Shown in pieces: positions 1-64,000 of a DNA stretch of 64,000 nucleotides. This DNA is from Pseudomonas gingeri. GTDB lineage: Bacteria; Pseudomonadota; Gammaproteobacteria; Pseudomonadales; Pseudomonadaceae. The notes below the pieces were generated by a model. It was not told the origin of the DNA. It saw only the letters and a program-made list of their open reading frames with translations, and ran no database searches. Made by a program: the position numbers and the translations under genes. Each line of letters opens with the position of its first letter. The stretch's first letter is position 1. The stretch lies in NCBI RefSeq assembly GCF_013385635.1, contig NZ_JACAPR010000013.1, forward strand, positions 1 through 64,000, written 5' to 3'.

Positions 1-43
1 GCGAGTCCATCCAATTACAGGATTTGAGTCGTACTCGGACTCT

Positions 44-69
44 GTGGGAGCTGGCTTGCCAGCGATGAG
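44..69 (+). repeat. REP-like element downstream of the inositol operon
   Basis: A GTGGGAGCTGGCTTGCCAGCGA unit, a variant of the Pseudomonas REP consensus, lies just beyond the stop codon of the last gene of the minus-strand operon. Its core (CTGGC TT GCCAG) is a short hairpin. No intrinsic terminator with a T-run is visible beside it. Confidence 0.6.
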
Positions 70-85
70 ACCGGCACAGGCACTA

Positions 86-1108
86 CTAATCCAACCGCAC
101 CACCCTGGACTCTTGCGCGCTGAGCCGCGCGGCATCCAGCACCCGGGTGGTTTCCAGCGCGTCTTCAGGCAACACCGGCACGGGTCCGCGTCCGGCCACC
201 GCCTCCTGTAGCTGGCGGTAGAACTCTGGCCAGTTGCCGCGCTCGGACGGCACCTTTTCACGTTCGCGGCCTTGCTCGAACCAGCCCCAGTTACGGTGTT
301 CTTCCACCCCCCAGCGTTCGCCCTCGGTCTTTGGCGAGCGCCCGGCCAGCAGCGCCTCGCTCTGCACATCCAGGCCCGTGACGCTGTAGCTGCCGGACTC
401 GCCGGTGACGCGAAAACGCGGTCCCGGCAGATTCTGCACGGCATTGCCCCACAGGTGCGAAACCACCCCGTTGCGATGGCTCAGTGACAGAAAGAAATCA
501 TCATCGAGTCCCCCGTGAGCGGCGAGGAAATCCACCTCGGCATAGACCCGTGCCACCGGACCGAACAGTAGCAGCGCCTGGTCCACCAGGTGACTGCCGA
601 AATCACGCAGGATTCCCCCACCACCGGGATCGCCGACGCTGGCCGGGGCATAACGCTCAATCCGCGATTCGAAACGGCTGATCCGGCCCAAGGCGTTGGC
701 GGCAAGCATTTTGCGCACGGTAAGGAAGTCGGAATCCCAACGGCGGTTCTGGTAGACGCTGAGCAGCACGCCCTTGTCCCGTGCGGCCCGGATCAGCTCC
801 TCGGCCTCGCCGGCATCGACGGCGAAAGGCTTGTCGCTGACCACGCCGACACCCCGTTCGATGGCTTCGAGGATCAGTTCCCGGCGACCGGCGAGTGGCG
901 TGCAGATCACCGCGATATCGATACCGGCCTCGACCAGTTGCGCCAGGTTGTCGAACGCTGGCAGGCCGGGATGATCGGCGGCCAGCTGACGGCGTCGCCC
1001 GGCATCGCGACTGACCACACCGACAAAGGTCGCCCCCGTCAGGCTGGCCAGCAACGGCCCATGGAAATAACGGCCGCCATGGCCGTAGCCGACGAGTCCT
1101 ATACGCAT
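86..1108 (-). CDS. Gfo/Idh/MocA family oxidoreductase, second paralogue of the inositol operon
   Basis: NAD(P)-dependent dehydrogenase of about 340 residues, probably acting on an inositol isomer, an inosose or a related polyol. The N-terminal Rossmann fold shows GLVGYGHGG, followed by SDKPFA, the counterpart of the family EKP motif with its catalytic lysine, and RDFGSHLVDQ in the C-terminal substrate domain. I start at 1108 because AAAGGAG stands just upstream and MRIGLVGYG is the usual family N-terminus; an upstream in-frame extension looks non-coding. It is the last gene of the iol unit, 184 bp after iolG, with a REP pair in the gap. Exact substrate is unknown; scyllo-inositol, D-chiro-inositol or inosose reduction are reasonable guesses. 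Confidence 0.8.
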   Translation of the reverse strand: MRIGLVGYGHGGRYFHGPLLASLTGATFVGVVSRDAGRRRQLAADHPGLPAFDNLAQLVEAGIDIAVICTPLAGRRELILEAIERGVGVVSDKPFAVDAGEAEELIRAARDKGVLLSVYQNRRWDSDFLTVRKMLAANALGRISRFESRIERYAPASVGDPGGGGILRDFGSHLVDQALLLFGPVARVYAEVDFLAAHGGLDDDFFLSLSHRNGVVSHLWGNAVQNLPGPRFRVTGESGSYSVTGLDVQSEALLAGRSPKTEGERWGVEEHRNWGWFEQGREREKVPSERGNWPEFYRQLQEAVAGRGPVPVLPEDALETTRVLDAARLSAQESRVVRLD

Positions 1109-1171
1109 GACAAGCTCCTTTGCATGAGGGAATGCGGGTCGACCGCGATTTTTGCGGTGTTCATGACATCG

Positions 1172-1262
1172 CCTTCGCGGGCAGCCCGCTCCCGCAGTAT
1201 CCGTGTCGAACATGAGTCAAGCGTGCGACACAACCCTTGTGGGAGCGGGCTTGCCCGCGAAG
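1172..1262. repeat. Inverted REP pair (REPIN-like)
   Basis: Two REP cores face each other: CTTCGCGGGCAGCCCGCTCC at the left and GTGGGAGCGGGCTTGCCCGC at the right, separated by about 43 bp. They fill the gap between iolG and the downstream dehydrogenase gene and could form a long hairpin in the polycistronic mRNA. Confidence 0.75.
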
Positions 1263-1292
1263 AGGTCAGGCCTGCCAGCACAAGGCCCCGGA

Positions 1293-2345
<1,053 letters not shown>

Positions 2346-4283
2346 TCAGTACTGCCGGGCTTTCGCCAACTGGGCATTGAGGTTTTTCGCCACCGCATCG
2401 GTGCGTTCGCTGGTGGACACCTGCGCCACGCCGACCCGCCACCAGGACAGGTAGGAATGGATCATGGTCTTGGGCAGGACCTTGATATCGATCAGGGTCG
2501 ACACCGTCTGCAAGCGCGCATCGGCCAGGGCCGCGTGCAACTGTTCGAGGGTGCTGACCTTGTAGCTCTTGCAGCCATAGGCGGCGGCACTCATGGCGAA
2601 GTCCACCGGCACGAAGCCGCCGTCGAGCTGGCCGGTCTGCGGATTGCGATAGCGGAACTCGGTGCCGAAGCTGTCCATGCCGTTGCCCATCTGCAAGTTG
2701 TTGATGCAGCCGAAGCTCATGTTGTCGAGCAGGATCACATTGATCTTGCGTCGCTCCTGGATCGAGGTCGCCAGTTCCGAGTGCAGCATCAGGTAGGAAC
2801 CATCGCCGACCAGAGCGTAGACCTCGCGTGCCGGCTCGGCGAGTTTCACCCCCAGCGCGGCATTGATCTCGTACCCCATGCACGAATAGCCATATTCGAC
2901 GTGGTAGGTATTGATCCCCTTGCTGCGCCACGCCCGTTGCAGGTCGCCCGGCAGGCTGCCGGCCGCGGCGACGATCACCGCATCGTCGGCCAGGGTCTGG
3001 TTGAGTACGCCGAGCACCCGGCTCTGGGTCAGGCAGGAACCGGTCAGCTCGATAAACTCGCGCAGCACCGCCGGATCGGTGTGATCGTTGACCTCCGGGA
3101 CGAAGTCCGTGGCCTGGTACTCGACCTGGTAGACCCGTTCGATTTCCTCGTCGAGCCGTGCCCTGGCCTGTTGCGGCCGGTCTCCCCAGCCGGAGCGGTA
3201 GCCCGAGTCGGCCAGGGCCGCGGACAGCGCCTGCAGACCGCAGCGGGCGTCGGCCAGCAGTTGCACGCCATCGAGTTTCACGGCATCGCAGGGACTGATA
3301 TTGAGGTTGAGGAACTCGACCTGCGGATGCTGGAACAGCCATTTCGACGATGTGGTGAAGTCGCTGTAGCGGGTACCGATGCCGATGATCAGGTCGGCAT
3401 CCCGGGCCAGCAGGTTGGCCGCCAGGCAGCCGGTCTCGCCGATGCCGCCGACGTTCAGCGGGTGCGCCGAAACGATCGCGCTCTTGCCTGCCTGGGTCTC
3501 GGCGAAGGGAATGTCGAAACGCTCGGCAAAGGCCTGCAAAGCCGCACCGGCGCCGGAGTAACGCACTCCGCCGCCACAGATGATCAGCGGTGTGCGCTTG
3601 CCCTTGAGCAGGGCCACGGCGTCGTCGAGCATGGCTTCGCTGGCCGGCCGGCGCTCGATGCGATGCACGCGTTTCTGCAGGAAATAGTCCGGGTAGTCAT
3701 AGGCCTCGGCCTGGACATCCTGGGGCAAGGCCAGGGTCACCGCGCCGGTTTCCGCCGGATCGGTGAGCACGCGCATGGCCTGGATCGCCGCGCTCATCAG
3801 CTGTTCCGGACGGTTGATCCGGTCCCAGTATTTGCTCACGGCCTTGAACGCGTCGTTGGTACTGATGCTCAGGTCGTGGAACTGTTCGATCTGCTGCAGC
3901 ACCGGGTCGGGCTGGCGACTGGCATAGACATCCCCCGGCAGCAGCAACAGCGGGATGCGGTTGGCGGTGGCCGTGGCGGCCGCGGTCAGCATGTTCGCCG
4001 CCCCTGGCCCGACGGACGACGTGCAGGCGTAGATCCGGCGCCGCAGGTGCTGCTTGGCGAAACCGATGGCGGCATGGGCCATGCCCTGCTCGTTGCGGCC
4101 CTGGTGCACCACCAGACCGCCGCTGTCCTGCTCCAGCGCCTGGCCCAGGCCGAGGACATTGCCGTGACCGAAAATGGTGAAGACCCCGGCAACGAACTTG
4201 CTCTGTACCCCGTCGACCTCGACATACTGGTTATCGAGGAATTTCACCAGGGCCTGGGCCATGGTCAGTCGTGTCGTGCTCAT
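2346..4283 (-). CDS. iolD: 3D-(3,5/4)-trihydroxycyclohexane-1,2-dione acylhydrolase (ring opening)
   Basis: Thiamin-diphosphate enzyme of the acetolactate-synthase fold that hydrolytically opens the ring of trihydroxycyclohexane-1,2-dione to give 5-deoxy-D-glucuronate. At 645 residues it has normal family length. Visible features: N-terminal Pyr domain with [13 protein letters not shown] and the conserved Glu of NEQGMAHAA, and a C-terminal PP domain with the ThDP/Mg motif VGDGSYLML leading to the downstream Asn of ILLDN. The start ATG overlaps the stop of iolI by 4 bp (ATGA), so the two genes are translationally coupled. Identification is secure from motif and operon context. Confidence 0.93.
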
Positions 4284-5104
4284 GCAGCCACCTTGCTGTT
4301 CAGATGATCCATGCTCGCGCCCAGGGCCCGGCGGATATCCTCCAGGCCGTGAACGCTCTCGGCGAACGGTTCGAAGGACAGGTGCCCGTTGTAGCCATTG
4401 GCGAGCAAGTGACGGATCTGCGTGGCGTTACCGAGAATATCCGCCTCGCCCACCAGGACCCGATGGCCATCACGAATGGTCGCCAGTGGTGCCTGGGCAT
4501 CCTCAACGCCGGAGATGTGCACCAGACCGGTCAGTTCGGGGAAAAATTCCTCCTCGCCCGCCAGGTGGTGATGAAAGGTGTCGTGGACCAGGCGGAACAC
4601 ATCCAGCCCGCCAATGGCCTTGATGGCATCCACCGCCTGGCGTTTGCGCCGCAATGAGCACTCCTCGAAGCCCAGTGGCTCGATAAAACCGAGAATGCCG
4701 TATTCGCGCAGGATCGGCGCCAGTTCGCTCAATGCCGTGCGCAAGCCCGTGGCGCGTTCGGCGGCATTGCGTGGGTCGGCACGGTCGTTCAACGGGCACA
4801 TGACCAGCGCCTCGGCCCCACAGTCATGGGCATAACTCGCCAGCCGGATGGCCTGGGCACGGCGCTCGTCATTCCAGACATCAAAGGGATACAGGGCGTT
4901 GATGGACAGTACCCGCAGGCCTTGCGCGGCACACAGGCGGCGAATGTCCCGGGGCGAACTGCCGTCCTCGATCTCGATGCCCGCGAGGTCGTTGCGGATC
5001 TCGATGGCATCGGCCCCGAGGCCGACCGCCAGGGCGATGAAGTCCGCCAAGGCAAGACGTGGGGCAACCATACGATTCAGGGCGAAACGCAGGGGCTGGC
5101 GCAT
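4280..5104 (-). CDS. iolI: TIM-barrel sugar phosphate isomerase/epimerase, probable inosose isomerase
   Basis: 274-residue protein of the xylose-isomerase-like TIM-barrel family. In inositol operons this member interconverts inososes (2-keto-myo-inositol and 1-keto-D-chiro-inositol), feeding D-chiro-inositol into the pathway. Family features include [36 protein letters not shown] (metal-ligand Glu) and [13 protein letters not shown] (Asp/His ligands). It sits between iolB (35 bp upstream) and iolD (4 bp overlap). The start is ATG with GGAG upstream, and AACAACAA at 5107-5114 immediately precedes it, a candidate Crc/Hfq site. Substrate assignment is by context; closely related barrels have other isomerase or epimerase roles. 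Confidence 0.78.
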
Positions 5105-5139
5105 TATTGTTGTTCTCCGTGGGCAAGGGCTGGCATTCG

Positions 5140-5949
5140 TCAGAGGTCCATCAACCAGGCGTGTTGCGGGTCGTTGTGGAACTGCCAGACGCGCTTGGGG
5201 CCGGCCATCACGTTCAGGTAATAGGACTCGTAGCCGTACGGCACGCTGACCGGGTGATATCCCTTGGGCACCACCACCAGGTCGCTGTTCTCCACGGCCA
5301 TGGCCTGGTCGAGGCTGCGGTCGTCGGTGTAGACCCGCTGGAAGACAAAGCCCTGGGGCGGGTTGACCTGGTGGTAGTAGGTTTCCTCCAGGAAGCTCTG
5401 GTGCGGCAGGTCGTCGGTGTCGTGTTTGTGCGGCGGGTAGCTGGAAGAATGCCCCGACGGCGTGCGCACCTCGACCACCAGCAGTGAATGCGCCGGTTCA
5501 CTGTCGGGCAGAATGTCGCAGACATAACGGGTATTGGCGCCCTTGCCGCGCACGCTGCGCTTCATGCCTTCGGGTCGGATCAGGCGTGCCGGCAGCGTCG
5601 CGGACGCCGAGCCCGGTGCCGCGCAGACGGCGATCTGCACATCGCTCAAGGCAGTAATCCTGGCTTGACTGTGGGGCGGCAGGTACGCGGCATAGGGCGA
5701 CTTGTCCTCGAACACCGAATGACGTTCACCGATATTGTCCCAGTGAAAGGCACCCTGCCCCGGCGTCTCGCCCTGGATATCGACCCGCCCGGACAGCAGC
5801 ACCAGGCACAGCTCGCGGTCATCGGCGCTGACCGGCAGGCTTTCACCCAGGCTCAGGCGATAGGCGGCGAATCCCACGTACTCCAGGGCGCCGGCGGGCA
5901 AGGCGACCATCTGTTGGCCACGGGGTGAACTCTTGACCAGCAGATTCAT
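5140..5949 (-). CDS. iolB: 5-deoxy-glucuronate isomerase
   Basis: Converts 5-deoxy-D-glucuronate to 2-deoxy-5-keto-D-gluconate (DKG). The 269-residue protein is a bicupin of the KduI/IolB family and has normal family length. The metal-binding cupin segment is visible as YPPHKHDTDDLPHQ followed by LEETYYHQV, giving the expected His/Glu ligands. Its start codon overlaps the iolE stop by 4 bp, and iolI follows 35 bp later. No anomaly in length or codon use. Confidence 0.92.
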   Translation of the reverse strand: MNLLVKSSPRGQQMVALPAGALEYVGFAAYRLSLGESLPVSADDRELCLVLLSGRVDIQGETPGQGAFHWDNIGERHSVFEDKSPYAAYLPPHSQARITALSDVQIAVCAAPGSASATLPARLIRPEGMKRSVRGKGANTRYVCDILPDSEPAHSLLVVEVRTPSGHSSSYPPHKHDTDDLPHQSFLEETYYHQVNPPQGFVFQRVYTDDRSLDQAMAVENSDLVVVPKGYHPVSVPYGYESYYLNVMAGPKRVWQFHNDPQHAWLMDL

Positions 5950-6839
5950 GGCGCGATCCTCTCGTTGAGCAGTGCCCGCAGGGTGTCATAGCCTTTTTTC
6001 GCGTAGGCGTAACTCGGTGCCACCGCCGGATCCTGCTCCGCCTCGACCACCAGCCAGCCCTGATAGCCGGCGGCCAGCAACACATCGAGCAACGCGGCAA
6101 AATCGATATCGCCGTCGCCCGGCACGGTGAAGGTGCCGTTGATGATGCAGTCCGGGAAACTCCAGAGTTGGTTGCGCGCCAGTTGCACCACCGGCTTGCG
6201 CACATCCTTGAAATGCACGTGGCAGATGCGCCCGATATGCTTGCGCAGGACATCCAGCGGTTCGCCACCACCCATGTAGCAGTGCCCCGAATCGAACAGC
6301 AGGCCGACTTCCGGGCCGGTCAGGCGCATCAGGGTATCGATGTCCGTCGGCGACTCGACATAGGCGCCCATGTGATGGTGGTAGGCCAGGCGTACGCCCC
6401 GGGACAAGGTGAACCGCGCCAGTTCGGTGAGTTTGTCGGCGTAGACCTGCCAGGCCTGTTCAGTGTGAAAGCGTGGCCGTTCGACCAGGCGGATGCGCTG
6501 GCCCTGGATCGAGTCGGCGACTTCACCGTAGACCAGCACCTTGGCGCCGTTCTGTGCCAGCAACTCGACATGGCTGGCGATGGCGTCGATTTCCTCGGCG
6601 GCGCAACGCTGTGCCAGACGGCTGGAGTACCAGCCTGAGACCAGGGCCAGGCCATAAGGACGCAGGACATCGCCGACCCCCTTGGCATCCTTGGGAAACT
6701 TGCCGTTGAGTTCGAAGCCCTCGTAGCCGATGGCCTGGCCTTCGCTCAAGGCGGTGCTCAGGGGCGTTTCGCCGCCGAGGGAAGGCAAGTCGTCATTGCT
6801 CCAGGAAATCGGGTTGATGCCAATACGGATAGCGGGCAT
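5946..6839 (-). CDS. iolE: myo-inosose-2 dehydratase
   Basis: Dehydrates scyllo-inosose to 3D-(3,5/4)-trihydroxycyclohexane-1,2-dione. The product, about 297 residues, is a TIM barrel of the AP-endonuclease-2 fold. Conserved metal-site segments are EGFELNGKFP, AYHHHMGAYVE, LLFDSGHCYMGG and CHVHFKDVRKP. I start at 6839 (MPAIRIGINPISW), preceded by AAAGGTG; the 23 in-frame residues upstream run into a repeat element. AACAACAA at 6855-6862, close to the ribosome-binding site, is a candidate Crc/Hfq motif. A 102-bp repeat separates it from iolC, so iolE may also be expressed or processed separately. Confidence 0.92.
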   Translation of the reverse strand: MPAIRIGINPISWSNDDLPSLGGETPLSTALSEGQAIGYEGFELNGKFPKDAKGVGDVLRPYGLALVSGWYSSRLAQRCAAEEIDAIASHVELLAQNGAKVLVYGEVADSIQGQRIRLVERPRFHTEQAWQVYADKLTELARFTLSRGVRLAYHHHMGAYVESPTDIDTLMRLTGPEVGLLFDSGHCYMGGGEPLDVLRKHIGRICHVHFKDVRKPVVQLARNQLWSFPDCIINGTFTVPGDGDIDFAALLDVLLAAGYQGWLVVEAEQDPAVAPSYAYAKKGYDTLRALLNERIAP

Positions 6840-6877
6840 GGACTGCACCTTTTCTTGTTGTTCAACAGACGCTTCTC

Positions 6878-6979
6878 GATCGTTCCCACGCTCCGCGTGG
6901 GAATGCATATCGTGACGCTCTGCGTCACTGGACGCGGAGCGTCCATGGCTGCGTTACCACGCGGAACGTGGGAACGATC
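6878..6979. repeat. About 100-bp palindromic intergenic repeat, copy A
   Basis: Begins GATCGTTCCCACGCTCCGCG and ends with the inverted complement CGTGGGAACGATC. Inner arms (GTGACGC/GCGTCAC and GGACGC/GCGTCC) are further short palindromes, so the whole folds as a branched hairpin. Two more copies occur at 41727-41852 and 58090-58196. This one lies in the iolC-iolE gap inside the operon. Confidence 0.85.
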
Positions 6980-6997
6980 ATCAAATTGGTTTCCATC

Positions 6998-8935
6998 TCA
7001 GGCCCTGGCTTCACGCCAGGCATCGATCAACTGCACGAAAATCGCCTGCACCGCGCGAATCAGCCCTTCGTCGTCGATTTCCCCCGCCAGCCAGGCCCGG
7101 CTCGGCTCATGGTGGATCGTACGACCGACCGCGAATCCGCGACAGGTGCTGCTGCTACGGGCCTGGCGAAAGCCTTCGGCAAGGGCCTCGGCCGGTGCAT
7201 TGAGGCCGAGCAGGACGACGCCACGGCAGTACGGGTCGCGCTCCTGGATCAGGGCATCGAGACGCTGCCACTCCTCTGCGCTCTGCGCCTCGATCTTCCA
7301 CCAGGCCGGGAAGATGCCCAGGTTGTACAGGCGCTTGAGCGCGCGATAGAGCACATCGGGATGGGACGAAGGATGATCCTTGGGCGGGATGATCTCCAGC
7401 AGCAGCTCATGACCACTGACCTGGGATGCCTGGTACAGCCCGAGGATCTGCGCTTCCTGTTCCAGGCGCAGCATCGGCTCGTCATCGGGATGGTATTGCA
7501 CCAGGCACTTGATGATCTGCTCCCGGGGCCAACCGATCAGGTTGCTGCCGACGGAGCGCCCGTGCTCGAACGCCAGCGGCCGCGAACCCTGGACTTCCAC
7601 CGGACGCGCGACCCACCAGCCACGCCCGGTCGCGGCATTGAGGGCGTCCTGGCCAAAGCGCTGGTCCGCCAGCAGGCCGATATCCGCCGCCACGCCCTGG
7701 TCTTGCAGATCGGCCTCGACCCGCTCCACCGCCTGGATGAACAGTTGCTTGAGATGACTGATACAGGCCGGATCGCGCCCGCCCTGCTGCGCCAGCTCCA
7801 CCAGTTGCCCGCGATGATCGAAGGCAAAGATGAACAGTTGCTTCCAGGATTTGCGCGGCACGCTGACCTGATGCAGGCGTTGCAGCAACAGGTCCTGGTC
7901 AGGCCGGGTAATCGGCACCGGGCTGCTGAACAGGTAATCCAGTTCGGCCCGGGTCGGCATCGCCGGGGCGCAGGCATGCCGGGAAACCACCAGGCCACCG
8001 CAGGCATTGGCCAGGCGACAGCATTGTTCGTCGTCGGCACCTTCCAGCCAGCCACTGAGGAAACCGGCCATGAAAGCATCGCCGGCCCCCAGCACATTCA
8101 GCACTTCAACCCGCACGCCCGGATAGATCGCACCGTCTTCCAGGCGGGCCGGAATCGCCCCGTGGATCACCGTGCAACCTTGCGGGCCGAGCTTGACCAC
8201 CAGGGTCGCGGCAGTCAGTTCGCGTACCCGGCGCAAGGCCGCGAGCAAGTCGGTCGAGCCGCCGGCGATCAGGAACTCCTCTTCGGTCCCGACGATCAGG
8301 TCGAAGCGCGGCAGGATCTTCTGTACATGGGCACTGACCTGCTGGTCGGCGACAAAGCGGGTTTCACCGTCAGCCTTGCCGGCCAGGCCCCAGAGCACCG
8401 GGCGGTAGTCGATGTCGAGCACACGCCTGACCTGATGCTTCTCGGCGTAGTCGAGGGCCTGGACGCTGGCGTTGTAGACCCCTTCGGTGGAGAAATGCGT
8501 GCCGGTGATCAGCAGGGATTTGCTCGAAGCGATAAAGCTTTCGGCAATGTCTTCGGCACGCAGTGCCATATCGGCGCAGTTTTCCCGGTAGAACACCAGG
8601 GGGAAGGTTTCGCGGTCCTTGATCCCGAGCAGGACCAGGGCGGTCAGGCGTTGCGGGTCGACGGTGATGCCACTGACATCACAGCCTTCGCGGGCCAGGG
8701 ACTCCAGGAGGAAGCGGCCCATGTGATCGTCGCCGACCCGGCTCAACATGGCTGACTTGAGTCCCAGGCGGGCGGTCCCGAAGGCAATGTTGGCGGAAGA
8801 GCCGCCGAGGTACTTGGCGAAGCTGCTCACATCCTCCAACCGTGCACCGACCTGTTGCGCGTAAAGATCGACGCCCAGGCGTCCGAGGCAGATCAGATCC
8901 AATTGACGCCCATTGGCAAAACGAGTCTGGCCCAT
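6998..8935 (-). CDS. iolC: 5-dehydro-2-deoxygluconokinase fused to DUF2090 aldolase-like domain
   Basis: About 645 residues, roughly twice a simple IolC. Residues about 10-320 form a PfkB/ribokinase-fold kinase (KYLGGSSANIAFGTARLG near the N-terminus, LNVLGAGDAFMAGFLSGW with the catalytic Asp) that phosphorylates DKG. The C-terminal half (from about IFAFDHRGQL) is a DUF2090 domain, expected to act as the IolJ-type aldolase giving dihydroxyacetone phosphate and malonate semialdehyde. No separate iolJ is seen here, which fits the fusion. Start at 8935 has AGGAG upstream and an AAAAATAA motif (8947-8954) beside it. It is the first gene of the iol operon, divergent from the RpiR regulator. Confidence 0.9.
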   Translation of the reverse strand: MGQTRFANGRQLDLICLGRLGVDLYAQQVGARLEDVSSFAKYLGGSSANIAFGTARLGLKSAMLSRVGDDHMGRFLLESLAREGCDVSGITVDPQRLTALVLLGIKDRETFPLVFYRENCADMALRAEDIAESFIASSKSLLITGTHFSTEGVYNASVQALDYAEKHQVRRVLDIDYRPVLWGLAGKADGETRFVADQQVSAHVQKILPRFDLIVGTEEEFLIAGGSTDLLAALRRVRELTAATLVVKLGPQGCTVIHGAIPARLEDGAIYPGVRVEVLNVLGAGDAFMAGFLSGWLEGADDEQCCRLANACGGLVVSRHACAPAMPTRAELDYLFSSPVPITRPDQDLLLQRLHQVSVPRKSWKQLFIFAFDHRGQLVELAQQGGRDPACISHLKQLFIQAVERVEADLQDQGVAADIGLLADQRFGQDALNAATGRGWWVARPVEVQGSRPLAFEHGRSVGSNLIGWPREQIIKCLVQYHPDDEPMLRLEQEAQILGLYQASQVSGHELLLEIIPPKDHPSSHPDVLYRALKRLYNLGIFPAWWKIEAQSAEEWQRLDALIQERDPYCRGVVLLGLNAPAEALAEGFRQARSSSTCRGFAVGRTIHHEPSRAWLAGEIDDEGLIRAVQAIFVQLIDAWREARA

Positions 8936-9241
8936 GCTGGCTCCTGTTATTTTTATCAGTCGGCGCCCCTCGCCCGAGCGGCGAGACACACGCTTGGTGG
9001 ATGCAGACTAAAACGTCTGGCGGAGCCAATCAATATTTTTTCTATATATTTTTTATGTAGAATATTTTTTCCAATAAGCTCCAACAAAGTCACTCCGGTC
9101 AGGGTGCATCGATTCAGCCCGGCCGCCGGTCCCCATGGCGACGCTTTTTTTTGCGCCTACCCTGTAGACTGCGCAAGCCAACCTATTGTCAAGGGCCGGA
9201 CACATGCCCTGCCCTAAAAGAACAAGCCAGAAGGATTCACT
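8936..9241. promoter_or_regulatory. Divergent iolC / iolR control region
   Basis: 306 bp between the divergent iolC and rpiR-type genes. The stretch 9028-9075 is strikingly AT-rich against the GC-rich background and carries two near-identical 13-mers, CAATATTTTTTCT (9031-9043) and GAATATTTTTTCC (9060-9072), whose starts are 29 bp apart. Read on the minus strand, the second gives GGAA-N6-TTCT, one base from the GGAA-N6-TTCC motif reported for rhizobial IolR. These are candidate regulator operators. AAGAACAA at 9218-9225 precedes the regulator's AAGGA ribosome-binding site. Confidence 0.5.
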
Positions 9242-10156
9242 ATGTCCAGCACCGATCAGCCGGCTTCGACCTCGCCTGTCGGCGACCTCCCCAGCCCCCC
9301 GATCAATGCCGAACGCCTGTTGCAACTGATCACCGAGGAGTACGAGGACCTGCCCCGCCAGCTCAAGCGTATCGCCAGCTACATGAGCCAGCAGAGTGAC
9401 CGGATCATGGTCGATCGGATCAGCGATATCGCCCGCGAATGCGAAGTGCATCCCTCGGCGATCGTGCGCTTTTCCCAGCGCTTCGGCTTCAGCGGCTTCA
9501 GCGAAATGCAGGCGCTGTTCCGCGAGGCCTATACCCACAAGACCACGCCGGTACAGAACTACCAGCAACGCATCCGCAGCATGATTGCCAACAAGTCGCA
9601 GAAAGCCAGCGGCGGCGACCTGGCGCGCGAGTGCGTCAACGCCACGCTGTCGGGGATCGAGCGGCTGGGCCTGGAGCTCGACGATGAAGCGTTCGAAAAG
9701 GCCGTGGACCTGGTGGTCAACGCCGACAATATCTATGTGGTCGGCGTGCGCCGCTCGTTCGCCGTGGCCGACTACCTGGTCTACAACCTGCAACACACCA
9801 ACAAGCGCATCCACCTGGTGTCCGGGCTGGGCGGCAGCTACCGCGAGCAGATGCGCAGCGTGCGGGCCAACGACCTGGTGATCGCCATCAGCTTCACGCC
9901 CTATGGCAAGGAAACCCAGCACTGCCTGCGCATTGCCCAGCACCACCAGGCCAAGACCCTGATCATCACCGACAGCAATCTGTCGCCCCTGGCCAAGCGG
10001 GCCAATACGGTGTTGCTGGTCAATGAGGGCAGTTCCTTCGCCTTCCGCTCCCTGAGCGCCACGCTGTGCCTGTGCCAGGCACTGTTCATTGCCGTGGCCT
10101 ACCGGCTGGAACTGAAGATGGATGAAATCCATGAGCAGGTCGGGTTCGAGGACTGA
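9242..10156 (+). CDS. iolR: RpiR/MurR family transcriptional regulator of the inositol operon
   Basis: 304-residue regulator with an N-terminal RpiR-type helix-turn-helix (about residues 20-100; DISDIARECEVHPSAIVRFSQRFGFSGF is split as ISDIARECEVHPS and AIVRFSQRFGFSGF) and a C-terminal SIS sugar-binding domain (about 130-280; IYVVGVRRSFAVADYL, GLGGSYREQM, VIAISFTPYGKET). Probably represses the divergent iolC operon and releases it on binding an inositol metabolite. ATG at 9242 follows AAGGA. A strong hairpin terminator at 10180-10211 ends its transcript. The symbol is by analogy with rhizobial IolR, which is also RpiR-type. Confidence 0.85.
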   Translation: MSSTDQPASTSPVGDLPSPPINAERLLQLITEEYEDLPRQLKRIASYMSQQSDRIMVDRISDIARECEVHPSAIVRFSQRFGFSGFSEMQALFREAYTHKTTPVQNYQQRIRSMIANKSQKASGGDLARECVNATLSGIERLGLELDDEAFEKAVDLVVNADNIYVVGVRRSFAVADYLVYNLQHTNKRIHLVSGLGGSYREQMRSVRANDLVIAISFTPYGKETQHCLRIAQHHQAKTLIITDSNLSPLAKRANTVLLVNEGSSFAFRSLSATLCLCQALFIAVAYRLELKMDEIHEQVGFED

Positions 10157-10179
10157 GGGTTTCTCTCGTGCTAAAAAAG

Positions 10180-10211
10180 CCTCTGGTAACAAGGTGTTAC
10201 ACGAGGTTTTT
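10180..10211 (+). terminator. Intrinsic terminator of the RpiR-type gene
   Basis: Stem CCTC-TG-GTAAC, loop AAGGT, then GTTAC-AC-GAGG followed by TTTTTAT. It lies 24 bp after the regulator's stop codon. Confidence 0.8.
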
Positions 10212-10582
10212 ATGTAAGAACATTAGCACTGCCGGTACTAACGAAGGATTATTCCGACAGTTCATGTTTTGCATACTGACCCGAAACTCGGATGCAGCAG
10301 AACATTCCTTTCTCGACTGCACGGTTTCCCACTTTCCAGTCTGGCTTAAACCTACACCCCTGCAAAAAACTAGAAAGTTCCTACGTATAAACCCGTAAAT
10401 ATGACGGGCACTAAAAGCCCCGCGCAGCCAACCCCACGCGAATCGCTGATTTACAATAAATCCGTCGACTGTTCGAACTTGAAACGCGAGTTTGCGCTGC
10501 TGAACGCACGCCACTTCCAGTTCTGTCGCGACACGCACGCCCCCTCTGACCTGATGCCGCCGCAGTTGGCAAGGAAGCGTCC
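10212..10582. other. Lower-GC intergenic stretch without a convincing gene
   Basis: About 370 bp with clearly lower GC than the surroundings. It holds a small hairpin CCCGT-AAATATG-ACGGG (10392-10408) and a 61-codon open frame from 10401 that overlaps the next gene by ATGA but lacks recognisable domains or typical codon bias. Probably the leader or promoter of the following small gene. Confidence 0.4.
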
Positions 10583-10957
10583 ATGAGCAAGAAAAACCGT
10601 CCGCAGATATCGGCCTGTCCCCCGTCGCAAGTGCAACTACCAGCCAGGCTCGCGCCTGCGGGAACCGCTGTCCCGCCGCCATTGAGCGGACTGATGGAAT
10701 TGCGCGATGCGCTGGTGGCGTTCAAGGGGCCATTGGCCGATGACCCGGACTACCGCCGTGTCATCGAAGGACTGCTGTTCAACAATGAAATCCACGAACG
10801 GATCCTCGGCAAACAGGTTCGCGAGAGCGCCGGCCACTGGCTGCTCAACCCGCGGGGCAACCTAGACCGGCGCCTTGAGATCCACGCCCAGGGCCTGGGC
10901 GAAAGCCTTGATCAAGGGACCGCGCGCCGTGTTGTGGCGCAGGATCAGGTTGAATGA
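10583..10957 (+). CDS. Small hypothetical protein (124 aa), 3' end antisense to the LysR gene
   Basis: I do not recognise this protein. AAGGAAG lies 7 nt upstream of the ATG. The first 35 residues are Pro-rich and of low complexity; from about residue 36 (LSGLMELRDALVAFKGPL through IEGLLFNNEIHERILGKQ) codon usage becomes typical of this genome and the sequence looks like a helical domain. The last 95 bp run antisense through the 3' end of the LysR gene, so the true protein may be shorter, truncated, or a remnant whose end was lost. There is no evidence of function. Confidence 0.4.
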   Translation: MSKKNRPQISACPPSQVQLPARLAPAGTAVPPPLSGLMELRDALVAFKGPLADDPDYRRVIEGLLFNNEIHERILGKQVRESAGHWLLNPRGNLDRRLEIHAQGLGESLDQGTARRVVAQDQVE

Positions 10958-11827
10958 GGTGCTGAAGCAGATGGTCTCCGGCCGCAGCGCCCGCAACTGC
11001 CCCCGGTTGACCAGCGGGGTGGCGTAATGCTGCGGCAGGAAGCCGACAAAACGCCCGGTCTGGATCAACATCGCCACGGCCTCGACCTGGGAAGCGGAGG
11101 CCGAATAACTGTCGTGGCCGACAAAGTCGAGCTTGTCCCGGTGAATCGCATAACGGTGATTGACGAAGGCATGGTTACGCAGCACATCCCGGTCGATCAA
11201 TCCATCGTCGAGATCGAACAACGGATGCCCGACACCGCAGTAAGCCTCGGACAGTTCCTCATACAGGGAGAAGTAATCGAACTCCTCTCTTTTCTGATAC
11301 ACCGGCACGATCCCGGCAACAAATCGTCCTTCGACCACGCCACGTTCGACTTCATCCAGTTGTGCCGCGTGCAGGCGAAATCTTACTTTCGGCGATTCAT
11401 CGTTGATGATTCGCAACGCCGCAACTAACGGTGAGTTAAGATCGGAAATAGTGTTATCCACGACTCCAACACTAAGATCACCGACCAGTTCATTCTGTGC
11501 TGAACTAAGCCGATCACGAAACTTGTCCACCGAGGCAAATAACTCGATGGAGGCCTGATACACCAGACTCCCCTCTTCGGTCAGACAGAAACCTTCCCGA
11601 CCGCGCGTGCAGAGGCGCATGCCGATGCGGATCTCCAGGTCGGAAATCTGCTTGCTGATGGCCGCGAGCCCCACATTCAGCTCATTCTGCGCAGCACTGA
11701 AGCCTCCGGCCTCGACCACCGCCTTGAATACCTTGAGCAATTTGAAATCCAGCCCGCTGAGGGCCAACGGCGCTCTCTGGCCGGGTTTTGCCGATGGGTT
11801 TCCAGAAGTGGAAAGTTGGGTTTCCAT
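10862..11827 (-). CDS. LysR family transcriptional regulator
   Basis: About 321 residues: N-terminal winged helix-turn-helix (residues about 25-85; FKLLKVFKAVVEAGGFSAAQ, then LAAISKQISDLEIRIGMRLC and GFCLTEEGSLVYQA), then a periplasmic-binding-type effector domain. Start at the ATG 11827; an upstream TTG-initiated form would add six residues. It is divergent from the ArgH-type lyase and the rest of the 12.1-20.7 kb unit and is the likely activator, responding to the substrate or an intermediate. A 22-bp palindrome in the shared intergenic region is a candidate binding site. Confidence 0.88.
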   Translation of the reverse strand: METQLSTSGNPSAKPGQRAPLALSGLDFKLLKVFKAVVEAGGFSAAQNELNVGLAAISKQISDLEIRIGMRLCTRGREGFCLTEEGSLVYQASIELFASVDKFRDRLSSAQNELVGDLSVGVVDNTISDLNSPLVAALRIINDESPKVRFRLHAAQLDEVERGVVEGRFVAGIVPVYQKREEFDYFSLYEELSEAYCGVGHPLFDLDDGLIDRDVLRNHAFVNHRYAIHRDKLDFVGHDSYSASASQVEAVAMLIQTGRFVGFLPQHYATPLVNRGQLRALRPETICFSTSFNLILRHNTARGPLIKAFAQALGVDLKAPV

Positions 11828-12123
11828 AATGCTTATTGACCTCAAACCGCCTATTCACCAGGATTTGTCCCACAACAAGAACATAGCCGGTCAATAATAA
11901 TGAACACAGAAAACAAGGCTTGGCAACCACAATCAATTTCTGCAAATCAGCGACAACTCGCTGATTGTACGCGTTTAAAAACTGACACTTCGATCAGTTC
12001 CTTTCACTTGCAACTGCCCTCCTGAAAACGGCATGACCCATCCCGCTTCCGGCTGGCTTCGCCCCGCCCGAACGCTCGCTGCGGTCCTGCCTTGAACACT
12101 CAATCTGCGTGAGGAAAACAACA
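11828..12123. promoter_or_regulatory. Divergent LysR / lyase control region with 22-bp palindrome
   Basis: 296 bp between the two divergent start codons. A perfect inverted repeat, AATCAGCGA-CAAC-TCGCTGATT (11945-11966), stands near the middle, the usual place for a LysR-type operator. AACAACAA at 12117-12124 touches the lyase start codon, a candidate Crc/Hfq site. No other gene is seen. Confidence 0.5.
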
Positions 12124-13551
12124 ATGACCCAAGCCACCGATCGTCTCTGGGGAGCCCGTTTCAAGAGCGGTCCGTCCGCCGCCCTGGCCGCCTTGTCGCG
12201 TTGCCCGGAGCGCTACTTCCGCCTGACGCCCTACGACCTCGCAGGCTCCCGGGCCCACGCCCATGAATTGCAGCGCGCCGGCCTGCTCGACGAGCAGGAA
12301 ACCCGGATCATGGTCGAGGCGCTTCATGTGATCGGCGAGGACTTCCAGGCCGGCCGCATCGCACCGACCCTCGACGATGAGGACGTGCATACCTTTATCG
12401 AACGCCTGCTGACCGAGCGCCTTGGCGCCCTGGGCGGCAAGCTGCGCGCCGGACGTTCGCGCAACGACCAGACCGCCAACGACCTGCGCCTGTTCCTGCG
12501 CGATCATGTACGGACCCTGGCGGTGGAAGTACTGGCGTTGCAACAGGCGCTGGTCGAACAGGCCGAGCAGCATGTCGAGAGCATCTGCCCCGGTTTCACC
12601 CACCTGCAGCAGGCCCAACCGATCGTTTTCGCCCACCACCTGCTGGCCCATGCGCAAGCCATGCTGCGCGACGTCCAGCGCCTGGTGGACTGGGATGCCC
12701 GCACCGCGCTGTCACCCCTGGGCGCCGCCGCCATGGCCGGTTCCGCCATCGCTCGCCAGCCACAGCAGTCGGCCCGGGAAATGGGTTACAACGGCGTGTG
12801 CGAGAACTCCATCGATGCCGTCGCCAGCCGTGACCATGTCGCCGAGTTCCTGTTTGTCGCCAGCATGCTCGGGATCAATATCTCGCGCCTGGCCGAAGAG
12901 TTCTGCCTGTGGTCGTCGCGCCAGTTCCGCTGGGTTGCCCTGGACGACGCCTACGCTACCGGCAGTTCGATCATGCCGCAGAAGAAAAACCCGGATATCG
13001 CCGAGCTGGCACGGGGCAAGGCCGGTCGCCTGATCGGTAACCTGACTGGTCTGCTGTCGACCCTCAAGTCCCTGCCGCTGTCCTACAACCGCGACCTGAG
13101 CGAAGACAAGAACGGCGTGCTCGACAGTGTCGACACCCTGCTGCTGGTGCTGCCGGCCATGGCCGGGATGGTCGCGACCATGACCGTCAATGTCGAGGAA
13201 CTGCGGCGCCAGGCCCCCCTGGGCTTCACCCTGGCCACCGAAGTGGCCGACTGGCTGGCGGTGCGTGGCGTACCGTTCAAGGAAGCCCATGAAATCACCG
13301 GGGCGCTGGTCAAGGCCTGCGAAGCCCGGGATATCGAACTCTGGGATGCCAGCCCGGCCCTGCTGGCCGAGATCGACAGCCGCCTGACCCCGCAAGTGCG
13401 CGACAGCCTGACGCTCGAAGCCGCCATCAATGCCCGCAGTGGTTGGGGCGGCACCGCGCCGCAACAGGTTCGCGAGCAGATTGCCCGGTTGAAAACCGCC
13501 CTGGCTGCGCAAGCGCAGTGGGCGTCCGAGTACAGCGGCTATCGTCTCTGA
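12124..13551 (+). CDS. Argininosuccinate lyase-family C-N lyase (probably catabolic paralogue)
   Basis: 475-residue member of the aspartase/fumarase superfamily, closest in look to ArgH. All signature regions are intact: AGRSRNDQTAND, GFTHLQQAQP (catalytic His), ENSIDAVASRDHVAEF, and the mobile loop GSSIMPQKKNPDIAE with the catalytic Ser. Such enzymes cleave N-(1,2-dicarboxyethyl) compounds into fumarate and an amine. Location with its own LysR regulator, an ABC importer and an MmgE/PrpD protein, away from arginine genes, argues for catabolism of an imported N-substituted aspartate (iminodisuccinate- or EDDS-like) rather than arginine synthesis. Canonical ArgH activity cannot be excluded. ATG 12124 follows GAGG; an upstream GTG is possible. 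Confidence 0.8.
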   Translation: MTQATDRLWGARFKSGPSAALAALSRCPERYFRLTPYDLAGSRAHAHELQRAGLLDEQETRIMVEALHVIGEDFQAGRIAPTLDDEDVHTFIERLLTERLGALGGKLRAGRSRNDQTANDLRLFLRDHVRTLAVEVLALQQALVEQAEQHVESICPGFTHLQQAQPIVFAHHLLAHAQAMLRDVQRLVDWDARTALSPLGAAAMAGSAIARQPQQSAREMGYNGVCENSIDAVASRDHVAEFLFVASMLGINISRLAEEFCLWSSRQFRWVALDDAYATGSSIMPQKKNPDIAELARGKAGRLIGNLTGLLSTLKSLPLSYNRDLSEDKNGVLDSVDTLLLVLPAMAGMVATMTVNVEELRRQAPLGFTLATEVADWLAVRGVPFKEAHEITGALVKACEARDIELWDASPALLAEIDSRLTPQVRDSLTLEAAINARSGWGGTAPQQVREQIARLKTALAAQAQWASEYSGYRL

Positions 13552-13616
13552 GCGTGTTGAGCCGCGCTATATAACGCTGTGGGAACACAGACAACACTGT
13601 AGAAACACATGACATT

Positions 13617-13686
13617 GTGGGAGCGGGCTTGCCCGCGAAGCTTTTGGCGATCCTGAGATCGCCTTCGCGGGCAAGCCCGCTCCCAC
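13617..13686. repeat. REPIN: two REPs in inverted orientation
   Basis: A 24-bp arm starting GTGGGAGCGGGCTTGCCCGC is matched by its exact complement at the right, with an inner GGCGATC/GATCGCC stem. It lies between the lyase and permease genes and ends 14 bp before the permease start codon, so its hairpin could affect mRNA stability or permease translation. Confidence 0.9.
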
Positions 13687-13699
13687 ATGGAGAAACACC

Positions 13700-14578
13700 A
13701 TGAGCCAGACCCAGGCAGAACGCCTCCTCGCCGAGCGCAAGCAGGCCGAGAACCAGTTCGACATTACCCAGTACGAGCACGTGCCCCGGCGTTACTACGG
13801 GCGGATCTTCTTCGCCACGGTGATCGTCATCGCCCTGGTCGGACTGGTCCGCGCCTTTGCCAACGGCCAGATCGAATGGGCCTATATCGGCCAGTTCTTC
13901 ACCGCCAAGTCGATCCTGACCGGCCTGCTCAATACCCTGATCATGGCCGTCCTCGCCATGATCCTGGGCATTGTCTTCGGCGTGATCACTGCGATCATGC
14001 GCATGTCGAGCAACCCGATCCTGCGCTACGTGGCGATCACCTACACCTGGCTGTTCCGTGGCACACCGCTGATCCTGCAGTTGCTGCTGTGGTTCAACCT
14101 GGCGCTGATCTTCCCCACCGTCGGCATTCCCGGACTGTTCCAGCTCGACACCGTCAGCCTGATGACCCCGTTCGTCGCGGCACTCCTGGGCCTGAGCATC
14201 AACCAGGGCGCCTACACCGCCGAAGTGGTACGTGCCGGCCTGCTGTCCGTGGACACCGGCCAGTATGAAGCGGCCAAGTCCATCGGCATGCCGCGCCTGC
14301 AGGCCCTGCGTCGGATCATCCTGCCCCAGGCCATGCGCATCATCATCCCGCCGGTGGGCAACGAGTTCATCAGCATGGTCAAGGCGACCAGTCTGGCGAG
14401 CGTGATCCAGTATTCGGAACTGCTCTACAACGCCCAGAACATCTACTACGCCAACGCCCGTGTGATGGAGCTGCTGATGGTTGCCGGTATCTGGTACCTG
14501 CTGGCCATCACCGTCCTGTCCTTTGGTCAAAGCCGTCTGGAACGCCGATTCGCCCGCGGCGCCGGCAAGCGTTCGTAA
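13700..14578 (+). CDS. Polar amino acid ABC transporter permease
   Basis: 292-residue inner-membrane permease of the His/Glu/Gln (PAAT) type. A hydrophilic N-terminus of about 35 residues precedes the membrane segments ([33 protein letters not shown]). The EAA loop reads [19 protein letters not shown], then [12 protein letters not shown], the site that docks the ATPase. Only one permease gene is present, so it probably forms a homodimer. It precedes its ATPase by 20 bp and the binding protein follows. Substrate is probably an anionic amino-acid-like compound, inferred from the neighbouring lyase only. Confidence 0.88.
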
Positions 14579-14598
14579 GCGTCCTGGAGAATTCGAAC

Positions 14599-15363
14599 AT
14601 GAGAAGCATCGTCAAGGCCGTGAGCCTGAACAAATACTACGACTCGTTCCACGCCCTCAAGGACGTCAGCATCGAAGTCGAACAAGGCGAAGTGCTGTGC
14701 ATCATCGGCCCGTCCGGTTCCGGCAAGAGCACCCTGCTGCGTTGCGTCAACCAGTTGGAAAAGATCGACAAGGGCGGCCTCTGGGTCGACGGCGAACTGG
14801 TCGGCTACCGTATTGCCGGCAACAAGCTGCACGAGCTCAACGAAGCGCAGATCGCCCGCCAGCGCCTGGCCACCGGCATGGTGTTCCAGCGCTTCAACCT
14901 GTTCCCGCACATGACCGTGCTGGAAAACATCATCGAAGGTCCGGTCCAGGTCCTGCGCCGCTCGCCCAAGGAGTCCGTCGAGGAAGCCCTGGAACTGCTG
15001 GCCCGGGTCGGCCTGGCCGACAAGCGCAACAGCTACCCCATCGAGCTGTCCGGCGGCCAGCAGCAACGGGTGGCCATCGCCCGGGCCCTGGCGATGCGGC
15101 CCAAGCTGATGCTGTTCGATGAACCCACTTCGGCACTCGACCCGGAACTGGTCGGTGAGGTGCTGTCGGTGATGCGCGATCTGGCGCGCACCGGCATGAC
15201 CATGATCGTCGTCACCCATGAACTGGGCTTCGCACGCGAAGTCTCGAACCGCATGGTGTTCATGGACGGCGGGCAGATCGTGGAGGAAGGAAGCCCCGAA
15301 GAAATACTAATAAGTCCACAGAACCCTCGCACCCAAAGCTTCATTTCTGCCGTTCGAACCTAG
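14599..15363 (+). CDS. Polar amino acid ABC transporter ATP-binding protein
   Basis: 254-residue GlnQ/HisP-type ATPase energising uptake with the preceding permease. Walker [11 protein letters not shown]-loop [14 protein letters not shown], signature [16 protein letters not shown], Walker [13 protein letters not shown] and the H-loop VVTHELGFA are all intact. Full length, 20 bp downstream of the permease and 38 bp upstream of the binding protein. Confidence 0.92.
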
Positions 15364-15401
15364 GTTCAACTGAACCTCACAACACTCATAAGAGAACGAC
15401 C

Positions 15402-16220
15402 ATGAAGAATTACGTAATCCCAGCAGTACTCGCCGGCCTGATGGCTTCCAGCTTCACCTGGGCCGCCGAATTGCCAGCCAGCATCAAGGCCAAGGGCGAA
15501 ATCGTCGCGGCGATCATGCCCAACTACCCGCCGATGGACTTCAAGGACCCGGCCACCAACGAACTCACCGGGGTCGACTACGACCTGGGCAACGCCCTGG
15601 CCGAGCGCCTGGGCGTGAAGATGAAATGGCAGGAAACCTCCTTCGAGCAGATGGTCAACGCCCTGACCACCAAGCGCGTGGACATCGTGCTGTCAGGCAT
15701 GACCGACACCGCCGAACGCCAGAAGGCCGTGGATTTCGTCGACTACTTCACCAGCGGCTCGCAGTTCTACACCCTGGAGAAGAACAAGGACATCAACCAG
15801 ATGACCGATATCTGCGGCAAGACCGTCGGTACCAGTCGCCGTACCACCTTCCCGGCGGAAATCGCCGCCTGGAGCAGCGCCAACTGCCCGGCTGACAAGC
15901 AGATCAAGGTCATCGGCACCGAAGGTTCCGCCGACGCCCGCGCGCAACTGCGCCAGAGCCGCATCAATGCCGCCGTGCAAGGCAGCGAGACCCTGCCGTA
16001 CCTGGCCACCCAGGAAAAGAACACCTTCAAGATCATCGGCACGCCGATGACCGTGCAGTTCACCGGGATCGGCGTGAGCAAGGAAAACCAGCAACTGCGT
16101 GACGCCATCCAGGCCGCCCTGCAGAGCATGATCGCCGACGGCAGCTACCAGGCCATCCTGAAGAAATGGGAACTGACGGTGGGCGCGATCGACACCGTCT
16201 CAGTCAACAAAGGCCAGTAA
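15402..16220 (+). CDS. Periplasmic amino-acid-type solute-binding protein
   Basis: 272 residues with a Sec signal peptide (cleavage probably after FTWAA) followed by a family-3 binding-protein fold: LPASIKAKGEIVAAIMPNYP, GVDYDLGNALAERLG, VDIVLSGMTDTAERQKAVDF. It delivers substrate to the permease/ATPase encoded just upstream. An RBS-like AAGAGAACG precedes the ATG. The ligand cannot be read from sequence; context suggests a dicarboxylic amino acid derivative. Confidence 0.9.
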   Translation: MKNYVIPAVLAGLMASSFTWAAELPASIKAKGEIVAAIMPNYPPMDFKDPATNELTGVDYDLGNALAERLGVKMKWQETSFEQMVNALTTKRVDIVLSGMTDTAERQKAVDFVDYFTSGSQFYTLEKNKDINQMTDICGKTVGTSRRTTFPAEIAAWSSANCPADKQIKVIGTEGSADARAQLRQSRINAAVQGSETLPYLATQEKNTFKIIGTPMTVQFTGIGVSKENQQLRDAIQAALQSMIADGSYQAILKKWELTVGAIDTVSVNKGQ

Positions 16221-16249
16221 CCGCTGGTGTAGAGAAGGAATAGCCCCCC

Positions 16250-17092
16250 ATGTCCCCGACACCGACCTGGCCAGGCGGGCACAAAGCCTGCCTGGCCCTG
16301 GCCTTCGACCTCGACGGTCCGACCGGCGATGCCATGCTCGACGACTCGATCTGGCACAAGCCCGAGTACTTCGGCTTTGGCGGCTATGGCCCTTACCGGG
16401 CATTGCCGCGCCTGCTGGACCTGCTGGAAGAGTTTCGCCTGCCGACCACTTTCTTCGTCCCGGCCTGGGTCGTGGAAAACTGGCCGCGCCAGTGCCAGGC
16501 GATCATTGAACGTGGACATGAGGTGGCCTACCACGGCTACAAGCACGAATCCTTTTACGCCCTTTCGCTGGACCAGCAGAAGGACGTGATGAAGAAATGC
16601 CGCGAGGTGTTCTGGCAACACCTGCATATCCGCGCCGAGGGCTTTCGCACGCCGTCCGGCGACTGGCATGCCGAGACCCCGGCAATGCTGGTGGAAGCCG
16701 GCGTGACCTACTCCAGCAGCATGCGCGGAGATGACCGGCCGTACCTGGTGAATGTGCCCGGTCACCGCCAGCCGCTGGTGGAGATTCCCGGTCGCTGGGA
16801 GATGGACGACTACGCCTCCATCGCCTACACCCGCGGGCCGGACTTTCCATCCGGGCTGGATCGCACCGCCAGCTACGAGCTGACCCTCGATAACTGGTGC
16901 CGGGAGTTCAATGGCGCCGCGGACGAAGGCCTGTGCCTGACCACCCTGTTCCATCCCAAGATCACCGGCAAGCCGGGGCGCCTGCTGTTGCTCGAACGGC
17001 TGTTCGAACATATGCGCCAGCGCGATGACGTCTGGTTCGCCACCTGCCGCGAGGTCGCCCAATGGTGGCTCAAGGAGCATCATCATGGCTGA
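16250..17092 (+). CDS. NodB-fold polysaccharide deacetylase / PuuE-like hydrolase
   Basis: 280-residue carbohydrate-esterase-4 fold protein of the PgdA/allantoinase-like subgroup. It has no signal peptide, so it is cytoplasmic, which speaks against cell-wall deacetylation. Likely metal ligands are present: Asp20/Asp22 in AFDLDG, and His95/His99 in VAYHGYKHE; FRTPSGDWH is the third family motif. Role is probably hydrolysis of an amide or acyl group on the imported substrate. It overlaps the next gene by 8 bp, and that gene encodes a diverged paralogue, suggesting the two products work together. Confidence 0.82.
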   Translation: MSPTPTWPGGHKACLALAFDLDGPTGDAMLDDSIWHKPEYFGFGGYGPYRALPRLLDLLEEFRLPTTFFVPAWVVENWPRQCQAIIERGHEVAYHGYKHESFYALSLDQQKDVMKKCREVFWQHLHIRAEGFRTPSGDWHAETPAMLVEAGVTYSSSMRGDDRPYLVNVPGHRQPLVEIPGRWEMDDYASIAYTRGPDFPSGLDRTASYELTLDNWCREFNGAADEGLCLTTLFHPKITGKPGRLLLLERLFEHMRQRDDVWFATCREVAQWWLKEHHHG

Positions 17093-18014
17093 GTTCCAAC
17101 GCACGGTAGTGTCAAAGCCCGCTTTCCAGAGCCCCTGGCCCGCACCGTATCGCAGCGCGGTGGTGATCACCGTCGATTACAACGATATCCACGGCATCCT
17201 CACCCAGGCCCCGCAGGTCGCCGGGCGCGACAAGACCCTGTCGGTCTGGCGCTATGGCAGCCAGCGCGGGGTCGAGCGCCTGCTCGGCCTGTTCGACGAG
17301 TTGCAGGTGCGCAGCAGCTGGTGCATTCCAGGCATCGTCGCCGAGGAGCACCCGGCGCATATCCAGGCGATCCTCGCCGGCGGCCATGAGATCGCCTGTG
17401 CCGGTTATCGCCACCAGAACTACGATCTGCTCAGCCTGGCCGAGCAGCGGGCGGCGCTGGTCCAGGGTTGCGAGGCCCTGGCGACCTTGACCGGGCAGCG
17501 GCCGCGAGGCTTCCGGATTCCCGCCGGTAACTGGCTGCCGGGTTTTACCGAGGCTCTGCAGGAGCAAGGGATCCACTGGTCGTCGTCATGGCGCGGCGAC
17601 GATCTGCCGTTCGCCCATCCGACCGCCCCACGGTTGATCGAGCTGCCGCTGCACTATGAGCTGGAAGACGAGCCCTACTTCGCCTTCAACCTCAGCCCCG
17701 CGGTGCCGCCGGCACAATCGCGGATCGCTTCCTACAGCCATACCCTGGGCAATATGCAGATGGACTTTGCCGGTTTCCACCGCTTCGGCCTGTGCTACGT
17801 ATTGCGCCTGCACCCGGAAATCATCGCCACGCCGGGTCGTATCGGTGTACTGCGCGAGCTGCTCCAGGGGATCCGGCAGCACCAGGATGTGTGGATCGCC
17901 ACTGCGCAAGAGGTCGCCCAATGGTGGTCGCAGAACGCGGCGCCGATGACCGAGGACCATCCGGCCGCGGTCTACGAGCGGCACTACCGAACCTACCTGC
18001 CCGCACAGGACTGA
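17085..18014 (+). CDS. Second NodB-fold deacetylase paralogue lacking one metal ligand
   Basis: 309-residue paralogue of the preceding protein. The first motif is TVDYND (Asp31), but the metal-binding HxxxH segment reads CAGYRH, so the first His is replaced by Ala106 while His110 remains; FRIPAGNWLPG is the third motif. It may be catalytically impaired or use a different site, perhaps as partner of the upstream enzyme. ATG 17085 has AAGGAG upstream and overlaps the previous gene by 8 bp. The next gene starts 6 bp later, so the unit is tightly coupled. Confidence 0.78.
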   Translation: MAEFQRTVVSKPAFQSPWPAPYRSAVVITVDYNDIHGILTQAPQVAGRDKTLSVWRYGSQRGVERLLGLFDELQVRSSWCIPGIVAEEHPAHIQAILAGGHEIACAGYRHQNYDLLSLAEQRAALVQGCEALATLTGQRPRGFRIPAGNWLPGFTEALQEQGIHWSSSWRGDDLPFAHPTAPRLIELPLHYELEDEPYFAFNLSPAVPPAQSRIASYSHTLGNMQMDFAGFHRFGLCYVLRLHPEIIATPGRIGVLRELLQGIRQHQDVWIATAQEVAQWWSQNAAPMTEDHPAAVYERHYRTYLPAQD

Positions 18015-18020
18015 CCTGCC

Positions 18021-19376
18021 ATGAGCGAACGCCTGCAGCGCCTCGCGCGCTTTTGTGTCGAGAGTCGCTTCGAAGACCTGCCCGTTGCCCTGGTGGAACA
18101 AGCCAAGCGACATATCCTCGACACCTTTGGCGCGGCCCTGGCCGGGGCCGACAGCGAGGTCGCGCTCGGCGTGCGCCGGGCCCTGGACCTGGCCGGTGAG
18201 GGTCGTTCGCCCATCTGGGGCAGCGACCTGCGCACCCAGGCCAGCCAGGCCGCGCTGCTCAACGGTATCGCGGCCCATGCCCTGGAGCTGGACGATACCG
18301 GCGGCTGCGATCACTCCGGCGCGGTGGTGCTGCCGGCGGTGATGGCTGCCGTCAGTACCTGTCGCGAGCCGGTCAGCGGCAAGCAACTGATCTGCGCGGT
18401 GGTGATCGGCTACGAGGTCGGCCGCCGGGTCCTGGAGGCTTGCGGCGGTTACGAGCAGCACAACGGCAGCGGCTGGCACTCCACCGCGACCTGCGGGGTG
18501 TTCGGCGCGGCAGCGGCCTGCGGGCGGATCCTCGGCCTCGATCCGGCACGGATGGCTTCGGCGCTGGGCATTGCCGCCAGTTTCAGCGGCGGACTGTGGG
18601 CCTTTATCCACGACGGCTCGCAGAGCAAGCGCCTGCACAGCGGCCGCGCCGCCGAAGGCGGATTGCTCGCGGCGCGTTTCGCCCGCGAGGGCATCAGCGG
18701 GCCGGGCCGGGTGTTCGACGATGTCTGGGGCGGTTTCCTGCGCACCCTGGCCGGGGAACAGGCGCGGCCCGCGGCGCTGGAGGATGGGCTGGGGCAAATC
18801 TGGAAGCTCGCGCGCTGCTCGATCAAACCTTATGCCTCCTGCCGGGGCACCCATTCGGCTATCGATGCGGTGGGCATGCTGCTCGGGCAATTGCAGGTCG
18901 AGGCCTGCGAGGTCGAGAACGTTCACGTCTCGCTGTGCGGCTTCCTCGAGAACATGTGCGGCGGGCGCGACGCCAGCTCGCTGGCCGGCGCGCAGATGAG
19001 CCTGCCGTACGCCCTGGCGGCACGCCTGGCATTCGGTCATGTGCGACTGGAGGCTTATGGCGAGGAAAACCGCCGGTCGCCGCAGATCGCCCAGTGGATG
19101 TCACGGATCCACCTGGAAGTCGATCCGCAGCTGTCCGACGACGGCGAACCGTGGGTGACGCTGTGCACCACCGATGGGCGCGAGGCACGGCTCTGTGTCG
19201 AGGTACCGCTAGGGGCGCCGGGCAACCCGTTGAGCGACGACGGCCTGCAAGAGAAGTTTTTCAGCCTGGCGACCCGGGCGATGCCCAGGGCACGGGCCGA
19301 AGCTTTGCTGGAGAGGTTGTGGCGACTGGAAGAGCTGGAGTCGGTCGGCATCCTGGTTGAAGACGATTTTTTCTGA
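18021..19376 (+). CDS. MmgE/PrpD family protein (possible epimerase or dehydratase)
   Basis: 451 residues, normal length for the 2-methylcitrate dehydratase fold. Characteristic segments: HILDTFGAALAGA, HALELDDTGGCDHSGAVVLP (the conserved acidic/His region), GWHSTATCGVFGAAAA and AEGGLLAARFAREGISGP, all in usual order. The family includes methylcitrate dehydratase, aconitate decarboxylase and iminodisuccinate epimerase. Because it shares an operon with an argininosuccinate-lyase-type enzyme, an epimerase preparing a stereoisomer for the lyase is the most interesting reading; dehydration of a hydroxy acid is the alternative. It is 6 bp after the second deacetylase gene. Confidence 0.82.
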   Translation: MSERLQRLARFCVESRFEDLPVALVEQAKRHILDTFGAALAGADSEVALGVRRALDLAGEGRSPIWGSDLRTQASQAALLNGIAAHALELDDTGGCDHSGAVVLPAVMAAVSTCREPVSGKQLICAVVIGYEVGRRVLEACGGYEQHNGSGWHSTATCGVFGAAAACGRILGLDPARMASALGIAASFSGGLWAFIHDGSQSKRLHSGRAAEGGLLAARFAREGISGPGRVFDDVWGGFLRTLAGEQARPAALEDGLGQIWKLARCSIKPYASCRGTHSAIDAVGMLLGQLQVEACEVENVHVSLCGFLENMCGGRDASSLAGAQMSLPYALAARLAFGHVRLEAYGEENRRSPQIAQWMSRIHLEVDPQLSDDGEPWVTLCTTDGREARLCVEVPLGAPGNPLSDDGLQEKFFSLATRAMPRARAEALLERLWRLEELESVGILVEDDFF

Positions 19377-19387
19377 CGAAACACAAC

Positions 19388-19419
19388 TTTGCAGGAGCCG
19401 GCAAGCCGGCTCCTGCAAA
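19388..19419. repeat. Perfect palindromic REP variant
   Basis: Fifteen-base arms starting TTTGCAGGAGCC close on a two-base centre. The hairpin lies 12 bp after the MmgE/PrpD stop codon and could weaken read-through into the MFS gene or stabilise the upstream mRNA. Confidence 0.8.
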
Positions 19420-19483
19420 GGCCATGCACGACGGCATTTCGTGGTGAAACGCCGAAAAAAACAACAAGGACATAAGCACTACT

Positions 19484-20656
19484 GTGGCCACCTATTCCCT
19501 CGTTATCCGTCGGTTGATGATCTGTTCCGTGACCATCGTCGTCAGCCGTGCAATCACCAGTCCGCTGCTGACCCTGTTCCTCAGCAGGAAGCTGGGCCTG
19601 AACCAGCAGGATGTCGGTCTGCTACTGGGCATCGCAGTGTTTATCGCGACCCTGATGTCGCTCTACGGCGGTTATGTCATCGACCGCCTGGAAAAGCGTC
19701 GGCTGCTGATCCTGGCCATGCTCTCCAGCGCCATCGGCTTCACCCTGCTGACCTTTGCCCAGAACCTGTACCTGACCACCCTGACCCTGATCATCACCGA
19801 AACCGCCTCGGCGCTGTTCCTGATCGGCTCCAAGGCGATCATCAGCGAAAACCTGCCCATGGGCCAGCGGGCCAAGGTGTTCTCGCTGCGCTACACCCTG
19901 ACCAATGTCGGCTATGCCACCGGCCCCATGCTCGGCGTGGTCATCGCCGGGGTCCAGCCGCTGGCACCGTTCCTGATCGCCGCCGGGATCGCCTTCTCCA
20001 GCATGTTCCTGATGTTCGGCATCGCCCCTCACGCCCAGGCCCTGATCGGCAAGCCGGCGAGCTTTCTCGGCACCCTGTCGACCCTGCGCGGCGACCGCAC
20101 CCTGATCATGTTCACCTGCGGCAGCCTGCTCAACACCATCGTCCATGGCCGCTATACCCTGTACCTGTCGCAGTTCCTGCTGGTCACCCACAGCAACCAG
20201 GACGCCCTGACCACCATGTCGGCGATTCTCGCCTGCAACGCCATCAGCGTGATCCTGCTGCAGTACCAGATCGGCCGCTTTCTCAAGCGCGAACAACTGC
20301 GCTACTGGATCGGCGTCGGCACCACCTTCTTCATCATCGGCCTGATCGGCTTCAGCTACGCCACCAACCTGGTGTCCTGGTGCATCGCGATGTTCATCTT
20401 CACCCTCGGCGAAATGATCATCTACCCGGCGGAGTATCTGTTCATCGACACCATAGCCCCGGAAAACCTGCGTGGCAGCTACCTCGGCGCGCAGAACCTG
20501 GCGGCCCTGGGCGGAGCCCTGAGCCCGGTGATCTGCGGCTACCTGCTGATCAATACACCGGCCACCACCATGTTCTATGTGCTCAGCGGCCTCACGGCAC
20601 TGGGCGGCTGCCTGTGTTTCCTCGCCGGCCGGGGCATTCCTTCACTGCAAAAATAA
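19484..20656 (+). CDS. MFS transporter (DHA1-like, 12 TM)
   Basis: 390-residue major facilitator with a likely GTG start at 19484; ATG at 19517 would shorten it by 11 residues. MFS marks are GGYVIDRLEKRRLLI (loop 2-3 motif A region) and repeated hydrophobic segments of about 20 residues. AACAACAA (19460-19467) sits next to the AAGGA ribosome-binding site, a candidate Crc/Hfq site. It is the last gene of the lyase unit before a strong terminator at 20746-20782. Direction and substrate are unknown: export of a product or a second uptake route are both possible. Confidence 0.82.
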   Translation: MATYSLVIRRLMICSVTIVVSRAITSPLLTLFLSRKLGLNQQDVGLLLGIAVFIATLMSLYGGYVIDRLEKRRLLILAMLSSAIGFTLLTFAQNLYLTTLTLIITETASALFLIGSKAIISENLPMGQRAKVFSLRYTLTNVGYATGPMLGVVIAGVQPLAPFLIAAGIAFSSMFLMFGIAPHAQALIGKPASFLGTLSTLRGDRTLIMFTCGSLLNTIVHGRYTLYLSQFLLVTHSNQDALTTMSAILACNAISVILLQYQIGRFLKREQLRYWIGVGTTFFIIGLIGFSYATNLVSWCIAMFIFTLGEMIIYPAEYLFIDTIAPENLRGSYLGAQNLAALGGALSPVICGYLLINTPATTMFYVLSGLTALGGCLCFLAGRGIPSLQK

Positions 20657-20745
20657 TGCACTTGAAGCGCATTATTATGAATTATCCAAAGGTTCGATCG
20701 AGCGGCACACTGTGCCGGTTCCTCCCCCAAATGTTGGAACTTTGA

Positions 20746-20782
20746 AAGGGCTTTGCGCCACGCGCACAAGCCCTTCTTTTTT
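20746..20782 (+). terminator. Intrinsic terminator after the MFS gene
   Basis: AAGGGCTT-TGCGC, loop CAC, GCGCA-C-AAGCCCTT, then CTTTTTT. It closes the lyase/transporter unit and isolates the nitrogen-assimilation genes. Just upstream is a separate 15-bp palindrome CGGCACACTGTGCCG (20703-20717). Confidence 0.85.
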
Positions 20783-20813
20783 CCCGTCGAAACCGAATTG
20801 GATCGTTCTCGCC

Positions 20814-21533
20814 ATGCTTGCCCGCTGGTCACGCCGCCTGTTGCCTACCGCCCTCAACACCCGCCCCAGCGAATGGAGTCGCGCCGCTATCGGGGTTTCC
20901 CTCGGCACCCTGTTCAGCGTCTGGGCCTGTGCCCAGCTGTTCGGCCTGCCGGTGGCGCTGCACCTGATCGGCCCGCTGGGGGCCTCGGCGGTGTTGTTGT
21001 TCGCCGTTTCATCGGGCGCCCTGGCCCAGCCCTGGTCGATCCTCGGCAGCTACGGCTGTGCCACGCTGGTGTCGCTGCTGGTGGTGCACTTTCTCGACCG
21101 TAGCCTGGGCAGCGCCAGCCTGGCGGTGGGCCTCGCGCTTCTGGCGATGTGCCTGTTGCGTTGCCTGCATCCGCCGGCCGGCGCCCTGGCCCTGCTGATG
21201 GTGATCGCCGATCCGGACACCGTGGCGCTGGGCTGGCAGGTCGTGGAGCCGGTGATGCTCTCGGCGGTGTGCCTGTTGCTGATTGCCATCGGCTACAACA
21301 ACCTGACACGGGTGCGTTACCCCAAGGTGCATATCGAACCGCCGGGTACCTTTCTCGCCAGCCATACGCCGGGCGAGTCGCCGGGCATCACCCGCGCGGA
21401 CCTGGAGCAAGCCCTGGCGCAGATGGAAGAGTTCATCGATGTCACCCCCGAGGATCTGGAGCAACTGATCATCACCTGCGAAGCCCAGGCGAAACGTCGC
21501 AGCATCGGCGAGGTATTTTCCGCCAGACGCTGA
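20814..21533 (+). CDS. HPP family membrane protein, candidate nitrite transporter
   Basis: 239 residues. Several hydrophobic segments (AAIGVSLGTLFSVWACAQL; ASAVLLFAVSSGAL; ALLAMCLLRCLHPPAGALAL; LSAVCLLLIAIGYNNL) include the family's HPP signature, and a hydrophilic tail of about 70 residues contains acidic EDLEQ segments. HPP proteins have been linked to nitrite uptake in cyanobacteria and chloroplasts, and here the gene directly precedes the nitrate/nitrite assimilation genes, so nitrite transport is a reasonable inference. The start ATG at 20814 has only a weak ribosome-binding site. A REPIN separates it from the nasA promoter. Confidence 0.78.
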   Translation: MLARWSRRLLPTALNTRPSEWSRAAIGVSLGTLFSVWACAQLFGLPVALHLIGPLGASAVLLFAVSSGALAQPWSILGSYGCATLVSLLVVHFLDRSLGSASLAVGLALLAMCLLRCLHPPAGALALLMVIADPDTVALGWQVVEPVMLSAVCLLLIAIGYNNLTRVRYPKVHIEPPGTFLASHTPGESPGITRADLEQALAQMEEFIDVTPEDLEQLIITCEAQAKRRSIGEVFSARR

Positions 21534-21613
21534 GCTTTTTGCCCCAAGCTGGGGCGAATACCGGGTTGCGCAGTCGCACACGGTGCAACTTGAGCCCCGT
21601 GGTGCGAGCACTA

Positions 21614-21677
21614 TTCGCGGGCAAGCCCGCTCCCACAACGACCGCGATGTCCCTGTGGAAGCGGGCTTGCCCGCGAA
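21614..21677. repeat. REPIN between HPP gene and nasA promoter
   Basis: Left arm TTCGCGGGCAAGCCCGCTCC and right arm GGAAGCGGGCTTGCCCGC are inverted with a 16-bp spacer. The element ends about 34 bp before the sigma-54 promoter of nasA. Confidence 0.85.
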
Positions 21678-21710
21678 GGCGCTCTGCTGCCCGGTACAAG
21701 ATCCGACTAC

Positions 21711-21727
21711 TTGGCGCGAGCCTTGCA
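21711..21727 (+). promoter_or_regulatory. Sigma-54 promoter of nasA
   Basis: TTGGCGCG-AGCC-TTGCA matches the sigma-54 consensus TTGGCACG-N4-TTGCW almost perfectly, with GG (21713-21714) and GC (21725-21726) separated by exactly 10 bp. Transcription should begin about 21738, just before the first leader hairpin. NtrC is the expected activator; two GGTGC half-sites lie upstream (21582 and 21601), but no convincing full dyad was seen. Confidence 0.8.
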
Positions 21728-21743
21728 GTCACCGGAACAACCA

Positions 21744-21822
21744 CCGTCAACGCTGACGGCTGATTTCACGACAAAGGCGCCGTGTTGCCCCGTTTCGACG
21801 GAGTGCGACACAGCGCCTTTTT
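21744..21822 (+). promoter_or_regulatory. ANTAR (NasT-type) antitermination leader of nasA
   Basis: Hairpin P1 (21744-21759) is CCGTC, loop AACGCT, GACGG. Hairpin P2 (21767-21784) is CACG-A-C, loop AAAGGC, G-C-CGTG. Both loops are hexanucleotides with A at position 1 and G at position 4, the hallmark of ANTAR-protein targets. The terminator (21773-21822) uses AAAGGCGC, from the P2 loop and 3' side, paired to GCGCCTTT and followed by T-rich sequence, so P2 and terminator exclude each other. Nitrate-released NasT should bind P1/P2 and allow read-through into nasA. Confidence 0.82.
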
Positions 21823-21849
21823 CATTTCCGGGAAACTGCGGGGGAAACC

Positions 21850-24800
21850 ATGACCCATACCACCGTGCGCAGCGTGTGTCCTTATTGCGGTGTCGGCTGC
21901 GGCATCGTCATGGAGGTCCGCGACAATCAGGTGATCAAGGTCAGCGGCGACAAGCAACACCCGACCAACTTCGGGCGTCTCTGCACCAAAGGCAGCACCT
22001 GCGCCCAGCCGCTGAACCATTCCGGGCGGATGGCGCAGGCCTTTGTCCGCCATGAGCGCAAACGCGATCCGGGCCAGGTGGGCATGGACCAGGCCATCAG
22101 TGAAACCGCCCGCCGCCTCAAGGCCATCCTCGAGGAGCACGGCCCCGATGCATTGTCCTTTTATGTCTCCGGGCAGATGTCCCTGGAAGCCCAGTACCTG
22201 GCCAACAAGCTGGCCAAGGGCTTTGTCCGCACCAATATGATCGAGTCCAACTCGCGCCTGTGCATGGCCAGCGCCGGAGCCGGCTACAAGCTGTCGCTGG
22301 GCGCCGATGGGCCGCCGGGCTCCTACCAGGATTTCGACAAGGCCAATCTGTTCTTTGTCATCGGTGCGAACATGGCCGATTGTCATCCGATCCTGTTCCT
22401 GCGCCTGATGGATCGCCTCAAGTCCGGGGCCCGCCTGATCGTCGTCGACCCACGGCGCAACGCTACCGCCGACAAGGCCGACCTGTTCCTGCAGATCAAG
22501 CCGGGCAGCGACCTCGCCTTGCTCAATGGTCTGCTGCACCTGCTGCTGAAAAACGGTCATACCGACCCGCAATTCATCGCCGCCTTTACCGAGGGCTGGG
22601 AAGCGCTCCCGGCGTTTCTCGAAGACTACAGCCCGGATCGGGTCGCGACACTGACCGGCCTGCCCGAGGCACAGATCCGCCAGGCGGCGCAGTGGATCGG
22701 CGAAGCCGCCGAGTGGATGAGTTGCTGGACCATGGGCCTGAACCAGAGCACCCATGGCACCTGGCACACCAATGCGTTGTGCAACCTGCACCTGGCCACC
22801 GGGGCGATCTGCCGTCCGGGCAGCGGTCCGTTCTCCCTCACCGGCCAACCGAATGCCATGGGCGGTCGGGAAATGGGCTACATGGGCCCCGGGCTGCCCG
22901 GCCAGCGTTCAGCCCTGGTCGCCGCCGACCGCGACTTTATCGAAGACCTCTGGCAAATCCCCCGTGGCAGCCTGAGCCAGACGGTGGGCGGCGGCAGTGT
23001 CGCGCTGTTCGAGGACATGCAGGCCGGCAAGGTCAAGGCCTGCTGGATCATCTGCACCAACCCGGTGGCCTCGCTGCCCAATCGGCAGAAGGTGATTGCC
23101 GGGCTCCAGGCCGCCGAACTGGTGATTGCCCAGGACGCCTTTCTCGACACCGAAACCAACGGTTATGCCGATATCCTGCTGCCGGCGGCGCTATGGGCCG
23201 AGGCCCAGGGCGTGATGATCAACTCCGAACGCAACCTGACCCTGATGCGCAAGGCCGTCGATGCGCCGGGCCAGGCCCTGCCCGATTGGCAGATCATCGC
23301 CCGGGTAGCCTGCGAAATGGGCTATGCCGAAGCGTTCAGCTATGCCAGCGCCGCCGAGGTGTTCGAGGAAATCAAGCGGGCCTGGAACCCGAAGACCGGC
23401 TACGACCTGCGGGGTGTCAGCTACGAGCGCCTGGAACAGACGCCGTTGCAGTGGCCCTGTGGCCCGGGTCAACTGCATGACCGCAACCCGATCCGCTACC
23501 TCAATGACGGCCTGGGCAAAGCCCGCCAACCGGCGGCCGACGGCAGTTACCCGCGCCTGCTGTTCCCCACGGCGAGCGGCAGGGCGATGTTTTTCGCCCG
23601 GCCCTGGCAGCCGGCGGCCGATCAACCCGGCGACCGCTTCCCGATGGTGCTCAATACCGGGCGCTTGCAGCACCAGTGGCACACCCTGACCAAGACCGGC
23701 AAGGTCGCCACCCTGAACAAGCTCAATCCCGGCCCTTTTGTCGAGATCAATCCGCTCGATGCGGCGCGTCTGGGGATCGCCGAAAAGGACCGCGTCGAAG
23801 TCCGTTCGGCCCGGGGCCGGGCGGTATTGCCGGCACAGATCAGCGAGCGGGTATTGCCCGGCAACTGCTTCGCGCCCTTCCATTGGAATGATGTGTACGG
23901 CGAAGACCTGGCGATCAATGCGGTCACCGGCGATGCCGTCGACCCGATTTCCCTGCAACCGGAATTCAAGTTCAGCGCCGTGACCCTGAGTCGGGTCGAG
24001 ACACCTACGCCCGATCCCCTGCCCTTGCCCACGCGCACGGAGGCCCCGCACACGATGCAGACCCAAGCCCTGGCCCAGATCCTCGGGCTCGACACGCCAC
24101 CCAGTATTCAACTGGCCCCTAGCGAGAACCTCTACCTGCAGGGTTTCCTGCTTGGTTTGCGCAGCAGCCAGGCCGTGGCGGGCGTGCCGGCGCTACCGGC
24201 CAACGCGCCACTGCAGCCCGCCAACCGGTTGATCCTCGAAGGCATCCTCGCCGGGCTGTTCGCCCGTCATGACGACAGCACTATGCAGCCAGCACCCAGT
24301 CGAGCGTCACAAGCCGAAGAACCGCCGTTGCTGCTGCTCTGGTCGTCCCAGACCGGCACGGTCGAAGCCTTCGCCAAGTCGGCTGCCGAACACCTGACAG
24401 AGAAAGGCCATCGGGTCCGGCTGGTGTCGATGGACAGCATCCAGGCCCAGGAACTGAGCCAGGCCGGTCGTGCGTTGCTGCTGACCAGCACCTTCGGCGA
24501 CGGCGACCCGCCGGACAATGCCAATAGTTTCTGGCAGGCATTGGCGGCGGACAATGCGCCCAGCCTGGCGAACCTGCGCTTTGCCGTGCTGGCCTTCGGC
24601 GATTCCAGTTATGACCAGTTCTGCGGCTTCGGTCGCAAACTCGATGAGCGCCTGCACAGCCTCGGGGCGCAGCGTCTGGCGCCGCGGGTCGATTGTGAAC
24701 CGGATTACCAGGAGCCGGCCGGCGCCTGGCTGGAAAAGCTCGACTCGGCGCTGTCCGAAAAGCCCGCTGCGGTTACCGGCAAGCCTCGCTACAGTCGCCA

Positions 24801-25905
24801 GCAGCCCTTGGCGGCGCGCCTGAAGCACAACTTTCTGCTCAGCGGCCCCGAAGCCGGCAAGGAGACCCGTCAGTTCGTCTTCGACCTGGGCGACAGCGGC
24901 CTCGACTATCAGGCCGGTGATGCCCTGGGGGTCTGGCCCAGCCACTGCCCGCGGCAGGTGGAACAATTGATGACCTGCCTGGCGGCGCAGGCCGATGCCG
25001 TGGTCACGATCAAGGACCAGACCCCGATGCCACTGGCCGAAGTCCTCAGCCGCCACCTGGAAACCGCGCGGATCAGCCCGGCACTGCTGCAACTGGTATT
25101 CCAGCGCTCCGGCAGTACACAGCTCAAGCGCCTGCTGGCCGATGAGCACAAGACCGAACTCAAGGACTGGCTCTGGGGCCGGCAACCGGCGGACCTGCTG
25201 CGGGAGCTGCAGGTCGATCTCAGTCCGCAGGAGCTGGTGGATTGCCTGAAGCCGCTGCAACCCAGGCTGTATTCCATTTCATCGAGCCCCAAGGTGCACC
25301 CCGGCGAGGTCCATCTGACGGTCTCCACCGTGCGTTACGAACACGCCGGACAGCCGCGCTCCGGCAGTTGCTCGGGTTTTCTCGCCGACCGCGCCGAAGG
25401 CCTGCAAGTGCCGATCTTCGTGCAGAAGTCGGCGAACTTCCGCCCGCCGGCCGATCCCCGCGCGCCGATGATCATGGTCGGGCCGGGCACCGGCGTGGCA
25501 CCGTTCCGCGCTTTTCTGCAGGAACGCCAGGCTATCGGTGCCACGGGCAAGAACTGGCTGTTCTTCGGTGAGCAGCATGCCACCAGCGACTTCTATTACC
25601 GACAAGAGCTGCAAGCGTGGTGTGAACAAGGCCACCTGCACCGGCTCGATACCGCGTTCTCCCGGGACCAGGCACAGAAGATCTACGTGCAGCAGCGCAT
25701 GATCGAACAAGGCGCGCAGCTCTGGGCCTGGTTGGAGGAAGGCGCCGGCTTTTATGTCTGCGGCGATGCCAGCCGCATGGCACGGGATGTCGACGCGGCG
25801 CTCAAGCAGGTGGTGCGCACCCATGGTGGGCTGGATGCCGATGAGGCCGTGGCCTATGTCACTGCCCTGGCGGCGGACAAGCGTTATGTGCGGGATGTCT
25901 ATTGA
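21850..25905 (+). CDS. nasA: Assimilatory nitrate reductase fused to NADPH flavoprotein reductase
   Basis: 1351-residue cytoplasmic fusion. Residues 1-690 are a molybdopterin-guanine-dinucleotide oxidoreductase of NasA/NapA type with a [4Fe-4S] site (Cys10, 13, 17 and 45). A linker follows, then a flavodoxin-like FMN domain (from about 826; [13 protein letters not shown]), an FAD domain (from about 990; [15 protein letters not shown]) and an NADPH domain ([18 protein letters not shown]), as in sulfite reductase alpha subunit CysJ or cytochrome P450 reductase. One polypeptide can thus pass electrons NADPH-FAD-FMN-[4Fe-4S]-Mo to reduce nitrate to nitrite. It is preceded by a sigma-54 promoter and NasT leader. 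The fusion is known in pseudomonads but unlike the separate NasA/NasC of enterobacteria. Confidence 0.93.
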
Positions 25906-25951
25906 ATGCTCGCTCGCGTTGAAACTGAATGTTGTGTACGACTCCAACCCT

Positions 25952-25974
25952 GTGGGAGCGGGCTTGCCCGCGAA
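25952..25974 (+). repeat. Single REP element
   Basis: GTGGGAGCGGGCTTGCCCGC followed by GAA, 46 bp after the nasA stop. Found in the nasA-nirB gap upstream of the nirB promoter. Confidence 0.8.
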
Positions 25975-26018
25975 AACGGCCGCAAGGACGCCCCATAACT
26001 GGTGACCCGAGCTAAATA

Positions 26019-26104
26019 CGCACCAACAAGGTTCACTTTTCAATCCGAGCCCGGCGCCGCTACTGAAATAACCCACCAAACCGGCACTTGGCACGCTCCC
26101 TGCT
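26019..26104 (+). promoter_or_regulatory. NtrC-like site and sigma-54 promoter of nirBD
   Basis: TTGGCACG-CTCC-CTGCT (26088-26104) carries GG (26090-26091) and GC (26102-26103) exactly 10 bp apart, a near-perfect sigma-54 promoter, with a start site expected near 26114. CGCACC-AACAA-GGTTCA (26019-26035) matches the NtrC dyad TGCACC-N5-GGTGCA at ten of twelve positions and lies about 80-95 bp upstream of the start site, a usual enhancer distance. Confidence 0.78.
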
Positions 26105-26119
26105 TTTATCCCGTTACTC

Positions 26120-26231
26120 TCTGCCATGAATGACCAGGCAGACCGTTCAGGTGGTCAACGGCGATCACTCACAGAACAGGAAACAACACCAGGCAAAGGC
26201 GCCTGGAGCTTCGGCTCCAGGCGTTTTTTTT
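26120..26231 (+). promoter_or_regulatory. ANTAR (NasT-type) antitermination leader of nirBD
   Basis: P1 (26120-26142): TCTGCC-A-TG, hexaloop AATGAC, CA-GGCAGA. P2 (26189-26206): CCAGGC, hexaloop AAAGGC, GCCTGG. Both loops have A1 and G4. The terminator (26201-26231) is GCCTGGAGC-TTCG-GCTCCAGGC then G and eight T. Its 5' arm reuses the 3' strand of P2, so the two structures are mutually exclusive, which is the ANTAR mechanism. P1 begins only a few bases after the predicted sigma-54 start site. The P2 loop is identical to that of the nasA leader. Confidence 0.9.
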
Positions 26232-26282
26232 GCATTTTTTTTGCTGGGCCAGCCGTGATTGGCCGTGATCCGAGGAACCTCC

Positions 26283-28841
26283 ATGAACGCTATCGTGAAT
26301 GTCGAACGCCGCAAGAAACTGGTGATCGTTGGCAATGGCATGGTCGGGCATCACTGTGTCGAACAACTGATCGAACGCGGTGCCCTGCTGCACTTCGAAC
26401 TGCATGTCTACGGCGAGGAATGGCAAGCGGCGTATGACCGCGTGCATCTCTCCGAATACTTTGCCGGCAAGGACGCCCATGCCCTCGCCCTCGGCGAACC
26501 GGGGTTGTACGAGCGCCACGGGGTCAACCTGCACCTGGGCGCCGAGGTCCTGGAAATCGACCGCGAACACCGGGAGATTGTCACCCGCTCCGGACGCCAG
26601 GCCTACGACCAACTGATTCTCGCCACCGGCTCCTACCCCTTCGTACCGCCGATTCCCGGTTCCGAAGGTTCGGCCCGCCTGGTCTACCGGACCCTCGACG
26701 ATCTCGACGCGATCCGCGAGGCGGCCAGCGATGCCCGCCGTGGCGTGGTGGTCGGTGGCGGCCTGCTCGGGCTGGAGGCGGCCAACGCCCTCAAGTCCCT
26801 CGGCCTCGAAGCCCACGTGGTGGAGTTCGCTCCACGGCTGATGCCGGTGCAGTTGGACCATGATGGCGGCGCCGCGCTCAAGGCCCGCATCGAAAGCCTT
26901 GGCGTCGGTGTCCATCTGTCCCGCGCAACCCAGGAAATCGTTGCTGGCGAGGACTATCGCTATCGGATGAATTTTGACGGCGGCGAATTTCTTGAAACCG
27001 ACCTGATCGTGTTCTCAGCGGGGATTCGCCCGCAGGACCTGCTGGGACGCAACAGCGGCCTGGAGATCGCACCACGGGGCGGTATCGTCGTCGACTCGCA
27101 CTGCCAGACCAGCGACCCGGCCATCTCGGCCATCGGCGAATGCGCCTCGTGGAACGGCAGCGTCTTCGGTCTCGTGGCGCCGGGCTACAGCATGGCGCGC
27201 AATGTCGCGGCACGCCTTGCCGGGGCAACCTTCGACAGCTTCAACGGCGCCGACATGTCGACCAAGCTCAAGCTGCTCGGTGTCGACGTCGGCTCCATCG
27301 GCGATGCCCACGGCGCCACCCCCGGTGCGCGCAGCTATCGCTTTATCGATGAGGCCAATGCCAGTTACCGGCGCCTGGTGGTCGATGCCGAAGGCAAGAA
27401 AGTCATCGGCGCGGTGCTGGTGGGTGACAACAGCTACTACGATACCCTGCTGCAATACGTGCAGAACGCCATTGCCCTGCCCCAGGATCCGGCCGGCCTG
27501 ATCCTGCCCCAGGGCGAGGGCGTACCGGCCCTGGGCGCCGATGCGTTGCCCGAGACCGCGACCATCTGCTCCTGCCACAACGTCACCAAGGGCGCGATCT
27601 GCTGCGCGATCGATGCCGGTTGCGGCGATCTCTCGACGCTCAAGGCACAGACCAAGGCAGCTACCGGCTGCGGCGGTTGCAGCGCCTTGCTCAAGCAGGT
27701 CTTCGAACATGAGTTGATCGCCCGTGGCGTGGCCGTGGACAAGAGCCTCTGCGAACACTTCGCCTACACCCGCCAGGAACTCTACGCGCTGGTGCGGGTG
27801 GGCCGGATCGAAACCTTCGAAGCCCTGCTCGAACAGCATGGCAAGGGCCATACCGGCTGCGATATCTGCAAGCCGGCGGTGGGCTCGATCCTCGCGTCCT
27901 GCTGGAATCGGCCGATCATGGACAAGTCATTGGTGCCGCTACAGGACACCAACGACACCTTCATGGCCAATATGCAGAAGAACGGCACCTATTCGATCAT
28001 TCCGCGCATCGCCGCCGGCGAAATCACCCCGGACAAGCTGATCGCCCTCGGTGCCGTGGCGAAGAAATACGACCTCTATACCAAGATCACCGGCGGCCAG
28101 CGCATCGATCTGTTCGGCGCCCAACTGCATGAACTACCGCAGATCTGGGGCGAGCTGATCGACGCCGGTTTCGAGACCGGGCACGGCTACGGCAAATCCC
28201 TGCGCACGGTGAAATCCTGCGTCGGCAGCACCTGGTGTCGCTACGGCGTGCAGGACAGCGTGGCCATGGCCCTGCTTCTGGAGAATCGCTACAAGGGCCT
28301 GCGCGCGCCGCACAAGTTCAAGCTGGCGGTGTCCGGCTGCACCCGCGAATGCGCCGAAGCACAGAGCAAGGACATTGGCGTGATCGCCACCGAGAAAGGC
28401 TGGAACCTGTATGTCTGCGGTAACGGCGGCATGCGCCCGCGCCATGCCGAGCTGTTCGCCACCGACCTCGATGACGAGACCCTGATCCGCTACGTCGACC
28501 GCTTCCTGATGTTCTACATCCGCACCGCCGACCGCCTGCAACGCACCTCGGTCTGGCGCGAAAACCTGGAAGGCGGCCTCGATTTCCTCAAGGCGGTGAT
28601 CATCGACGACAGCCTGGGCCTGGCCGCGGAACTGGAAAGTCAGTTGCAGCTGGTGGTCGATCGCTACGAATGCGAGTGGGCCAACGCGGTCAGCGACCCG
28701 GAAAAACTCAAGCGCTTCCGCACCTTCGTCAACGACCAGCGCAGCGATCCGGACATTCAGTTCGTCAAGGAACGCGAGCAGCGCCGGCCGGTGCGCGCAC
28801 ACGAACTCAACCTGATTCCCGCTCACGAGGAGGTGGTCTGA
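26283..28841 (+). CDS. nirB: Assimilatory nitrite reductase large subunit
   Basis: 852-residue cytoplasmic siroheme enzyme reducing nitrite to ammonium with NAD(P)H. N-terminal FAD/NAD domain (KLVIVGNGMVGHHCVEQL; GVVVGGGLLGLEAANALK); a BFD-type [2Fe-2S] domain with CSCHNVTKGA and CGGCSALLKQ and a second repeat ending GCDICKPAVGS; then the nitrite/sulfite reductase domain with SCVGSTWCRYG and SGCTRECAEA, whose cysteines bind the coupled [4Fe-4S]-siroheme. Start at 26283 follows GAGG. nirD begins within the stop codon (TGATG). Controlled by the sigma-54 promoter and NasT-type leader just upstream, and possibly also by read-through from nasA. Confidence 0.96.
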   Translation: MNAIVNVERRKKLVIVGNGMVGHHCVEQLIERGALLHFELHVYGEEWQAAYDRVHLSEYFAGKDAHALALGEPGLYERHGVNLHLGAEVLEIDREHREIVTRSGRQAYDQLILATGSYPFVPPIPGSEGSARLVYRTLDDLDAIREAASDARRGVVVGGGLLGLEAANALKSLGLEAHVVEFAPRLMPVQLDHDGGAALKARIESLGVGVHLSRATQEIVAGEDYRYRMNFDGGEFLETDLIVFSAGIRPQDLLGRNSGLEIAPRGGIVVDSHCQTSDPAISAIGECASWNGSVFGLVAPGYSMARNVAARLAGATFDSFNGADMSTKLKLLGVDVGSIGDAHGATPGARSYRFIDEANASYRRLVVDAEGKKVIGAVLVGDNSYYDTLLQYVQNAIALPQDPAGLILPQGEGVPALGADALPETATICSCHNVTKGAICCAIDAGCGDLSTLKAQTKAATGCGGCSALLKQVFEHELIARGVAVDKSLCEHFAYTRQELYALVRVGRIETFEALLEQHGKGHTGCDICKPAVGSILASCWNRPIMDKSLVPLQDTNDTFMANMQKNGTYSIIPRIAAGEITPDKLIALGAVAKKYDLYTKITGGQRIDLFGAQLHELPQIWGELIDAGFETGHGYGKSLRTVKSCVGSTWCRYGVQDSVAMALLLENRYKGLRAPHKFKLAVSGCTRECAEAQSKDIGVIATEKGWNLYVCGNGGMRPRHAELFATDLDDETLIRYVDRFLMFYIRTADRLQRTSVWRENLEGGLDFLKAVIIDDSLGLAAELESQLQLVVDRYECEWANAVSDPEKLKRFRTFVNDQRSDPDIQFVKEREQRRPVRAHELNLIPAHEEVV

Positions 28842-29215
28842 TGGGCCAGCCGACAACACAACACAGCTTTGCCAACGACTTCCAGTGGCAGGCGGTCTGC
28901 CGTCGCGAGGACCTGGTGGAAAACTCCGGCGTGGTGGTCTGGTTCCACTGTGCCCAGGTAGCCCTGTTCTATCTGCCCGATGAAGCGCAGGGCCGGACCC
29001 TGTATGCCATCGACAACCGCGATCCGTTGTCCGGGGCGAATGTGATCGGTCGCGGCATCGTCGGCAATATCAAGGGGCAGCCGGTAATCGCCTCGCCGTT
29101 ATACAAGCAGCACTTCAGCCTGGAGGATGGTATGTGCCTGGAGTACCCGGAACAACGGCTACGGGTATGGCCGGTACGCTGGGTCGGCGATGCGGTGGAG
29201 ATCGCGGTGGTCTGA
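28841..29215 (+). CDS. nirD: Nitrite reductase small subunit
   Basis: 124-residue Rieske-like domain protein of the NirD family, partner of NirB in NAD(P)H-dependent nitrite reduction. It starts in a TGATG junction with nirB, so translation is coupled. Like other NirD proteins it lacks the Rieske CxH/CxxH iron ligands. The C-terminal SPLYKQHFSLEDGMCLEYPE is typical of the family. It ends 21 bp before the convergent chlD stop. Confidence 0.93.
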   Translation: MGQPTTQHSFANDFQWQAVCRREDLVENSGVVVWFHCAQVALFYLPDEAQGRTLYAIDNRDPLSGANVIGRGIVGNIKGQPVIASPLYKQHFSLEDGMCLEYPEQRLRVWPVRWVGDAVEIAVV

Positions 29216-29236
29216 ACGCCGCCGACGGGCAGCGTT

Positions 29237-29986
29237 TCAATGGGCCGGCGGCAGCTCAAGGGACTCGATATGCCGGTACTCGGCCTCGAGTTCACTGGCC
29301 AGTTGCCGCGCCCGGCCCAGGCGGATCGGCGCTTTCTCCAGGTCGATCAACAGCGTCGGACAGTTGAACGGTGCCGGTGCCGTCCAGGCCTTGAGGCGTC
29401 CATCGGTCAGCACCAGCACCCGCTGCTGCTCCAGGGCAAAGCGCTTTTGCCGTATGACCAACCACTCGCTCGCCTCCTGCAAGGCCGCCAGCAGGGGTGT
29501 GCCACCGCCCGCCCCCAAGGCCTCCAACCAGCCGCGCAGGCCACCGGAGGCCTTCAGGCCCTGGATCTGCCACTGCGGTCGCTGACCGCTGGCGGTCAGT
29601 AACGCCAAACGCGCGCGCTGGCGATAGGCATCGTCGAACAGTTGCGCCAGCAGGCCCTTGGCATCGCTGAGGGCCTGCTGGCGGCGGATGGACGCCGAGG
29701 CGTCGACAATCACCAGCCACAATTCATGGGGCGAACTGCTGCGCGGACGAAAACGCAGGTCATGCCGCATCCGGGGCCGGCCACCGAGCAGGGTCTCGAC
29801 CCAACTGATCGCCCCGCCTTCGCCGGCCCGACTCGCACCCTGGCGCCCTTGTGGAACCCGACCCGCCCGGGCCTTGGCATTCGCCCCCGGCGTCAGTCGA
29901 GGGCGAATGCCTAAGGCTTTTTTGGCCAGCTCGGGATTTCCCGGCGAGCCCCCACCGGCAGGACCTGAGCCGGCAACTCGCCCCAT
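29237..29986 (-). CDS. chlD: ChlD-type von Willebrand A domain, -1 frame extension of chlI
   Basis: Open frame of 249 codons encoding a VWA domain with a MIDAS metal site (VIVDASASIRRQ, GGGTPLLAAL, LVLTDGRLKAW), as in the D subunit of magnesium chelatase and CobT-like chelatase subunits. The frame overlaps the 3' end of chlI by 76 bp. An ATG at 29986 exists but has a poor ribosome-binding site, and the region around it is coding in the chlI frame. The better explanation is -1 frameshifting at 29917-29923, joining ChlI residues 1-332 to 226 residues here, a protein of about 558 residues. It would serve as middle subunit of cobaltochelatase with CobN. Confidence 0.82.
   Translation of the reverse strand: MGRVAGSGPAGGGSPGNPELAKKALGIRPRLTPGANAKARAGRVPQGRQGASRAGEGGAISWVETLLGGRPRMRHDLRFRPRSSSPHELWLVIVDASASIRRQQALSDAKGLLAQLFDDAYRQRARLALLTASGQRPQWQIQGLKASGGLRGWLEALGAGGGTPLLAALQEASEWLVIRQKRFALEQQRVLVLTDGRLKAWTAPAPFNCPTLLIDLEKAPIRLGRARQLASELEAEYRHIESLELPPAH
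29871..29923 (-). promoter_or_regulatory. Programmed -1 ribosomal frameshift signal at the chlI/chlD junction
   Basis: On the minus strand the chlI frame reads CCA AAA AAG CCT TAG, a classical A AAA AAG slippery heptamer in the correct phase (29917-29923), two codons before the stop. After a 5-nt spacer (CCTTA) comes an 11-bp perfect stem, GGCATTCGCCC with GGGCGAATGCC, extended by GCCTT/AAGGC to 16 bp around one bulged A. A -1 slip enters the chlD frame exactly. Recoding of chlD-type chelatase genes has been described, so the arrangement is very probably functional. Confidence 0.85.
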
Positions 29987-30912
29987 TGCCCCAGGCCCTG
30001 GGCCGCGTTCGATTCATGTTGTGTGCTGCCGGCAGGACTCGATGCCGGGGCCGGCGGCGAACTTTCCCGGCGCCGATGACGCAGGGCAAACTCGGCGACC
30101 GCCTCGATATCCTCTTCGCCAATCCGCTGCGCGCCCCGCCAGGCGGCGTGGGCACGCGCTGCCCGCAACCAGACCAGGTCCGCGCGAAGGCCATCGACCC
30201 CGGCGGCAAAACAGCGCTCGGTGATCTGCGCCAGGGCCTGATCATCCAGGGCAATGGCCGGCAACAAGGCCCGCGCCTGTTGGCAACGCTGGCGCAGCGC
30301 CTGCTGCTGTTGTTCCCAGTGCTCGCAGAACGCCTGCGGATCACTGTCGAAATCCAGCCGGCGCCGAATGATCTGCCCCCGCTCGCTCGGCAGTGGCTGA
30401 CCGCTCAAGGCCACATTCAGGCCGAATCGGTCGAGCAATTGCGGACGCAGTTCGCCTTCTTCCGGGTTCATCGTGCCGATCAGCACAAAGCGCGCCGCAT
30501 GTCGGTGGGAAATGCCGTCGCGCTCCACCAGGTTGGTGCCGCTGGCCGCCACATCGAGCAGCAGGTCCACCAGATGATCGGCCAGCAGGTTGACCTCGTC
30601 GACATACAGGACGCCGCCGTCAGCCTTGGCCAGCACGCCGGGGGAAAATTGCGCGCGGCCCTCGCCCAGGGCCGCATCCAGGTCGAGGGTACCGACCAGA
30701 CGCTCCTCTGTGGCGCCAAGGGGCAAGGTGACGAACTGCCCGCTGGCGAGCAGGTCCGCCAGCCCCCGGGCCAGGGTCGACTTGGCCATGCCGCGCGGCC
30801 CCTCGATCAGCACACCGCCGATCTTCGGGTCGATGGCGGTCAGGCACAGCGCCAGTTTCAGCGCATCGGCACCGACCACCGCCGACAGCGGGAAATGCGG
30901 GGAATCACTCAT
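29911..30912 (-). CDS. chlI: ChlI/BchI-type AAA+ ATPase, small chelatase subunit
   Basis: 333-residue AAA+ protein of the magnesium-chelatase I family. Walker A GPRGMAKSTLARG, Walker B VLYVDEVNLLADHLVD, sensor segment FVLIGTMNPEEGELRPQLLDRFG. With CobN and the VWA protein it should insert cobalt into hydrogenobyrinate a,c-diamide, replacing CobS. The gene starts 12 bp after the cobN stop and ends at a slippery site that also yields the ChlI-ChlD fusion. The C-terminal 50 residues are Ala/Pro/Gly-rich, a linker in the fusion form. Confidence 0.92.
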   Translation of the reverse strand: MSDSPHFPLSAVVGADALKLALCLTAIDPKIGGVLIEGPRGMAKSTLARGLADLLASGQFVTLPLGATEERLVGTLDLDAALGEGRAQFSPGVLAKADGGVLYVDEVNLLADHLVDLLLDVAASGTNLVERDGISHRHAARFVLIGTMNPEEGELRPQLLDRFGLNVALSGQPLPSERGQIIRRRLDFDSDPQAFCEHWEQQQQALRQRCQQARALLPAIALDDQALAQITERCFAAGVDGLRADLVWLRAARAHAAWRGAQRIGEEDIEAVAEFALRHRRRESSPPAPASSPAGSTQHESNAAQGLGQWGELPAQVLPVGARREIPSWPKKP

Positions 30913-30924
30913 CGGGCATACACC

Positions 30925-33900
30925 TCAGGAATCTTCTTCTATATCCAGCAGCAGGTTTTCCAGGGCCTCGCGATAGGCACCGGGCTCACTCCACAAACCA
31001 CGCTGCTGGGCTTCCAGCAGGCGTTCGGTCATATCCCGCAGGGCATGGGGATTGTGCTCGCGGACAAACTCGCGGGTGCCGGCATCGAGCAGATAGGCAT
31101 CGGCCAGCAAGGCGTACTGGTGATCGTCGATCAAATGGGTGGCGGCATCGAAGGCGAACAGGTTGTCGACCGTCGCCGCCAGTTCGAAAGCGCCCTTGTA
31201 ACCGTGGCGCTTGACCCCGTCAATCCACTTCGGATTGGCTGCGCGGGAGCGGATCACCCGGTTCAGCTCCTCCTTGAGGGTGCGTATCTTCGGCAGGTCG
31301 GGCTGGCTGTGGTCGCCATGGTAACTGGCCGCGCTTTCGCCGCTGAGGCTTTCCACGGCCGCCAGCATGCCACCCTGGAACTGGTAGTAATCGTTGGAGT
31401 CGAGCAGGTCGTGCTCGCGGTTGTCCTGGTTCTGCAGCACCGCCTGGACCTGGCTCAGGCGTCGGGCAAACAGGTCTCGGGCGGCCGTGCCTTCATCGGC
31501 GCCGCCATAGGCGTAGCCGCCCCAGTTCAGGTAGACCTCGGCAAGGTCGTCGCGGCTTTGCCACAGACGCCCGTCAATGGCGTTCTGCACGCCAGCGCCA
31601 TAGGCCCCCGGCTTGGCCCCGAAGATCCGCCAGCCGGCCTGGCGCGCAGCCTGCTCCGTATCGAGCCCCTCGGCCTGCAACTGCTCGCGTTCGTGGCGTA
31701 CCTTGGCCGCCAGCGGGTTCATGTCCACAGGCTCATCCAGTGCCGCCACCGCCTGTACCGCCGCGTCGAACAGGCGGATCAGGTTGGCGAAGGCATCGCG
31801 GAAAAAACCCGAGACCCGCAGGGTAACGTCCACTCGCGGACGGTCCAGCAGGCTCAGCGGCAGGATCTCGAAGTCGTCGACCCGCTGGCTGCCCGTGGCC
31901 CAGACCGGGCGCACGCCCATCAATGCCATGGCCTGGGCGATATCGTCGCCACCGGTGCGCATGGTCGCCGTGCCCCAGACCGACAGGCCGAGCTGGCGCA
32001 GATGATCGCCGTGGTCCTGCAGGTGCCGTTCGAGAATCAGGTTGGCGGATTGGAAACCGATACGCCAGGCCGTGGTGGTCGGCAGGTTGCGCACATCCAC
32101 GGAAAAGAAATTGCGCCCGGTGGGCAGCACGTCGAGGCGTCCGCGACTCGGTGCACCACTCGGCCCGGCCGGCACGAAGCGTCCCTCCAGGGCCGCGAGC
32201 AAGCCTTGCATCTCGGCCGGGCCGCAGGCATCCAGGCGCGGCGCGACGTTGCTCAACAGGCCATCCATGATGCTGCGGACATCGGCCCAGGGTTCGCTGT
32301 CCGGCACAACGTTTGATCCGGCCAGGGATTGCTCGATCAGTTGCGCGGCATACAGTTCGAGGCGCTCGCGGCTGTCGCCGGCAGTGCGCCAGGCAGCATC
32401 GCCGAGGACCTGCAAGGCTTCGGGGCGGCGCCCGGTCCAGGGCTCGGCCAGGGCGCAATCGAGCGGGTCGAAACCCAGCTCGAAGGCCTTGGCCAGGGCG
32501 CGCAGCAGGCTCGACTGGGCACCACGGCCATCGCCCCGGGGAATCCGCAGCAGGGCCAACAGGGTGTCGATGCGCAGGCGCCCGTCCGGCGACTCGCCGA
32601 AGACGTGCAGGCCATCGCGAATCTGCGACTCTTTGAGGTCGCAGAGGTAGGTGTCCAGGCGCGGCAGCCAGATCGCCGCGTCGGCCTCGCTGTCCAGGCC
32701 GGCATCCAGTTGCAGTTCGCGGTCGATGCGGGTCTCGCGGACCAGCTTGAGAATATCTCGCTGCAACTCGCGGGCGCGGCGTGGATCGAGCAACTGCGCT
32801 TCGTAGTACTCGTCGGCCAGCAGTTCCAGGTCACGCAGCGGGCCGTAGGTTTGCGCCCGGGTCAGCGGCGGCATCAGGTGGTCGATGATCACCGCCTGGG
32901 TCCGGCGCTTGGCCTGGGCGCCCTCGCCCGGATCGTTGACGATAAACGGGTAGATATTCGGTAATGGCCCCAGCAGTGCATCCGGCCAGCAGTTTTCCGA
33001 CAGGCCGACGCCCTTGCCCGGCAGCCATTCGAGGTTGCCGTGCTTGCCGACATGGATCACGCCATGGGCGCCGTAGACATGACGCAACCAGAAGTAGAAC
33101 GCCAGGTAACCATGGGGCGGCACCAGGTCCGGGTCGTGGTACACCGCGCTGGCATCGACCTGATAACCCCGGGCCGGCTGGATGCCGACAAAGGTCAGAC
33201 CGAAACGCAGGCCGGCGACCATCATCCGCCCGCCGCGGAACATCGGGTCGTTTTCCGCGCTGCCCCAGCGGGCGAGCACGGCCTGGCGATTGGCTTCGGG
33301 CAGGCGCTCGAACAGTGCCTGGTAGTCTGCCAGCGCCAGGCTCTGGTGACAGGGCCGCAGGTCAAGGCTGTCGAGGTCGTTACTGACCCCGCCGAGCAAG
33401 GCCTGGATCAGCCCGGTGCCGCTGGCGGGCAATTCCTCGCTCAACGGGTAGCCTCGGGCCTGCAATGCCCGCAGGATATTCAGGGCCGCCGCCGGCGTAT
33501 CGAGACCGACGCCGTTGCCGATGCGCCCGTCACGGGTCGGGTAGTTGGCCAGGATCAGGGCGATGCGTTTGTCGCCATTGGCCACTTGTGCCAGTTCGAC
33601 CCAGCGTCGCGCCAGTTCGGCGACAAAGTCCATGCGTTCGGGCTGCGGCCGGTAGCAGACCACGTCACTCTGGCTGCGCTCGCTGCGCCAGGCCAGGTCC
33701 TTGAAACTGATCGGCCGGCTGATGATCCGCCCGTCCAGCTCCGGCAAGGCGATATGCATTGCCAGATCCCGTGGTCCCAGTCCCTGCTCGCTGGCCTGCC
33801 AGCCGGGTTCGTTGTCCTGGGCGCAGATCGCCTGGATCACCGGTATATCGCGACGGAACGGGCGCAGATGCGGCGCTTCGGGGCTCGACTGGGCAAAGCC

Positions 33901-34698
33901 GGTGGTATTGAGGATCACCGCCGCCGCGACCTCGTCCAGCCAGTCCTCGACCACGGCCAGGCAAGCGGGCTCCTTGAGGCTCGCCACGGCAACCGGCAAG
34001 GGGTTCAGCCCGGCGTTCTGCAAACGCTGGCAGAACACGTCGATAAAGGCGGTATTGGCCGCCTGCAAGTGCGAGCGATAGAACAGCACCGCCGCCACCG
34101 GTAGATCGGCCTGCCAGTCAGCGCGCCAGTCAGCCAGTTGCGCGTCGCCAAGACGCGGATGATAGATCGCTGTGCGCGGCAAGGTCCGCGGTTCCTGCCA
34201 GGGGTAGTCGCGCCCCAGCCAGGTGGTCGCCAGGCAACGATACAACTGCAAGGCGTTGCCCAACCCGCCCTGGCGCAGGAAGTGCCAGAGTCGCTCGCCT
34301 TGCGCCGCCGGGACGTTGCTCAGGTCGCTCAGTTCGGGATCGGGACGGTCGTCGCCCGGCACCAGGATCAAGGTCACGCCGCGCTCGGCCAGTTGCACCA
34401 GGCGCTCGATACCATAACGCCAGTAACCGATGCCACCGTGCAGCGACAGCAGGATGACCTTGGCATGCTGCAGGACCTGGTCGACATAGAGATCGACCGA
34501 GGCATGATTCTGTACCTGCATCGGGTTGGCCAGACGCAGGCTGGGATAATCTTCGGGCAGTTGCTGCGCCGCGGCGGCGAGCAAGGCCAGGCTTGAATCG
34601 CCACTGCACAGGATCACCAGCTCGGCGGGGGTTTGTCCAAGGTCGGCGATATTGTCGTCCGACACGAAGCCGCCGGGCTGAGTCCTGAGCAGATGCAT
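30925..34698 (-). CDS. cobN: Cobaltochelatase large subunit CobN
   Basis: 1257 residues, normal for CobN, the tetrapyrrole-binding subunit of ATP-dependent cobaltochelatase in aerobic cobalamin synthesis. Typical segments: LLSLHGGIGYWRYG near the N-terminus, LANYPTRDGRIGNGVGLDTP, YGAHGVIHVGKHGNLEWLPG (catalytic-site His region), and ATGSQRVDDFEILPLSLLDRPR. Its ATG lies 4 bp after the cobW stop and chlI follows 12 bp later, so cobW-cobN-chlI-chlD is one transcript under the upstream cobalamin riboswitch. Confidence 0.96.
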   Translation of the reverse strand: MHLLRTQPGGFVSDDNIADLGQTPAELVILCSGDSSLALLAAAAQQLPEDYPSLRLANPMQVQNHASVDLYVDQVLQHAKVILLSLHGGIGYWRYGIERLVQLAERGVTLILVPGDDRPDPELSDLSNVPAAQGERLWHFLRQGGLGNALQLYRCLATTWLGRDYPWQEPRTLPRTAIYHPRLGDAQLADWRADWQADLPVAAVLFYRSHLQAANTAFIDVFCQRLQNAGLNPLPVAVASLKEPACLAVVEDWLDEVAAAVILNTTGFAQSSPEAPHLRPFRRDIPVIQAICAQDNEPGWQASEQGLGPRDLAMHIALPELDGRIISRPISFKDLAWRSERSQSDVVCYRPQPERMDFVAELARRWVELAQVANGDKRIALILANYPTRDGRIGNGVGLDTPAAALNILRALQARGYPLSEELPASGTGLIQALLGGVSNDLDSLDLRPCHQSLALADYQALFERLPEANRQAVLARWGSAENDPMFRGGRMMVAGLRFGLTFVGIQPARGYQVDASAVYHDPDLVPPHGYLAFYFWLRHVYGAHGVIHVGKHGNLEWLPGKGVGLSENCWPDALLGPLPNIYPFIVNDPGEGAQAKRRTQAVIIDHLMPPLTRAQTYGPLRDLELLADEYYEAQLLDPRRARELQRDILKLVRETRIDRELQLDAGLDSEADAAIWLPRLDTYLCDLKESQIRDGLHVFGESPDGRLRIDTLLALLRIPRGDGRGAQSSLLRALAKAFELGFDPLDCALAEPWTGRRPEALQVLGDAAWRTAGDSRERLELYAAQLIEQSLAGSNVVPDSEPWADVRSIMDGLLSNVAPRLDACGPAEMQGLLAALEGRFVPAGPSGAPSRGRLDVLPTGRNFFSVDVRNLPTTTAWRIGFQSANLILERHLQDHGDHLRQLGLSVWGTATMRTGGDDIAQAMALMGVRPVWATGSQRVDDFEILPLSLLDRPRVDVTLRVSGFFRDAFANLIRLFDAAVQAVAALDEPVDMNPLAAKVRHEREQLQAEGLDTEQAARQAGWRIFGAKPGAYGAGVQNAIDGRLWQSRDDLAEVYLNWGGYAYGGADEGTAARDLFARRLSQVQAVLQNQDNREHDLLDSNDYYQFQGGMLAAVESLSGESAASYHGDHSQPDLPKIRTLKEELNRVIRSRAANPKWIDGVKRHGYKGAFELAATVDNLFAFDAATHLIDDHQYALLADAYLLDAGTREFVREHNPHALRDMTERLLEAQQRGLWSEPGAYREALENLLLDIEEDS

Positions 34699-34702
34699 GG
34701 GA

Positions 34703-35776
34703 TCAGGCCGTCAGCGCGTTGCGCAGGGTCGATTCGAGCAGCGCGGCATCCAGTTCCTGGCCGATCAGCACCAGGCGGGTGACCCGCGACTCGTCGGCGC
34801 CCCAGGCGCGGTCGAAGTGTTTGTCGAAGCGCGTGCCCACGCCCTGGATCAGCAGGCGCATCGGCTTGTTCGGAATCGCGGCGAAGCCCTTGACCCGCAG
34901 GATGCCGTGTTGCACCACCAGTTGGGTCAGGGCATCGAGCAGCAGGCTTTCGTCGGCTTGCGGCAACTCGATGGAGATCGAGTCGAAGGCATCGTGATCG
35001 TGGTCGTCATGATCTTCACTGTCACCGTCGTGGTGATGGTCATGGTGGCTGTGGCGGCCGTCGATATGCTCCTCGGAACCGGCACCCAGGCCCAGCAACA
35101 CGTCCAGCGGCAGGCGGCCGCTGCTGGCTTCGATGACCTTCACCGCCGGCGGCAGCTCTTCGGCCACTTCCAGGCGGACCTTGGCCAGGTCTTCGGGGCT
35201 GATCAGGTCGGCCTTGTTGAGGATCACCAGGTCGGCACTCGACAGTTGGTCGGCGAACAGCTCGTGCAGCGGCGATTCATGGTCCAGGTTCGGGTCGAGC
35301 TTGCGCTGGGCATCCACCTGGTCGGGGAACGCGGCAAAGGTGCCGGCGGCCACGGCCGGGCTGTCGACCACGGTGATCACTGCGTCGACGGTGCAGGCAC
35401 TGCGGATTTCCGGCCACTGGAAGGCCTGGACCAACGGCTTGGGCAGCGCCAGGCCGGAGGTTTCGATGAGGATATGGTCGAGGTCGCCGCGACGGGCCAC
35501 CAGCTCGCGCATCACCGGGAAGAACTCTTCCTGCACGGTGCAGCACAGGCAGCCGTTGGCCAGTTCATAGACGCGGCCGTTGGCTTCTTCTTCGGTGCAG
35601 CCGATGGAGCACTGCTTGAGGATCTCGCCGTCGATACCGAGTTCACCGAACTCGTTGACGATCACCGCGATACGGCGGCCCTGGGCGTTGTCCAGCATAT
35701 GGCGCAGCAAAGTGGTCTTGCCCGAGCCGAGGAAGCCGGTAACGATGGTGACGGGAAGTTTGGCCAGTGTTTTCAT
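34703..35776 (-). CDS. cobW: CobW GTPase, cobalt metallochaperone
   Basis: 357-residue G3E-family P-loop GTPase. Visible: Walker [15 protein letters not shown], metal-binding CxCC motif in NGCLCCTVQEEF, GTP-specificity NKAD (VILNKADLIS), and a His/Asp-rich stretch (about residues 240-260, HSHHDHHHDGD) likely to bind metal. It probably supplies Co(II) to the CobN chelatase. Start at 35776 (MKTLAKLPVTIVTG); an upstream in-frame extension lies in the riboswitch expression platform. First gene of the operon, about 110 bp downstream of the cobalamin riboswitch. Confidence 0.94.
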   Translation of the reverse strand: MKTLAKLPVTIVTGFLGSGKTTLLRHMLDNAQGRRIAVIVNEFGELGIDGEILKQCSIGCTEEEANGRVYELANGCLCCTVQEEFFPVMRELVARRGDLDHILIETSGLALPKPLVQAFQWPEIRSACTVDAVITVVDSPAVAAGTFAAFPDQVDAQRKLDPNLDHESPLHELFADQLSSADLVILNKADLISPEDLAKVRLEVAEELPPAVKVIEASSGRLPLDVLLGLGAGSEEHIDGRHSHHDHHHDGDSEDHDDHDHDAFDSISIELPQADESLLLDALTQLVVQHGILRVKGFAAIPNKPMRLLIQGVGTRFDKHFDRAWGADESRVTRLVLIGQELDAALLESTLRNALTA

Positions 35777-35884
35777 CGGATGCCCTTTGGCAAAAGTAGC
35801 GGGCATACGGGACGAAAGCCGCCGCCCTGGGGGCACGGAAAGGTTCGCCACCGGATCACCCCGCCCGGTTGTAGTGAGAATCTG

Positions 35885-36075
35885 TCACGAGGCAGGTCTC
35901 CTGGCTTGCGGTCGGGTGTCCGGAATCTTCCGTTCACCTTGTCTCGCGCCTTCCCGCCCAAGGGCAGTGGCCGTGCAAGACTGTCAAACCGCTCACAGTT
36001 GCGGGGGCAGCCGCGGCATACCGCGTTCCCTTCTTAGCTTCGGCCGGATACCGAAGAACCTCGAACCTGCAAGGC
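35885..36075 (-). promoter_or_regulatory. Cobalamin (adenosylcobalamin) riboswitch
   Basis: On the minus strand the conserved B12 box reads AGCCAGGAGACCTGCC (35891-35906). Upstream are the core segments GGGAACGCGGTATGCCGCGG, CCCCGCAACTGTGAGCGG and GGCCACTGCCC in the order found in cobalamin aptamers. It precedes cobW and should shut down cobW-cobN-chlI-chlD when B12 is plentiful, probably at translation since no terminator T-run is visible before cobW. The limits given are approximate. Confidence 0.92.
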
Positions 36076-36169
36076 TACGCAGTGCATCGGAACAGGTCAA
36101 TCTCGGCGGCCGCTGTGGTTTAATTGCGCCCCCTTCTCCTGCCCTGCCCGCTTCAAGGAAATGCTGCCC

Positions 36170-37459
36170 ATGAGTGCCACCGACACCATCCACGTCCTGG
36201 TTATCGGTTATGTCTGGCCCGAACCCCGTTCCTCGGCCGCCGGCGGGCACATGATGCAGATCCTTGAAAGCTTCCTCGAAGCCGGTTGGCGCATCACCTT
36301 CGCCAGCCCCGCCAGCATCGGCGAACACAAGGCAGACCTGCAGGCTCTGGGCATCGCCGAGCAGGCCATCGAACTCAACAACAGCAGTTTCGACAGCTTT
36401 ATCTCGGCCCTGCGGCCGGATGTGGTGCTGTTCGACCGTTTCATGATGGAGGAGCAGTTCGGCTGGCGGGTCGAGAAACATTGCCCCGACGCCCTGCGCG
36501 TGCTGGAGACCTCGGACCTGCAAAGCCTGCGCGATGCCCGCCAGCAGCAGCTCAAGGAGCGCCTGAAGGCCGATCCGGACCCGAACGACTTCACCGCGCT
36601 GTTCGCTCCCGAGCTGGGCGAAGTGTTCCGGCAGATGAGCGACACCGACCTGGCCCAGCGGGAAATCGCCGCGATCTATCGCTCGGACCTCAGCCTGATG
36701 ATTTCCGATGTCGAGATCCAGTTGCTCACTGAGCAGTTCAGGGTGCCACCCGCCTTGCTGCATTGGTGTCCGCTGATGGTCGGGCAGCCCGAGGCGTTCA
36801 GCCCCTTCGAGGACCGCGCGCACTTCCTCAGCATCGGCAATTTCCGCCACGCGCCGAACTGGGACGCGGTGCTCTGGATGAAAACCACCCTTTGGCCGTT
36901 GATCCGCCAGCAACTGCCCGGTGCGCAGTTGCATGTCTATGGCGCCTACACACCACCGAAAGCGACGGCATTGCACAACCCCACCCAGGGTTTTCATGTG
37001 ATGAACTGGGCCGAGGACGCCCTGCAGGTGATGAGTGCCGCGCGTATCTGCCTGGCGCCGCTGCGCTTTGGCGCCGGTATCAAGGGCAAGCTCGCCGATG
37101 CGATGCTTTGCGGCACACCGAATATCACCACGCCGATCGGTGCCGAGGCGATGCACGGCGAACTGCCCTGGCCCGGTGCCATCGCGACCAGCGCCGACGC
37201 CCTGGCGCAGGCGGCGGTCCGCCTGTACCGGGACCAGCCGTCATGGCTGCGGGCCCAGGCCGACGGCAAGGCCCTGCTGGCGGCCCGTTATGACCGCAGG
37301 TTCCACGGCCCGGCCCTGGTGGCACGCATCGAGCAGTGCCGGCAACAACTGGCGCAGCATCGACGCGACAACTTCACCGGCGCGATGCTGCGTCATCACC
37401 ATCACAAGAGCACCCAGTACATGGCCCAGTGGATCGAAGCAAAAAACCGCATAGCCTGA
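36170..37459 (+). CDS. Glycosyltransferase, group 1/GT4-like
   Basis: About 429 residues with a GT-B look: N-terminal VIGYVWPEPRSSAAGGHMMQ (the loop seen in sugar-nucleotide transferases), an acceptor half with LRPDVVLFDRF, and a donor half with FLSIGNFRHAPNWDAVLWM, GAQLHVYGAY and PLRFGAGIKGKLADAML, which contains the sugar-nucleotide-binding region. It may use several downstream starts; I chose 36170, with AAGGA about nine bases upstream. It is divergent from cobW and convergent with a secreted glycoside-hydrolase-like gene. Acceptor and donor are unknown. Confidence 0.82.
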   Translation: MSATDTIHVLVIGYVWPEPRSSAAGGHMMQILESFLEAGWRITFASPASIGEHKADLQALGIAEQAIELNNSSFDSFISALRPDVVLFDRFMMEEQFGWRVEKHCPDALRVLETSDLQSLRDARQQQLKERLKADPDPNDFTALFAPELGEVFRQMSDTDLAQREIAAIYRSDLSLMISDVEIQLLTEQFRVPPALLHWCPLMVGQPEAFSPFEDRAHFLSIGNFRHAPNWDAVLWMKTTLWPLIRQQLPGAQLHVYGAYTPPKATALHNPTQGFHVMNWAEDALQVMSAARICLAPLRFGAGIKGKLADAMLCGTPNITTPIGAEAMHGELPWPGAIATSADALAQAAVRLYRDQPSWLRAQADGKALLAARYDRRFHGPALVARIEQCRQQLAQHRRDNFTGAMLRHHHHKSTQYMAQWIEAKNRIA

Positions 37460-37471
37460 AGGCCATATCGC

Positions 37472-39790
37472 TCATGACGCCTCGGCGAAAAGCCGGGCGA
37501 TCTCGATCAGTTGCGGCTCCTGGTCCGGCACCAGCACCAGCGCCGAACGTGGCGGCAGGCGCCTTCCTTCCGGCGAGCGCAGGGTCTTCAGACTGAAGTT
37601 CACGGTGATCAGGGTGCCGTCGGCGAACACCGAACGTTGCAACTGGCGATCGGCCGACAGCACCTGGAAATCGCTCATGCGTTCGACGAACAGACGCTCG
37701 TGCAGTGGTCGGAACACCCGGTCATAGGCACTGATAAACGGCAGGTCGCGGGCGAGCACCCGATCATTGAGGTGATACAGCGGCGGCACCATGTACAGCA
37801 ACTGCAGCAGCGCCGTGTGCTCGCGCTCGCTGGAAAACTTCAACGAGCTGTATTCCCAATGGTGCGTGCTGACCAGGCTGTCGTGGAGCACCAGCTGATA
37901 CAACGGTAGCCGGAACTCCGCGGAAGTCACGAAGCGCGCGAGCGACGGCTTCAGGGGCACGGGCTTGAAGTACAGCGCCGGGGTTTCCGGCGGCCAGTAG
38001 CCGCCCCGGTAATAGACTGACTGCTTGTTCTTGCCGATATCCGGGTCCATCCAGGCAAACGGCTGGGTCGCGATGCCATGGCTGTAGGCGATGCTCGGCG
38101 CGTAGGACGCCAGCCCGCCCTCGCTACCCGTGACCAGGTCCAGTGTGCGGGTCGGAAACAACAACCGGCGGGTCCGCGCCTCGGCATCTTCACGTTCACT
38201 GGTTTCCCGGCCCGGGGTGTAGTCCTTGAGTTCGGGGCCGGCCGCATCGACATCGAGGAAATAGCTGTTGAGACGTGCCGCCCGCGCCACCGCGGAGATC
38301 CTTCGTTGCGCGTAGGGTTCGACCAGCCGGGCGTTGACATAGACGCCCCGACCGCTGAAACCGCGAACCTTGTCGCCCTTGCTGTCGCGATAACCGGCGG
38401 CCGCCAGTTCATCGCCCATCTGCGCCGTGGCCCAGGTCGCCCGCAGGTTCGAGGGGTGTGCGCTGCCATAGCTGTCGTAGACGGCCACCAGATAACCCGA
38501 GGCCTTGGCCGCCTCCACCGCTTCGGGGTGCCACATCGCGTCACGCCAGTCATCCGCGCCGAGCCAGGCCTTGGTCAGGCCGGCTTGCTGCAGGGCCGCC
38601 ACGGTATCGAGCGACAGGCCGCCGCCCCAGCGTCGAGGCGCCATCAGCCAGGGGCCGAAGGCCTCGACCAATTGCTCGCGCACCACATGGCCCCAGACCA
38701 CGTTGGCTGCCGGATCATGATTGCCCGGCAACGGCTCCACCGGTGCCGGCGGCAGTGCATGCTGCAACGCGGCATTCAGCGCACGGGTCACTTCGATCTT
38801 GCCGAAGGTCGATACAACGGCCTCCCGAGCTTCCGCTTCCAGCAGTGCAGCGACGAAATTTTCCCGCGCTTGTGGGTCGAATGCTTCCCACAAGCGTGAG
38901 GTCAGATGGCGGGGATCGGCCCGGCGCGCGGCAAAAAACTTCAGGAACGCCGGCCAGTCGGCAATATCCCCGGTTTTCAAGGGGCCGGCGCCCCACAGGT
39001 AGATATGCGGAGCGCCACCCAGCCTGGCGACCTGGGGCTGGCGCTCGATCTTCTGTTTCAACGAAACGAAGCGGCCGTGCTCCAGCAGCCACTGGCGATA
39101 GAAACGCGCGCCGTACAGAGGATCCCGCGGACCGATCGCCACGCTGACGGTATACGCCGCGCCCTCGGACAGCCGGTTGAACTCATGGCTGAGCCGGGGC
39201 AACGGTCGTTGATCCTGCTCGATCACGCTGAAACGGGTATCGAACGGGGTCTGCACCAGCCAGGTCACCGAATGATCCGCGCGCAGCTCGCTCCAGAACG
39301 GCATCGACAGCAGTCCGTTCAGCGCATCGGGCTCATAACGCCGTACCAGCCAGTCCAGCCATTGGCGATCGTCGCCGGGAATATAGCTGCCTTCGCCGAA
39401 CGGTATGGCGTGGGCCTCGATGGCTTTTGCCTCCACGGGTCTGGGCCAGTCCAGGCGAGCCGGCTGAGCGGCCCTTACCGAGAGGCGCAACGCGTCCTGC
39501 TCGATCCCGACCTCGACCTGGAACTGTTCGGAGCCGTTGCGAATACGCCAGTGCCGGCCTGCCAGGTCGCTGATCCTTGCCGTCTCGGGGAACGCCGCCG
39601 CACTGAGTACCGAGACTTCGCCATTGTCGCGGCGCAAGGTCGTTTCCAGGGTGACCGGGTCGATGCTGAACGTCCCGCCACTGTAGGGCAGTTCGACCAG
39701 CGAATGTCCGAACGCAGGCAAACCGGTCAAGCACAGGACAAGCGTCAGGGGCAGCCACTGAAGTCGATCAATACCGAGTACGCAGTTCAT
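37472..39790 (-). CDS. Secreted glycoside-hydrolase-like protein
   Basis: About 772 residues with a Sec signal peptide (MNCVLGIDRLQWLPLTLVLC..., cleavage near AFG-HS). The N-terminal 250 residues look beta-rich (RIRNGSEQFQVEVGIEQ); the rest resembles a TIM-barrel hydrolase with YLVAVYDSYGSAHPSN, LNSYFLDVDAAGPELKDYTP (a likely catalytic Asp) and LDLVTGSEGGLASYAP, and a late beta domain (VFADGTLITVNFS). This order resembles DUF5696/GH101-type enzymes, but I cannot name a family securely. It converges on the glycosyltransferase gene with 12 bp between stops. The ribosome-binding site is weak. Confidence 0.68.
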   Translation of the reverse strand: MNCVLGIDRLQWLPLTLVLCLTGLPAFGHSLVELPYSGGTFSIDPVTLETTLRRDNGEVSVLSAAAFPETARISDLAGRHWRIRNGSEQFQVEVGIEQDALRLSVRAAQPARLDWPRPVEAKAIEAHAIPFGEGSYIPGDDRQWLDWLVRRYEPDALNGLLSMPFWSELRADHSVTWLVQTPFDTRFSVIEQDQRPLPRLSHEFNRLSEGAAYTVSVAIGPRDPLYGARFYRQWLLEHGRFVSLKQKIERQPQVARLGGAPHIYLWGAGPLKTGDIADWPAFLKFFAARRADPRHLTSRLWEAFDPQARENFVAALLEAEAREAVVSTFGKIEVTRALNAALQHALPPAPVEPLPGNHDPAANVVWGHVVREQLVEAFGPWLMAPRRWGGGLSLDTVAALQQAGLTKAWLGADDWRDAMWHPEAVEAAKASGYLVAVYDSYGSAHPSNLRATWATAQMGDELAAAGYRDSKGDKVRGFSGRGVYVNARLVEPYAQRRISAVARAARLNSYFLDVDAAGPELKDYTPGRETSEREDAEARTRRLLFPTRTLDLVTGSEGGLASYAPSIAYSHGIATQPFAWMDPDIGKNKQSVYYRGGYWPPETPALYFKPVPLKPSLARFVTSAEFRLPLYQLVLHDSLVSTHHWEYSSLKFSSEREHTALLQLLYMVPPLYHLNDRVLARDLPFISAYDRVFRPLHERLFVERMSDFQVLSADRQLQRSVFADGTLITVNFSLKTLRSPEGRRLPPRSALVLVPDQEPQLIEIARLFAEAS

Positions 39791-39913
39791 GGCGTTATAA
39801 GAGTCTCGCAGGCGGTTTTTGAATGCTGCGGACACTAAACGACACTGCCTGCCTTCTCTGTAGGAACCGTCTCGTAGCAATACAGGAAAACCGCCCGATC
39901 AATGCCAGCGTAC

Positions 39914-40675
39914 TTACTGATCCGGATTCAGGGGCCGACGCAGCAGGTAAGTGTCCATGATCCAGCCCTTGCTCAACCTGGCAGCCTCGCGCAGCTCGCG
40001 AATTCGCCCCTGCACCTCGTGCAGCTTGCCGCTCACCAGCAGTTCGTCCTCAGTGCCCAGGTATGCCCCCCAGTAGATTTCCAGCTCTTGATCGGCGAAC
40101 TGGCCGAAAGCACAGTGCGCATCGAGCATTACCACCACGTTGTCCAGATCGGCAGCCTCCAGGCGTCTGCCCGTGGTGATACGGATCGGCTCGCCGATGC
40201 GGTTCAGGGGAATGCGGTGGCGTGCCGCCAGGGCCTGCACGCTGCTGATCCCGGGAATCACCTCGACCTCGAACACCGGACCGCCGAGGGCCACGACCCG
40301 ATCGAGGATGCGCAGGGTGCTGTCATACAGTCCCGGCTCGCCCCAGACCAGAAAGGCGCCGCACTCGTTCTCGGCCAGTTCCTCGTCGATCAGCCGCGCG
40401 AACAGCTCCGCGCGCTGTGCATGCCAGCGCTCGACACCGGCCTGGTAGGTCACCTCATTGTCTTCACGCAGCGGATCGCTGACCTGCACCAGGCGATAAC
40501 CCGGCTGCTCGATATACCGCTGGCAGATCTCCTTGCGCAAACGCACCAGTTCATCCTTGGCCTCGCCCTTGTCCAGCAGGAAGAATACCGAGGCGCGGTT
40601 CAGGGCCTTGATGGCCTGTACGGTGATCTGTTCGGGATGACCGGAACCGATACCAATCAATAGAACGCTCTTCAC
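39914..40675 (-). CDS. cobF: Precorrin-6A synthase (deacetylating)
   Basis: 253-residue S-adenosylmethionine-dependent methyltransferase of aerobic cobalamin synthesis, methylating precorrin-5 at C1 with loss of acetate to give precorrin-6A. The N-terminus LLIGIGSGHPEQITVQAI is the tetrapyrrole-methylase opening; ECGAFLVWGEPGLYDSTLRI and FEVEVIPGISSVQALAARH are SAM-binding segments typical of CobF. The start is GTG at 40675 with AGGAG upstream. It is not part of the riboswitch operon and has no B12 element of its own visible. Divergent from mtlR. Confidence 0.93.
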   Translation of the reverse strand: MKSVLLIGIGSGHPEQITVQAIKALNRASVFFLLDKGEAKDELVRLRKEICQRYIEQPGYRLVQVSDPLREDNEVTYQAGVERWHAQRAELFARLIDEELAENECGAFLVWGEPGLYDSTLRILDRVVALGGPVFEVEVIPGISSVQALAARHRIPLNRIGEPIRITTGRRLEAADLDNVVVMLDAHCAFGQFADQELEIYWGAYLGTEDELLVSGKLHEVQGRIRELREAARLSKGWIMDTYLLRRPLNPDQ

Positions 40676-40808
40676 TGTTTTGCTCCTGAATAGAGGGACC
40701 GCAACGCCATGGCGGGCAGGTTCGGCTGATCCGACCGTCTGTACAAGGCTGGCAGCCGGCTCGCGAAGGAGGCATTATCGGGTAGCGATAACAATAAAAG
40801 CGCCTCCA

Positions 40809-41714
40809 ATGACCCGAACAGCCCGCGTCACCGATCCTTCCTATGAACTGATGGACGACCATAATGGCCTGTCCATCATCTATCGCCAGCATGGTTTTCC
40901 CTGCCCGCTGGTGCGTTGGCACTTCCACAAGGAATACGAGCTGCACCTGATCGTCGCCAGCTCAGGCAAGGTCTTCATCGGCGACTATATCGGCAATTTC
41001 TACCCGCAGAGCCTGTTCCTCACCGGCCCCAACCTGCCCCACAACTGGATCAGTCAGGTGGCCGAGGACGAAGTGGTGCCCAAGCGCGACATGCTGGTGA
41101 ACTTCACCGAGGAGCTGTTCGAGGAAGGACACCAGATTTTTGCCGAGCTGAAAACCCTGACGCCGTTGCTCGAGCGCGCCCAATACGGCATCGAGTTCCG
41201 CTGCAAGGACACCATTCGCCAGGCCACGCAACTGATGCAGCGTATCGCCGATGCCCAGGGCGTAACGCGCCTGGGGCACTTCCTGATCCTGCTGGAACTG
41301 CTCAGCGGCTGCACCGATTACCAGTTGCTCTCCGGGGCCACCACCCCGCAGCTGGCCGACGAGAACAATATCGACCGCACCAACCGCGCAGTGGACTACA
41401 TCTTTGCCCACTACGCCCGCGAACTGCCGCTGGAAGAGGTCGCCGAGTACCTGGGGATGAAACCAACGTACTTTTCCCGGGTGTTCAAGCAGGCCACGGG
41501 GCGCTGCTTCGTCGAATTCGTCAATCGCCTGCGGATCAGCAAGTCCTGCGAACTGCTGGCCGACGGCGACAAACCAGTGACCGATGTGTGTTTCGAGTCC
41601 GGTTTCAACAATATTTCCAACTTCAACCGACGTTTCCAGCAGCTCAAGGGCATGACCCCCTCCCATTATCGACGCCTGGTGGTGCAACGCCTGACCGAGC
41701 AGAACCTCGGCTGA
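40809..41714 (+). CDS. mtlR: AraC-family activator of the mannitol operon
   Basis: 301-residue regulator: N-terminal cupin-like sensor (RWHFHKEYELHLIVASSG, GDYIGNFYPQSLFLTGPN) and C-terminal double helix-turn-helix (from about residue 195; PLEEVAEYLGMKPTYFSRVFKQ and VTDVCFESGFNNISNFNRRF). MtlR activates mtlE transcription in P. fluorescens in response to mannitol, sorbitol or arabitol. Here it lies directly upstream of mtlE in the same orientation. The start at 40809 was chosen from the family N-terminus; an in-frame extension upstream reads through the cobF control region. Confidence 0.93.
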   Translation: MTRTARVTDPSYELMDDHNGLSIIYRQHGFPCPLVRWHFHKEYELHLIVASSGKVFIGDYIGNFYPQSLFLTGPNLPHNWISQVAEDEVVPKRDMLVNFTEELFEEGHQIFAELKTLTPLLERAQYGIEFRCKDTIRQATQLMQRIADAQGVTRLGHFLILLELLSGCTDYQLLSGATTPQLADENNIDRTNRAVDYIFAHYARELPLEEVAEYLGMKPTYFSRVFKQATGRCFVEFVNRLRISKSCELLADGDKPVTDVCFESGFNNISNFNRRFQQLKGMTPSHYRRLVVQRLTEQNLG

Positions 41715-41726
41715 AAAGCCAATACT

Positions 41727-41852
41727 GATCGTTCCCCCGGTCCCCGTGGGAATGCAGCCCGTGACGCTGTGGGAGCGGGCTTGCCCGCGAAGCCTTTGAA
41801 GCGGACGCAGAGCGTCCAGCGAGGCATTCCCACGCGGAGCGTGGGAACGATC
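41727..41852. repeat. About 100-bp palindromic repeat, copy B, interrupted by a REP
   Basis: Same outer arms as the copies at 6878 and 58090 (GATCGTTCCC at the left, GTGGGAACGATC at the right), but the inner ACGCGTCAC segment of copy C is replaced by a full REP unit (GTGGGAGCGGGCTTGCCCGC, from 41769). It lies 13 bp after the mtlR stop. Confidence 0.85.
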
Positions 41853-42149
41853 AAAATGATCAAACAGGAAAGATCAGGCGTTCGGCTGACGCTTTTTTGC
41901 AGCCGAACCTGTACTGATTTACCCCTCCCCCAAGGCCTGATTCCGAGCCATCCCCTCCCGAGCAGCTGTTTCCCAGACCTGCGACATTCCGCCTCAGTGC
42001 AAAAAAGTACCGATTAAAGTGTCGTCAAGGATTTGTCAGCCAGGCGATTGAGGGCTGTAATCATCTGCAGATTCTTCCAGGACACCGGAAGACACAAAAA
42101 CAATAAACCGACCTTCGACCGCCGCCGCGCGCAAGAAGAGGAGTGTTCG
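41853..42149 (+). promoter_or_regulatory. mtlR-mtlE intergenic region: hairpin and mtlE leader
   Basis: GTTCGGCTG at 41880-41888 pairs with CAGCCGAAC at 41900-41908 around a loop containing TTTTTT. Alternatively GCGT/ACGC then T6 would form a weak terminator for mtlR. The rest is the mtlE promoter and leader, where I cannot fix -35/-10 boxes. AACAATAA at 42099-42106 matches the Crc/Hfq AANAANAA motif, about 44 bp before mtlE. Confidence 0.45.
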
Positions 42150-43460
42150 ATGAAAGCCATTGCAAAAGCTCTGCTCGTCTCTACCTGCCTGACCATCAGT
42201 GGCGTCAGTTTCGGCGCCCAGACCCTGACCATCGCCACCGTCAACAACAGCGACATGATTCGCATGCAGAAGCTCTCGAAGACTTTCGAGGCCGAGCACC
42301 CGGATATCAAGCTGAACTGGGTGGTCCTCGAAGAAAACGTCCTGCGCCAGCGCCTGACCACCGATATCGCCACCCAGGGTGGCCAGTTCGACGTGCTGAC
42401 CATCGGCATGTACGAAGCCGCGCTCTGGGGCGCCAAGGGCTGGCTGGAACCCATGACCAACCTGCCCGCCGCCTACGATATCGACGATGTCTTCCCTTCG
42501 GTACGCGACGGCCTGTCGGTCAAGGGCACCCTGTTCGCCCTGCCGTTCTACGCCGAAAGTTCCATGACCTACTACCGCACCGACCTGTTCAAGGACGCCG
42601 GGCTGACCATGCCCGAGCGCCCGACCTGGGAACAGATCGGCGAGTTCGCCGCCAAGCTCAACCATCCCGAGAAGGAGCAGTACGGTATCTGCCTGCGCGG
42701 CAAGGCAGGCTGGGGTGAGAACATGGCGCTGATCACCACCGTCGCCAACGCCTATGGCGCACGCTGGTTCGATGAGAAATGGCAGCCGGAATTCAACGGC
42801 CCCGAGTGGAAGAACGCCCTGAACTTCTACGTCGACACCATGAAGAAGTCCGGCCCGCCCGGCGCTTCGAGCAACGGCTTCAACGAAAACCTGGCGCTGT
42901 TCAACAGCGGCAAGTGCGCCATGTGGGTCGATGCCAGCGTCGCCGGCTCCTTCGTCACCGACAAGACCCAGAGCAAGGTCAGCGATCACGTCGGCTTTAC
43001 CTACGCACCGCACCAGGTCACCGAGAAAGGTTCGGCCTGGCTCTACTCCTGGGCCCTGGCGATCCCGACCAGCTCCAAGGCCAAGGACGCGGCGAAGACC
43101 TTCAGCAGCTGGGCCACCTCCAAGGAATACGGGGCACTGGTGGCCAAGGAAGACGGTATCGCCAACGTACCGCCGGGCACCCGGGCCTCGACCTACAGCG
43201 ACGCTTACATGAAGGCCGCGCCGTTCGCCAAAATCACTCTGGAATCGCTCAAGGCCGCCAACCCGAAAGACCCGAGCGCCAAGCCCGTGCCTTATGTCGG
43301 GATCCAGCTGGTGACCATTCCCGAGTTCCAGGCTGTCGGTACCCAGGTCGGCAAGCAGTTCTCCGCCGCCCTGACCGGCCAGACCACCGTCGACAAAGCC
43401 CTGGCCGATGCCCAGACCTTCACCGAACGTGAAATGAAACGCGCGGGATATCCGAAGTAA
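42150..43460 (+). CDS. mtlE: Mannitol/sorbitol-binding periplasmic protein
   Basis: 436-residue family-1 solute-binding protein for the polyol ABC importer. A signal peptide (MKAIAKALLVSTCLTISGVS, cleavage near FGA-QT) is followed by LTIATVNNSDMIRMQKLS, GGQFDVLTIGMYEAALWGAKG and SGKCAMWVDASVAGSFVT, in the usual fold order. GAGGAG stands before the ATG at 42150. First gene of mtlEFGKDYZ; a REPIN follows its stop, which may allow higher binding-protein mRNA levels than for the permeases. Confidence 0.95.
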   Translation: MKAIAKALLVSTCLTISGVSFGAQTLTIATVNNSDMIRMQKLSKTFEAEHPDIKLNWVVLEENVLRQRLTTDIATQGGQFDVLTIGMYEAALWGAKGWLEPMTNLPAAYDIDDVFPSVRDGLSVKGTLFALPFYAESSMTYYRTDLFKDAGLTMPERPTWEQIGEFAAKLNHPEKEQYGICLRGKAGWGENMALITTVANAYGARWFDEKWQPEFNGPEWKNALNFYVDTMKKSGPPGASSNGFNENLALFNSGKCAMWVDASVAGSFVTDKTQSKVSDHVGFTYAPHQVTEKGSAWLYSWALAIPTSSKAKDAAKTFSSWATSKEYGALVAKEDGIANVPPGTRASTYSDAYMKAAPFAKITLESLKAANPKDPSAKPVPYVGIQLVTIPEFQAVGTQVGKQFSAALTGQTTVDKALADAQTFTEREMKRAGYPK

Positions 43461-43477
43461 CAGGGACACACCGTCCC

Positions 43478-43560
43478 CTGCAGGAGCCGGCTTGCCGGCG
43501 ATGAGGCCCTTGAGCCTTGCGGCAATCGTTCGGTCGCTATCGCTAAGCCAGCTCCTGCAG
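43478..43560. repeat. REPIN between mtlE and mtlF
   Basis: CTGCAGGAGCCGGCTTGCCG at the left and CTAAGCCAGCTCCTGCAG at the right are the two REP arms; between them are GGCCCTTGAGCCTTGCGGCA and CGTTCGGTCGCTATCG. The complete element reappears in opposite orientation at 45401-45486. Confidence 0.9.
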
Positions 43561-43597
43561 ATTGCCCGCTCCTTGTACCTAATCGGTTTTGAACACC

Positions 43598-44524
43598 ATG
43601 AATACCTCCACTGCCAAAGCCCATATGGATATACCCCAGCCGCTGCGCAAAAGCCGTCTGCGTAATCCCGGCTGGTTTCTGGTCTCGCCCTCGGTCGGTC
43701 TGTTGCTGCTGTGGATGATCGTGCCCCTGGGCATGACCATCTACTTTTCGCTGATCCGCTACAACCTGCTCTATCCGGGCGAAAACCAGTTTGTCGGCCT
43801 GGAAAACTACACCTACTTCCTCACCGATTCGGGCTTCCTGCCCGGCGCCACCAATACCCTGTTGCTGGTGGGCAGCGTGCTGCTGATCAGCGTGGTGTTC
43901 GGCGTACTGATCTCGGCCCTGCTGGAAGCTTCCGAGTTCCTCGGTCGCGGTATCGTCCGGGTCCTGCTGATCTCGCCCTTTTTCATCATGCCCACCGTCG
44001 GCGCATTGATCTGGAAAAACCTGATTTTCCACCCGGTCTCGGGGATTCTCGCCGCGCTGTGGCGCCTGTTCGGCGCGCAACCGGTGGACTGGCTGGCCCA
44101 TTACCCGCTGCTGTCGATCATCATCATCGTCTCCTGGCAGTGGCTACCCTTCGCCATCCTGATCCTGATGACCGCCATGCAGTCCCTGGACCAGGAACAG
44201 AAAGAAGCCGCGCGCCTGGACGGTGCCGGTCCGGTAGCGATCTTCTGGCACCTGACCCTGCCGCACCTGGCCCGGCCGATCGCCGTGGTGGTGATGATCG
44301 AAACCATCTTCCTGCTCTCGGTGTTCGCCGAAATCTTCACCACCACCAACGGTGGTCCGGGTTATGCCTCGACCAACCTGGCGTACCTGATCTACAACCA
44401 GGCCCTGGTGCAGTTCGATGTCGGCATGGCTTCGGCCGGCGGCCTGATCGCCGTGATCATCGCCAATATCGCCGCGATCATCCTGGTGCGGATGATCGGC
44501 AAAAACCTGACAGACAAGCCTTGA
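43598..44524 (+). CDS. mtlF: Polyol ABC transporter permease
   Basis: 308-residue MalF-type inner-membrane permease. A hydrophilic N-terminus precedes the first membrane segment (GWFLVSPSVGLLLLWMIVPL). The EAA loop is present as QKEAARLDGAGPVAIFWHLT followed by LPHL. It pairs with MtlG to form the mannitol/sorbitol/arabitol channel. The ATG at 43598 was chosen over a TTG nine bases earlier; the REPIN ends 37 bp upstream. Confidence 0.95.
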   Translation: MNTSTAKAHMDIPQPLRKSRLRNPGWFLVSPSVGLLLLWMIVPLGMTIYFSLIRYNLLYPGENQFVGLENYTYFLTDSGFLPGATNTLLLVGSVLLISVVFGVLISALLEASEFLGRGIVRVLLISPFFIMPTVGALIWKNLIFHPVSGILAALWRLFGAQPVDWLAHYPLLSIIIIVSWQWLPFAILILMTAMQSLDQEQKEAARLDGAGPVAIFWHLTLPHLARPIAVVVMIETIFLLSVFAEIFTTTNGGPGYASTNLAYLIYNQALVQFDVGMASAGGLIAVIIANIAAIILVRMIGKNLTDKP

Positions 44525-44534
44525 GGCCCGCGCC

Positions 44535-45371
44535 ATGACCCTCACACTCAAACAATCCCGGCGCCTGCAAAGCGTGCTGCTCGGCATCCTGGCCTGGGCC
44601 ATCGCGATCCTGATCTTCTTCCCGATCTTCTGGATGGTGCTGACCAGCTTCAAGACCGAGATCGACGCGTTCGCCACGCCGCCGCAGTTCTTCTTCACCC
44701 CGACGCTGGAGAACTACCTGCATATCCAGGAGCGCAGTGACTACTTCCACTTCGCCTGGAACTCGGTGGTGATCTCCTTCAGCGCCACGCTGCTGTGCAT
44801 GCTGATCGCGGTGCCTGCGGCCTACTCCATGGCGTTCTACGAAACCCAGCGGACCAAGCGCACCCTGCTGTGGATGCTCTCCACCAAGATGCTGCCGCCG
44901 GTGGGCGTGCTGATGCCGATCTACCTGCTGGCCAAGTCCTTCGGGCTGCTCGACACACGCATCGCGCTGATCGTGATCTACACCCTGATCAACCTGCCGA
45001 TCGTGGTCTGGATGGTGTACACCTACTTCAAGGACATCCCCAAGGACATCCTCGAAGCCGCCCGCCTCGACGGTGCCACGCTGCTGCAGGAAATGGTCCG
45101 GGTGCTGCTGCCGATCAGCAAGGGCGGGCTCGCCTCGACCATGCTGCTGTCGTTGATCCTGTGCTGGAACGAAGCGTTCTGGTCGCTGAACCTGACCTCT
45201 TCCAATGCCGCGCCGCTGACCGCGTTGATCGCTTCCTACTCGAGCCCCGAGGGCTTGTTCTGGGCCAAGCTGTCCGCCGTCTCGACCCTGGCCTGCGCAC
45301 CGATCCTGATCTTCGGCTGGATCAGCCAGAAACAACTGGTACGCGGCCTGTCCTTCGGTGCCGTGAAGTAA
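44535..45371 (+). CDS. mtlG: Polyol ABC transporter permease
   Basis: 278-residue MalG-type permease, partner of MtlF, starting 10 bp after the mtlF stop. Six hydrophobic segments are visible, beginning LLGILAWAIAILIFFPIFWM. The EAA motif reads LEAARLDGATLLQEMVRVLL. A REPIN, inverted relative to the one before mtlF, follows the gene. Confidence 0.95.
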   Translation: MTLTLKQSRRLQSVLLGILAWAIAILIFFPIFWMVLTSFKTEIDAFATPPQFFFTPTLENYLHIQERSDYFHFAWNSVVISFSATLLCMLIAVPAAYSMAFYETQRTKRTLLWMLSTKMLPPVGVLMPIYLLAKSFGLLDTRIALIVIYTLINLPIVVWMVYTYFKDIPKDILEAARLDGATLLQEMVRVLLPISKGGLASTMLLSLILCWNEAFWSLNLTSSNAAPLTALIASYSSPEGLFWAKLSAVSTLACAPILIFGWISQKQLVRGLSFGAVK

Positions 45372-45400
45372 ATCAGCATTTTTTGAACAAAACAGAACCC

Positions 45401-45486
45401 GTGCAGGAGCTGGCTTGCCAGCGATAGCGACCGAACGGTTGCCGCAAGGCTCAAGGGCCTCATCGCCGGCAAGCCGGCTCCCACAG
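45401..45486. repeat. REPIN between mtlG and mtlK, inverted copy of 43478-43560
   Basis: GTGCAGGAGCTGGCTTGCCA, GATAGCGACCGAACGGTTGC, CGCAAGGCTCAAGGGCCTCA and CGCCGGCAAGCCGGCTCC match the reverse complement of the mtlE-mtlF element with only a few differences. The two copies flank mtlF and mtlG as inverted repeats about 1.8 kb apart. Confidence 0.9.
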
Positions 45487-45519
45487 GGATTCGCAGCGAA
45501 CTTCAAAAGGAGCCTCACC

Positions 45520-46623
45520 ATGGCCAACCTGAAAATCAAGAATCTGCAAAAAGGCTTCGAAGGTTTTTCCATCATCAAGGGCATCGATCTGGAAGTCCGC
45601 GACCGTGAATTCGTGGTCTTCGTCGGCCCGTCCGGCTGCGGCAAGTCCACCCTGCTGCGGTTGATCGCCGGGCTGGAGGAAGTCACCTCCGGCACCATCG
45701 AACTGGACGGTCGCGATATCACCGAAGTCAGCCCGGCCAAGCGCGACCTGGCGATGGTGTTCCAGACCTACGCCCTGTATCCGCACATGAGCGTGCGCAA
45801 GAACATGTCCTTCGCCCTCGACCTGGCCGGCGTGGCCAAGGCCGATGTCGAGCGCAAGGTCAACGAAGCCGCGCGTATCCTCGAACTCGGTCCGTTGCTC
45901 GAACGCAAGCCCAAGCAACTCTCCGGCGGCCAGCGTCAGCGGGTCGCCATCGGCCGGGCGATCGTGCGCAATCCGAAGATCTTCCTGTTCGACGAACCGC
46001 TGTCCAACCTCGACGCCGCCCTGCGCGTGCAGATGCGCCTGGAACTGGCGCGCCTGCACAAGGAACTGCAGGCAACCATGATCTACGTGACCCACGACCA
46101 GGTCGAAGCCATGACCCTGGCCGACAAGGTGGTGGTCCTCAACAGCGGTCGCGTCGAACAGGTCGGCTCGCCCCTGGAGCTCTATCATTCGCCGGCCAAC
46201 CTGTTTGTCGCCGGCTTCCTCGGCACACCGAAGATGGGCTTCCTCAAGGGCAAGGTCAGTCGCATCGACGGCCAGGGCTGTGAAGTCGAACTGGAGGCCG
46301 GCACCCGCATCAGTCTGCCCCACAGTGGCGCCAGCCTCAGCGTCGGCAGCCCGGTGACCCTGGGCATCCGCCCGGAACACCTGGAAATCGCCAGCCCCGG
46401 GGATTGCACCCTGCAAGTCACCGCCGATGTCGGCGAGCGCCTCGGCAGCGACACCTTCTGCCATGTCGTGACCCGCTCCGGCGAGCCGCTGACCATGCGC
46501 ATCCGCGGTGACCTGGCCAGCCAGTACGGCGAGACGCTCAACCTGCACCTGGACAGCACCCACTGCCACCTATTCGATGCCGACGGCGTTGCGGTCGCCC
46601 GCCCGCTGCGCGCTGCCGCCTGA
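45520..46623 (+). CDS. mtlK: Polyol ABC transporter ATP-binding protein
   Basis: 367-residue MalK/UgpC-type ATPase. Walker A GPSGCGKSTLLR, Q-loop MVFQTYALYPHMS, signature LSGGQRQRVAIGRAIV, Walker B IFLFDEPLSNLDAAL, and a C-terminal regulatory (OB-type) domain from about residue 240 (VTLGIRPEHLEI). It powers MtlFG. Start at 45520 follows AAGGAG; sequence between the REPIN and this site is not coding. Confidence 0.96.
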   Translation: MANLKIKNLQKGFEGFSIIKGIDLEVRDREFVVFVGPSGCGKSTLLRLIAGLEEVTSGTIELDGRDITEVSPAKRDLAMVFQTYALYPHMSVRKNMSFALDLAGVAKADVERKVNEAARILELGPLLERKPKQLSGGQRQRVAIGRAIVRNPKIFLFDEPLSNLDAALRVQMRLELARLHKELQATMIYVTHDQVEAMTLADKVVVLNSGRVEQVGSPLELYHSPANLFVAGFLGTPKMGFLKGKVSRIDGQGCEVELEAGTRISLPHSGASLSVGSPVTLGIRPEHLEIASPGDCTLQVTADVGERLGSDTFCHVVTRSGEPLTMRIRGDLASQYGETLNLHLDSTHCHLFDADGVAVARPLRAAA

Positions 46624-46656
46624 TTGACGACGCCTGATTGACGAGAGCTCCTTGCA

Positions 46657-48138
46657 ATGAACCTGAACAAACAGAACCTGCACAACCTGGCCCCCGAAGT
46701 CGCGCTGCCTCAATACGCCGCGACCAACACCCGGCAAGGCATCGCCCACATCGGCGTCGGCGGCTTTCACCGCGCCCACCAGGCTTACTACACCGACGCC
46801 CTGATGAACCTCGGCGAGGGCCTGGACTGGAGCATCTGCGGCGTCGGCCTGCGCAAGGAAGACCAGGGCGTCCGTGATGCCCTGGCGGCCCAGGACTACC
46901 TCTACACCCTCTATGAACTGGGCGACGGCGACGACACCGAAACCCGCGTGATCGCCTCCATCAGCGGCATGCTGCTGGCCCAGGACGACGCCCAGGCGCT
47001 GATCGACAAGCTGGCCTCGCCGCAGATCCGTATCGTCTCGCTGACCATCACCGAGGGCGGCTACTGCATCGACGACAGCAACGGCGAATTCATGAGCCAC
47101 CTGCCGCAGATCCAGCACGACCTGCGCCACCCGGATCAACCACAGACCGTCTTCGGCTTCCTCTGCGCGGCCCTGGCCAAGCGCCGCGCCAACGGCATTG
47201 CAGCCTTCACCCTGATGTCCTGCGATAACCTGCCGCACAACGGCGCGGTGACCCGCAAGGCTCTGCTGGCCTTCGCCGCCCTGCGCGATGCCGACCTGCG
47301 CGACTGGATCGCCGGGCATGTCAGCTTCCCCAACGCCATGGTCGACCGCATCACCCCGATGACCAGCGCCGCCCATCGCCTGCAACTGCATGACGAGCAT
47401 GGTGTCGACGACGCCTGGCCGGTGGTCTGCGAACCCTTTGTGCAGTGGGTCCTGGAAGACAAGTTCGTCGATGGCCGGCCGGCCTGGGAAAAGGTCGGCG
47501 TGCAGTTCACCGACGACGTCACGCCCTATGAGGAGATGAAGATCAAGCTGCTCAACGGCAGCCACCTGGCCCTCACCTACCTGGGCTTCCTCAAGGGCTA
47601 CCGCTTCGTCCACGAAACCATGAACGACCCGCTGTTCGTGGCCTATATGCGTGCCTACATGGACCTGGACGTGACCCCGCAACTGGCGCCGGTACCGGGG
47701 ATCGACCTGACCGACTACAAGAACACCCTGGTCGAGCGTTTCTCCAACCAGGCGATTGCCGACCAGTTGGAGCGGGTCTGCTCCGACGGTTCGTCGAAGT
47801 TTCCCAAGTTCACCATCCCGACCATCAACCGGCTGATCGCCGATGGTCGCGAAACCGAACGCGCGGCGCTGGTGGTGGCGGCCTGGGCCCTGTACCTCAA
47901 GGGTGTCGATGAAAACGGTACGACCTACCGCATTCCCGATCCGCGGGCCGAGTTCTGTCAGGCGCTGGTGGCCGATGACAGCCTGATCGTGCAGCGCTTG
48001 CTGGCGGTGGAAGAAATCTTCGGCACGGCGATTGCGCAATCGAAGGAGTTTGTCGCGGCCTTCGAAAACTGCTTCAACAGCTTGCGCGAAGTGGGCGTGA
48101 GCAAGACACTGGAGCGCTTGTTGGCCAAGGCCAATTGA
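46657..48138 (+). CDS. mtlD: Mannitol 2-dehydrogenase
   Basis: 493-residue NAD-dependent long-chain polyol dehydrogenase (PSLDR), oxidising D-mannitol to D-fructose and also acting on arabitol and sorbitol in P. fluorescens. Family segments: IAHIGVGGFHRAHQAYYTDA near the N-terminus (nucleotide-binding glycine motif), SCDNLPHNGAVTRKALLAFA, NAMVDRITPMT, and the catalytic-lysine helix MKIKLLNGSHLALTYLG. Begins 33 bp after mtlK. Its stop overlaps one copy of a 17-bp direct repeat. Confidence 0.96.
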   Translation: MNLNKQNLHNLAPEVALPQYAATNTRQGIAHIGVGGFHRAHQAYYTDALMNLGEGLDWSICGVGLRKEDQGVRDALAAQDYLYTLYELGDGDDTETRVIASISGMLLAQDDAQALIDKLASPQIRIVSLTITEGGYCIDDSNGEFMSHLPQIQHDLRHPDQPQTVFGFLCAALAKRRANGIAAFTLMSCDNLPHNGAVTRKALLAFAALRDADLRDWIAGHVSFPNAMVDRITPMTSAAHRLQLHDEHGVDDAWPVVCEPFVQWVLEDKFVDGRPAWEKVGVQFTDDVTPYEEMKIKLLNGSHLALTYLGFLKGYRFVHETMNDPLFVAYMRAYMDLDVTPQLAPVPGIDLTDYKNTLVERFSNQAIADQLERVCSDGSSKFPKFTIPTINRLIADGRETERAALVVAAWALYLKGVDENGTTYRIPDPRAEFCQALVADDSLIVQRLLAVEEIFGTAIAQSKEFVAAFENCFNSLREVGVSKTLERLLAKAN

Positions 48139-48197
48139 ATGTGTGATGGCTCCTTGTAGGAGCCGGCTTGCCGGCTCGGAAATGTGTGATGGCTCCT
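48138..48197. repeat. 17-bp direct repeat flanking a REP variant
   Basis: AATGTGTGATGGCTCCT occurs at 48138-48154 and again at 48181-48197, with a REP-like palindrome (GGAGCCGGCTTGCCGGCTC) between. The first copy begins at the last base of the mtlD stop codon. Confidence 0.85.
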
Positions 48198-48253
48198 ACA
48201 GTTTTGTGTCCAGGCAAGATTGAGTGATCAATTCACAACCACCAGGCACCTCC

Positions 48254-49744
48254 ATGAAGCAGAAACTCTACCTCGGTATCGATTGCGGCACCCAAGGCAC
48301 CAAGGCGATTGTCCTCGACACCGTCAGCGGCCAGGTGCTTGGCCAGGGCTCGGCCCCCCACAGCATGATCAGCGGCGCCCATGGCCGTCGTGAGCAGGAC
48401 ACCGGTGAATGGCTGCAGGCGTTTGTCCTCGCCACCCGCCAGGCGTTGCAGGTCGCCGGGGTCGACGGCCAGGCAATCCTCGGCATCGGCGTCTCCGGTC
48501 AGCAGCACGGTCTGGTGCTGCTCGACGAGCAAGGCCAGGTCCTGCGTCCGGCCAAGCTCTGGTGCGACACCGAAACCACCCCGGAAAACCAGCGCCTGCT
48601 GGAACACCTGGGCGGCGAAACAGGTTCGCTCGAACGCCTGGGCCTGGTGATCGCCCCCGGCTACACGGTGTCCAAGCTGCTCTGGACCAAGGAACAGCAT
48701 CCCGAGTTGTTCGCCCGGATCGCCCATATCCTGCTGCCCCACGACTACCTCAACTACTGGCTGACCGGTCGCGCTTGCGCGGAGTACGGCGATGCCTCCG
48801 GCAGTGGTTACTTCGATGTGCGCCAGCGCGGCTGGGACCTGCAACTGCTGCGCGATATCGACCCCAGCGGGCGCCTGCAGGCGGCCCTGCCGGAGCTGCT
48901 GGAGGCCCACCAGCCGGTCGGTCGGGTCCTGCCGGAAATCGCCCGGCAACTGGGGATCAACCCCGACGCCCTGGTCTCCAGCGGCGGCGGCGACAACATG
49001 ATGGGCGCCATCGGCACCGGCAATATCCGCCTGGGCGTGATCACCATGAGCCTGGGTTCCTCCGGCACCGTCTACGCCTACGCCGAACGGCCGCTGATCA
49101 GTCCCGATGCCTCGGTGGCGGCGTTCTGCTCCTCCAGCGGCGGCTGGTTGCCGCTGATCTGCACCATGAACCTGACCAACGCCACCGGCGCGGTGCGCGA
49201 GCTGTTCAATCTCGGACTCGATGACTTCAATGCCCGGGTCAATGAGGCGCCCATCGGCGCCGATGGCGTCAGCATGCTGCCGTTCCTCAATGGCGAGCGG
49301 GTGCCCGCCCTGCCCCAGGCCACCGGTAGCCTGCTCGGCCTGACGCTGACCAACCTGACCCAGGCCAACCTGTGCCGGGCCGTGGTCGAAGGCACCACGT
49401 TCGGCCTGCGCTACGGCCTCGACCTGCTGCGCGGCAACGGCCTGCAAAGCCACGGTATCCGCCTGATCGGCGGCGGCGCGAAAAGCGCGGTCTGGCGACA
49501 GATGGTCGCCGATATCATGGACACCCCGGTGGTCTGCACCGAGCAGAGCGAAGCCGCTGCCCTCGGTGCCGCGATCCAGGCTGCCTGGTGCCAATCCGGG
49601 GCGATTCACAGCCTGGCCGAACTGTGCGACCGTTGCGTCAGCCTCGACGCCGCCAGCGAAACCCGGCCGATCCCGGCCAATGTCAGCGCCTATCAACCGA
49701 TTTATCACCGCTACCGCCAACAGGTCGCGGTCATTCAAGAGTAA
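48254..49744 (+). CDS. mtlY: Xylulokinase
   Basis: 496-residue FGGY-family kinase phosphorylating D-xylulose formed from D-arabitol by MtlD. N-terminal phosphate-binding motif YLGIDCGTQGTKAIVLD, substrate segment VSGQQHGLVLLD, LPHDYLNYWLTGRACAEYGD, and the C-terminal ATP-site RLIGGGAKSAVWRQMVADIM. The start at 48254 was chosen because it gives the usual kinase N-terminus; ten in-frame residues upstream are leader. mtlZ follows 6 bp after its stop. Confidence 0.95.
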   Translation: MKQKLYLGIDCGTQGTKAIVLDTVSGQVLGQGSAPHSMISGAHGRREQDTGEWLQAFVLATRQALQVAGVDGQAILGIGVSGQQHGLVLLDEQGQVLRPAKLWCDTETTPENQRLLEHLGGETGSLERLGLVIAPGYTVSKLLWTKEQHPELFARIAHILLPHDYLNYWLTGRACAEYGDASGSGYFDVRQRGWDLQLLRDIDPSGRLQAALPELLEAHQPVGRVLPEIARQLGINPDALVSSGGGDNMMGAIGTGNIRLGVITMSLGSSGTVYAYAERPLISPDASVAAFCSSSGGWLPLICTMNLTNATGAVRELFNLGLDDFNARVNEAPIGADGVSMLPFLNGERVPALPQATGSLLGLTLTNLTQANLCRAVVEGTTFGLRYGLDLLRGNGLQSHGIRLIGGGAKSAVWRQMVADIMDTPVVCTEQSEAAALGAAIQAAWCQSGAIHSLAELCDRCVSLDAASETRPIPANVSAYQPIYHRYRQQVAVIQE

Positions 49745-49750
49745 GCATCC

Positions 49751-50689
49751 ATGTATCTGGTCTGTGGTGAAGCACTGTTTGATTTTTTCAGTGAGCCCGA
49801 CGCAAGCGGGCAGACGTCGAAAGTGAACTTCAAGGCAATTGCCGGTGGCTCGCCGTTCAACGTCGCGGTCGGCCTGCGCCGCCTGGGTGTCGATTCGGCG
49901 CTGTTGGCCGGGCTGTCCACCGATTACCTGGGACGACGCCTGCAACAGGTCCTGCGCGAAGAAGGCGTGCGCGCCGATTACCTGCTGGACTTCGACGCCC
50001 CCACCACCCTGGCTATGGTTGCCGTGGGTGCCGACGGTTCGCCCCACTACAGCTTCCGTGGCGAAGGCTGTGCCGACCGCCAGTTGCTGCCGGGGCACCT
50101 GCCCGAGCTCGGCGACGAGGTGCGCGGCCTGCATATCGGCTCGTTCTCGCTGGTGGTGCAGCCGATTGCCGACACCCTGCTGACCCTGGTACGCCGGGAA
50201 AGCGGTCGCCGGCTGATCACCCTCGACCCCAATGTGCGCCTCAACCCTGAGCCGAATATCGAACTGTGGCGCCAGCGCATCGCGGAACTGGCCGAACATG
50301 CCGACATGATCAAGGTCAGCGACGAGGACCTGGGTTTGCTCTACCCCGATCGCGACCCACGCAGCGTTGCCGAGGAATGGCTGGCCCAGCGCTGCCAGGT
50401 GGTATTCCTGACCCGTGGCACCCAGGGCGCCAGCGTCTTCAGCCGCCGCCATGGCCACTGGTCGGTGCCCGCGCGCGAAGTCGTCACGGCCGATACCGTC
50501 GGTGCCGGCGACACCTTCCAGGCCGCGCTGATCGCCTGGCTGACCGAGCAGCAACTGGACTCGGTGAACGGCCTGGAACGCCTGGACAAGGCACAGATCG
50601 ACGGCATGCTGGACTTCGCCGTCAGCGCCGCGGCGATTACCTGCAGCCGCACCGGCCCGGACCTGCCCTACCGCCATCAGGTGGCCTGA
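49751..50689 (+). CDS. mtlZ: Fructokinase
   Basis: 312-residue PfkB-family kinase converting fructose from mannitol oxidation to fructose-6-phosphate. AIAGGSPFNVAVGLRRLGVD is the N-terminal PfkB signature and DTVGAGDTFQAALIAWL carries the catalytic Asp and anion hole. Last gene of the mtl operon; a perfect hairpin follows at 50708-50736, then the convergent pilU-like gene. Confidence 0.95.
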   Translation: MYLVCGEALFDFFSEPDASGQTSKVNFKAIAGGSPFNVAVGLRRLGVDSALLAGLSTDYLGRRLQQVLREEGVRADYLLDFDAPTTLAMVAVGADGSPHYSFRGEGCADRQLLPGHLPELGDEVRGLHIGSFSLVVQPIADTLLTLVRRESGRRLITLDPNVRLNPEPNIELWRQRIAELAEHADMIKVSDEDLGLLYPDRDPRSVAEEWLAQRCQVVFLTRGTQGASVFSRRHGHWSVPAREVVTADTVGAGDTFQAALIAWLTEQQLDSVNGLERLDKAQIDGMLDFAVSAAAITCSRTGPDLPYRHQVA

Positions 50690-50707
50690 TCGCGAAAAAT
50701 CGACAGA

Positions 50708-50736
50708 CAGCAGTGCGAACTGTCCTCGCACTGCTG
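50708..50736. terminator. Stem-loop between convergent mtlZ and pilU-like genes
   Basis: CAGCAGTGCGA pairs perfectly with TCGCACTGCTG over a 7-nt loop. No T-run follows on either strand, so it is a probable but non-canonical bidirectional terminator or mRNA 3'-end stabiliser. Confidence 0.55.
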
Positions 50737-50766
50737 ATACCTCCGCTCCGAATTACATCCGGTGCT

Positions 50767-51936
50767 TCAACCCGGACCGCGTTCGCCATCGTCCACCAGG
50801 CCCCAGTCCTTCACATCCAGCTCCCGTGCCGCCACTGGTGGTGCGGGCGGTGTGTTCTGCTGGGCCAGGGCGCCGTTGTCCTGATGCAACTTCAGGCGCA
50901 GGCGCAGGTTGTTCACCGAGTCGGCATTCTTCAGCGCTTCCTCCTCGTCGATCGCCCCTTCCACCACCAGGTGGAACAAGGCCGTGTCGAAGGTCTGCAT
51001 GCCACTGATCTCGGACTTCTCCATGATGCCCTTGAGCTCGGAAAACTCGTTGCGCTTGATGAAGTCACGGATCGTCGGCGTGCCCAGCATCACCTCCACC
51101 GCCGCCCGGCGCTTGCCGTCAGTGGTACGCACCAGCCGTTGCGAGACAAACGCCTGCAGGTTGTTACCGAGGTCATTGAGCAATTGCGGACGACGGTCTT
51201 CCGGAAAGAAATTGATGATCCGGTCCAGCGCCTGGTTGGCGTTGTTGGCATGCAGGGTGGAGATCGCCAGGTGCCCGGTGTCGGCAAAGGCCAGGGCGTG
51301 TTCCATGGTTTCGCGATCACGGATCTCGCCGATCAGGATCACATCCGGGGCCTGGCGCAGGGTATTTTTCAGCGCGGCATGGAAGCTGCGGGTGTCGACC
51401 CCCACTTCACGCTGGTTGATGATCGACTTCTTGTGCCGGTGGATATACTCCACCGGATCCTCGATGGTGATGATATGGCCGCTGCTGTGGCGGTTGCGGT
51501 AATCGATCAGGGCTGCCAGGGAAGTCGACTTGCCTGAGCCCGTGGCGCCGACGAACAGCACCAGGCCGCGCTTTTCCATGATGGTGTCGAGCAGGATCGG
51601 CGGCAGCTTGAGGTCCTCGAAACGGGGAATCTCCAGCTTGATGTTACGGGCGACAATCGACACTTCGTTGCGCTGCTTGAAGATATTGACCCGGAAACGC
51701 CCGACACCCGGCAATGACATCGCCAGGTTCATCTCCAGTTCCCGCTCGAACTGCTGGCGCTGCTCGGCGTCCATGATACCGTCGGCGATCAGTGCCACCT
51801 CACCGGCCTTGAGCGCTTCGATGCCCAATGGCTTGAGTACGCCGTTGAACTTGGCACACGGCGGTGCCCCGGTCGACAGGTACAAGTCCGAACCGTCCTG
51901 GGCGGCCAGGGTTTTCAATAAGGCGTGGATTTCCAT
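50767..51936 (-). CDS. pilU: PilT/PilU-family pilus retraction ATPase, PilU-like
   Basis: 389-residue hexameric secretion ATPase. Walker A GATGSGKSTSLAALIDY, Asp box HIITIEDPVEYIHRHKKS, Walker B ILIGEIRDRETMEHAL, His box GHLAISTLHANNANQALDRI. The extended tail with NADSVNNLRLRLKL and overall length match PilU rather than the shorter PilT; PilU aids retraction of type IV pili but needs PilT for full activity. Here it stands alone, next to no pilT or other pilus gene, so the PilU call rests on sequence only. Convergent with mtlZ. Confidence 0.86.
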   Translation of the reverse strand: MEIHALLKTLAAQDGSDLYLSTGAPPCAKFNGVLKPLGIEALKAGEVALIADGIMDAEQRQQFERELEMNLAMSLPGVGRFRVNIFKQRNEVSIVARNIKLEIPRFEDLKLPPILLDTIMEKRGLVLFVGATGSGKSTSLAALIDYRNRHSSGHIITIEDPVEYIHRHKKSIINQREVGVDTRSFHAALKNTLRQAPDVILIGEIRDRETMEHALAFADTGHLAISTLHANNANQALDRIINFFPEDRRPQLLNDLGNNLQAFVSQRLVRTTDGKRRAAVEVMLGTPTIRDFIKRNEFSELKGIMEKSEISGMQTFDTALFHLVVEGAIDEEEALKNADSVNNLRLRLKLHQDNGALAQQNTPPAPPVAARELDVKDWGLVDDGERGPG

Positions 51937-52071
51937 GGCAAAGGTGTCCGCAATACATTCAATTGAGGTTTAGACAAAAAATCCGCTGTCATTTCGAATT
52001 GGCAATGGTCTACAGCTTGGCGGGATAATAAGCCGCTGCGCAACTCAAAGCTTCACCTTCAAGGCAGGTTT

Positions 52072-54606
52072 ATGAACGGATCGATCCCCGACAACGACGT
52101 CGCCACCCTCATGGGCCGCCAGGACTGGCCCCGCAGCCCCGTGGGCGCGATCGATCGCTGGCCGCAGAGCCTGCGTACCGCGGCGGATATCGTCACCCAC
52201 TCGCCCATGCCGATGCTGCTGCTCTGGGGCGCACAACTGGTACAGATCTACAACGACGGCTTCGGCCGGCTTATCGGCGACCGCCATCCCCAGGCGTTCG
52301 GCCAGCCGGCCAACGACACCTGGCCGGATTACCAGGACTTCAACGCACCGATCTTCCAGGCCGTGCTGCAAGGCCAGACCCGCAGTCTGCCGGAGCAATA
52401 TTTCAACGTGCACCACAGTGGTGTGAAAGTCGACCTCTGGCTGGACCTGACCTACAGCCCGGTGCGTGACGAACGGGGCGAGGTAGCCGGCATTCTGGTC
52501 ACCGCCATCGAAACCAACGAACGCCGGCGCCTGGCCCTGGAACTACAGCAGCGCTCCGACGCCAGCATCAAGGCCCAGCAGGACAGCGAAGAACGCCTGC
52601 AACTGGCGATGGCCGCCACCGGCACCCTGGGCACCTGGGACTGGGATATCGACCAGGACCGCTTCGTCACCGACGCGCGCTTTGCCCGGCTGCACGGCGT
52701 CGACCCGGCACTGGCGGCACAGACGCCCATCAGCGTGTACATGGAGAACGTTCACCCGGAGGATCGTGGTCTGGTGGCGCGCGGGATCAAGCATTGCCTG
52801 GAGAACAACACCGAGCACGCCGAGGAATACCGGGTCCGGACCAACGGCCAGGTACGCTGGGTGTTCGCTCGTGGCCGTTGCTACCAGGGTTCCCATGGCC
52901 GGGCCCAACGCTTTGTCGGCGCAGCCCTGGACATCACCGAACGCAAGCACAGTGAACAGGCCCTGCGCCAGAGCCAGACCGAGCTGCAACTGGTGATCAA
53001 TGCCGTGCCGGCGCTCATCGGCTATGTCGACCGCGAGGAGCGCTTTCGCCTGAACAACAGCGCCTACCTCGACTGGTTCGGCAAGACACCCCAGGAACTC
53101 TACGGCAAGACCCTGCGCGAGGTGCTCGGCGAGCGCGCCTATGCCCGGCGCGCCGAACATATCGCCGGCGCGCTGGCGGGCAAGGCCTGCAGCTTCAGTG
53201 TCGACAGCCCGCACCGCGACGGTCGCGACCGCCACGCGGCGATGCGCTACCTGCCACGCTATGGGCCGGACGGAGCGGTCAACGGTTTCTATATCTTCGT
53301 CAGCGACGAAACCGAGCGCAAACAGACCGAAGAAGCCCTGCGCAACCTCAACGAAACCCTCGAAGAGCGCGTGGCCCAGCGCACCCAGGCCCTGGCCGAG
53401 TCGAACCAGCGCCTGCAGAACGAAATGTTCGAGCGCGAGCGCGCCGAAGATGCCCTGCGCCATGCGCAGAAGATGGAAGCGGTGGGCCAGTTGACCGGCG
53501 GCATTGCCCATGACTTCAACAATATGCTCACCGGCATCATCGGCAGCCTTGACCTGATGCAGCGCTACATCGCTGCCGGGCGCTGCACCGAGATCGGCCG
53601 TTTCGCCGATGCCGCGGTCAGTTCGGCCCAGCGCGCGGCGGCCCTGACCCACCGCCTGCTGGCCTTCTCCCGCCGGCAATCGCTGGACCGCAAGCGCATC
53701 GACCCGAACCAGTTGGTGCAATCGCTGGAGGACCTGTTCAGCCGCACCAAGGGCGCGCATATCGACCTGCAGGTCCGGCTCGGACAGGATATCTGGCCGG
53801 TGAACACCGACACCGGGCAACTGGAAAGCGCCCTGCTCAACCTGGTGATCAATGCCCGCGATGCGATGCCCGAAGGCGGCACGCTGTTGATCGAAACCGC
53901 CAACAGCTACCTCGACGGCAGCGATATCAGCACCCTGGAGACGGTCAAGGCCGGCGACTACGTGATGATCGGCGTCAGCGACAACGGCACCGGCATGAGC
54001 CCGCTGATCCTGGCCAAGGCCTTCGACCCGTTCTTCACCACCAAACCCATCGGCCAGGGCACCGGCCTCGGGCTGTCGATGATCTATGGCTTTGCCCAGC
54101 AGTCCGGTGGCCATGTCACCCTGCAAAGCGAACCTGGCGAAGGCACCTGCGTGCGGCTGTACCTGCCACGATTCCACGCCGTGGCCAACGAGTCGGTGCC
54201 GGTGCCCGACAACCTGCAATCGCCCACGGCCGCGGCCGATGAGTCGGTGATGGTGGTGGAGGACGATCCGGCGGTGCGCATGCTGGTACTCAGCGTGCTG
54301 GACGAGTTGGGCTACACGGTGCATCCGGCCGCCGATGCGCGCACGGCCCTGCCGTTGCTGGAATCGTCGCTGCGCATCGACCTGCTGGTAACCGACGTCG
54401 GCCTGCCGGGGATGAACGGCCGGCAACTGGCCGAGATCGCCCGTCAGCATCGTCCGGGGCTGAAAGTGCTGTTCATGACCGGTTACGCGGAGAAAGCCGC
54501 CGAACGCCAGGGTTTTCTCGAAGACGGCATGGACCTGATCGCCAAACCTTTCACCCTTGACCTGCTGGCCAACCGGGTACGCGATATGATCGGCCACGGC
54601 GACTGA
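52072..54606 (+). CDS. PAS-domain hybrid sensor histidine kinase
   Basis: 844 residues without clear membrane segments, so a soluble sensor. Three PAS-like domains occupy about residues 25-150, 170-300 and 305-420 (the second ends with the PAC-type segment [20 protein letters not shown]). A coiled coil (about 425-465) leads to a HisKA-type domain with phospho-acceptor His480 in [13 protein letters not shown], an ATPase domain ([34 protein letters not shown]) and a C-terminal receiver ([13 protein letters not shown]) with likely phospho-acceptor Asp775 in [11 protein letters not shown]. No regulator or output gene adjoins it, so partner and signal are unknown. Confidence 0.9.
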
Positions 54607-54664
54607 TCTTCAGGCATAATCGCGCGCCCTGTTGTCCGCCCCACCGTTTCAAGGTAACCCGTCC

Positions 54665-54940
54665 ATGAAAGCCCAAGCCCGTCATATCCTGGTCAAGACC
54701 GCCGAGGAAGCCGAACAGCTCAAGCAACGCATCGCCAAGGGCGAGGCCTTCGATGTGCTGGCCAAGAAGTACTCCACCTGCCCTTCGGGCAAGCGCGGTG
54801 GTGACCTGGGGGAAGTGCGCCCGGGGCAGATGGTCGGCGCGATTGACCAGGTGATCTTCAAGAAACCGTTGCGCACCGTGCACGGCCCGATCAAGAGCAA
54901 GTTCGGTTATCACCTGGTGCAAGTGTTCTACCGCGACTAA
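54665..54940 (+). CDS. ppiC: Parvulin-type peptidyl-prolyl isomerase
   Basis: 91-residue single-domain parvulin, the size of E. coli PpiC. Start KAQARHILVKTAEEAEQL, catalytic-region segments YSTCPSGKRGGDLGEV and GPIKSKFGYHLVQV are all present. Cytoplasmic, no signal peptide. It accelerates cis/trans proline isomerisation during folding. The final 18 bases including the stop codon are duplicated in tandem just downstream. Start at 54665 after AAGG. Confidence 0.93.
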   Translation: MKAQARHILVKTAEEAEQLKQRIAKGEAFDVLAKKYSTCPSGKRGGDLGEVRPGQMVGAIDQVIFKKPLRTVHGPIKSKFGYHLVQVFYRD

Positions 54941-54958
54941 GTGTTCTACCGCGACTGA
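54923..54958 (+). repeat. 18-bp tandem duplication at the ppiC 3' end
   Basis: GTGTTCTACCGCGACTAA (54923-54940) is followed at once by GTGTTCTACCGCGACTGA (54941-54958). The first copy encodes the C-terminal VFYRD and stop; the second differs by one base and is untranslated, in the same frame with its own stop. Confidence 0.95.
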
Positions 54959-54980
54959 GCCGGAGAACCGCGTCATCGTT

Positions 54981-55037
54981 CTTCGCGGGCAAGCCCGGCT
55001 CCCACACGACTACGATCCGTGGGAGCCGGGCTTGTCG
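54981..55037. repeat. Inverted REP pair between ppiC and kdgK
   Basis: TTCGCGGGCAAGCCCGGCTC and GTGGGAGCCGGGCTTGTC face each other in the gap between the two convergent genes, where the pair may act as a shared terminator-like structure. Confidence 0.8.
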
Positions 55038-55077
55038 GGACGCCGCATCGCCGCGAAGAGGCCCGCAAGAACGACAC

Positions 55078-56004
55078 TCAACCTCGGGGAATCAACGCCC
55101 CGCGCACCTGGATCACCCGGCTTGCCAACCGATGCCCGGCCAGTGCCGCCTGTTGCGGATTGCCGCCGGTCAGGCGACTGGCGAGATACCCGGCACTGAA
55201 CGAATCCCCCGCCGCCGTGGTGTCCACCACGGTCTCGACCTTCTGTGCCGGTACTTCGAACGCCTCGCCTTCGCAACGGATCAGACAACTCTCGGCACCA
55301 CGCTTGAGCACCACTTCCGGCGTGCCGATCTGCTCGTAGGCCCTGAATACCGCCGTGCCGTCGGCATAGTCGAACAGCGCCTGTTCGTCCTCCAAGGTCA
55401 GCAATGCCAGGTCGACATACGGCAGGATCGAGCGATACGCCGCGCGTGCCTGCTCGACACCGGACCAGAGGCGCGGCCGGTAGTTGTTGTCGAAGACCAC
55501 CCGGGTATCGCCGCGACGAGCTTCCTGCAACACCGCGATCAGCTTCTCCCGGCCGAGTTCGCCGAGCACCGCGAGGGTAATGCCGCTGAAGTACAGCACA
55601 TCATAGTCCGGCAAGGCCGCTAGAATCGGCGCGGCGGCCGGCGTGGTGAAACAATCGCGGACCGCCGCTTCGTTGCGCCAGTAAAGGAAGCGGCGCTCGC
55701 CGCGGGCATCGGTCTGGATGCAGTAGAGGCCGGGCAGGCGACCAGGCAGGCGCTGGACCCTGTCCAGGCCGATGCCCTCTTCAGCCCAGATCCGGCACAT
55801 GGCGTCGCTGAAACTGTCGTCCCCCAGGGCCGTGACGTAATCCACCGAGCCACGCCCGGCCAGTTCCCGGGAGAGATAGACCGCGGTGTTCAGGGTGTCG
55901 CCGCCGAAGCTCTGGTGCAGGCTGGCGTCGGCGTGTTGTTGCAGTTCGATCATGCATTCGCCGATCAGGGCAATGCGCGGTGGGGGCAGGTTCAGAGTGG
56001 TCAT
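55078..56004 (-). CDS. kdgK: PfkB-family sugar kinase, probable 2-dehydro-3-deoxygluconokinase
   Basis: 308 residues. N-terminal IALIGECMIELQQ and SFGGDTLNTAVYLSREL and C-terminal VVDTTAAGDSFSAGYLASRL (catalytic Asp) are the ribokinase/PfkB signatures in the KdgK variant; the product phosphorylates KDG to KDPG for the Entner-Doudoroff pathway. It starts 14 bp after the PLP deaminase stop in the same orientation, so KDG, or a similar keto-acid, may be linked to that pathway. A related keto-sugar could be the true substrate. Confidence 0.85.
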   Translation of the reverse strand: MTTLNLPPPRIALIGECMIELQQHADASLHQSFGGDTLNTAVYLSRELAGRGSVDYVTALGDDSFSDAMCRIWAEEGIGLDRVQRLPGRLPGLYCIQTDARGERRFLYWRNEAAVRDCFTTPAAAPILAALPDYDVLYFSGITLAVLGELGREKLIAVLQEARRGDTRVVFDNNYRPRLWSGVEQARAAYRSILPYVDLALLTLEDEQALFDYADGTAVFRAYEQIGTPEVVLKRGAESCLIRCEGEAFEVPAQKVETVVDTTAAGDSFSAGYLASRLTGGNPQQAALAGHRLASRVIQVRGALIPRG

Positions 56005-56018
56005 TCCAGCAATATCCC

Positions 56019-57236
56019 TTAGAAGCAGGTGTCGAAGGTCTCGATCACGCTCAGTTGCTCATCGACAATGCAGCCCACGCGCCACTTGTCGAAGGTCAGG
56101 CAGGGATGGGAAGTGCCGAACGAGACGATATCCCCGACCCGCAGCTCGCAGCCCGGCGCCACGGTCATAAAGGCGTGCTGGTCCATCACCGCGGTGACCT
56201 TGCAGGCGCTGACGTCCTCGCCCACCGCCGGCACCACGCCCGCCTTGTAGCGCAGCAAGGGCACCGGCAGGCCGGCGTCGAAGGCCACGTCACGCTTGCC
56301 CAGGGCGATCACCGCAAAACCAGGTTCGGGCATCGACTGCACATGGGCCCAGACTTCCAGCGCCGGGCGCAGGCCCTCGCCGAGGTCGCCGCGACGATGC
56401 AGCACACAGCATTGGGCGTCCTTGTAGATACCATGGTCGTGGGCCACATAGCTGCCGGGACGCAGCACGCTGAGGAAACGCCCGCCGGCATTCTGCGCCT
56501 CGAACTCTTCAGCGATCAGGTCATACCAGGCCGAACCCGAAGCGGTGATGATCGGCTTGCCGATATCGAACGAACCGCTGTTCTGCAAATGCACCGCCAG
56601 GCGCACCAGGGAGCCGGCGAAGGCACGGATGCCGCTGACGGCCTCATCGCCGTGGATTACCCCTTCGTAACCTTCGATGCCGGTCAGCGCCAGCGCCGGC
56701 TGGGCCTTGATCGCCTTGGCCAGGTCCAGCACTTCCTGCTCGCTGCGGCAGCCACAACGCCCGCCGACCACACCGTATTCGATCATCACATTGAGGCGCA
56801 GGCCGCGCCCGGCGAAAAACTCACCCAGGGCCGCGACGTTATCCGGATGATCGACCATGCAGTGGAACTCGAACTGCGGATCCGCCAGCAACTCGGCAAT
56901 CAATGCCATGTTCGCCGCGCCCACCAACTGGTTGGCCATCAATACCCGCCGTACACCCGCGGCATAGGCCGCACGGGTCTGTACCGCGGTGGCCAGGGTC
57001 AGGCCCCAGGCGCCCTGGGCCAACTGGCGCTGAAACAGTGCCGGGACCATGCTGGTCTTGCCGTGGGGCGCCAGTTCGGCACCGCTGCGGCTGACGAAGT
57101 CCTGCATCCAGCGGATATTGTGTTCCAGTGCTTCGCGGTGCAGCACCAGGGCCGGCAGACTGACGTCACGTACCAGCTGGGCACCGATGGCGGCCGCGCC
57201 TTTCTCCACGGCGGGAATGTTCAGGGCAACAGGCAT
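56019..57236 (-). CDS. PLP-dependent D-amino acid deaminase / D-threonine aldolase-like protein
   Basis: 405-residue fold-type III (alanine-racemase-like) enzyme of the D-serine dehydratase/D-threonine aldolase family. The PLP lysine is Lys60 in ELAPHGKTSM. A His-x-Cys pair in GTSHPCLTFD near the C-terminus corresponds to the divalent-metal site of these enzymes. It would deaminate a D-hydroxyamino acid to a 2-keto acid via an enamine, or cleave it. Start 57236 after AAGGAG. Next to RidA, which removes such enamines, an IclR regulator and an amino acid importer. Exact substrate unknown. Confidence 0.83.
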   Translation of the reverse strand: MPVALNIPAVEKGAAAIGAQLVRDVSLPALVLHREALEHNIRWMQDFVSRSGAELAPHGKTSMVPALFQRQLAQGAWGLTLATAVQTRAAYAAGVRRVLMANQLVGAANMALIAELLADPQFEFHCMVDHPDNVAALGEFFAGRGLRLNVMIEYGVVGGRCGCRSEQEVLDLAKAIKAQPALALTGIEGYEGVIHGDEAVSGIRAFAGSLVRLAVHLQNSGSFDIGKPIITASGSAWYDLIAEEFEAQNAGGRFLSVLRPGSYVAHDHGIYKDAQCCVLHRRGDLGEGLRPALEVWAHVQSMPEPGFAVIALGKRDVAFDAGLPVPLLRYKAGVVPAVGEDVSACKVTAVMDQHAFMTVAPGCELRVGDIVSFGTSHPCLTFDKWRVGCIVDEQLSVIETFDTCF

Positions 57237-57271
57237 TTCAGACTCCTTGACAGGCGCGGCCGCAGCCGCTG

Positions 57272-58036
57272 CTATTCGTTGATACGACGGGCCAGGTTGT
57301 TCGCGCTGTCGATCAGCACCCGGCGATAGTCGTTGTAGTTTTTCTTTGCATCGGCCCGGGGTGCGACGATGCACAGGGTCGCGATGCAGATGCCCCGCTC
57401 GTCCTTGACGGGCGCGGCGAAACAGTGGGTAAAGGTGTCGGCGACGCTATCGAAGGAAAAGAACCCGTCGATACCGGCCTGACGGATTTCCCCGAGGAAG
57501 ACCTCCAGCGGCAGGCGCTGGCCATCCGGCAGGATAAAGTCGTCGTGATCGATCAGATCGATGATTGCCTGGTCGCTCAAATGCGCCAGCAACAGGCGGC
57601 CGGACGCGGTCCAGGGAATCGGCGCGTTTTCACCGATATCCGAGGAAATACGGAAATGCCGCTCGCCCTCCTTCATCAGTGCCACGGTGTACTTGCGCCC
57701 GTTGAGCAGGCACATCTGCGCGGTTTCGTGGGTCTGGCTGACGATTTCCTGCAGGGCGTGATCGGCCTCGCGGGTGAGATCGAAGTGACGCAGGTGGGCC
57801 TGGCCAAGGAAATACAGCTGGCGGCCCAGATAGACGTGCCCTTCCTTGCCGACGGTTTCCAGAATCCGTCGTTCCAGCAGCGAGGCCACCAGTTCGTAGA
57901 CCGTGGACTTGGGGCTGCCGATGCCGCTGGCGATATCGTTGGGGCGCAATGGCTGGCCGATTTCCTTGAGGTAGTCGAGGATATCGAACGCCCGGTCCAG
58001 CCCTTTTGCCCGGCGCTTGATGGTGTCTTCGGTCAT
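57272..58036 (-). CDS. IclR family transcriptional regulator
   Basis: 254 residues: N-terminal winged helix (about 8-70; RAFDILDYLKEIGQPLRPND, GSPKSTVYELVASLLERR) and C-terminal ligand-binding domain (TASGRLLLAHLSDQ, with GICIATLCIVAP). Start set at ATG 58036; a longer form beginning at 58081 is possible, as neither has a strong ribosome-binding site. It stands upstream of the deaminase and kinase genes in the same direction and presumably controls this unit and perhaps the importer. Confidence 0.87.
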   Translation of the reverse strand: MTEDTIKRRAKGLDRAFDILDYLKEIGQPLRPNDIASGIGSPKSTVYELVASLLERRILETVGKEGHVYLGRQLYFLGQAHLRHFDLTREADHALQEIVSQTHETAQMCLLNGRKYTVALMKEGERHFRISSDIGENAPIPWTASGRLLLAHLSDQAIIDLIDHDDFILPDGQRLPLEVFLGEIRQAGIDGFFSFDSVADTFTHCFAAPVKDERGICIATLCIVAPRADAKKNYNDYRRVLIDSANNLARRINE

Positions 58037-58089
58037 GTCAGTGCAATCCCATTGAAAAATTGCCGGGGAGTTTACATCCATTATTCGTT

Positions 58090-58196
58090 GATCGTTCCCA
58101 AGCTCCGCGTGGGAATGCAGCCCGTGACGCTACGCGTCACAACAGCGGACGCAGAGCGTCCCAAGAGGCATTCCCACGCAGAACGTGGGAACGATC
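58090..58196. repeat. About 100-bp palindromic repeat, copy C
   Basis: Outer arms GATCGTTCCC and GTGGGAACGATC, inner palindromes GTGACGCTACGCGTCAC and GGACGCAGAGCGTCC. This is the intact form that best shows what the REP replaced in copy B (41727-41852). It lies between ridA-like and iclR genes, next to a further REP variant at 58205-58230. Confidence 0.88.
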
Positions 58197-58248
58197 ATCA
58201 AAACCTGTAGGAGCAGAGCTTGCTCGCGAAAGGCCCATCAGGGTTTCA

Positions 58249-58635
58249 TCACTTCTTCTTGTACGCGATGCAGTCGATCTCGACCTTGCAGTCGACCATC
58301 ATGTTCGCCTGCACACAGGCCCGCGCCGGAGCGTGTTCGGGCGTGAAGTACTCGGAAAAGACCTTGTTGAAGCTCCAGAAATCCCGTGGATCCTCCAGCC
58401 AGACACCGGCGCGTACCACGTTTTCCAGGCCATAACCGGCCTCTTCGAGAATCGCGATCAGGTTTTTCATGGTCTGGTGCGTCTGCTCGACGATGCCGCC
58501 GACAATGATTTCACCATTGAGCGCCGGCACCTGGCCGGACACATGCAGCCAGCCATCGGCTTCGACGGCACGGGCGAAAGGACGAGGCTGACCGCCACCC
58601 GCGGCGCTGCCGGTGCCGTAACGAGTAATGCTCAT
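58249..58635 (-). CDS. ridA: RidA family enamine/imine deaminase
   Basis: 128-residue YjgF/YER057c/UK114-family protein. Segments: EADGWLHVSGQVPALNG, THQTMKNLIAILEEAGYGLE, and ARACVQANMM carrying the conserved Arg that binds substrate carboxylate. It hydrolyses reactive enamines released by PLP dehydratases, which suits the neighbouring deaminase. AAGGAG precedes the ATG. It is 21 bp after the ABC ATPase gene, so it belongs to the transporter transcript. Confidence 0.9.
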   Translation of the reverse strand: MSITRYGTGSAAGGGQPRPFARAVEADGWLHVSGQVPALNGEIIVGGIVEQTHQTMKNLIAILEEAGYGLENVVRAGVWLEDPRDFWSFNKVFSEYFTPEHAPARACVQANMMVDCKVEIDCIAYKKK

Positions 58636-58656
58636 GATGTTCTCCTTGAATGAAAG

Positions 58657-59448
58657 TTAAAAACGCGTGTTCTTGAGAAATTCCGCGAGACGCGGCGATT
58701 GCGGGCGCTCGAACAGTTCTTTGGGTGGCCCCTGTTCTTCAATGCGTCCCTGGTTCATGAAAACGATCTTGTCCGAGACTTCGAAGGCAAAGCGCATCTC
58801 GTGGGTGACCAGCAACATGGTCATGCCCTCTTCGGCCAGGCCCTTGATCACCGCAAGCACTTCGCCGACCAGTTCTGGGTCGAGGGCCGAGGTCACTTCG
58901 TCGAACAGCATCAGGCTCGGGTTCATCGCAATGGCCCGGGCAATCGCCACGCGCTGCTGCTGGCCGCCGGACAACTGGCCGGGGAAGTAATCGCGACGCT
59001 GCAGCAGGCCGACCCGGTCCAGCCATTTTTCCGCCAGGACGATGGCCTGGTCCTTGGGCAGTTTCTTGACCTTGAGCAGACCCAACGTGACGTTCTGCAA
59101 CGCGGTCAGGTGCGGAAACAGGTTGAACTGCTGGAACGCCATGCCGGTCATGGCCCGATGCTGGGCGATGACTTTTTCCGGGTGACGCACGCGCTTGCCA
59201 TTGACTTCGCTGTAGCCGATGGACTCGCCATCGAGGGTGATCTGCCCGCCCTGGAACTCTTCCAGCAGGTTCACGCAACGCAGCAGCGTGGTCTTGCCCG
59301 AGCCGCTGGAACCGATCAGCGTGACCACGTTGCCGCGCTGCATTTCCAGGTCGACGCCCTTGAGCACTTCGACCGGGCCGTATTGTTTGTGCAGGCCGCG
59401 AATGCTGAGCAGCGCCTGCTTGTCGTTTTGACTGGTAGTCGGAATCAT
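58657..59448 (-). CDS. Polar amino acid ABC transporter ATP-binding protein
   Basis: 263-residue GlnQ-type ATPase: Walker [27 protein letters not shown], signature [16 protein letters not shown], Walker [13 protein letters not shown] (EV where EP is usual), [12 protein letters not shown]. It partners the two permeases encoded immediately upstream; its start overlaps the preceding permease stop by 4 bp. Confidence 0.92.
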
Positions 59449-60107
59449 GGCAACGCCACCCGCTTTTCAATATGCCGACCGAGCAGTTCGATGGCGTAGT
59501 TGATGATGAAGAACAAGAACCCTGCGAACAGGTAGAACTCCAGGGTCATGAAGGTCCGGGCGATCACCTGCTGGGTGCTGAGCAGCAGTTCGGCGACGCC
59601 GATCACCGACAGCAGGGTGGAGGCCTTGACGATCTCGGTCGACGAGTTGACCCAGGTCGGCAGGATCTGCCGCAGCGCCTGGGGCAACAGCACGTAGCCG
59701 AGGGACTGGTAGAAGGTCAGGCCGATGGCCTTGCCCGCTTCCAGTTGCCCACGGGGAATCGCCTGCAGTGAACCACGGACGATTTCCGCCACATGGGAGC
59801 CGCAGAACAGCGTCAGGCCCAGGGCCCCGGCCTGGAATGCACTGATCTGCCAGCCCAGCGCCGGGGCCATGTAGAAGCAGGCCAGCACCAGGACAAACAC
59901 CGGTGTGCCGCGAATCAGGTCGACGTACAGGCGGAACGGCACGCGCATCCAGAACTTGCCGTAGGTCAGCACCAATCCGGCGGCGATGCCGATCAGGGTG
60001 CCGCAGACAATGGCCAGGGCCGAACATTGCACGCTGGTCAGAAAGCCCTGCCACAGGGTGTCCCGGGCGACCCACAACTCATGCAGCCAGCTTGGGGATT
60101 CGTACAT
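59445..60107 (-). CDS. Polar amino acid ABC transporter permease 2
   Basis: 220-residue inner-membrane protein of PAAT permease type. [20 protein letters not shown] is the first clear membrane region, and the EAA-type loop reads [20 protein letters not shown]. It probably forms a heterodimer with the permease encoded 9 bp upstream. Confidence 0.92.
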
Positions 60108-60116
60108 GGGGGACTC

Positions 60117-60779
60117 CTAGCGGCGAATCGCCAGACGCTGTTCGAGGTAACGCAGCATCATGGCAATGAGGTAACAGGCAACCACATAGAGCGCGGTGGT
60201 GACCATCCAGGTTTCGATCACCCGGTAGCTCTCCACGTTGATCTTGCGGGCGTAATAGGTCAGCTCCGGCACGGCGATCGCCGCCGCCAGCGAGGTGTCC
60301 TTGAACAGCGAGATGAAGTTGTTGGACAGCGCCGGCAGCACGTTGCGCAACATTACCGGGACGGTCACGTAGGCCCGCACCTGCCATTCGCCGAGGCCGA
60401 TGGCCAACCCGGCTTCGCGCTGGCCCTTGGGGATGCTCAACAGGCCGGAGCGGAACACTTCGGTCAGGTAGGCGCCGGCATACAACGACAGGGTGATGAT
60501 GAACGAGGGGATCTTGTCCAGCCGGATGCCCAGGCTGGGCATGGCGAAGTAGATCAACAGGATCAGCACCAGGATCGGCGTGTTACGGATCACCGTGACA
60601 TACACCGAAGCCACCACCCGCAATGCGCGATGCTTGCTGAGCAAGGCAAACGCCATCATCAGGCCGATCACGCAACCGATGGCAATCGACAGCAAGGCCA
60701 GTTCGAGGCCCAGGCCGAGCCCTGCCAGCAAACTGGGGAAATCGCGCCAGACGGCGGCAAAGTTCAACTGATAGTTCAT
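60117..60779 (-). CDS. Polar amino acid ABC transporter permease 1
   Basis: 220-residue PAAT permease. Membrane-spanning ALLSIAIGCVIGLMMAFALL and RNTPILVLILLIYFAMP; the coupling loop is EAGLAIGLGEWQVRAYVTVP. It follows the binding-protein gene by 53 bp and is the first permease of the importer. Confidence 0.92.
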   Translation of the reverse strand: MNYQLNFAAVWRDFPSLLAGLGLGLELALLSIAIGCVIGLMMAFALLSKHRALRVVASVYVTVIRNTPILVLILLIYFAMPSLGIRLDKIPSFIITLSLYAGAYLTEVFRSGLLSIPKGQREAGLAIGLGEWQVRAYVTVPVMLRNVLPALSNNFISLFKDTSLAAAIAVPELTYYARKINVESYRVIETWMVTTALYVVACYLIAMMLRYLEQRLAIRR

Positions 60780-60832
60780 GGTTCAGAGTACCTTCGACAA
60801 GGCGCCGCCAGCGGCGCCCTGCCCTTAACGGA

Positions 60833-61681
60833 TCACTTGAATTCGACAGGGAAACCGATCTCTGGGGATGGCAGGTCTACGCCGAACCATTTCTTGAAGG
60901 ATGCCGCATAGGTCGGGAACTCGACGCCGGTCATGGATTCATGCAGCGCGGTGTTGACGAAGTTCAGCCAGTCCTGGTCGCCGCGCTTGACCGCACAGGC
61001 GTAGGTTTGCGGGCTCCAGGCGTAGGTCGGGCTGCGGTAGCGGCCAGGGTTCTGCACCATCAGGTACTTGACCGAGGACTGGTCGGTGGCGGCGGCGTCG
61101 GCACGGCCGGAGTTCACCGCCTGGTACATCAGGTCGACGCTGTCGTACTGGTCGACCTTGGCCTTTGGCAGCGCCTGGTGCACCAGTTCTTCGGCATAGA
61201 CGTTCTGTAGCACCGCCACGGTGACGCCGTCGCCGGCGGCTTTCAGGTCATCGATTTCCTTGTACTTGCTGTTGATCGGCAGCAGCAGGCCAACGCCTTC
61301 GCGGTAGTACGGCAGGGTGAAGGCCACCTGCTGGGCGCGACTGGCGGTCACGGTGATGAACTGGCAACTGATGTCGACCTTGTCGGTCAGCAGGTTGGGA
61401 ATCCGTGCGTCGGAAGACTGCACCACGTACTCGACCTTGCTCGCATCATTGAACAGGCCCTTGGCGATCATCGCGCCGATATCGATATCGAAGCCTTGCA
61501 ACTTGCCGTCCGCGCCCTGGAAGTGCCACGGCGCGTTGGTGCTGCCGGTGCCGACGATCAGGTGACCGCGCTTGAGCACACTGTCGAGCTTGCTGTCGGC
61601 GGCCTGGGCGGCCCCAGCCACAACCGCCGTGGCGGCAAAAAGAAAAGCACACGCTTTGAACAAGGAAGGTACGCGATGCAT
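60833..61681 (-). CDS. Periplasmic amino acid-binding protein
   Basis: 282-residue family-3 solute-binding protein with a Sec signal (cleavage near AQA-AD). SVLKRGHLIVGTGSTNAPWH, GFDIDIGAMIAKGLFNDASK, QVAFTLPYYREGVGLLLPIN and TDQSSVKYLMVQNPGRYRSP are typical. Start at 61681 follows GGAG. It is the promoter-proximal gene of the importer-RidA unit and defines substrate specificity, probably a D- or hydroxy-amino acid given the downstream enzymes. Confidence 0.92.
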   Translation of the reverse strand: MHRVPSLFKACAFLFAATAVVAGAAQAADSKLDSVLKRGHLIVGTGSTNAPWHFQGADGKLQGFDIDIGAMIAKGLFNDASKVEYVVQSSDARIPNLLTDKVDISCQFITVTASRAQQVAFTLPYYREGVGLLLPINSKYKEIDDLKAAGDGVTVAVLQNVYAEELVHQALPKAKVDQYDSVDLMYQAVNSGRADAAATDQSSVKYLMVQNPGRYRSPTYAWSPQTYACAVKRGDQDWLNFVNTALHESMTGVEFPTYAASFKKWFGVDLPSPEIGFPVEFK

Positions 61682-62082
61682 GACGTTGCACTCCGATGAT
61701 GTGTGTTCCGTTATACCGGAACTTAGTATGTAACAACGGAATAGAGAGCAGAAAGTGTGCCACAGCAATCTGGCATCACCTAGCCATCTTTAAAAAGTGA
61801 TTAAAATCAAATGGATAGGATTAGAGAGAAAAATACTGTTACTGGAGGGACCAGACGAGTGTGCTACGGAAAGCAACGTGCCAGTGGGTGCCAAGGCCCC
61901 AAAGCAGTGCGCAGGTGGGTGATTTCGGGGCGGGCGCCCCTTGCGGCGGTATCGATATATAACTGTAGGAGCAGGGCTTGCCCGCGAAGGCGTCAGTGAA
62001 TCCAGCGCATGAACGAAGGTGATGTACTTGTCACAGGTAGAAATCAAGGCCTATCGGAACGGTCGGAAATTGCGTTGAACCA
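61682..62082. other. Intergenic region upstream of the amino acid importer
   Basis: About 400 bp. The part next to the binding-protein gene (61690-61850) is AT-rich and should hold its promoter, but I cannot assign boxes with confidence. A REP variant (TAGGAGCAGGGCTTGCCCGC) lies at 61968-61990. No convincing gene was seen. Confidence 0.4.
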
Positions 62083-62169
62083 TCAACGCAGTAGCATCGT
62101 CAGCACTACCGCGAATACCAGCAGAACCGCTGCCATTCCGACCATGTACAGCACAAATCCTCTAGCCAC
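62083..62169 (-). CDS. Putative 28-residue single-span membrane protein
   Basis: Small open frame starting with GTG, preceded by AGGTGATC about 4-9 nt upstream. The product (MARGFVLYMVGMAAVLL followed by VFAVVLTMLLR) is basic at both ends and otherwise hydrophobic, as expected for one transmembrane helix. Too short for ordinary gene prediction. No homologue is recognised by eye, and its role is unknown; small proteins of this kind often bind membrane enzymes or transporters. Confidence 0.5.
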   Translation of the reverse strand: MARGFVLYMVGMAAVLLVFAVVLTMLLR

Positions 62170-62489
62170 GCTGATCACCTGAATTGAATTTCGCTGGAGA
62201 TCTGCCGTTTTTTTGACCTTACTGGCAGGTAATGGTGAATTCTAGCAATTCGCGGCATGTTTTTGACATTAACTTTCGTATGAATCCTTTGGTATCTGAT
62301 CAATGGCGATTAGCCACTTTCCGACTCCGTTAGTAAGCTAATAAAAAGCCCTACACTTAATTCAGGGTTAATCCCAGCCATGGAAAGTGAAATCGACCGC
62401 GTCAGCGCAGATCCTTTCTGTCGCCCTCCGCGGCATGTTCAACACATCGGGTGTCGAACGGAACCTCAAGCCTGCTTCGGAGATACATC
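62170..62489. other. AT-rich intergenic region between small membrane protein and DUF2790 gene
   Basis: 320 bp, AT-rich (62200-62370). It should contain the promoter of the minus-strand small gene and the plus-strand promoter of the DUF2790 gene. GAATTCTAGCAATTC (62235-62249) is a short inverted repeat. No gene is seen. Confidence 0.4.
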
Positions 62490-62756
62490 ATGAAACTTCG
62501 TACCCTTTTGATGACCAGCGCCCTGGCCCTGACCGCCGTTGCCGGCATGGCCCAGGCCGACACCAACGCCACGCCCCAGGCGGTGCCTTATCACTACGGC
62601 ATGCCGCTGAACATCGACAAGCTGATCTCCATGACCGAGCAGCCCACCTCAACCTGCAAAGTGATCAATGCCGATATGAAGTTTGTCGACAAGGCCGGGA
62701 AAATCGAGGACGTCACTTATCGCAAGATGTCGGAAGCCTGCGATTTCAATAATTGA
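62490..62756 (+). CDS. DUF2790 periplasmic protein
   Basis: 88 residues with a Sec signal peptide (MKLRTLLMTSALALTAVAGM, cleavage near AQA-DT). The mature part, VPYHYGMPLNIDKLISMTEQ and KAGKIEDVTYRKMSEACDF, with two Cys residues, is the DUF2790 family, common in Pseudomonas and of unknown function. GGAG precedes the ATG at 62490. Confidence 0.85.
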   Translation: MKLRTLLMTSALALTAVAGMAQADTNATPQAVPYHYGMPLNIDKLISMTEQPTSTCKVINADMKFVDKAGKIEDVTYRKMSEACDFNN

Positions 62757-62867
62757 TATCGCCTGCTCGAACACCGTCGCCCCAGCGCAAGGTCCTGGCT
62801 GCCGTGCTTCCTCTGGTGGGAGCCGGCTTGCCCGCGATGAGGCCTGTGCGAGCAACTGCGCAAGGGA

Positions 62868-63626
62868 TTATTTGACGCTGTCAAAAGCCTTCAGCATGGC
62901 CTTCTGCGTCGCCAGCAGACGCTCACGTACTTCACCGCGCGCCCCTTCAAGACGCACCGTCGGTGCCACCACGCACAATGCGTAGACCCCCTGGCCGGTC
63001 ACCAACTCGACCCCCATCGCACTGACTCCCGGCATATGCCCATCGGCGTCAAAAGCCACACCGGTGCGCCGCACCTCCGCCAGCTCCGCCAGCAGGTCCG
63101 GCAAATGGGTCTGGGTGCTCGGCGTCAGGCTCTTGAGATTCTTCCCCAACAGTTGTGTCACCGCTTCGTCGCTCATGCGCGCGAGCAGCACCTTGCCCCC
63201 CGAGGTCGCATGCATGGTCAGGAACGAACTGGCATCCGGCACGACCCGCAGCGGCTGGGTCGACAACGCCATCTGCAGGATCAGTAGTTCAGCTCCACTG
63301 GCATGCAGCAGGACCACGGTTTCGCCGGTTTCACGGGACAGTTGCTCCAGATAAGGCCGGGTCTTTTGTGTCACATCGACATGACTGTGGGAAGCCAGGC
63401 GCATCAAGGCCGGGCCCAGACGTACGCCGGCGGGTCCCTGGATCTCCAGTAGCTGCTCCAGGGCCAGGGCATCGACCAGGCGCTGGACCGTCGAGCGCGG
63501 CAAGTCGATGCGCTTGGCAATCGCTCCCAGGCTCAAGCCACCCGGTTCATTTTCGAGGCACCGCAGGATCGCCGCCGCACGGGCGATCACCTGGATGCCG
63601 CCGCGTTCCGTTTCAGGCACTGACAT
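62868..63626 (-). CDS. IclR family transcriptional regulator
   Basis: 252 residues: winged helix (IARAAAILRCLENEPGGLSL, IDLPRSTVQRLVDALALEQL) and IclR effector domain (MHATSGGKVLLARMSDEAVT; MGVELVTGQGVYALCVVAP). AGGAG before the ATG. Divergent from the MFS gene at 63723, which it probably regulates across the 96-bp shared promoter region. Confidence 0.9.
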   Translation of the reverse strand: MSVPETERGGIQVIARAAAILRCLENEPGGLSLGAIAKRIDLPRSTVQRLVDALALEQLLEIQGPAGVRLGPALMRLASHSHVDVTQKTRPYLEQLSRETGETVVLLHASGAELLILQMALSTQPLRVVPDASSFLTMHATSGGKVLLARMSDEAVTQLLGKNLKSLTPSTQTHLPDLLAELAEVRRTGVAFDADGHMPGVSAMGVELVTGQGVYALCVVAPTVRLEGARGEVRERLLATQKAMLKAFDSVK

Positions 63627-63722
63627 GGATATTGCTCCTCTGTATCACTGAATGATACAGTGTACCGAATTATTGATAGCGGTCACGTTTTCAAGCAACC
63701 GCCTCTTACAGGATCTGCGTGC

Positions 63723-64000
63723 ATGTTGTCCCCCCTTCCCCCGCCACCCGTGGCGGTACCGTTCGACCGGCGCCTGATCATCGGGCTGGTGGGCGTACTG
63801 ATCGCGGCCTTGACCTCGGGTATCAACGATCGGGTCACCGAACTCGCCCTGGCGGATGTGCTGGGGGTGTTCGGCATCGGCCATGACGAAGGCACATGGA
63901 TCAGCGCATTGTATGCAGCCGCGGAGGTCTCGGCGATGCTGATCGCGCCCTGGCTGGCGGTGACCTTTTCCCTGCGCCGCTTCGCCATGGCCATGACCCT
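63723..64000 (+). CDS. MFS transporter, DHA2/EmrB-type (N-terminal part only)
   Basis: The first 92 codons of a gene that continues past the window. A Pro-rich start (MLSPLPPPPVAVPF) is followed by RLIIGLVGVLIAALTSGIND, DEGTWISALYAAAEVSAMLI and LAVTFSLRRF, the opening of a 14-span DHA2-type carrier (the TWISALY-type segment is the EmrB-family TM2 region). AGGATC precedes the ATG. Divergent from the IclR gene. The substrate cannot be told from this part. Confidence 0.72.
   Translation, partial: MLSPLPPPPVAVPFDRRLIIGLVGVLIAALTSGINDRVTELALADVLGVFGIGHDEGTWISALYAAAEVSAMLIAPWLAVTFSLRRFAMAMT

Follow-up and report, generated by a model that had tools for sequence, protein, structure and literature searches.

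Our results support a model in which positions 26120-26231 of the window, the 64,000-nt stretch of Pseudomonas gingeri DNA analyzed here, very probably act as a nitrate- or nitrite-responsive antitermination leader of the NalA/NasT kind, a reading made from sequence. Between the end of a nasA-type gene at 25905 and the ATG of nirB at 26283 lie three hairpins whose hexaloops carry A at position 1 and G at position 4 (A1/G4), followed by a terminator. An earlier note on this DNA had proposed a NasT-type ANTAR antitermination leader before nirB, and that proposal is now well supported by the anatomy, conservation and covariation of the element and by the presence of NasS-NasT in the genome. Its assignment of the two hairpins stands only in part: P2 and the terminator were placed correctly, whereas the AATGAC hairpin is not the conserved P1, and the middle AACGGC hairpin was overlooked. 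As judged from the sequences of relatives, the conserved pair is AACGGC with AAAGGC, not AATGAC with AAAGGC.

The element lies on the plus strand throughout. A regular-expression scan with the sigma-54 consensus found a sigma-54-type promoter, TTGGCACGCTCCCTGCT, at 26088-26104 (GG at 26090-26091, GC at 26102-26103), from which transcription would start near 26115. The first hairpin, TCTGCC(A)TG-AATGAC-CAGGCAGA, with one bulged A and a G-C closing pair, is specific to one clade and doubtful as an ANTAR site. The predicted fold then places an outer helix around P1 (26143-26180), in which GTTC at 26145-26148 pairs with GAAC at 26174-26177, extended by CC at 26143-26144 with GG at 26179-26180. P1 itself, GGTGGTC-AACGGC-GATCACT at 26150-26169, presents the conserved first ANTAR hexaloop (26157-26162), which has A1 and G4 and is closed by C-G. 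P2, CCAGGC-AAAGGC-GCCTGG (loop 26195-26200, C-G closed), is the antiterminator hairpin, and the intrinsic terminator, CGCCTGGAGC-TTCG-GCTCCAGGCG plus T8, occupies 26200-26231, with its hairpin at 26200-26223 and eight T at 26224-26231. The AATGAC and AAAGGC hairpins with A1 and G4 are thus where the earlier note had seen them (26120-26142 and 26189-26206), and its statement that the 5' arm of the terminator is the 3' strand of the AAAGGC hairpin is confirmed at 26200-26223: GCCTGG at 26201-26206 is common to both arms, making the two folds mutually exclusive. Downstream are nirB (26283-28841), encoding an 852-aa nitrite reductase large subunit that scores above cut-off against NCBIfam NF011565 (1246.1 bits) and TIGR02374 (1056.4 bits), and nirD (28841-29215), with a Rieske_2 domain. 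A small open reading frame also starts at an ATG at 26126.

None of 5000 dinucleotide shuffles of 26115-26224 contained two A1/G4 hexaloops with stems of at least 6 bp, and 44 of 5000 contained at least one such hexaloop. Across both strands of the whole window, AACGGC and AAAGGC form the sole C-G-closed pair of this type separated by 16-60 nt, in a scan that tolerates no bulge and is therefore blind to the AATGAC hairpin. The whole leader, terminator included, folds 5.3 standard deviations below its own shuffles. The 34-nt stretch of the middle hairpin reaches -8.0 kcal/mol with a z-score of -0.99, and 31 of 200 shuffles fold equally well; its stability alone is unremarkable, and the case for P1 rests on conservation.

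The earlier note had proposed running a covariance model over 26080-26290, and in that interval no Rfam model reached its gathering score. The nirB leader scored 15.9 bits against RF00625 (P11; gathering score 70) and 16.1 bits against RF03032 (narK RNA; gathering score 43.2), and membership in either family was rejected on these scores; P11 had no match in this genome at E <= 0.001. A search for the NtrC site GCACCA-N4-TGGTGC with up to three mismatches gave 40 matches in the window against 52.9 expected, and a two-mismatch match at 25990-26005 was rejected given that the pattern is not above expectation. Elsewhere in the window, a cobalamin riboswitch (RF00174, 112.2 bits) lies on the minus strand at 35874-36078.

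The comparative evidence comes from 119 genomes of the genus, including our own (G000). With the NirB N-terminus as query, 106 of them gave matches, 71 strong (the window type) and 35 only weak, the weak ones probably being NirB proteins of the type that accompanies P11 leaders. Upstream DNA was read for 70 of the 71 strong-NirB genomes. P2, which was chosen by a GGC/CGC pattern and is C-G closed by construction, is present in all 70 leaders, and a looser sigma-54-like pattern in 69 (a raw count with no chance baseline). P1 occurs in 63 of the 70 under a rule that itself demands A1 and G4 (loop A(A/C)(C/T)G, C-G closing pair, stem of at least 4 bp); in promoter-proximal regions the same rule succeeds in 63 of 69, whereas 200 shuffles, which ignore kinship, gave 0.35 on average and never more than 3. 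Among the seven leaders without a standard P1 (L006, L009, L046, L047, L051, L056 and L062), L006 carries the hexaloop ACCGAC, though no promoter was recognised in it, and L046, L056 and L062 have a hexaloop at the place of P1 with G at position 4 but also G at position 1.

These data bear directly on the alternative that the functional P1 is formed by AATGAC, the middle hairpin being incidental; we regard this as very unlikely. The AATGAC loop has A1 and G4, and its hairpin, at -10.0 kcal/mol (z -3.46), is more stable than the middle one. It is found in only 2 of the 70 fetched nirB leaders, and the conserved hairpin in this set is the middle one. Among 398 genomes of the genus, searched at the DNA level so that diverged copies could escape, full-length leader matches with the AATGAC hairpin occur in four, our own included (G000, G044, G361 and G449), where it occupies an insertion of 23 nt, confined to a single clade, that lies between the promoter and P1. 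The TG...CA pairs that close it recur in the eutP mutant A27U,C28G,G35C,U36A, which is reported to keep pairing but to have disrupted induction (PMC3369931); the single change in the G449 element hits the second of these two pairs. AATGAC was rejected as P1 in view of its conservation and its closing pairs, and a role as a NasT site is improbable. The element of the most distant clade member carries 1 change in 23 positions against 5 in 16 in the neighbouring spacer (Fisher p 0.03, counted by eye and chosen after the fact); since it is better kept than the adjoining spacer, some role, even as a third site, is possible.

Covariation was assessed in 29 short-linker leaders (28 distinct), from relatives that are not independent of each other, against a structure of P1, P2 and outer helix drawn by eye from the same sequences. 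Double-change cells numbered 43 against 14.1 in shuffles, none of 500 shuffles reaching 43, and 87.4% of cells were paired, compared with 24-42% when the structure was slid along the alignment. Pairing reached 92.9% of cells in P1 and 74.1% in the outer helix, where three of the five pairs had double changes; the outer helix can form in all 29 leaders (a raw count with no chance baseline). Two other measures did not stand out among these leaders: 6 pairs had a double change, against 4.5 in shuffles (45 of 500 reaching that value), and there were 17 further pair types, against 15.7 (156 of 500). No double change was seen in P2 among the 29 leaders, as expected if P2 scarcely varies because the same letters must also build the terminator.

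It is highly improbable that the element is a plain terminator between nasA and nirB, or the source of a P11-like trans-acting sRNA, without antitermination. Although the terminator is strong and the related P11 family is filed in Rfam as an sRNA, neither a conserved, covarying P1 nor a P2 that shares an arm with the terminator is necessary for plain termination. In addition, since nirB begins downstream of both the sigma-54-like promoter and the terminator, its expression from this promoter would need read-through.

The earlier note had expected NasS and NasT to be encoded elsewhere, and the pair was located on contig C62, where NasT, with response-regulator and ANTAR domains, adjoins NasS, an NMT1_2 protein. 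The only other ANTAR match in the genome is an AmiR-type protein (C5:160274). That AmiR rather than NasT serves the leader is barely credible: it is encoded in the same genome, but it adjoins a gene that is AmiC-like by eye, whereas the presence of NasT tracks that of NirB. NasT occurs in 102 of the 106 genomes with a NirB-like match and in none of the 13 without. Twelve of those 13 have no ANTAR protein at all, and the remaining one, G051, has two, both AmiR-like by their AmiC-like neighbours (by eye). The four NirB genomes that lack NasT (G001, G018, G043 and G068; loci L126-L129) each have a gene for a protein that combines NIT with ANTAR, the domain pair of NasR. Their leaders all keep P2, and P1 is standard in L013 and L057 but not found by the rule in L009 and L047. 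The exchange of NasT for a NIT-ANTAR protein with the leader kept suggests that the sensor is exchangeable around a conserved RNA target.

With NasT as the partner, the mechanism that we infer would run as follows. RNA polymerase with sigma-54 would start near 26115, switched on presumably by NtrC under nitrogen limitation. When nitrate is lacking, NasS would hold NasT, the 3' arm of P2 would pair into the terminator hairpin at 26200-26223, and transcription would stop at 26224-26231. With nitrate or nitrite present, freed NasT would bind the hexaloops of P1 (AACGGC) and P2 (AAAGGC); NasT-bound P2 would then persist and block the terminator, and RNA polymerase would read into nirBD.

The original NalA papers are reportedly Romeo 2012 and Nie 2024. 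NalA of Pseudomonas aeruginosa and Pseudomonas putida resembles the window leader in its sigma-54 promoter, its NasT-relieved terminator hairpin, the nirBD genes downstream and its use of NasS-NasT. A 2026 review presents NalA as the nirBD leader RNA, with a sigma-54 promoter, NtrC, antitermination by NasT and release from NasS by nitrate, and adds that c-di-GMP inhibits the system (PMC12830290). This mechanism has thus already been described for Pseudomonas nirBD. Binding of NasT to a nasA leader has been demonstrated in Paracoccus (PMC3795266). Also related is the nasF leader of Klebsiella, where NasR mediates nitrate-controlled ANTAR antitermination of a nitrate-assimilation operon; NasR is a one-component NIT-ANTAR sensor, in contrast to NasS-NasT here.

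Two Rfam families have a comparable layout. In all three genomes that could be cross-checked (G028, G083 and G113), that is, those covered by both searches with a P11 match over cut-off, the P11 match sits just ahead of a NirB-like gene; from this location, P11 is probably NalA. The NirB-like genes beside P11 are 40, 34 and 35% identical, respectively, to the window NirB over about 90 N-terminal residues, and in G028 the P11 model also matches a window-type leader at 35.5 bits, under cut-off. P11-type leaders carry AACGNN and AAAGGC hexaloops in all 12 that were read, the 12 best of 36 matches. The window leader differs in its divergent sequence and has no P11-like linker hairpin but a 5' hairpin instead. 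The narK RNA shares the layout, with AACGGC and AAAGAC loops and a sigma-54-like element within the model, although its loops are 23-25 nt apart rather than the 38 nt of the nirB leader.

That spacing is one point against the preferred NalA/NasT reading. In its published description, the eutP leader bound by EutV in Enterococcus faecalis is similar in having two A1/G4 hexaloops, a C-G closing pair and a P2 exclusive with the terminator, but its loops lie 24 nt apart (A29 to A53), compared with 38 nt between P1 and P2 here. The E. faecalis eut linkers measure 5-12 nt, whereas 19 nt separate the full stems of the nirB leader (26170-26188). EutV has little tolerance for linker change: a 20-nt extension is reported to have abolished antitermination in vitro (PMC8934654). 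Formation of the outer helix could compensate, leaving 8 nt (26181-26188) before P2, inside the eut range. The two systems would also differ in their trigger, which is receiver phosphorylation for EutV and would be release from NasS, known for NasT, at the nirB leader.

Linker lengths among the relatives fall into two classes, measured between 5-bp stems: 22-29 nt in 20 of 63 leaders, the window's included, and 38-73 nt in 43 of 63. P2 is preceded at 32-46 nt by a C-G-closed hexaloop in 33 of the 43 long-linker leaders; 31 of the 33 loops carry G at position 4, and all 33 start with either A (21) or G (12). Twelve of the 43 lack a third hexaloop with G4: ten have no C-G-closed hexaloop there and two have A at position 4. 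An earlier form of the rule gave 30 of 43, a figure that includes two CACGAA loops at -25, whereas shuffles averaged 4.0 and peaked at 10; with A1 added it gave 19, whereas shuffles averaged 1.7 and peaked at 6. Related sequences overstate the signal in this control. All 12 of the P11-type leaders read, which were the best of 36 matches, place a CCCG-ANNGAN-CGGG hairpin between P1 and P2, with a stem of 4 bp and a G-C pair closing the loop (a raw count with no shuffle baseline). In the EutV structure, G4 is reported to be the sole contact that is base-specific (PMC8934654).

These extra loops raise the possibility that all three hexaloops of the nirB leader bind NasT, the 5' loop serving as one more recruitment site in the manner of the third linker hexaloop of its relatives. 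This seems to us unlikely, if less so than the other alternatives. It is in keeping with the 31 of 43 long-linker nirB leaders that have a third hexaloop with G4, with the A1/G4 hexaloop of all 12 P11-type leaders read, and with binding data for EutV, for which a single hexaloop is reported to be enough (PMC8934654). In the window, however, the extra loop lies 5' of P1, is closed by G-C and occurs in no more than four of the sampled genomes. Where other leaders have a long 5' region, it mostly folds into hairpins with unrelated loops, although in L022 and L044 an A1/G4 loop, ACAGCC, overlapping P1 can be drawn.

The nirB leader is not alone, as such leaders precede five genes or operons in this genome: nirBD, nasA, nasS-nasT, a NarK-like transporter gene and a chemoreceptor gene. 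The nasA leader (21711-21822, plus strand), absent from the finding of the earlier note, is the second in the window. It has a sigma-54-type promoter found by the regular-expression scan (TTGGCGCGAGCCTTGCA, 21711-21727) and a leader at 21744-21822 comprising P1 (CCGTC-AACGCT-GACGG, 21744-21759), P2 (CACGAC-AAAGGC-GCCGTG, 21767-21784, with one mismatch) and a terminator running to T5 at 21818-21822. RF03032 matches it at 21713-21783 with 38.4 bits, under the gathering score of 43.2. The nasA-type gene that follows (21850-25905, plus strand) encodes 1351 aa with the Pfam domains of a molybdopterin oxidoreductase fused to a CysJ-like flavoprotein reductase; by context it is a nitrate reductase, and none of the 25 listed NCBIfam models reached its cut-off. 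Before the nasA leader, an inverted pair of 29-nt arms, 90% complementary (21614-21677), is presumably REP-like, and a single copy resembling these arms lies near 25950-25980 (by eye).

On C62, narK RNA matches over cut-off lie between nasT and the NarK-like transporter gene (C62:250392-250463, 76.2 bits) and before nasS (C62:252352-252421, 46.4 bits). The transporter scores 308.9 bits against TIGR00886, just under the cut-off of 311.7. By eye, the nasA, nasS and NarK-like leaders all show two hexaloops at a distance of 23-25 nt, together with a terminator and a sigma-54-like element; P1 of the nasS leader has only 3 contiguous pairs. A leader before nasS-nasT (L077, L001, C62) suggests positive feedback on nasS-nasT. 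At E <= 10, RF03032 gave 16 matches in the genome, the nirB leader among them and two over cut-off; of eight further matches viewed, three are described leaders and five (17-24 bits) lack a leader-like layout by eye. The same model also gave matches at E <= 10 in 13 of 14 control genomes, none over cut-off.

R1, a model built from the nirB leaders, gave seven matches in the genome: nirB itself, one on C25, one on the opposite strand over the terminator (C5:26191-26271) and four with E >0.7. The C25 match (C25:50056-50190, minus strand; 24.6 bits, rough E 0.0024) is the chemoreceptor leader, which contains TGGCACAAACGCTGCA, P1 TCGGTC-AACGAG-GATCGA, P2 CAGGC-AACGAA-GCCTG and a terminator. Downstream of it (L141, C25:46500-53500), the gene at C25:48404-50023 encodes a chemoreceptor with 4HB_MCP_1 and MCPsignal domains. 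Orthologs were found at E <= 1e-20 in 25 of the 119 genus genomes, our own included, and seven of these 25, again including our own, have a complete leader within 900 nt upstream, with about 40 to 580 nt between T run and gene. Two more orthologs (L158 and L165) lie behind nirB and nirD in the same orientation, and the nirB leaders there are L022 and L043. The other 16 of 25 have neither a leader upstream nor linkage to nirB-nirD.

It is plausible, though we hold it only tentatively, that NasT antitermination also controls this Pseudomonas chemoreceptor, so that assimilation is coupled to chemotaxis by nitrate sensing, and that the third hexaloop of many nirB leaders, mostly 33-36 nt upstream of P2, is an extra NasT docking step that relaxes the two-hairpin spacing rule of EutV. 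Such a docking step in the linker would explain the long linkers. In P. aeruginosa, nitrate is sensed by the chemoreceptor McpN, a PilJ-domain protein whose transcript nitrate is reported to lower (PMC6381276); this response is the opposite of the expected NasT effect. In P. putida, the chemoreceptor gene PP_0779 is up under nitrogen limitation, with no regulator assigned in that source (PMC7801951). Among the titles and abstract openings listed, which give weak evidence of novelty, there was no report of a link between NasT or ANTAR proteins and chemoreceptors, of three-hexaloop ANTAR leaders, of P11 with nirB, or of narK or P11 RNA as ANTAR targets.

In summary, the window leader is a clean example of a known switch, and our analysis corrects the identity of its P1. 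The wider value of the finding is comparative, in that leaders stand before five genes or operons, including nasS-nasT and a chemoreceptor gene. A test set for the passage of ANTAR proteins from the first hairpin to the second is provided by the natural leaders, which differ in having two or three hexaloops and linkers of 22-73 nt.
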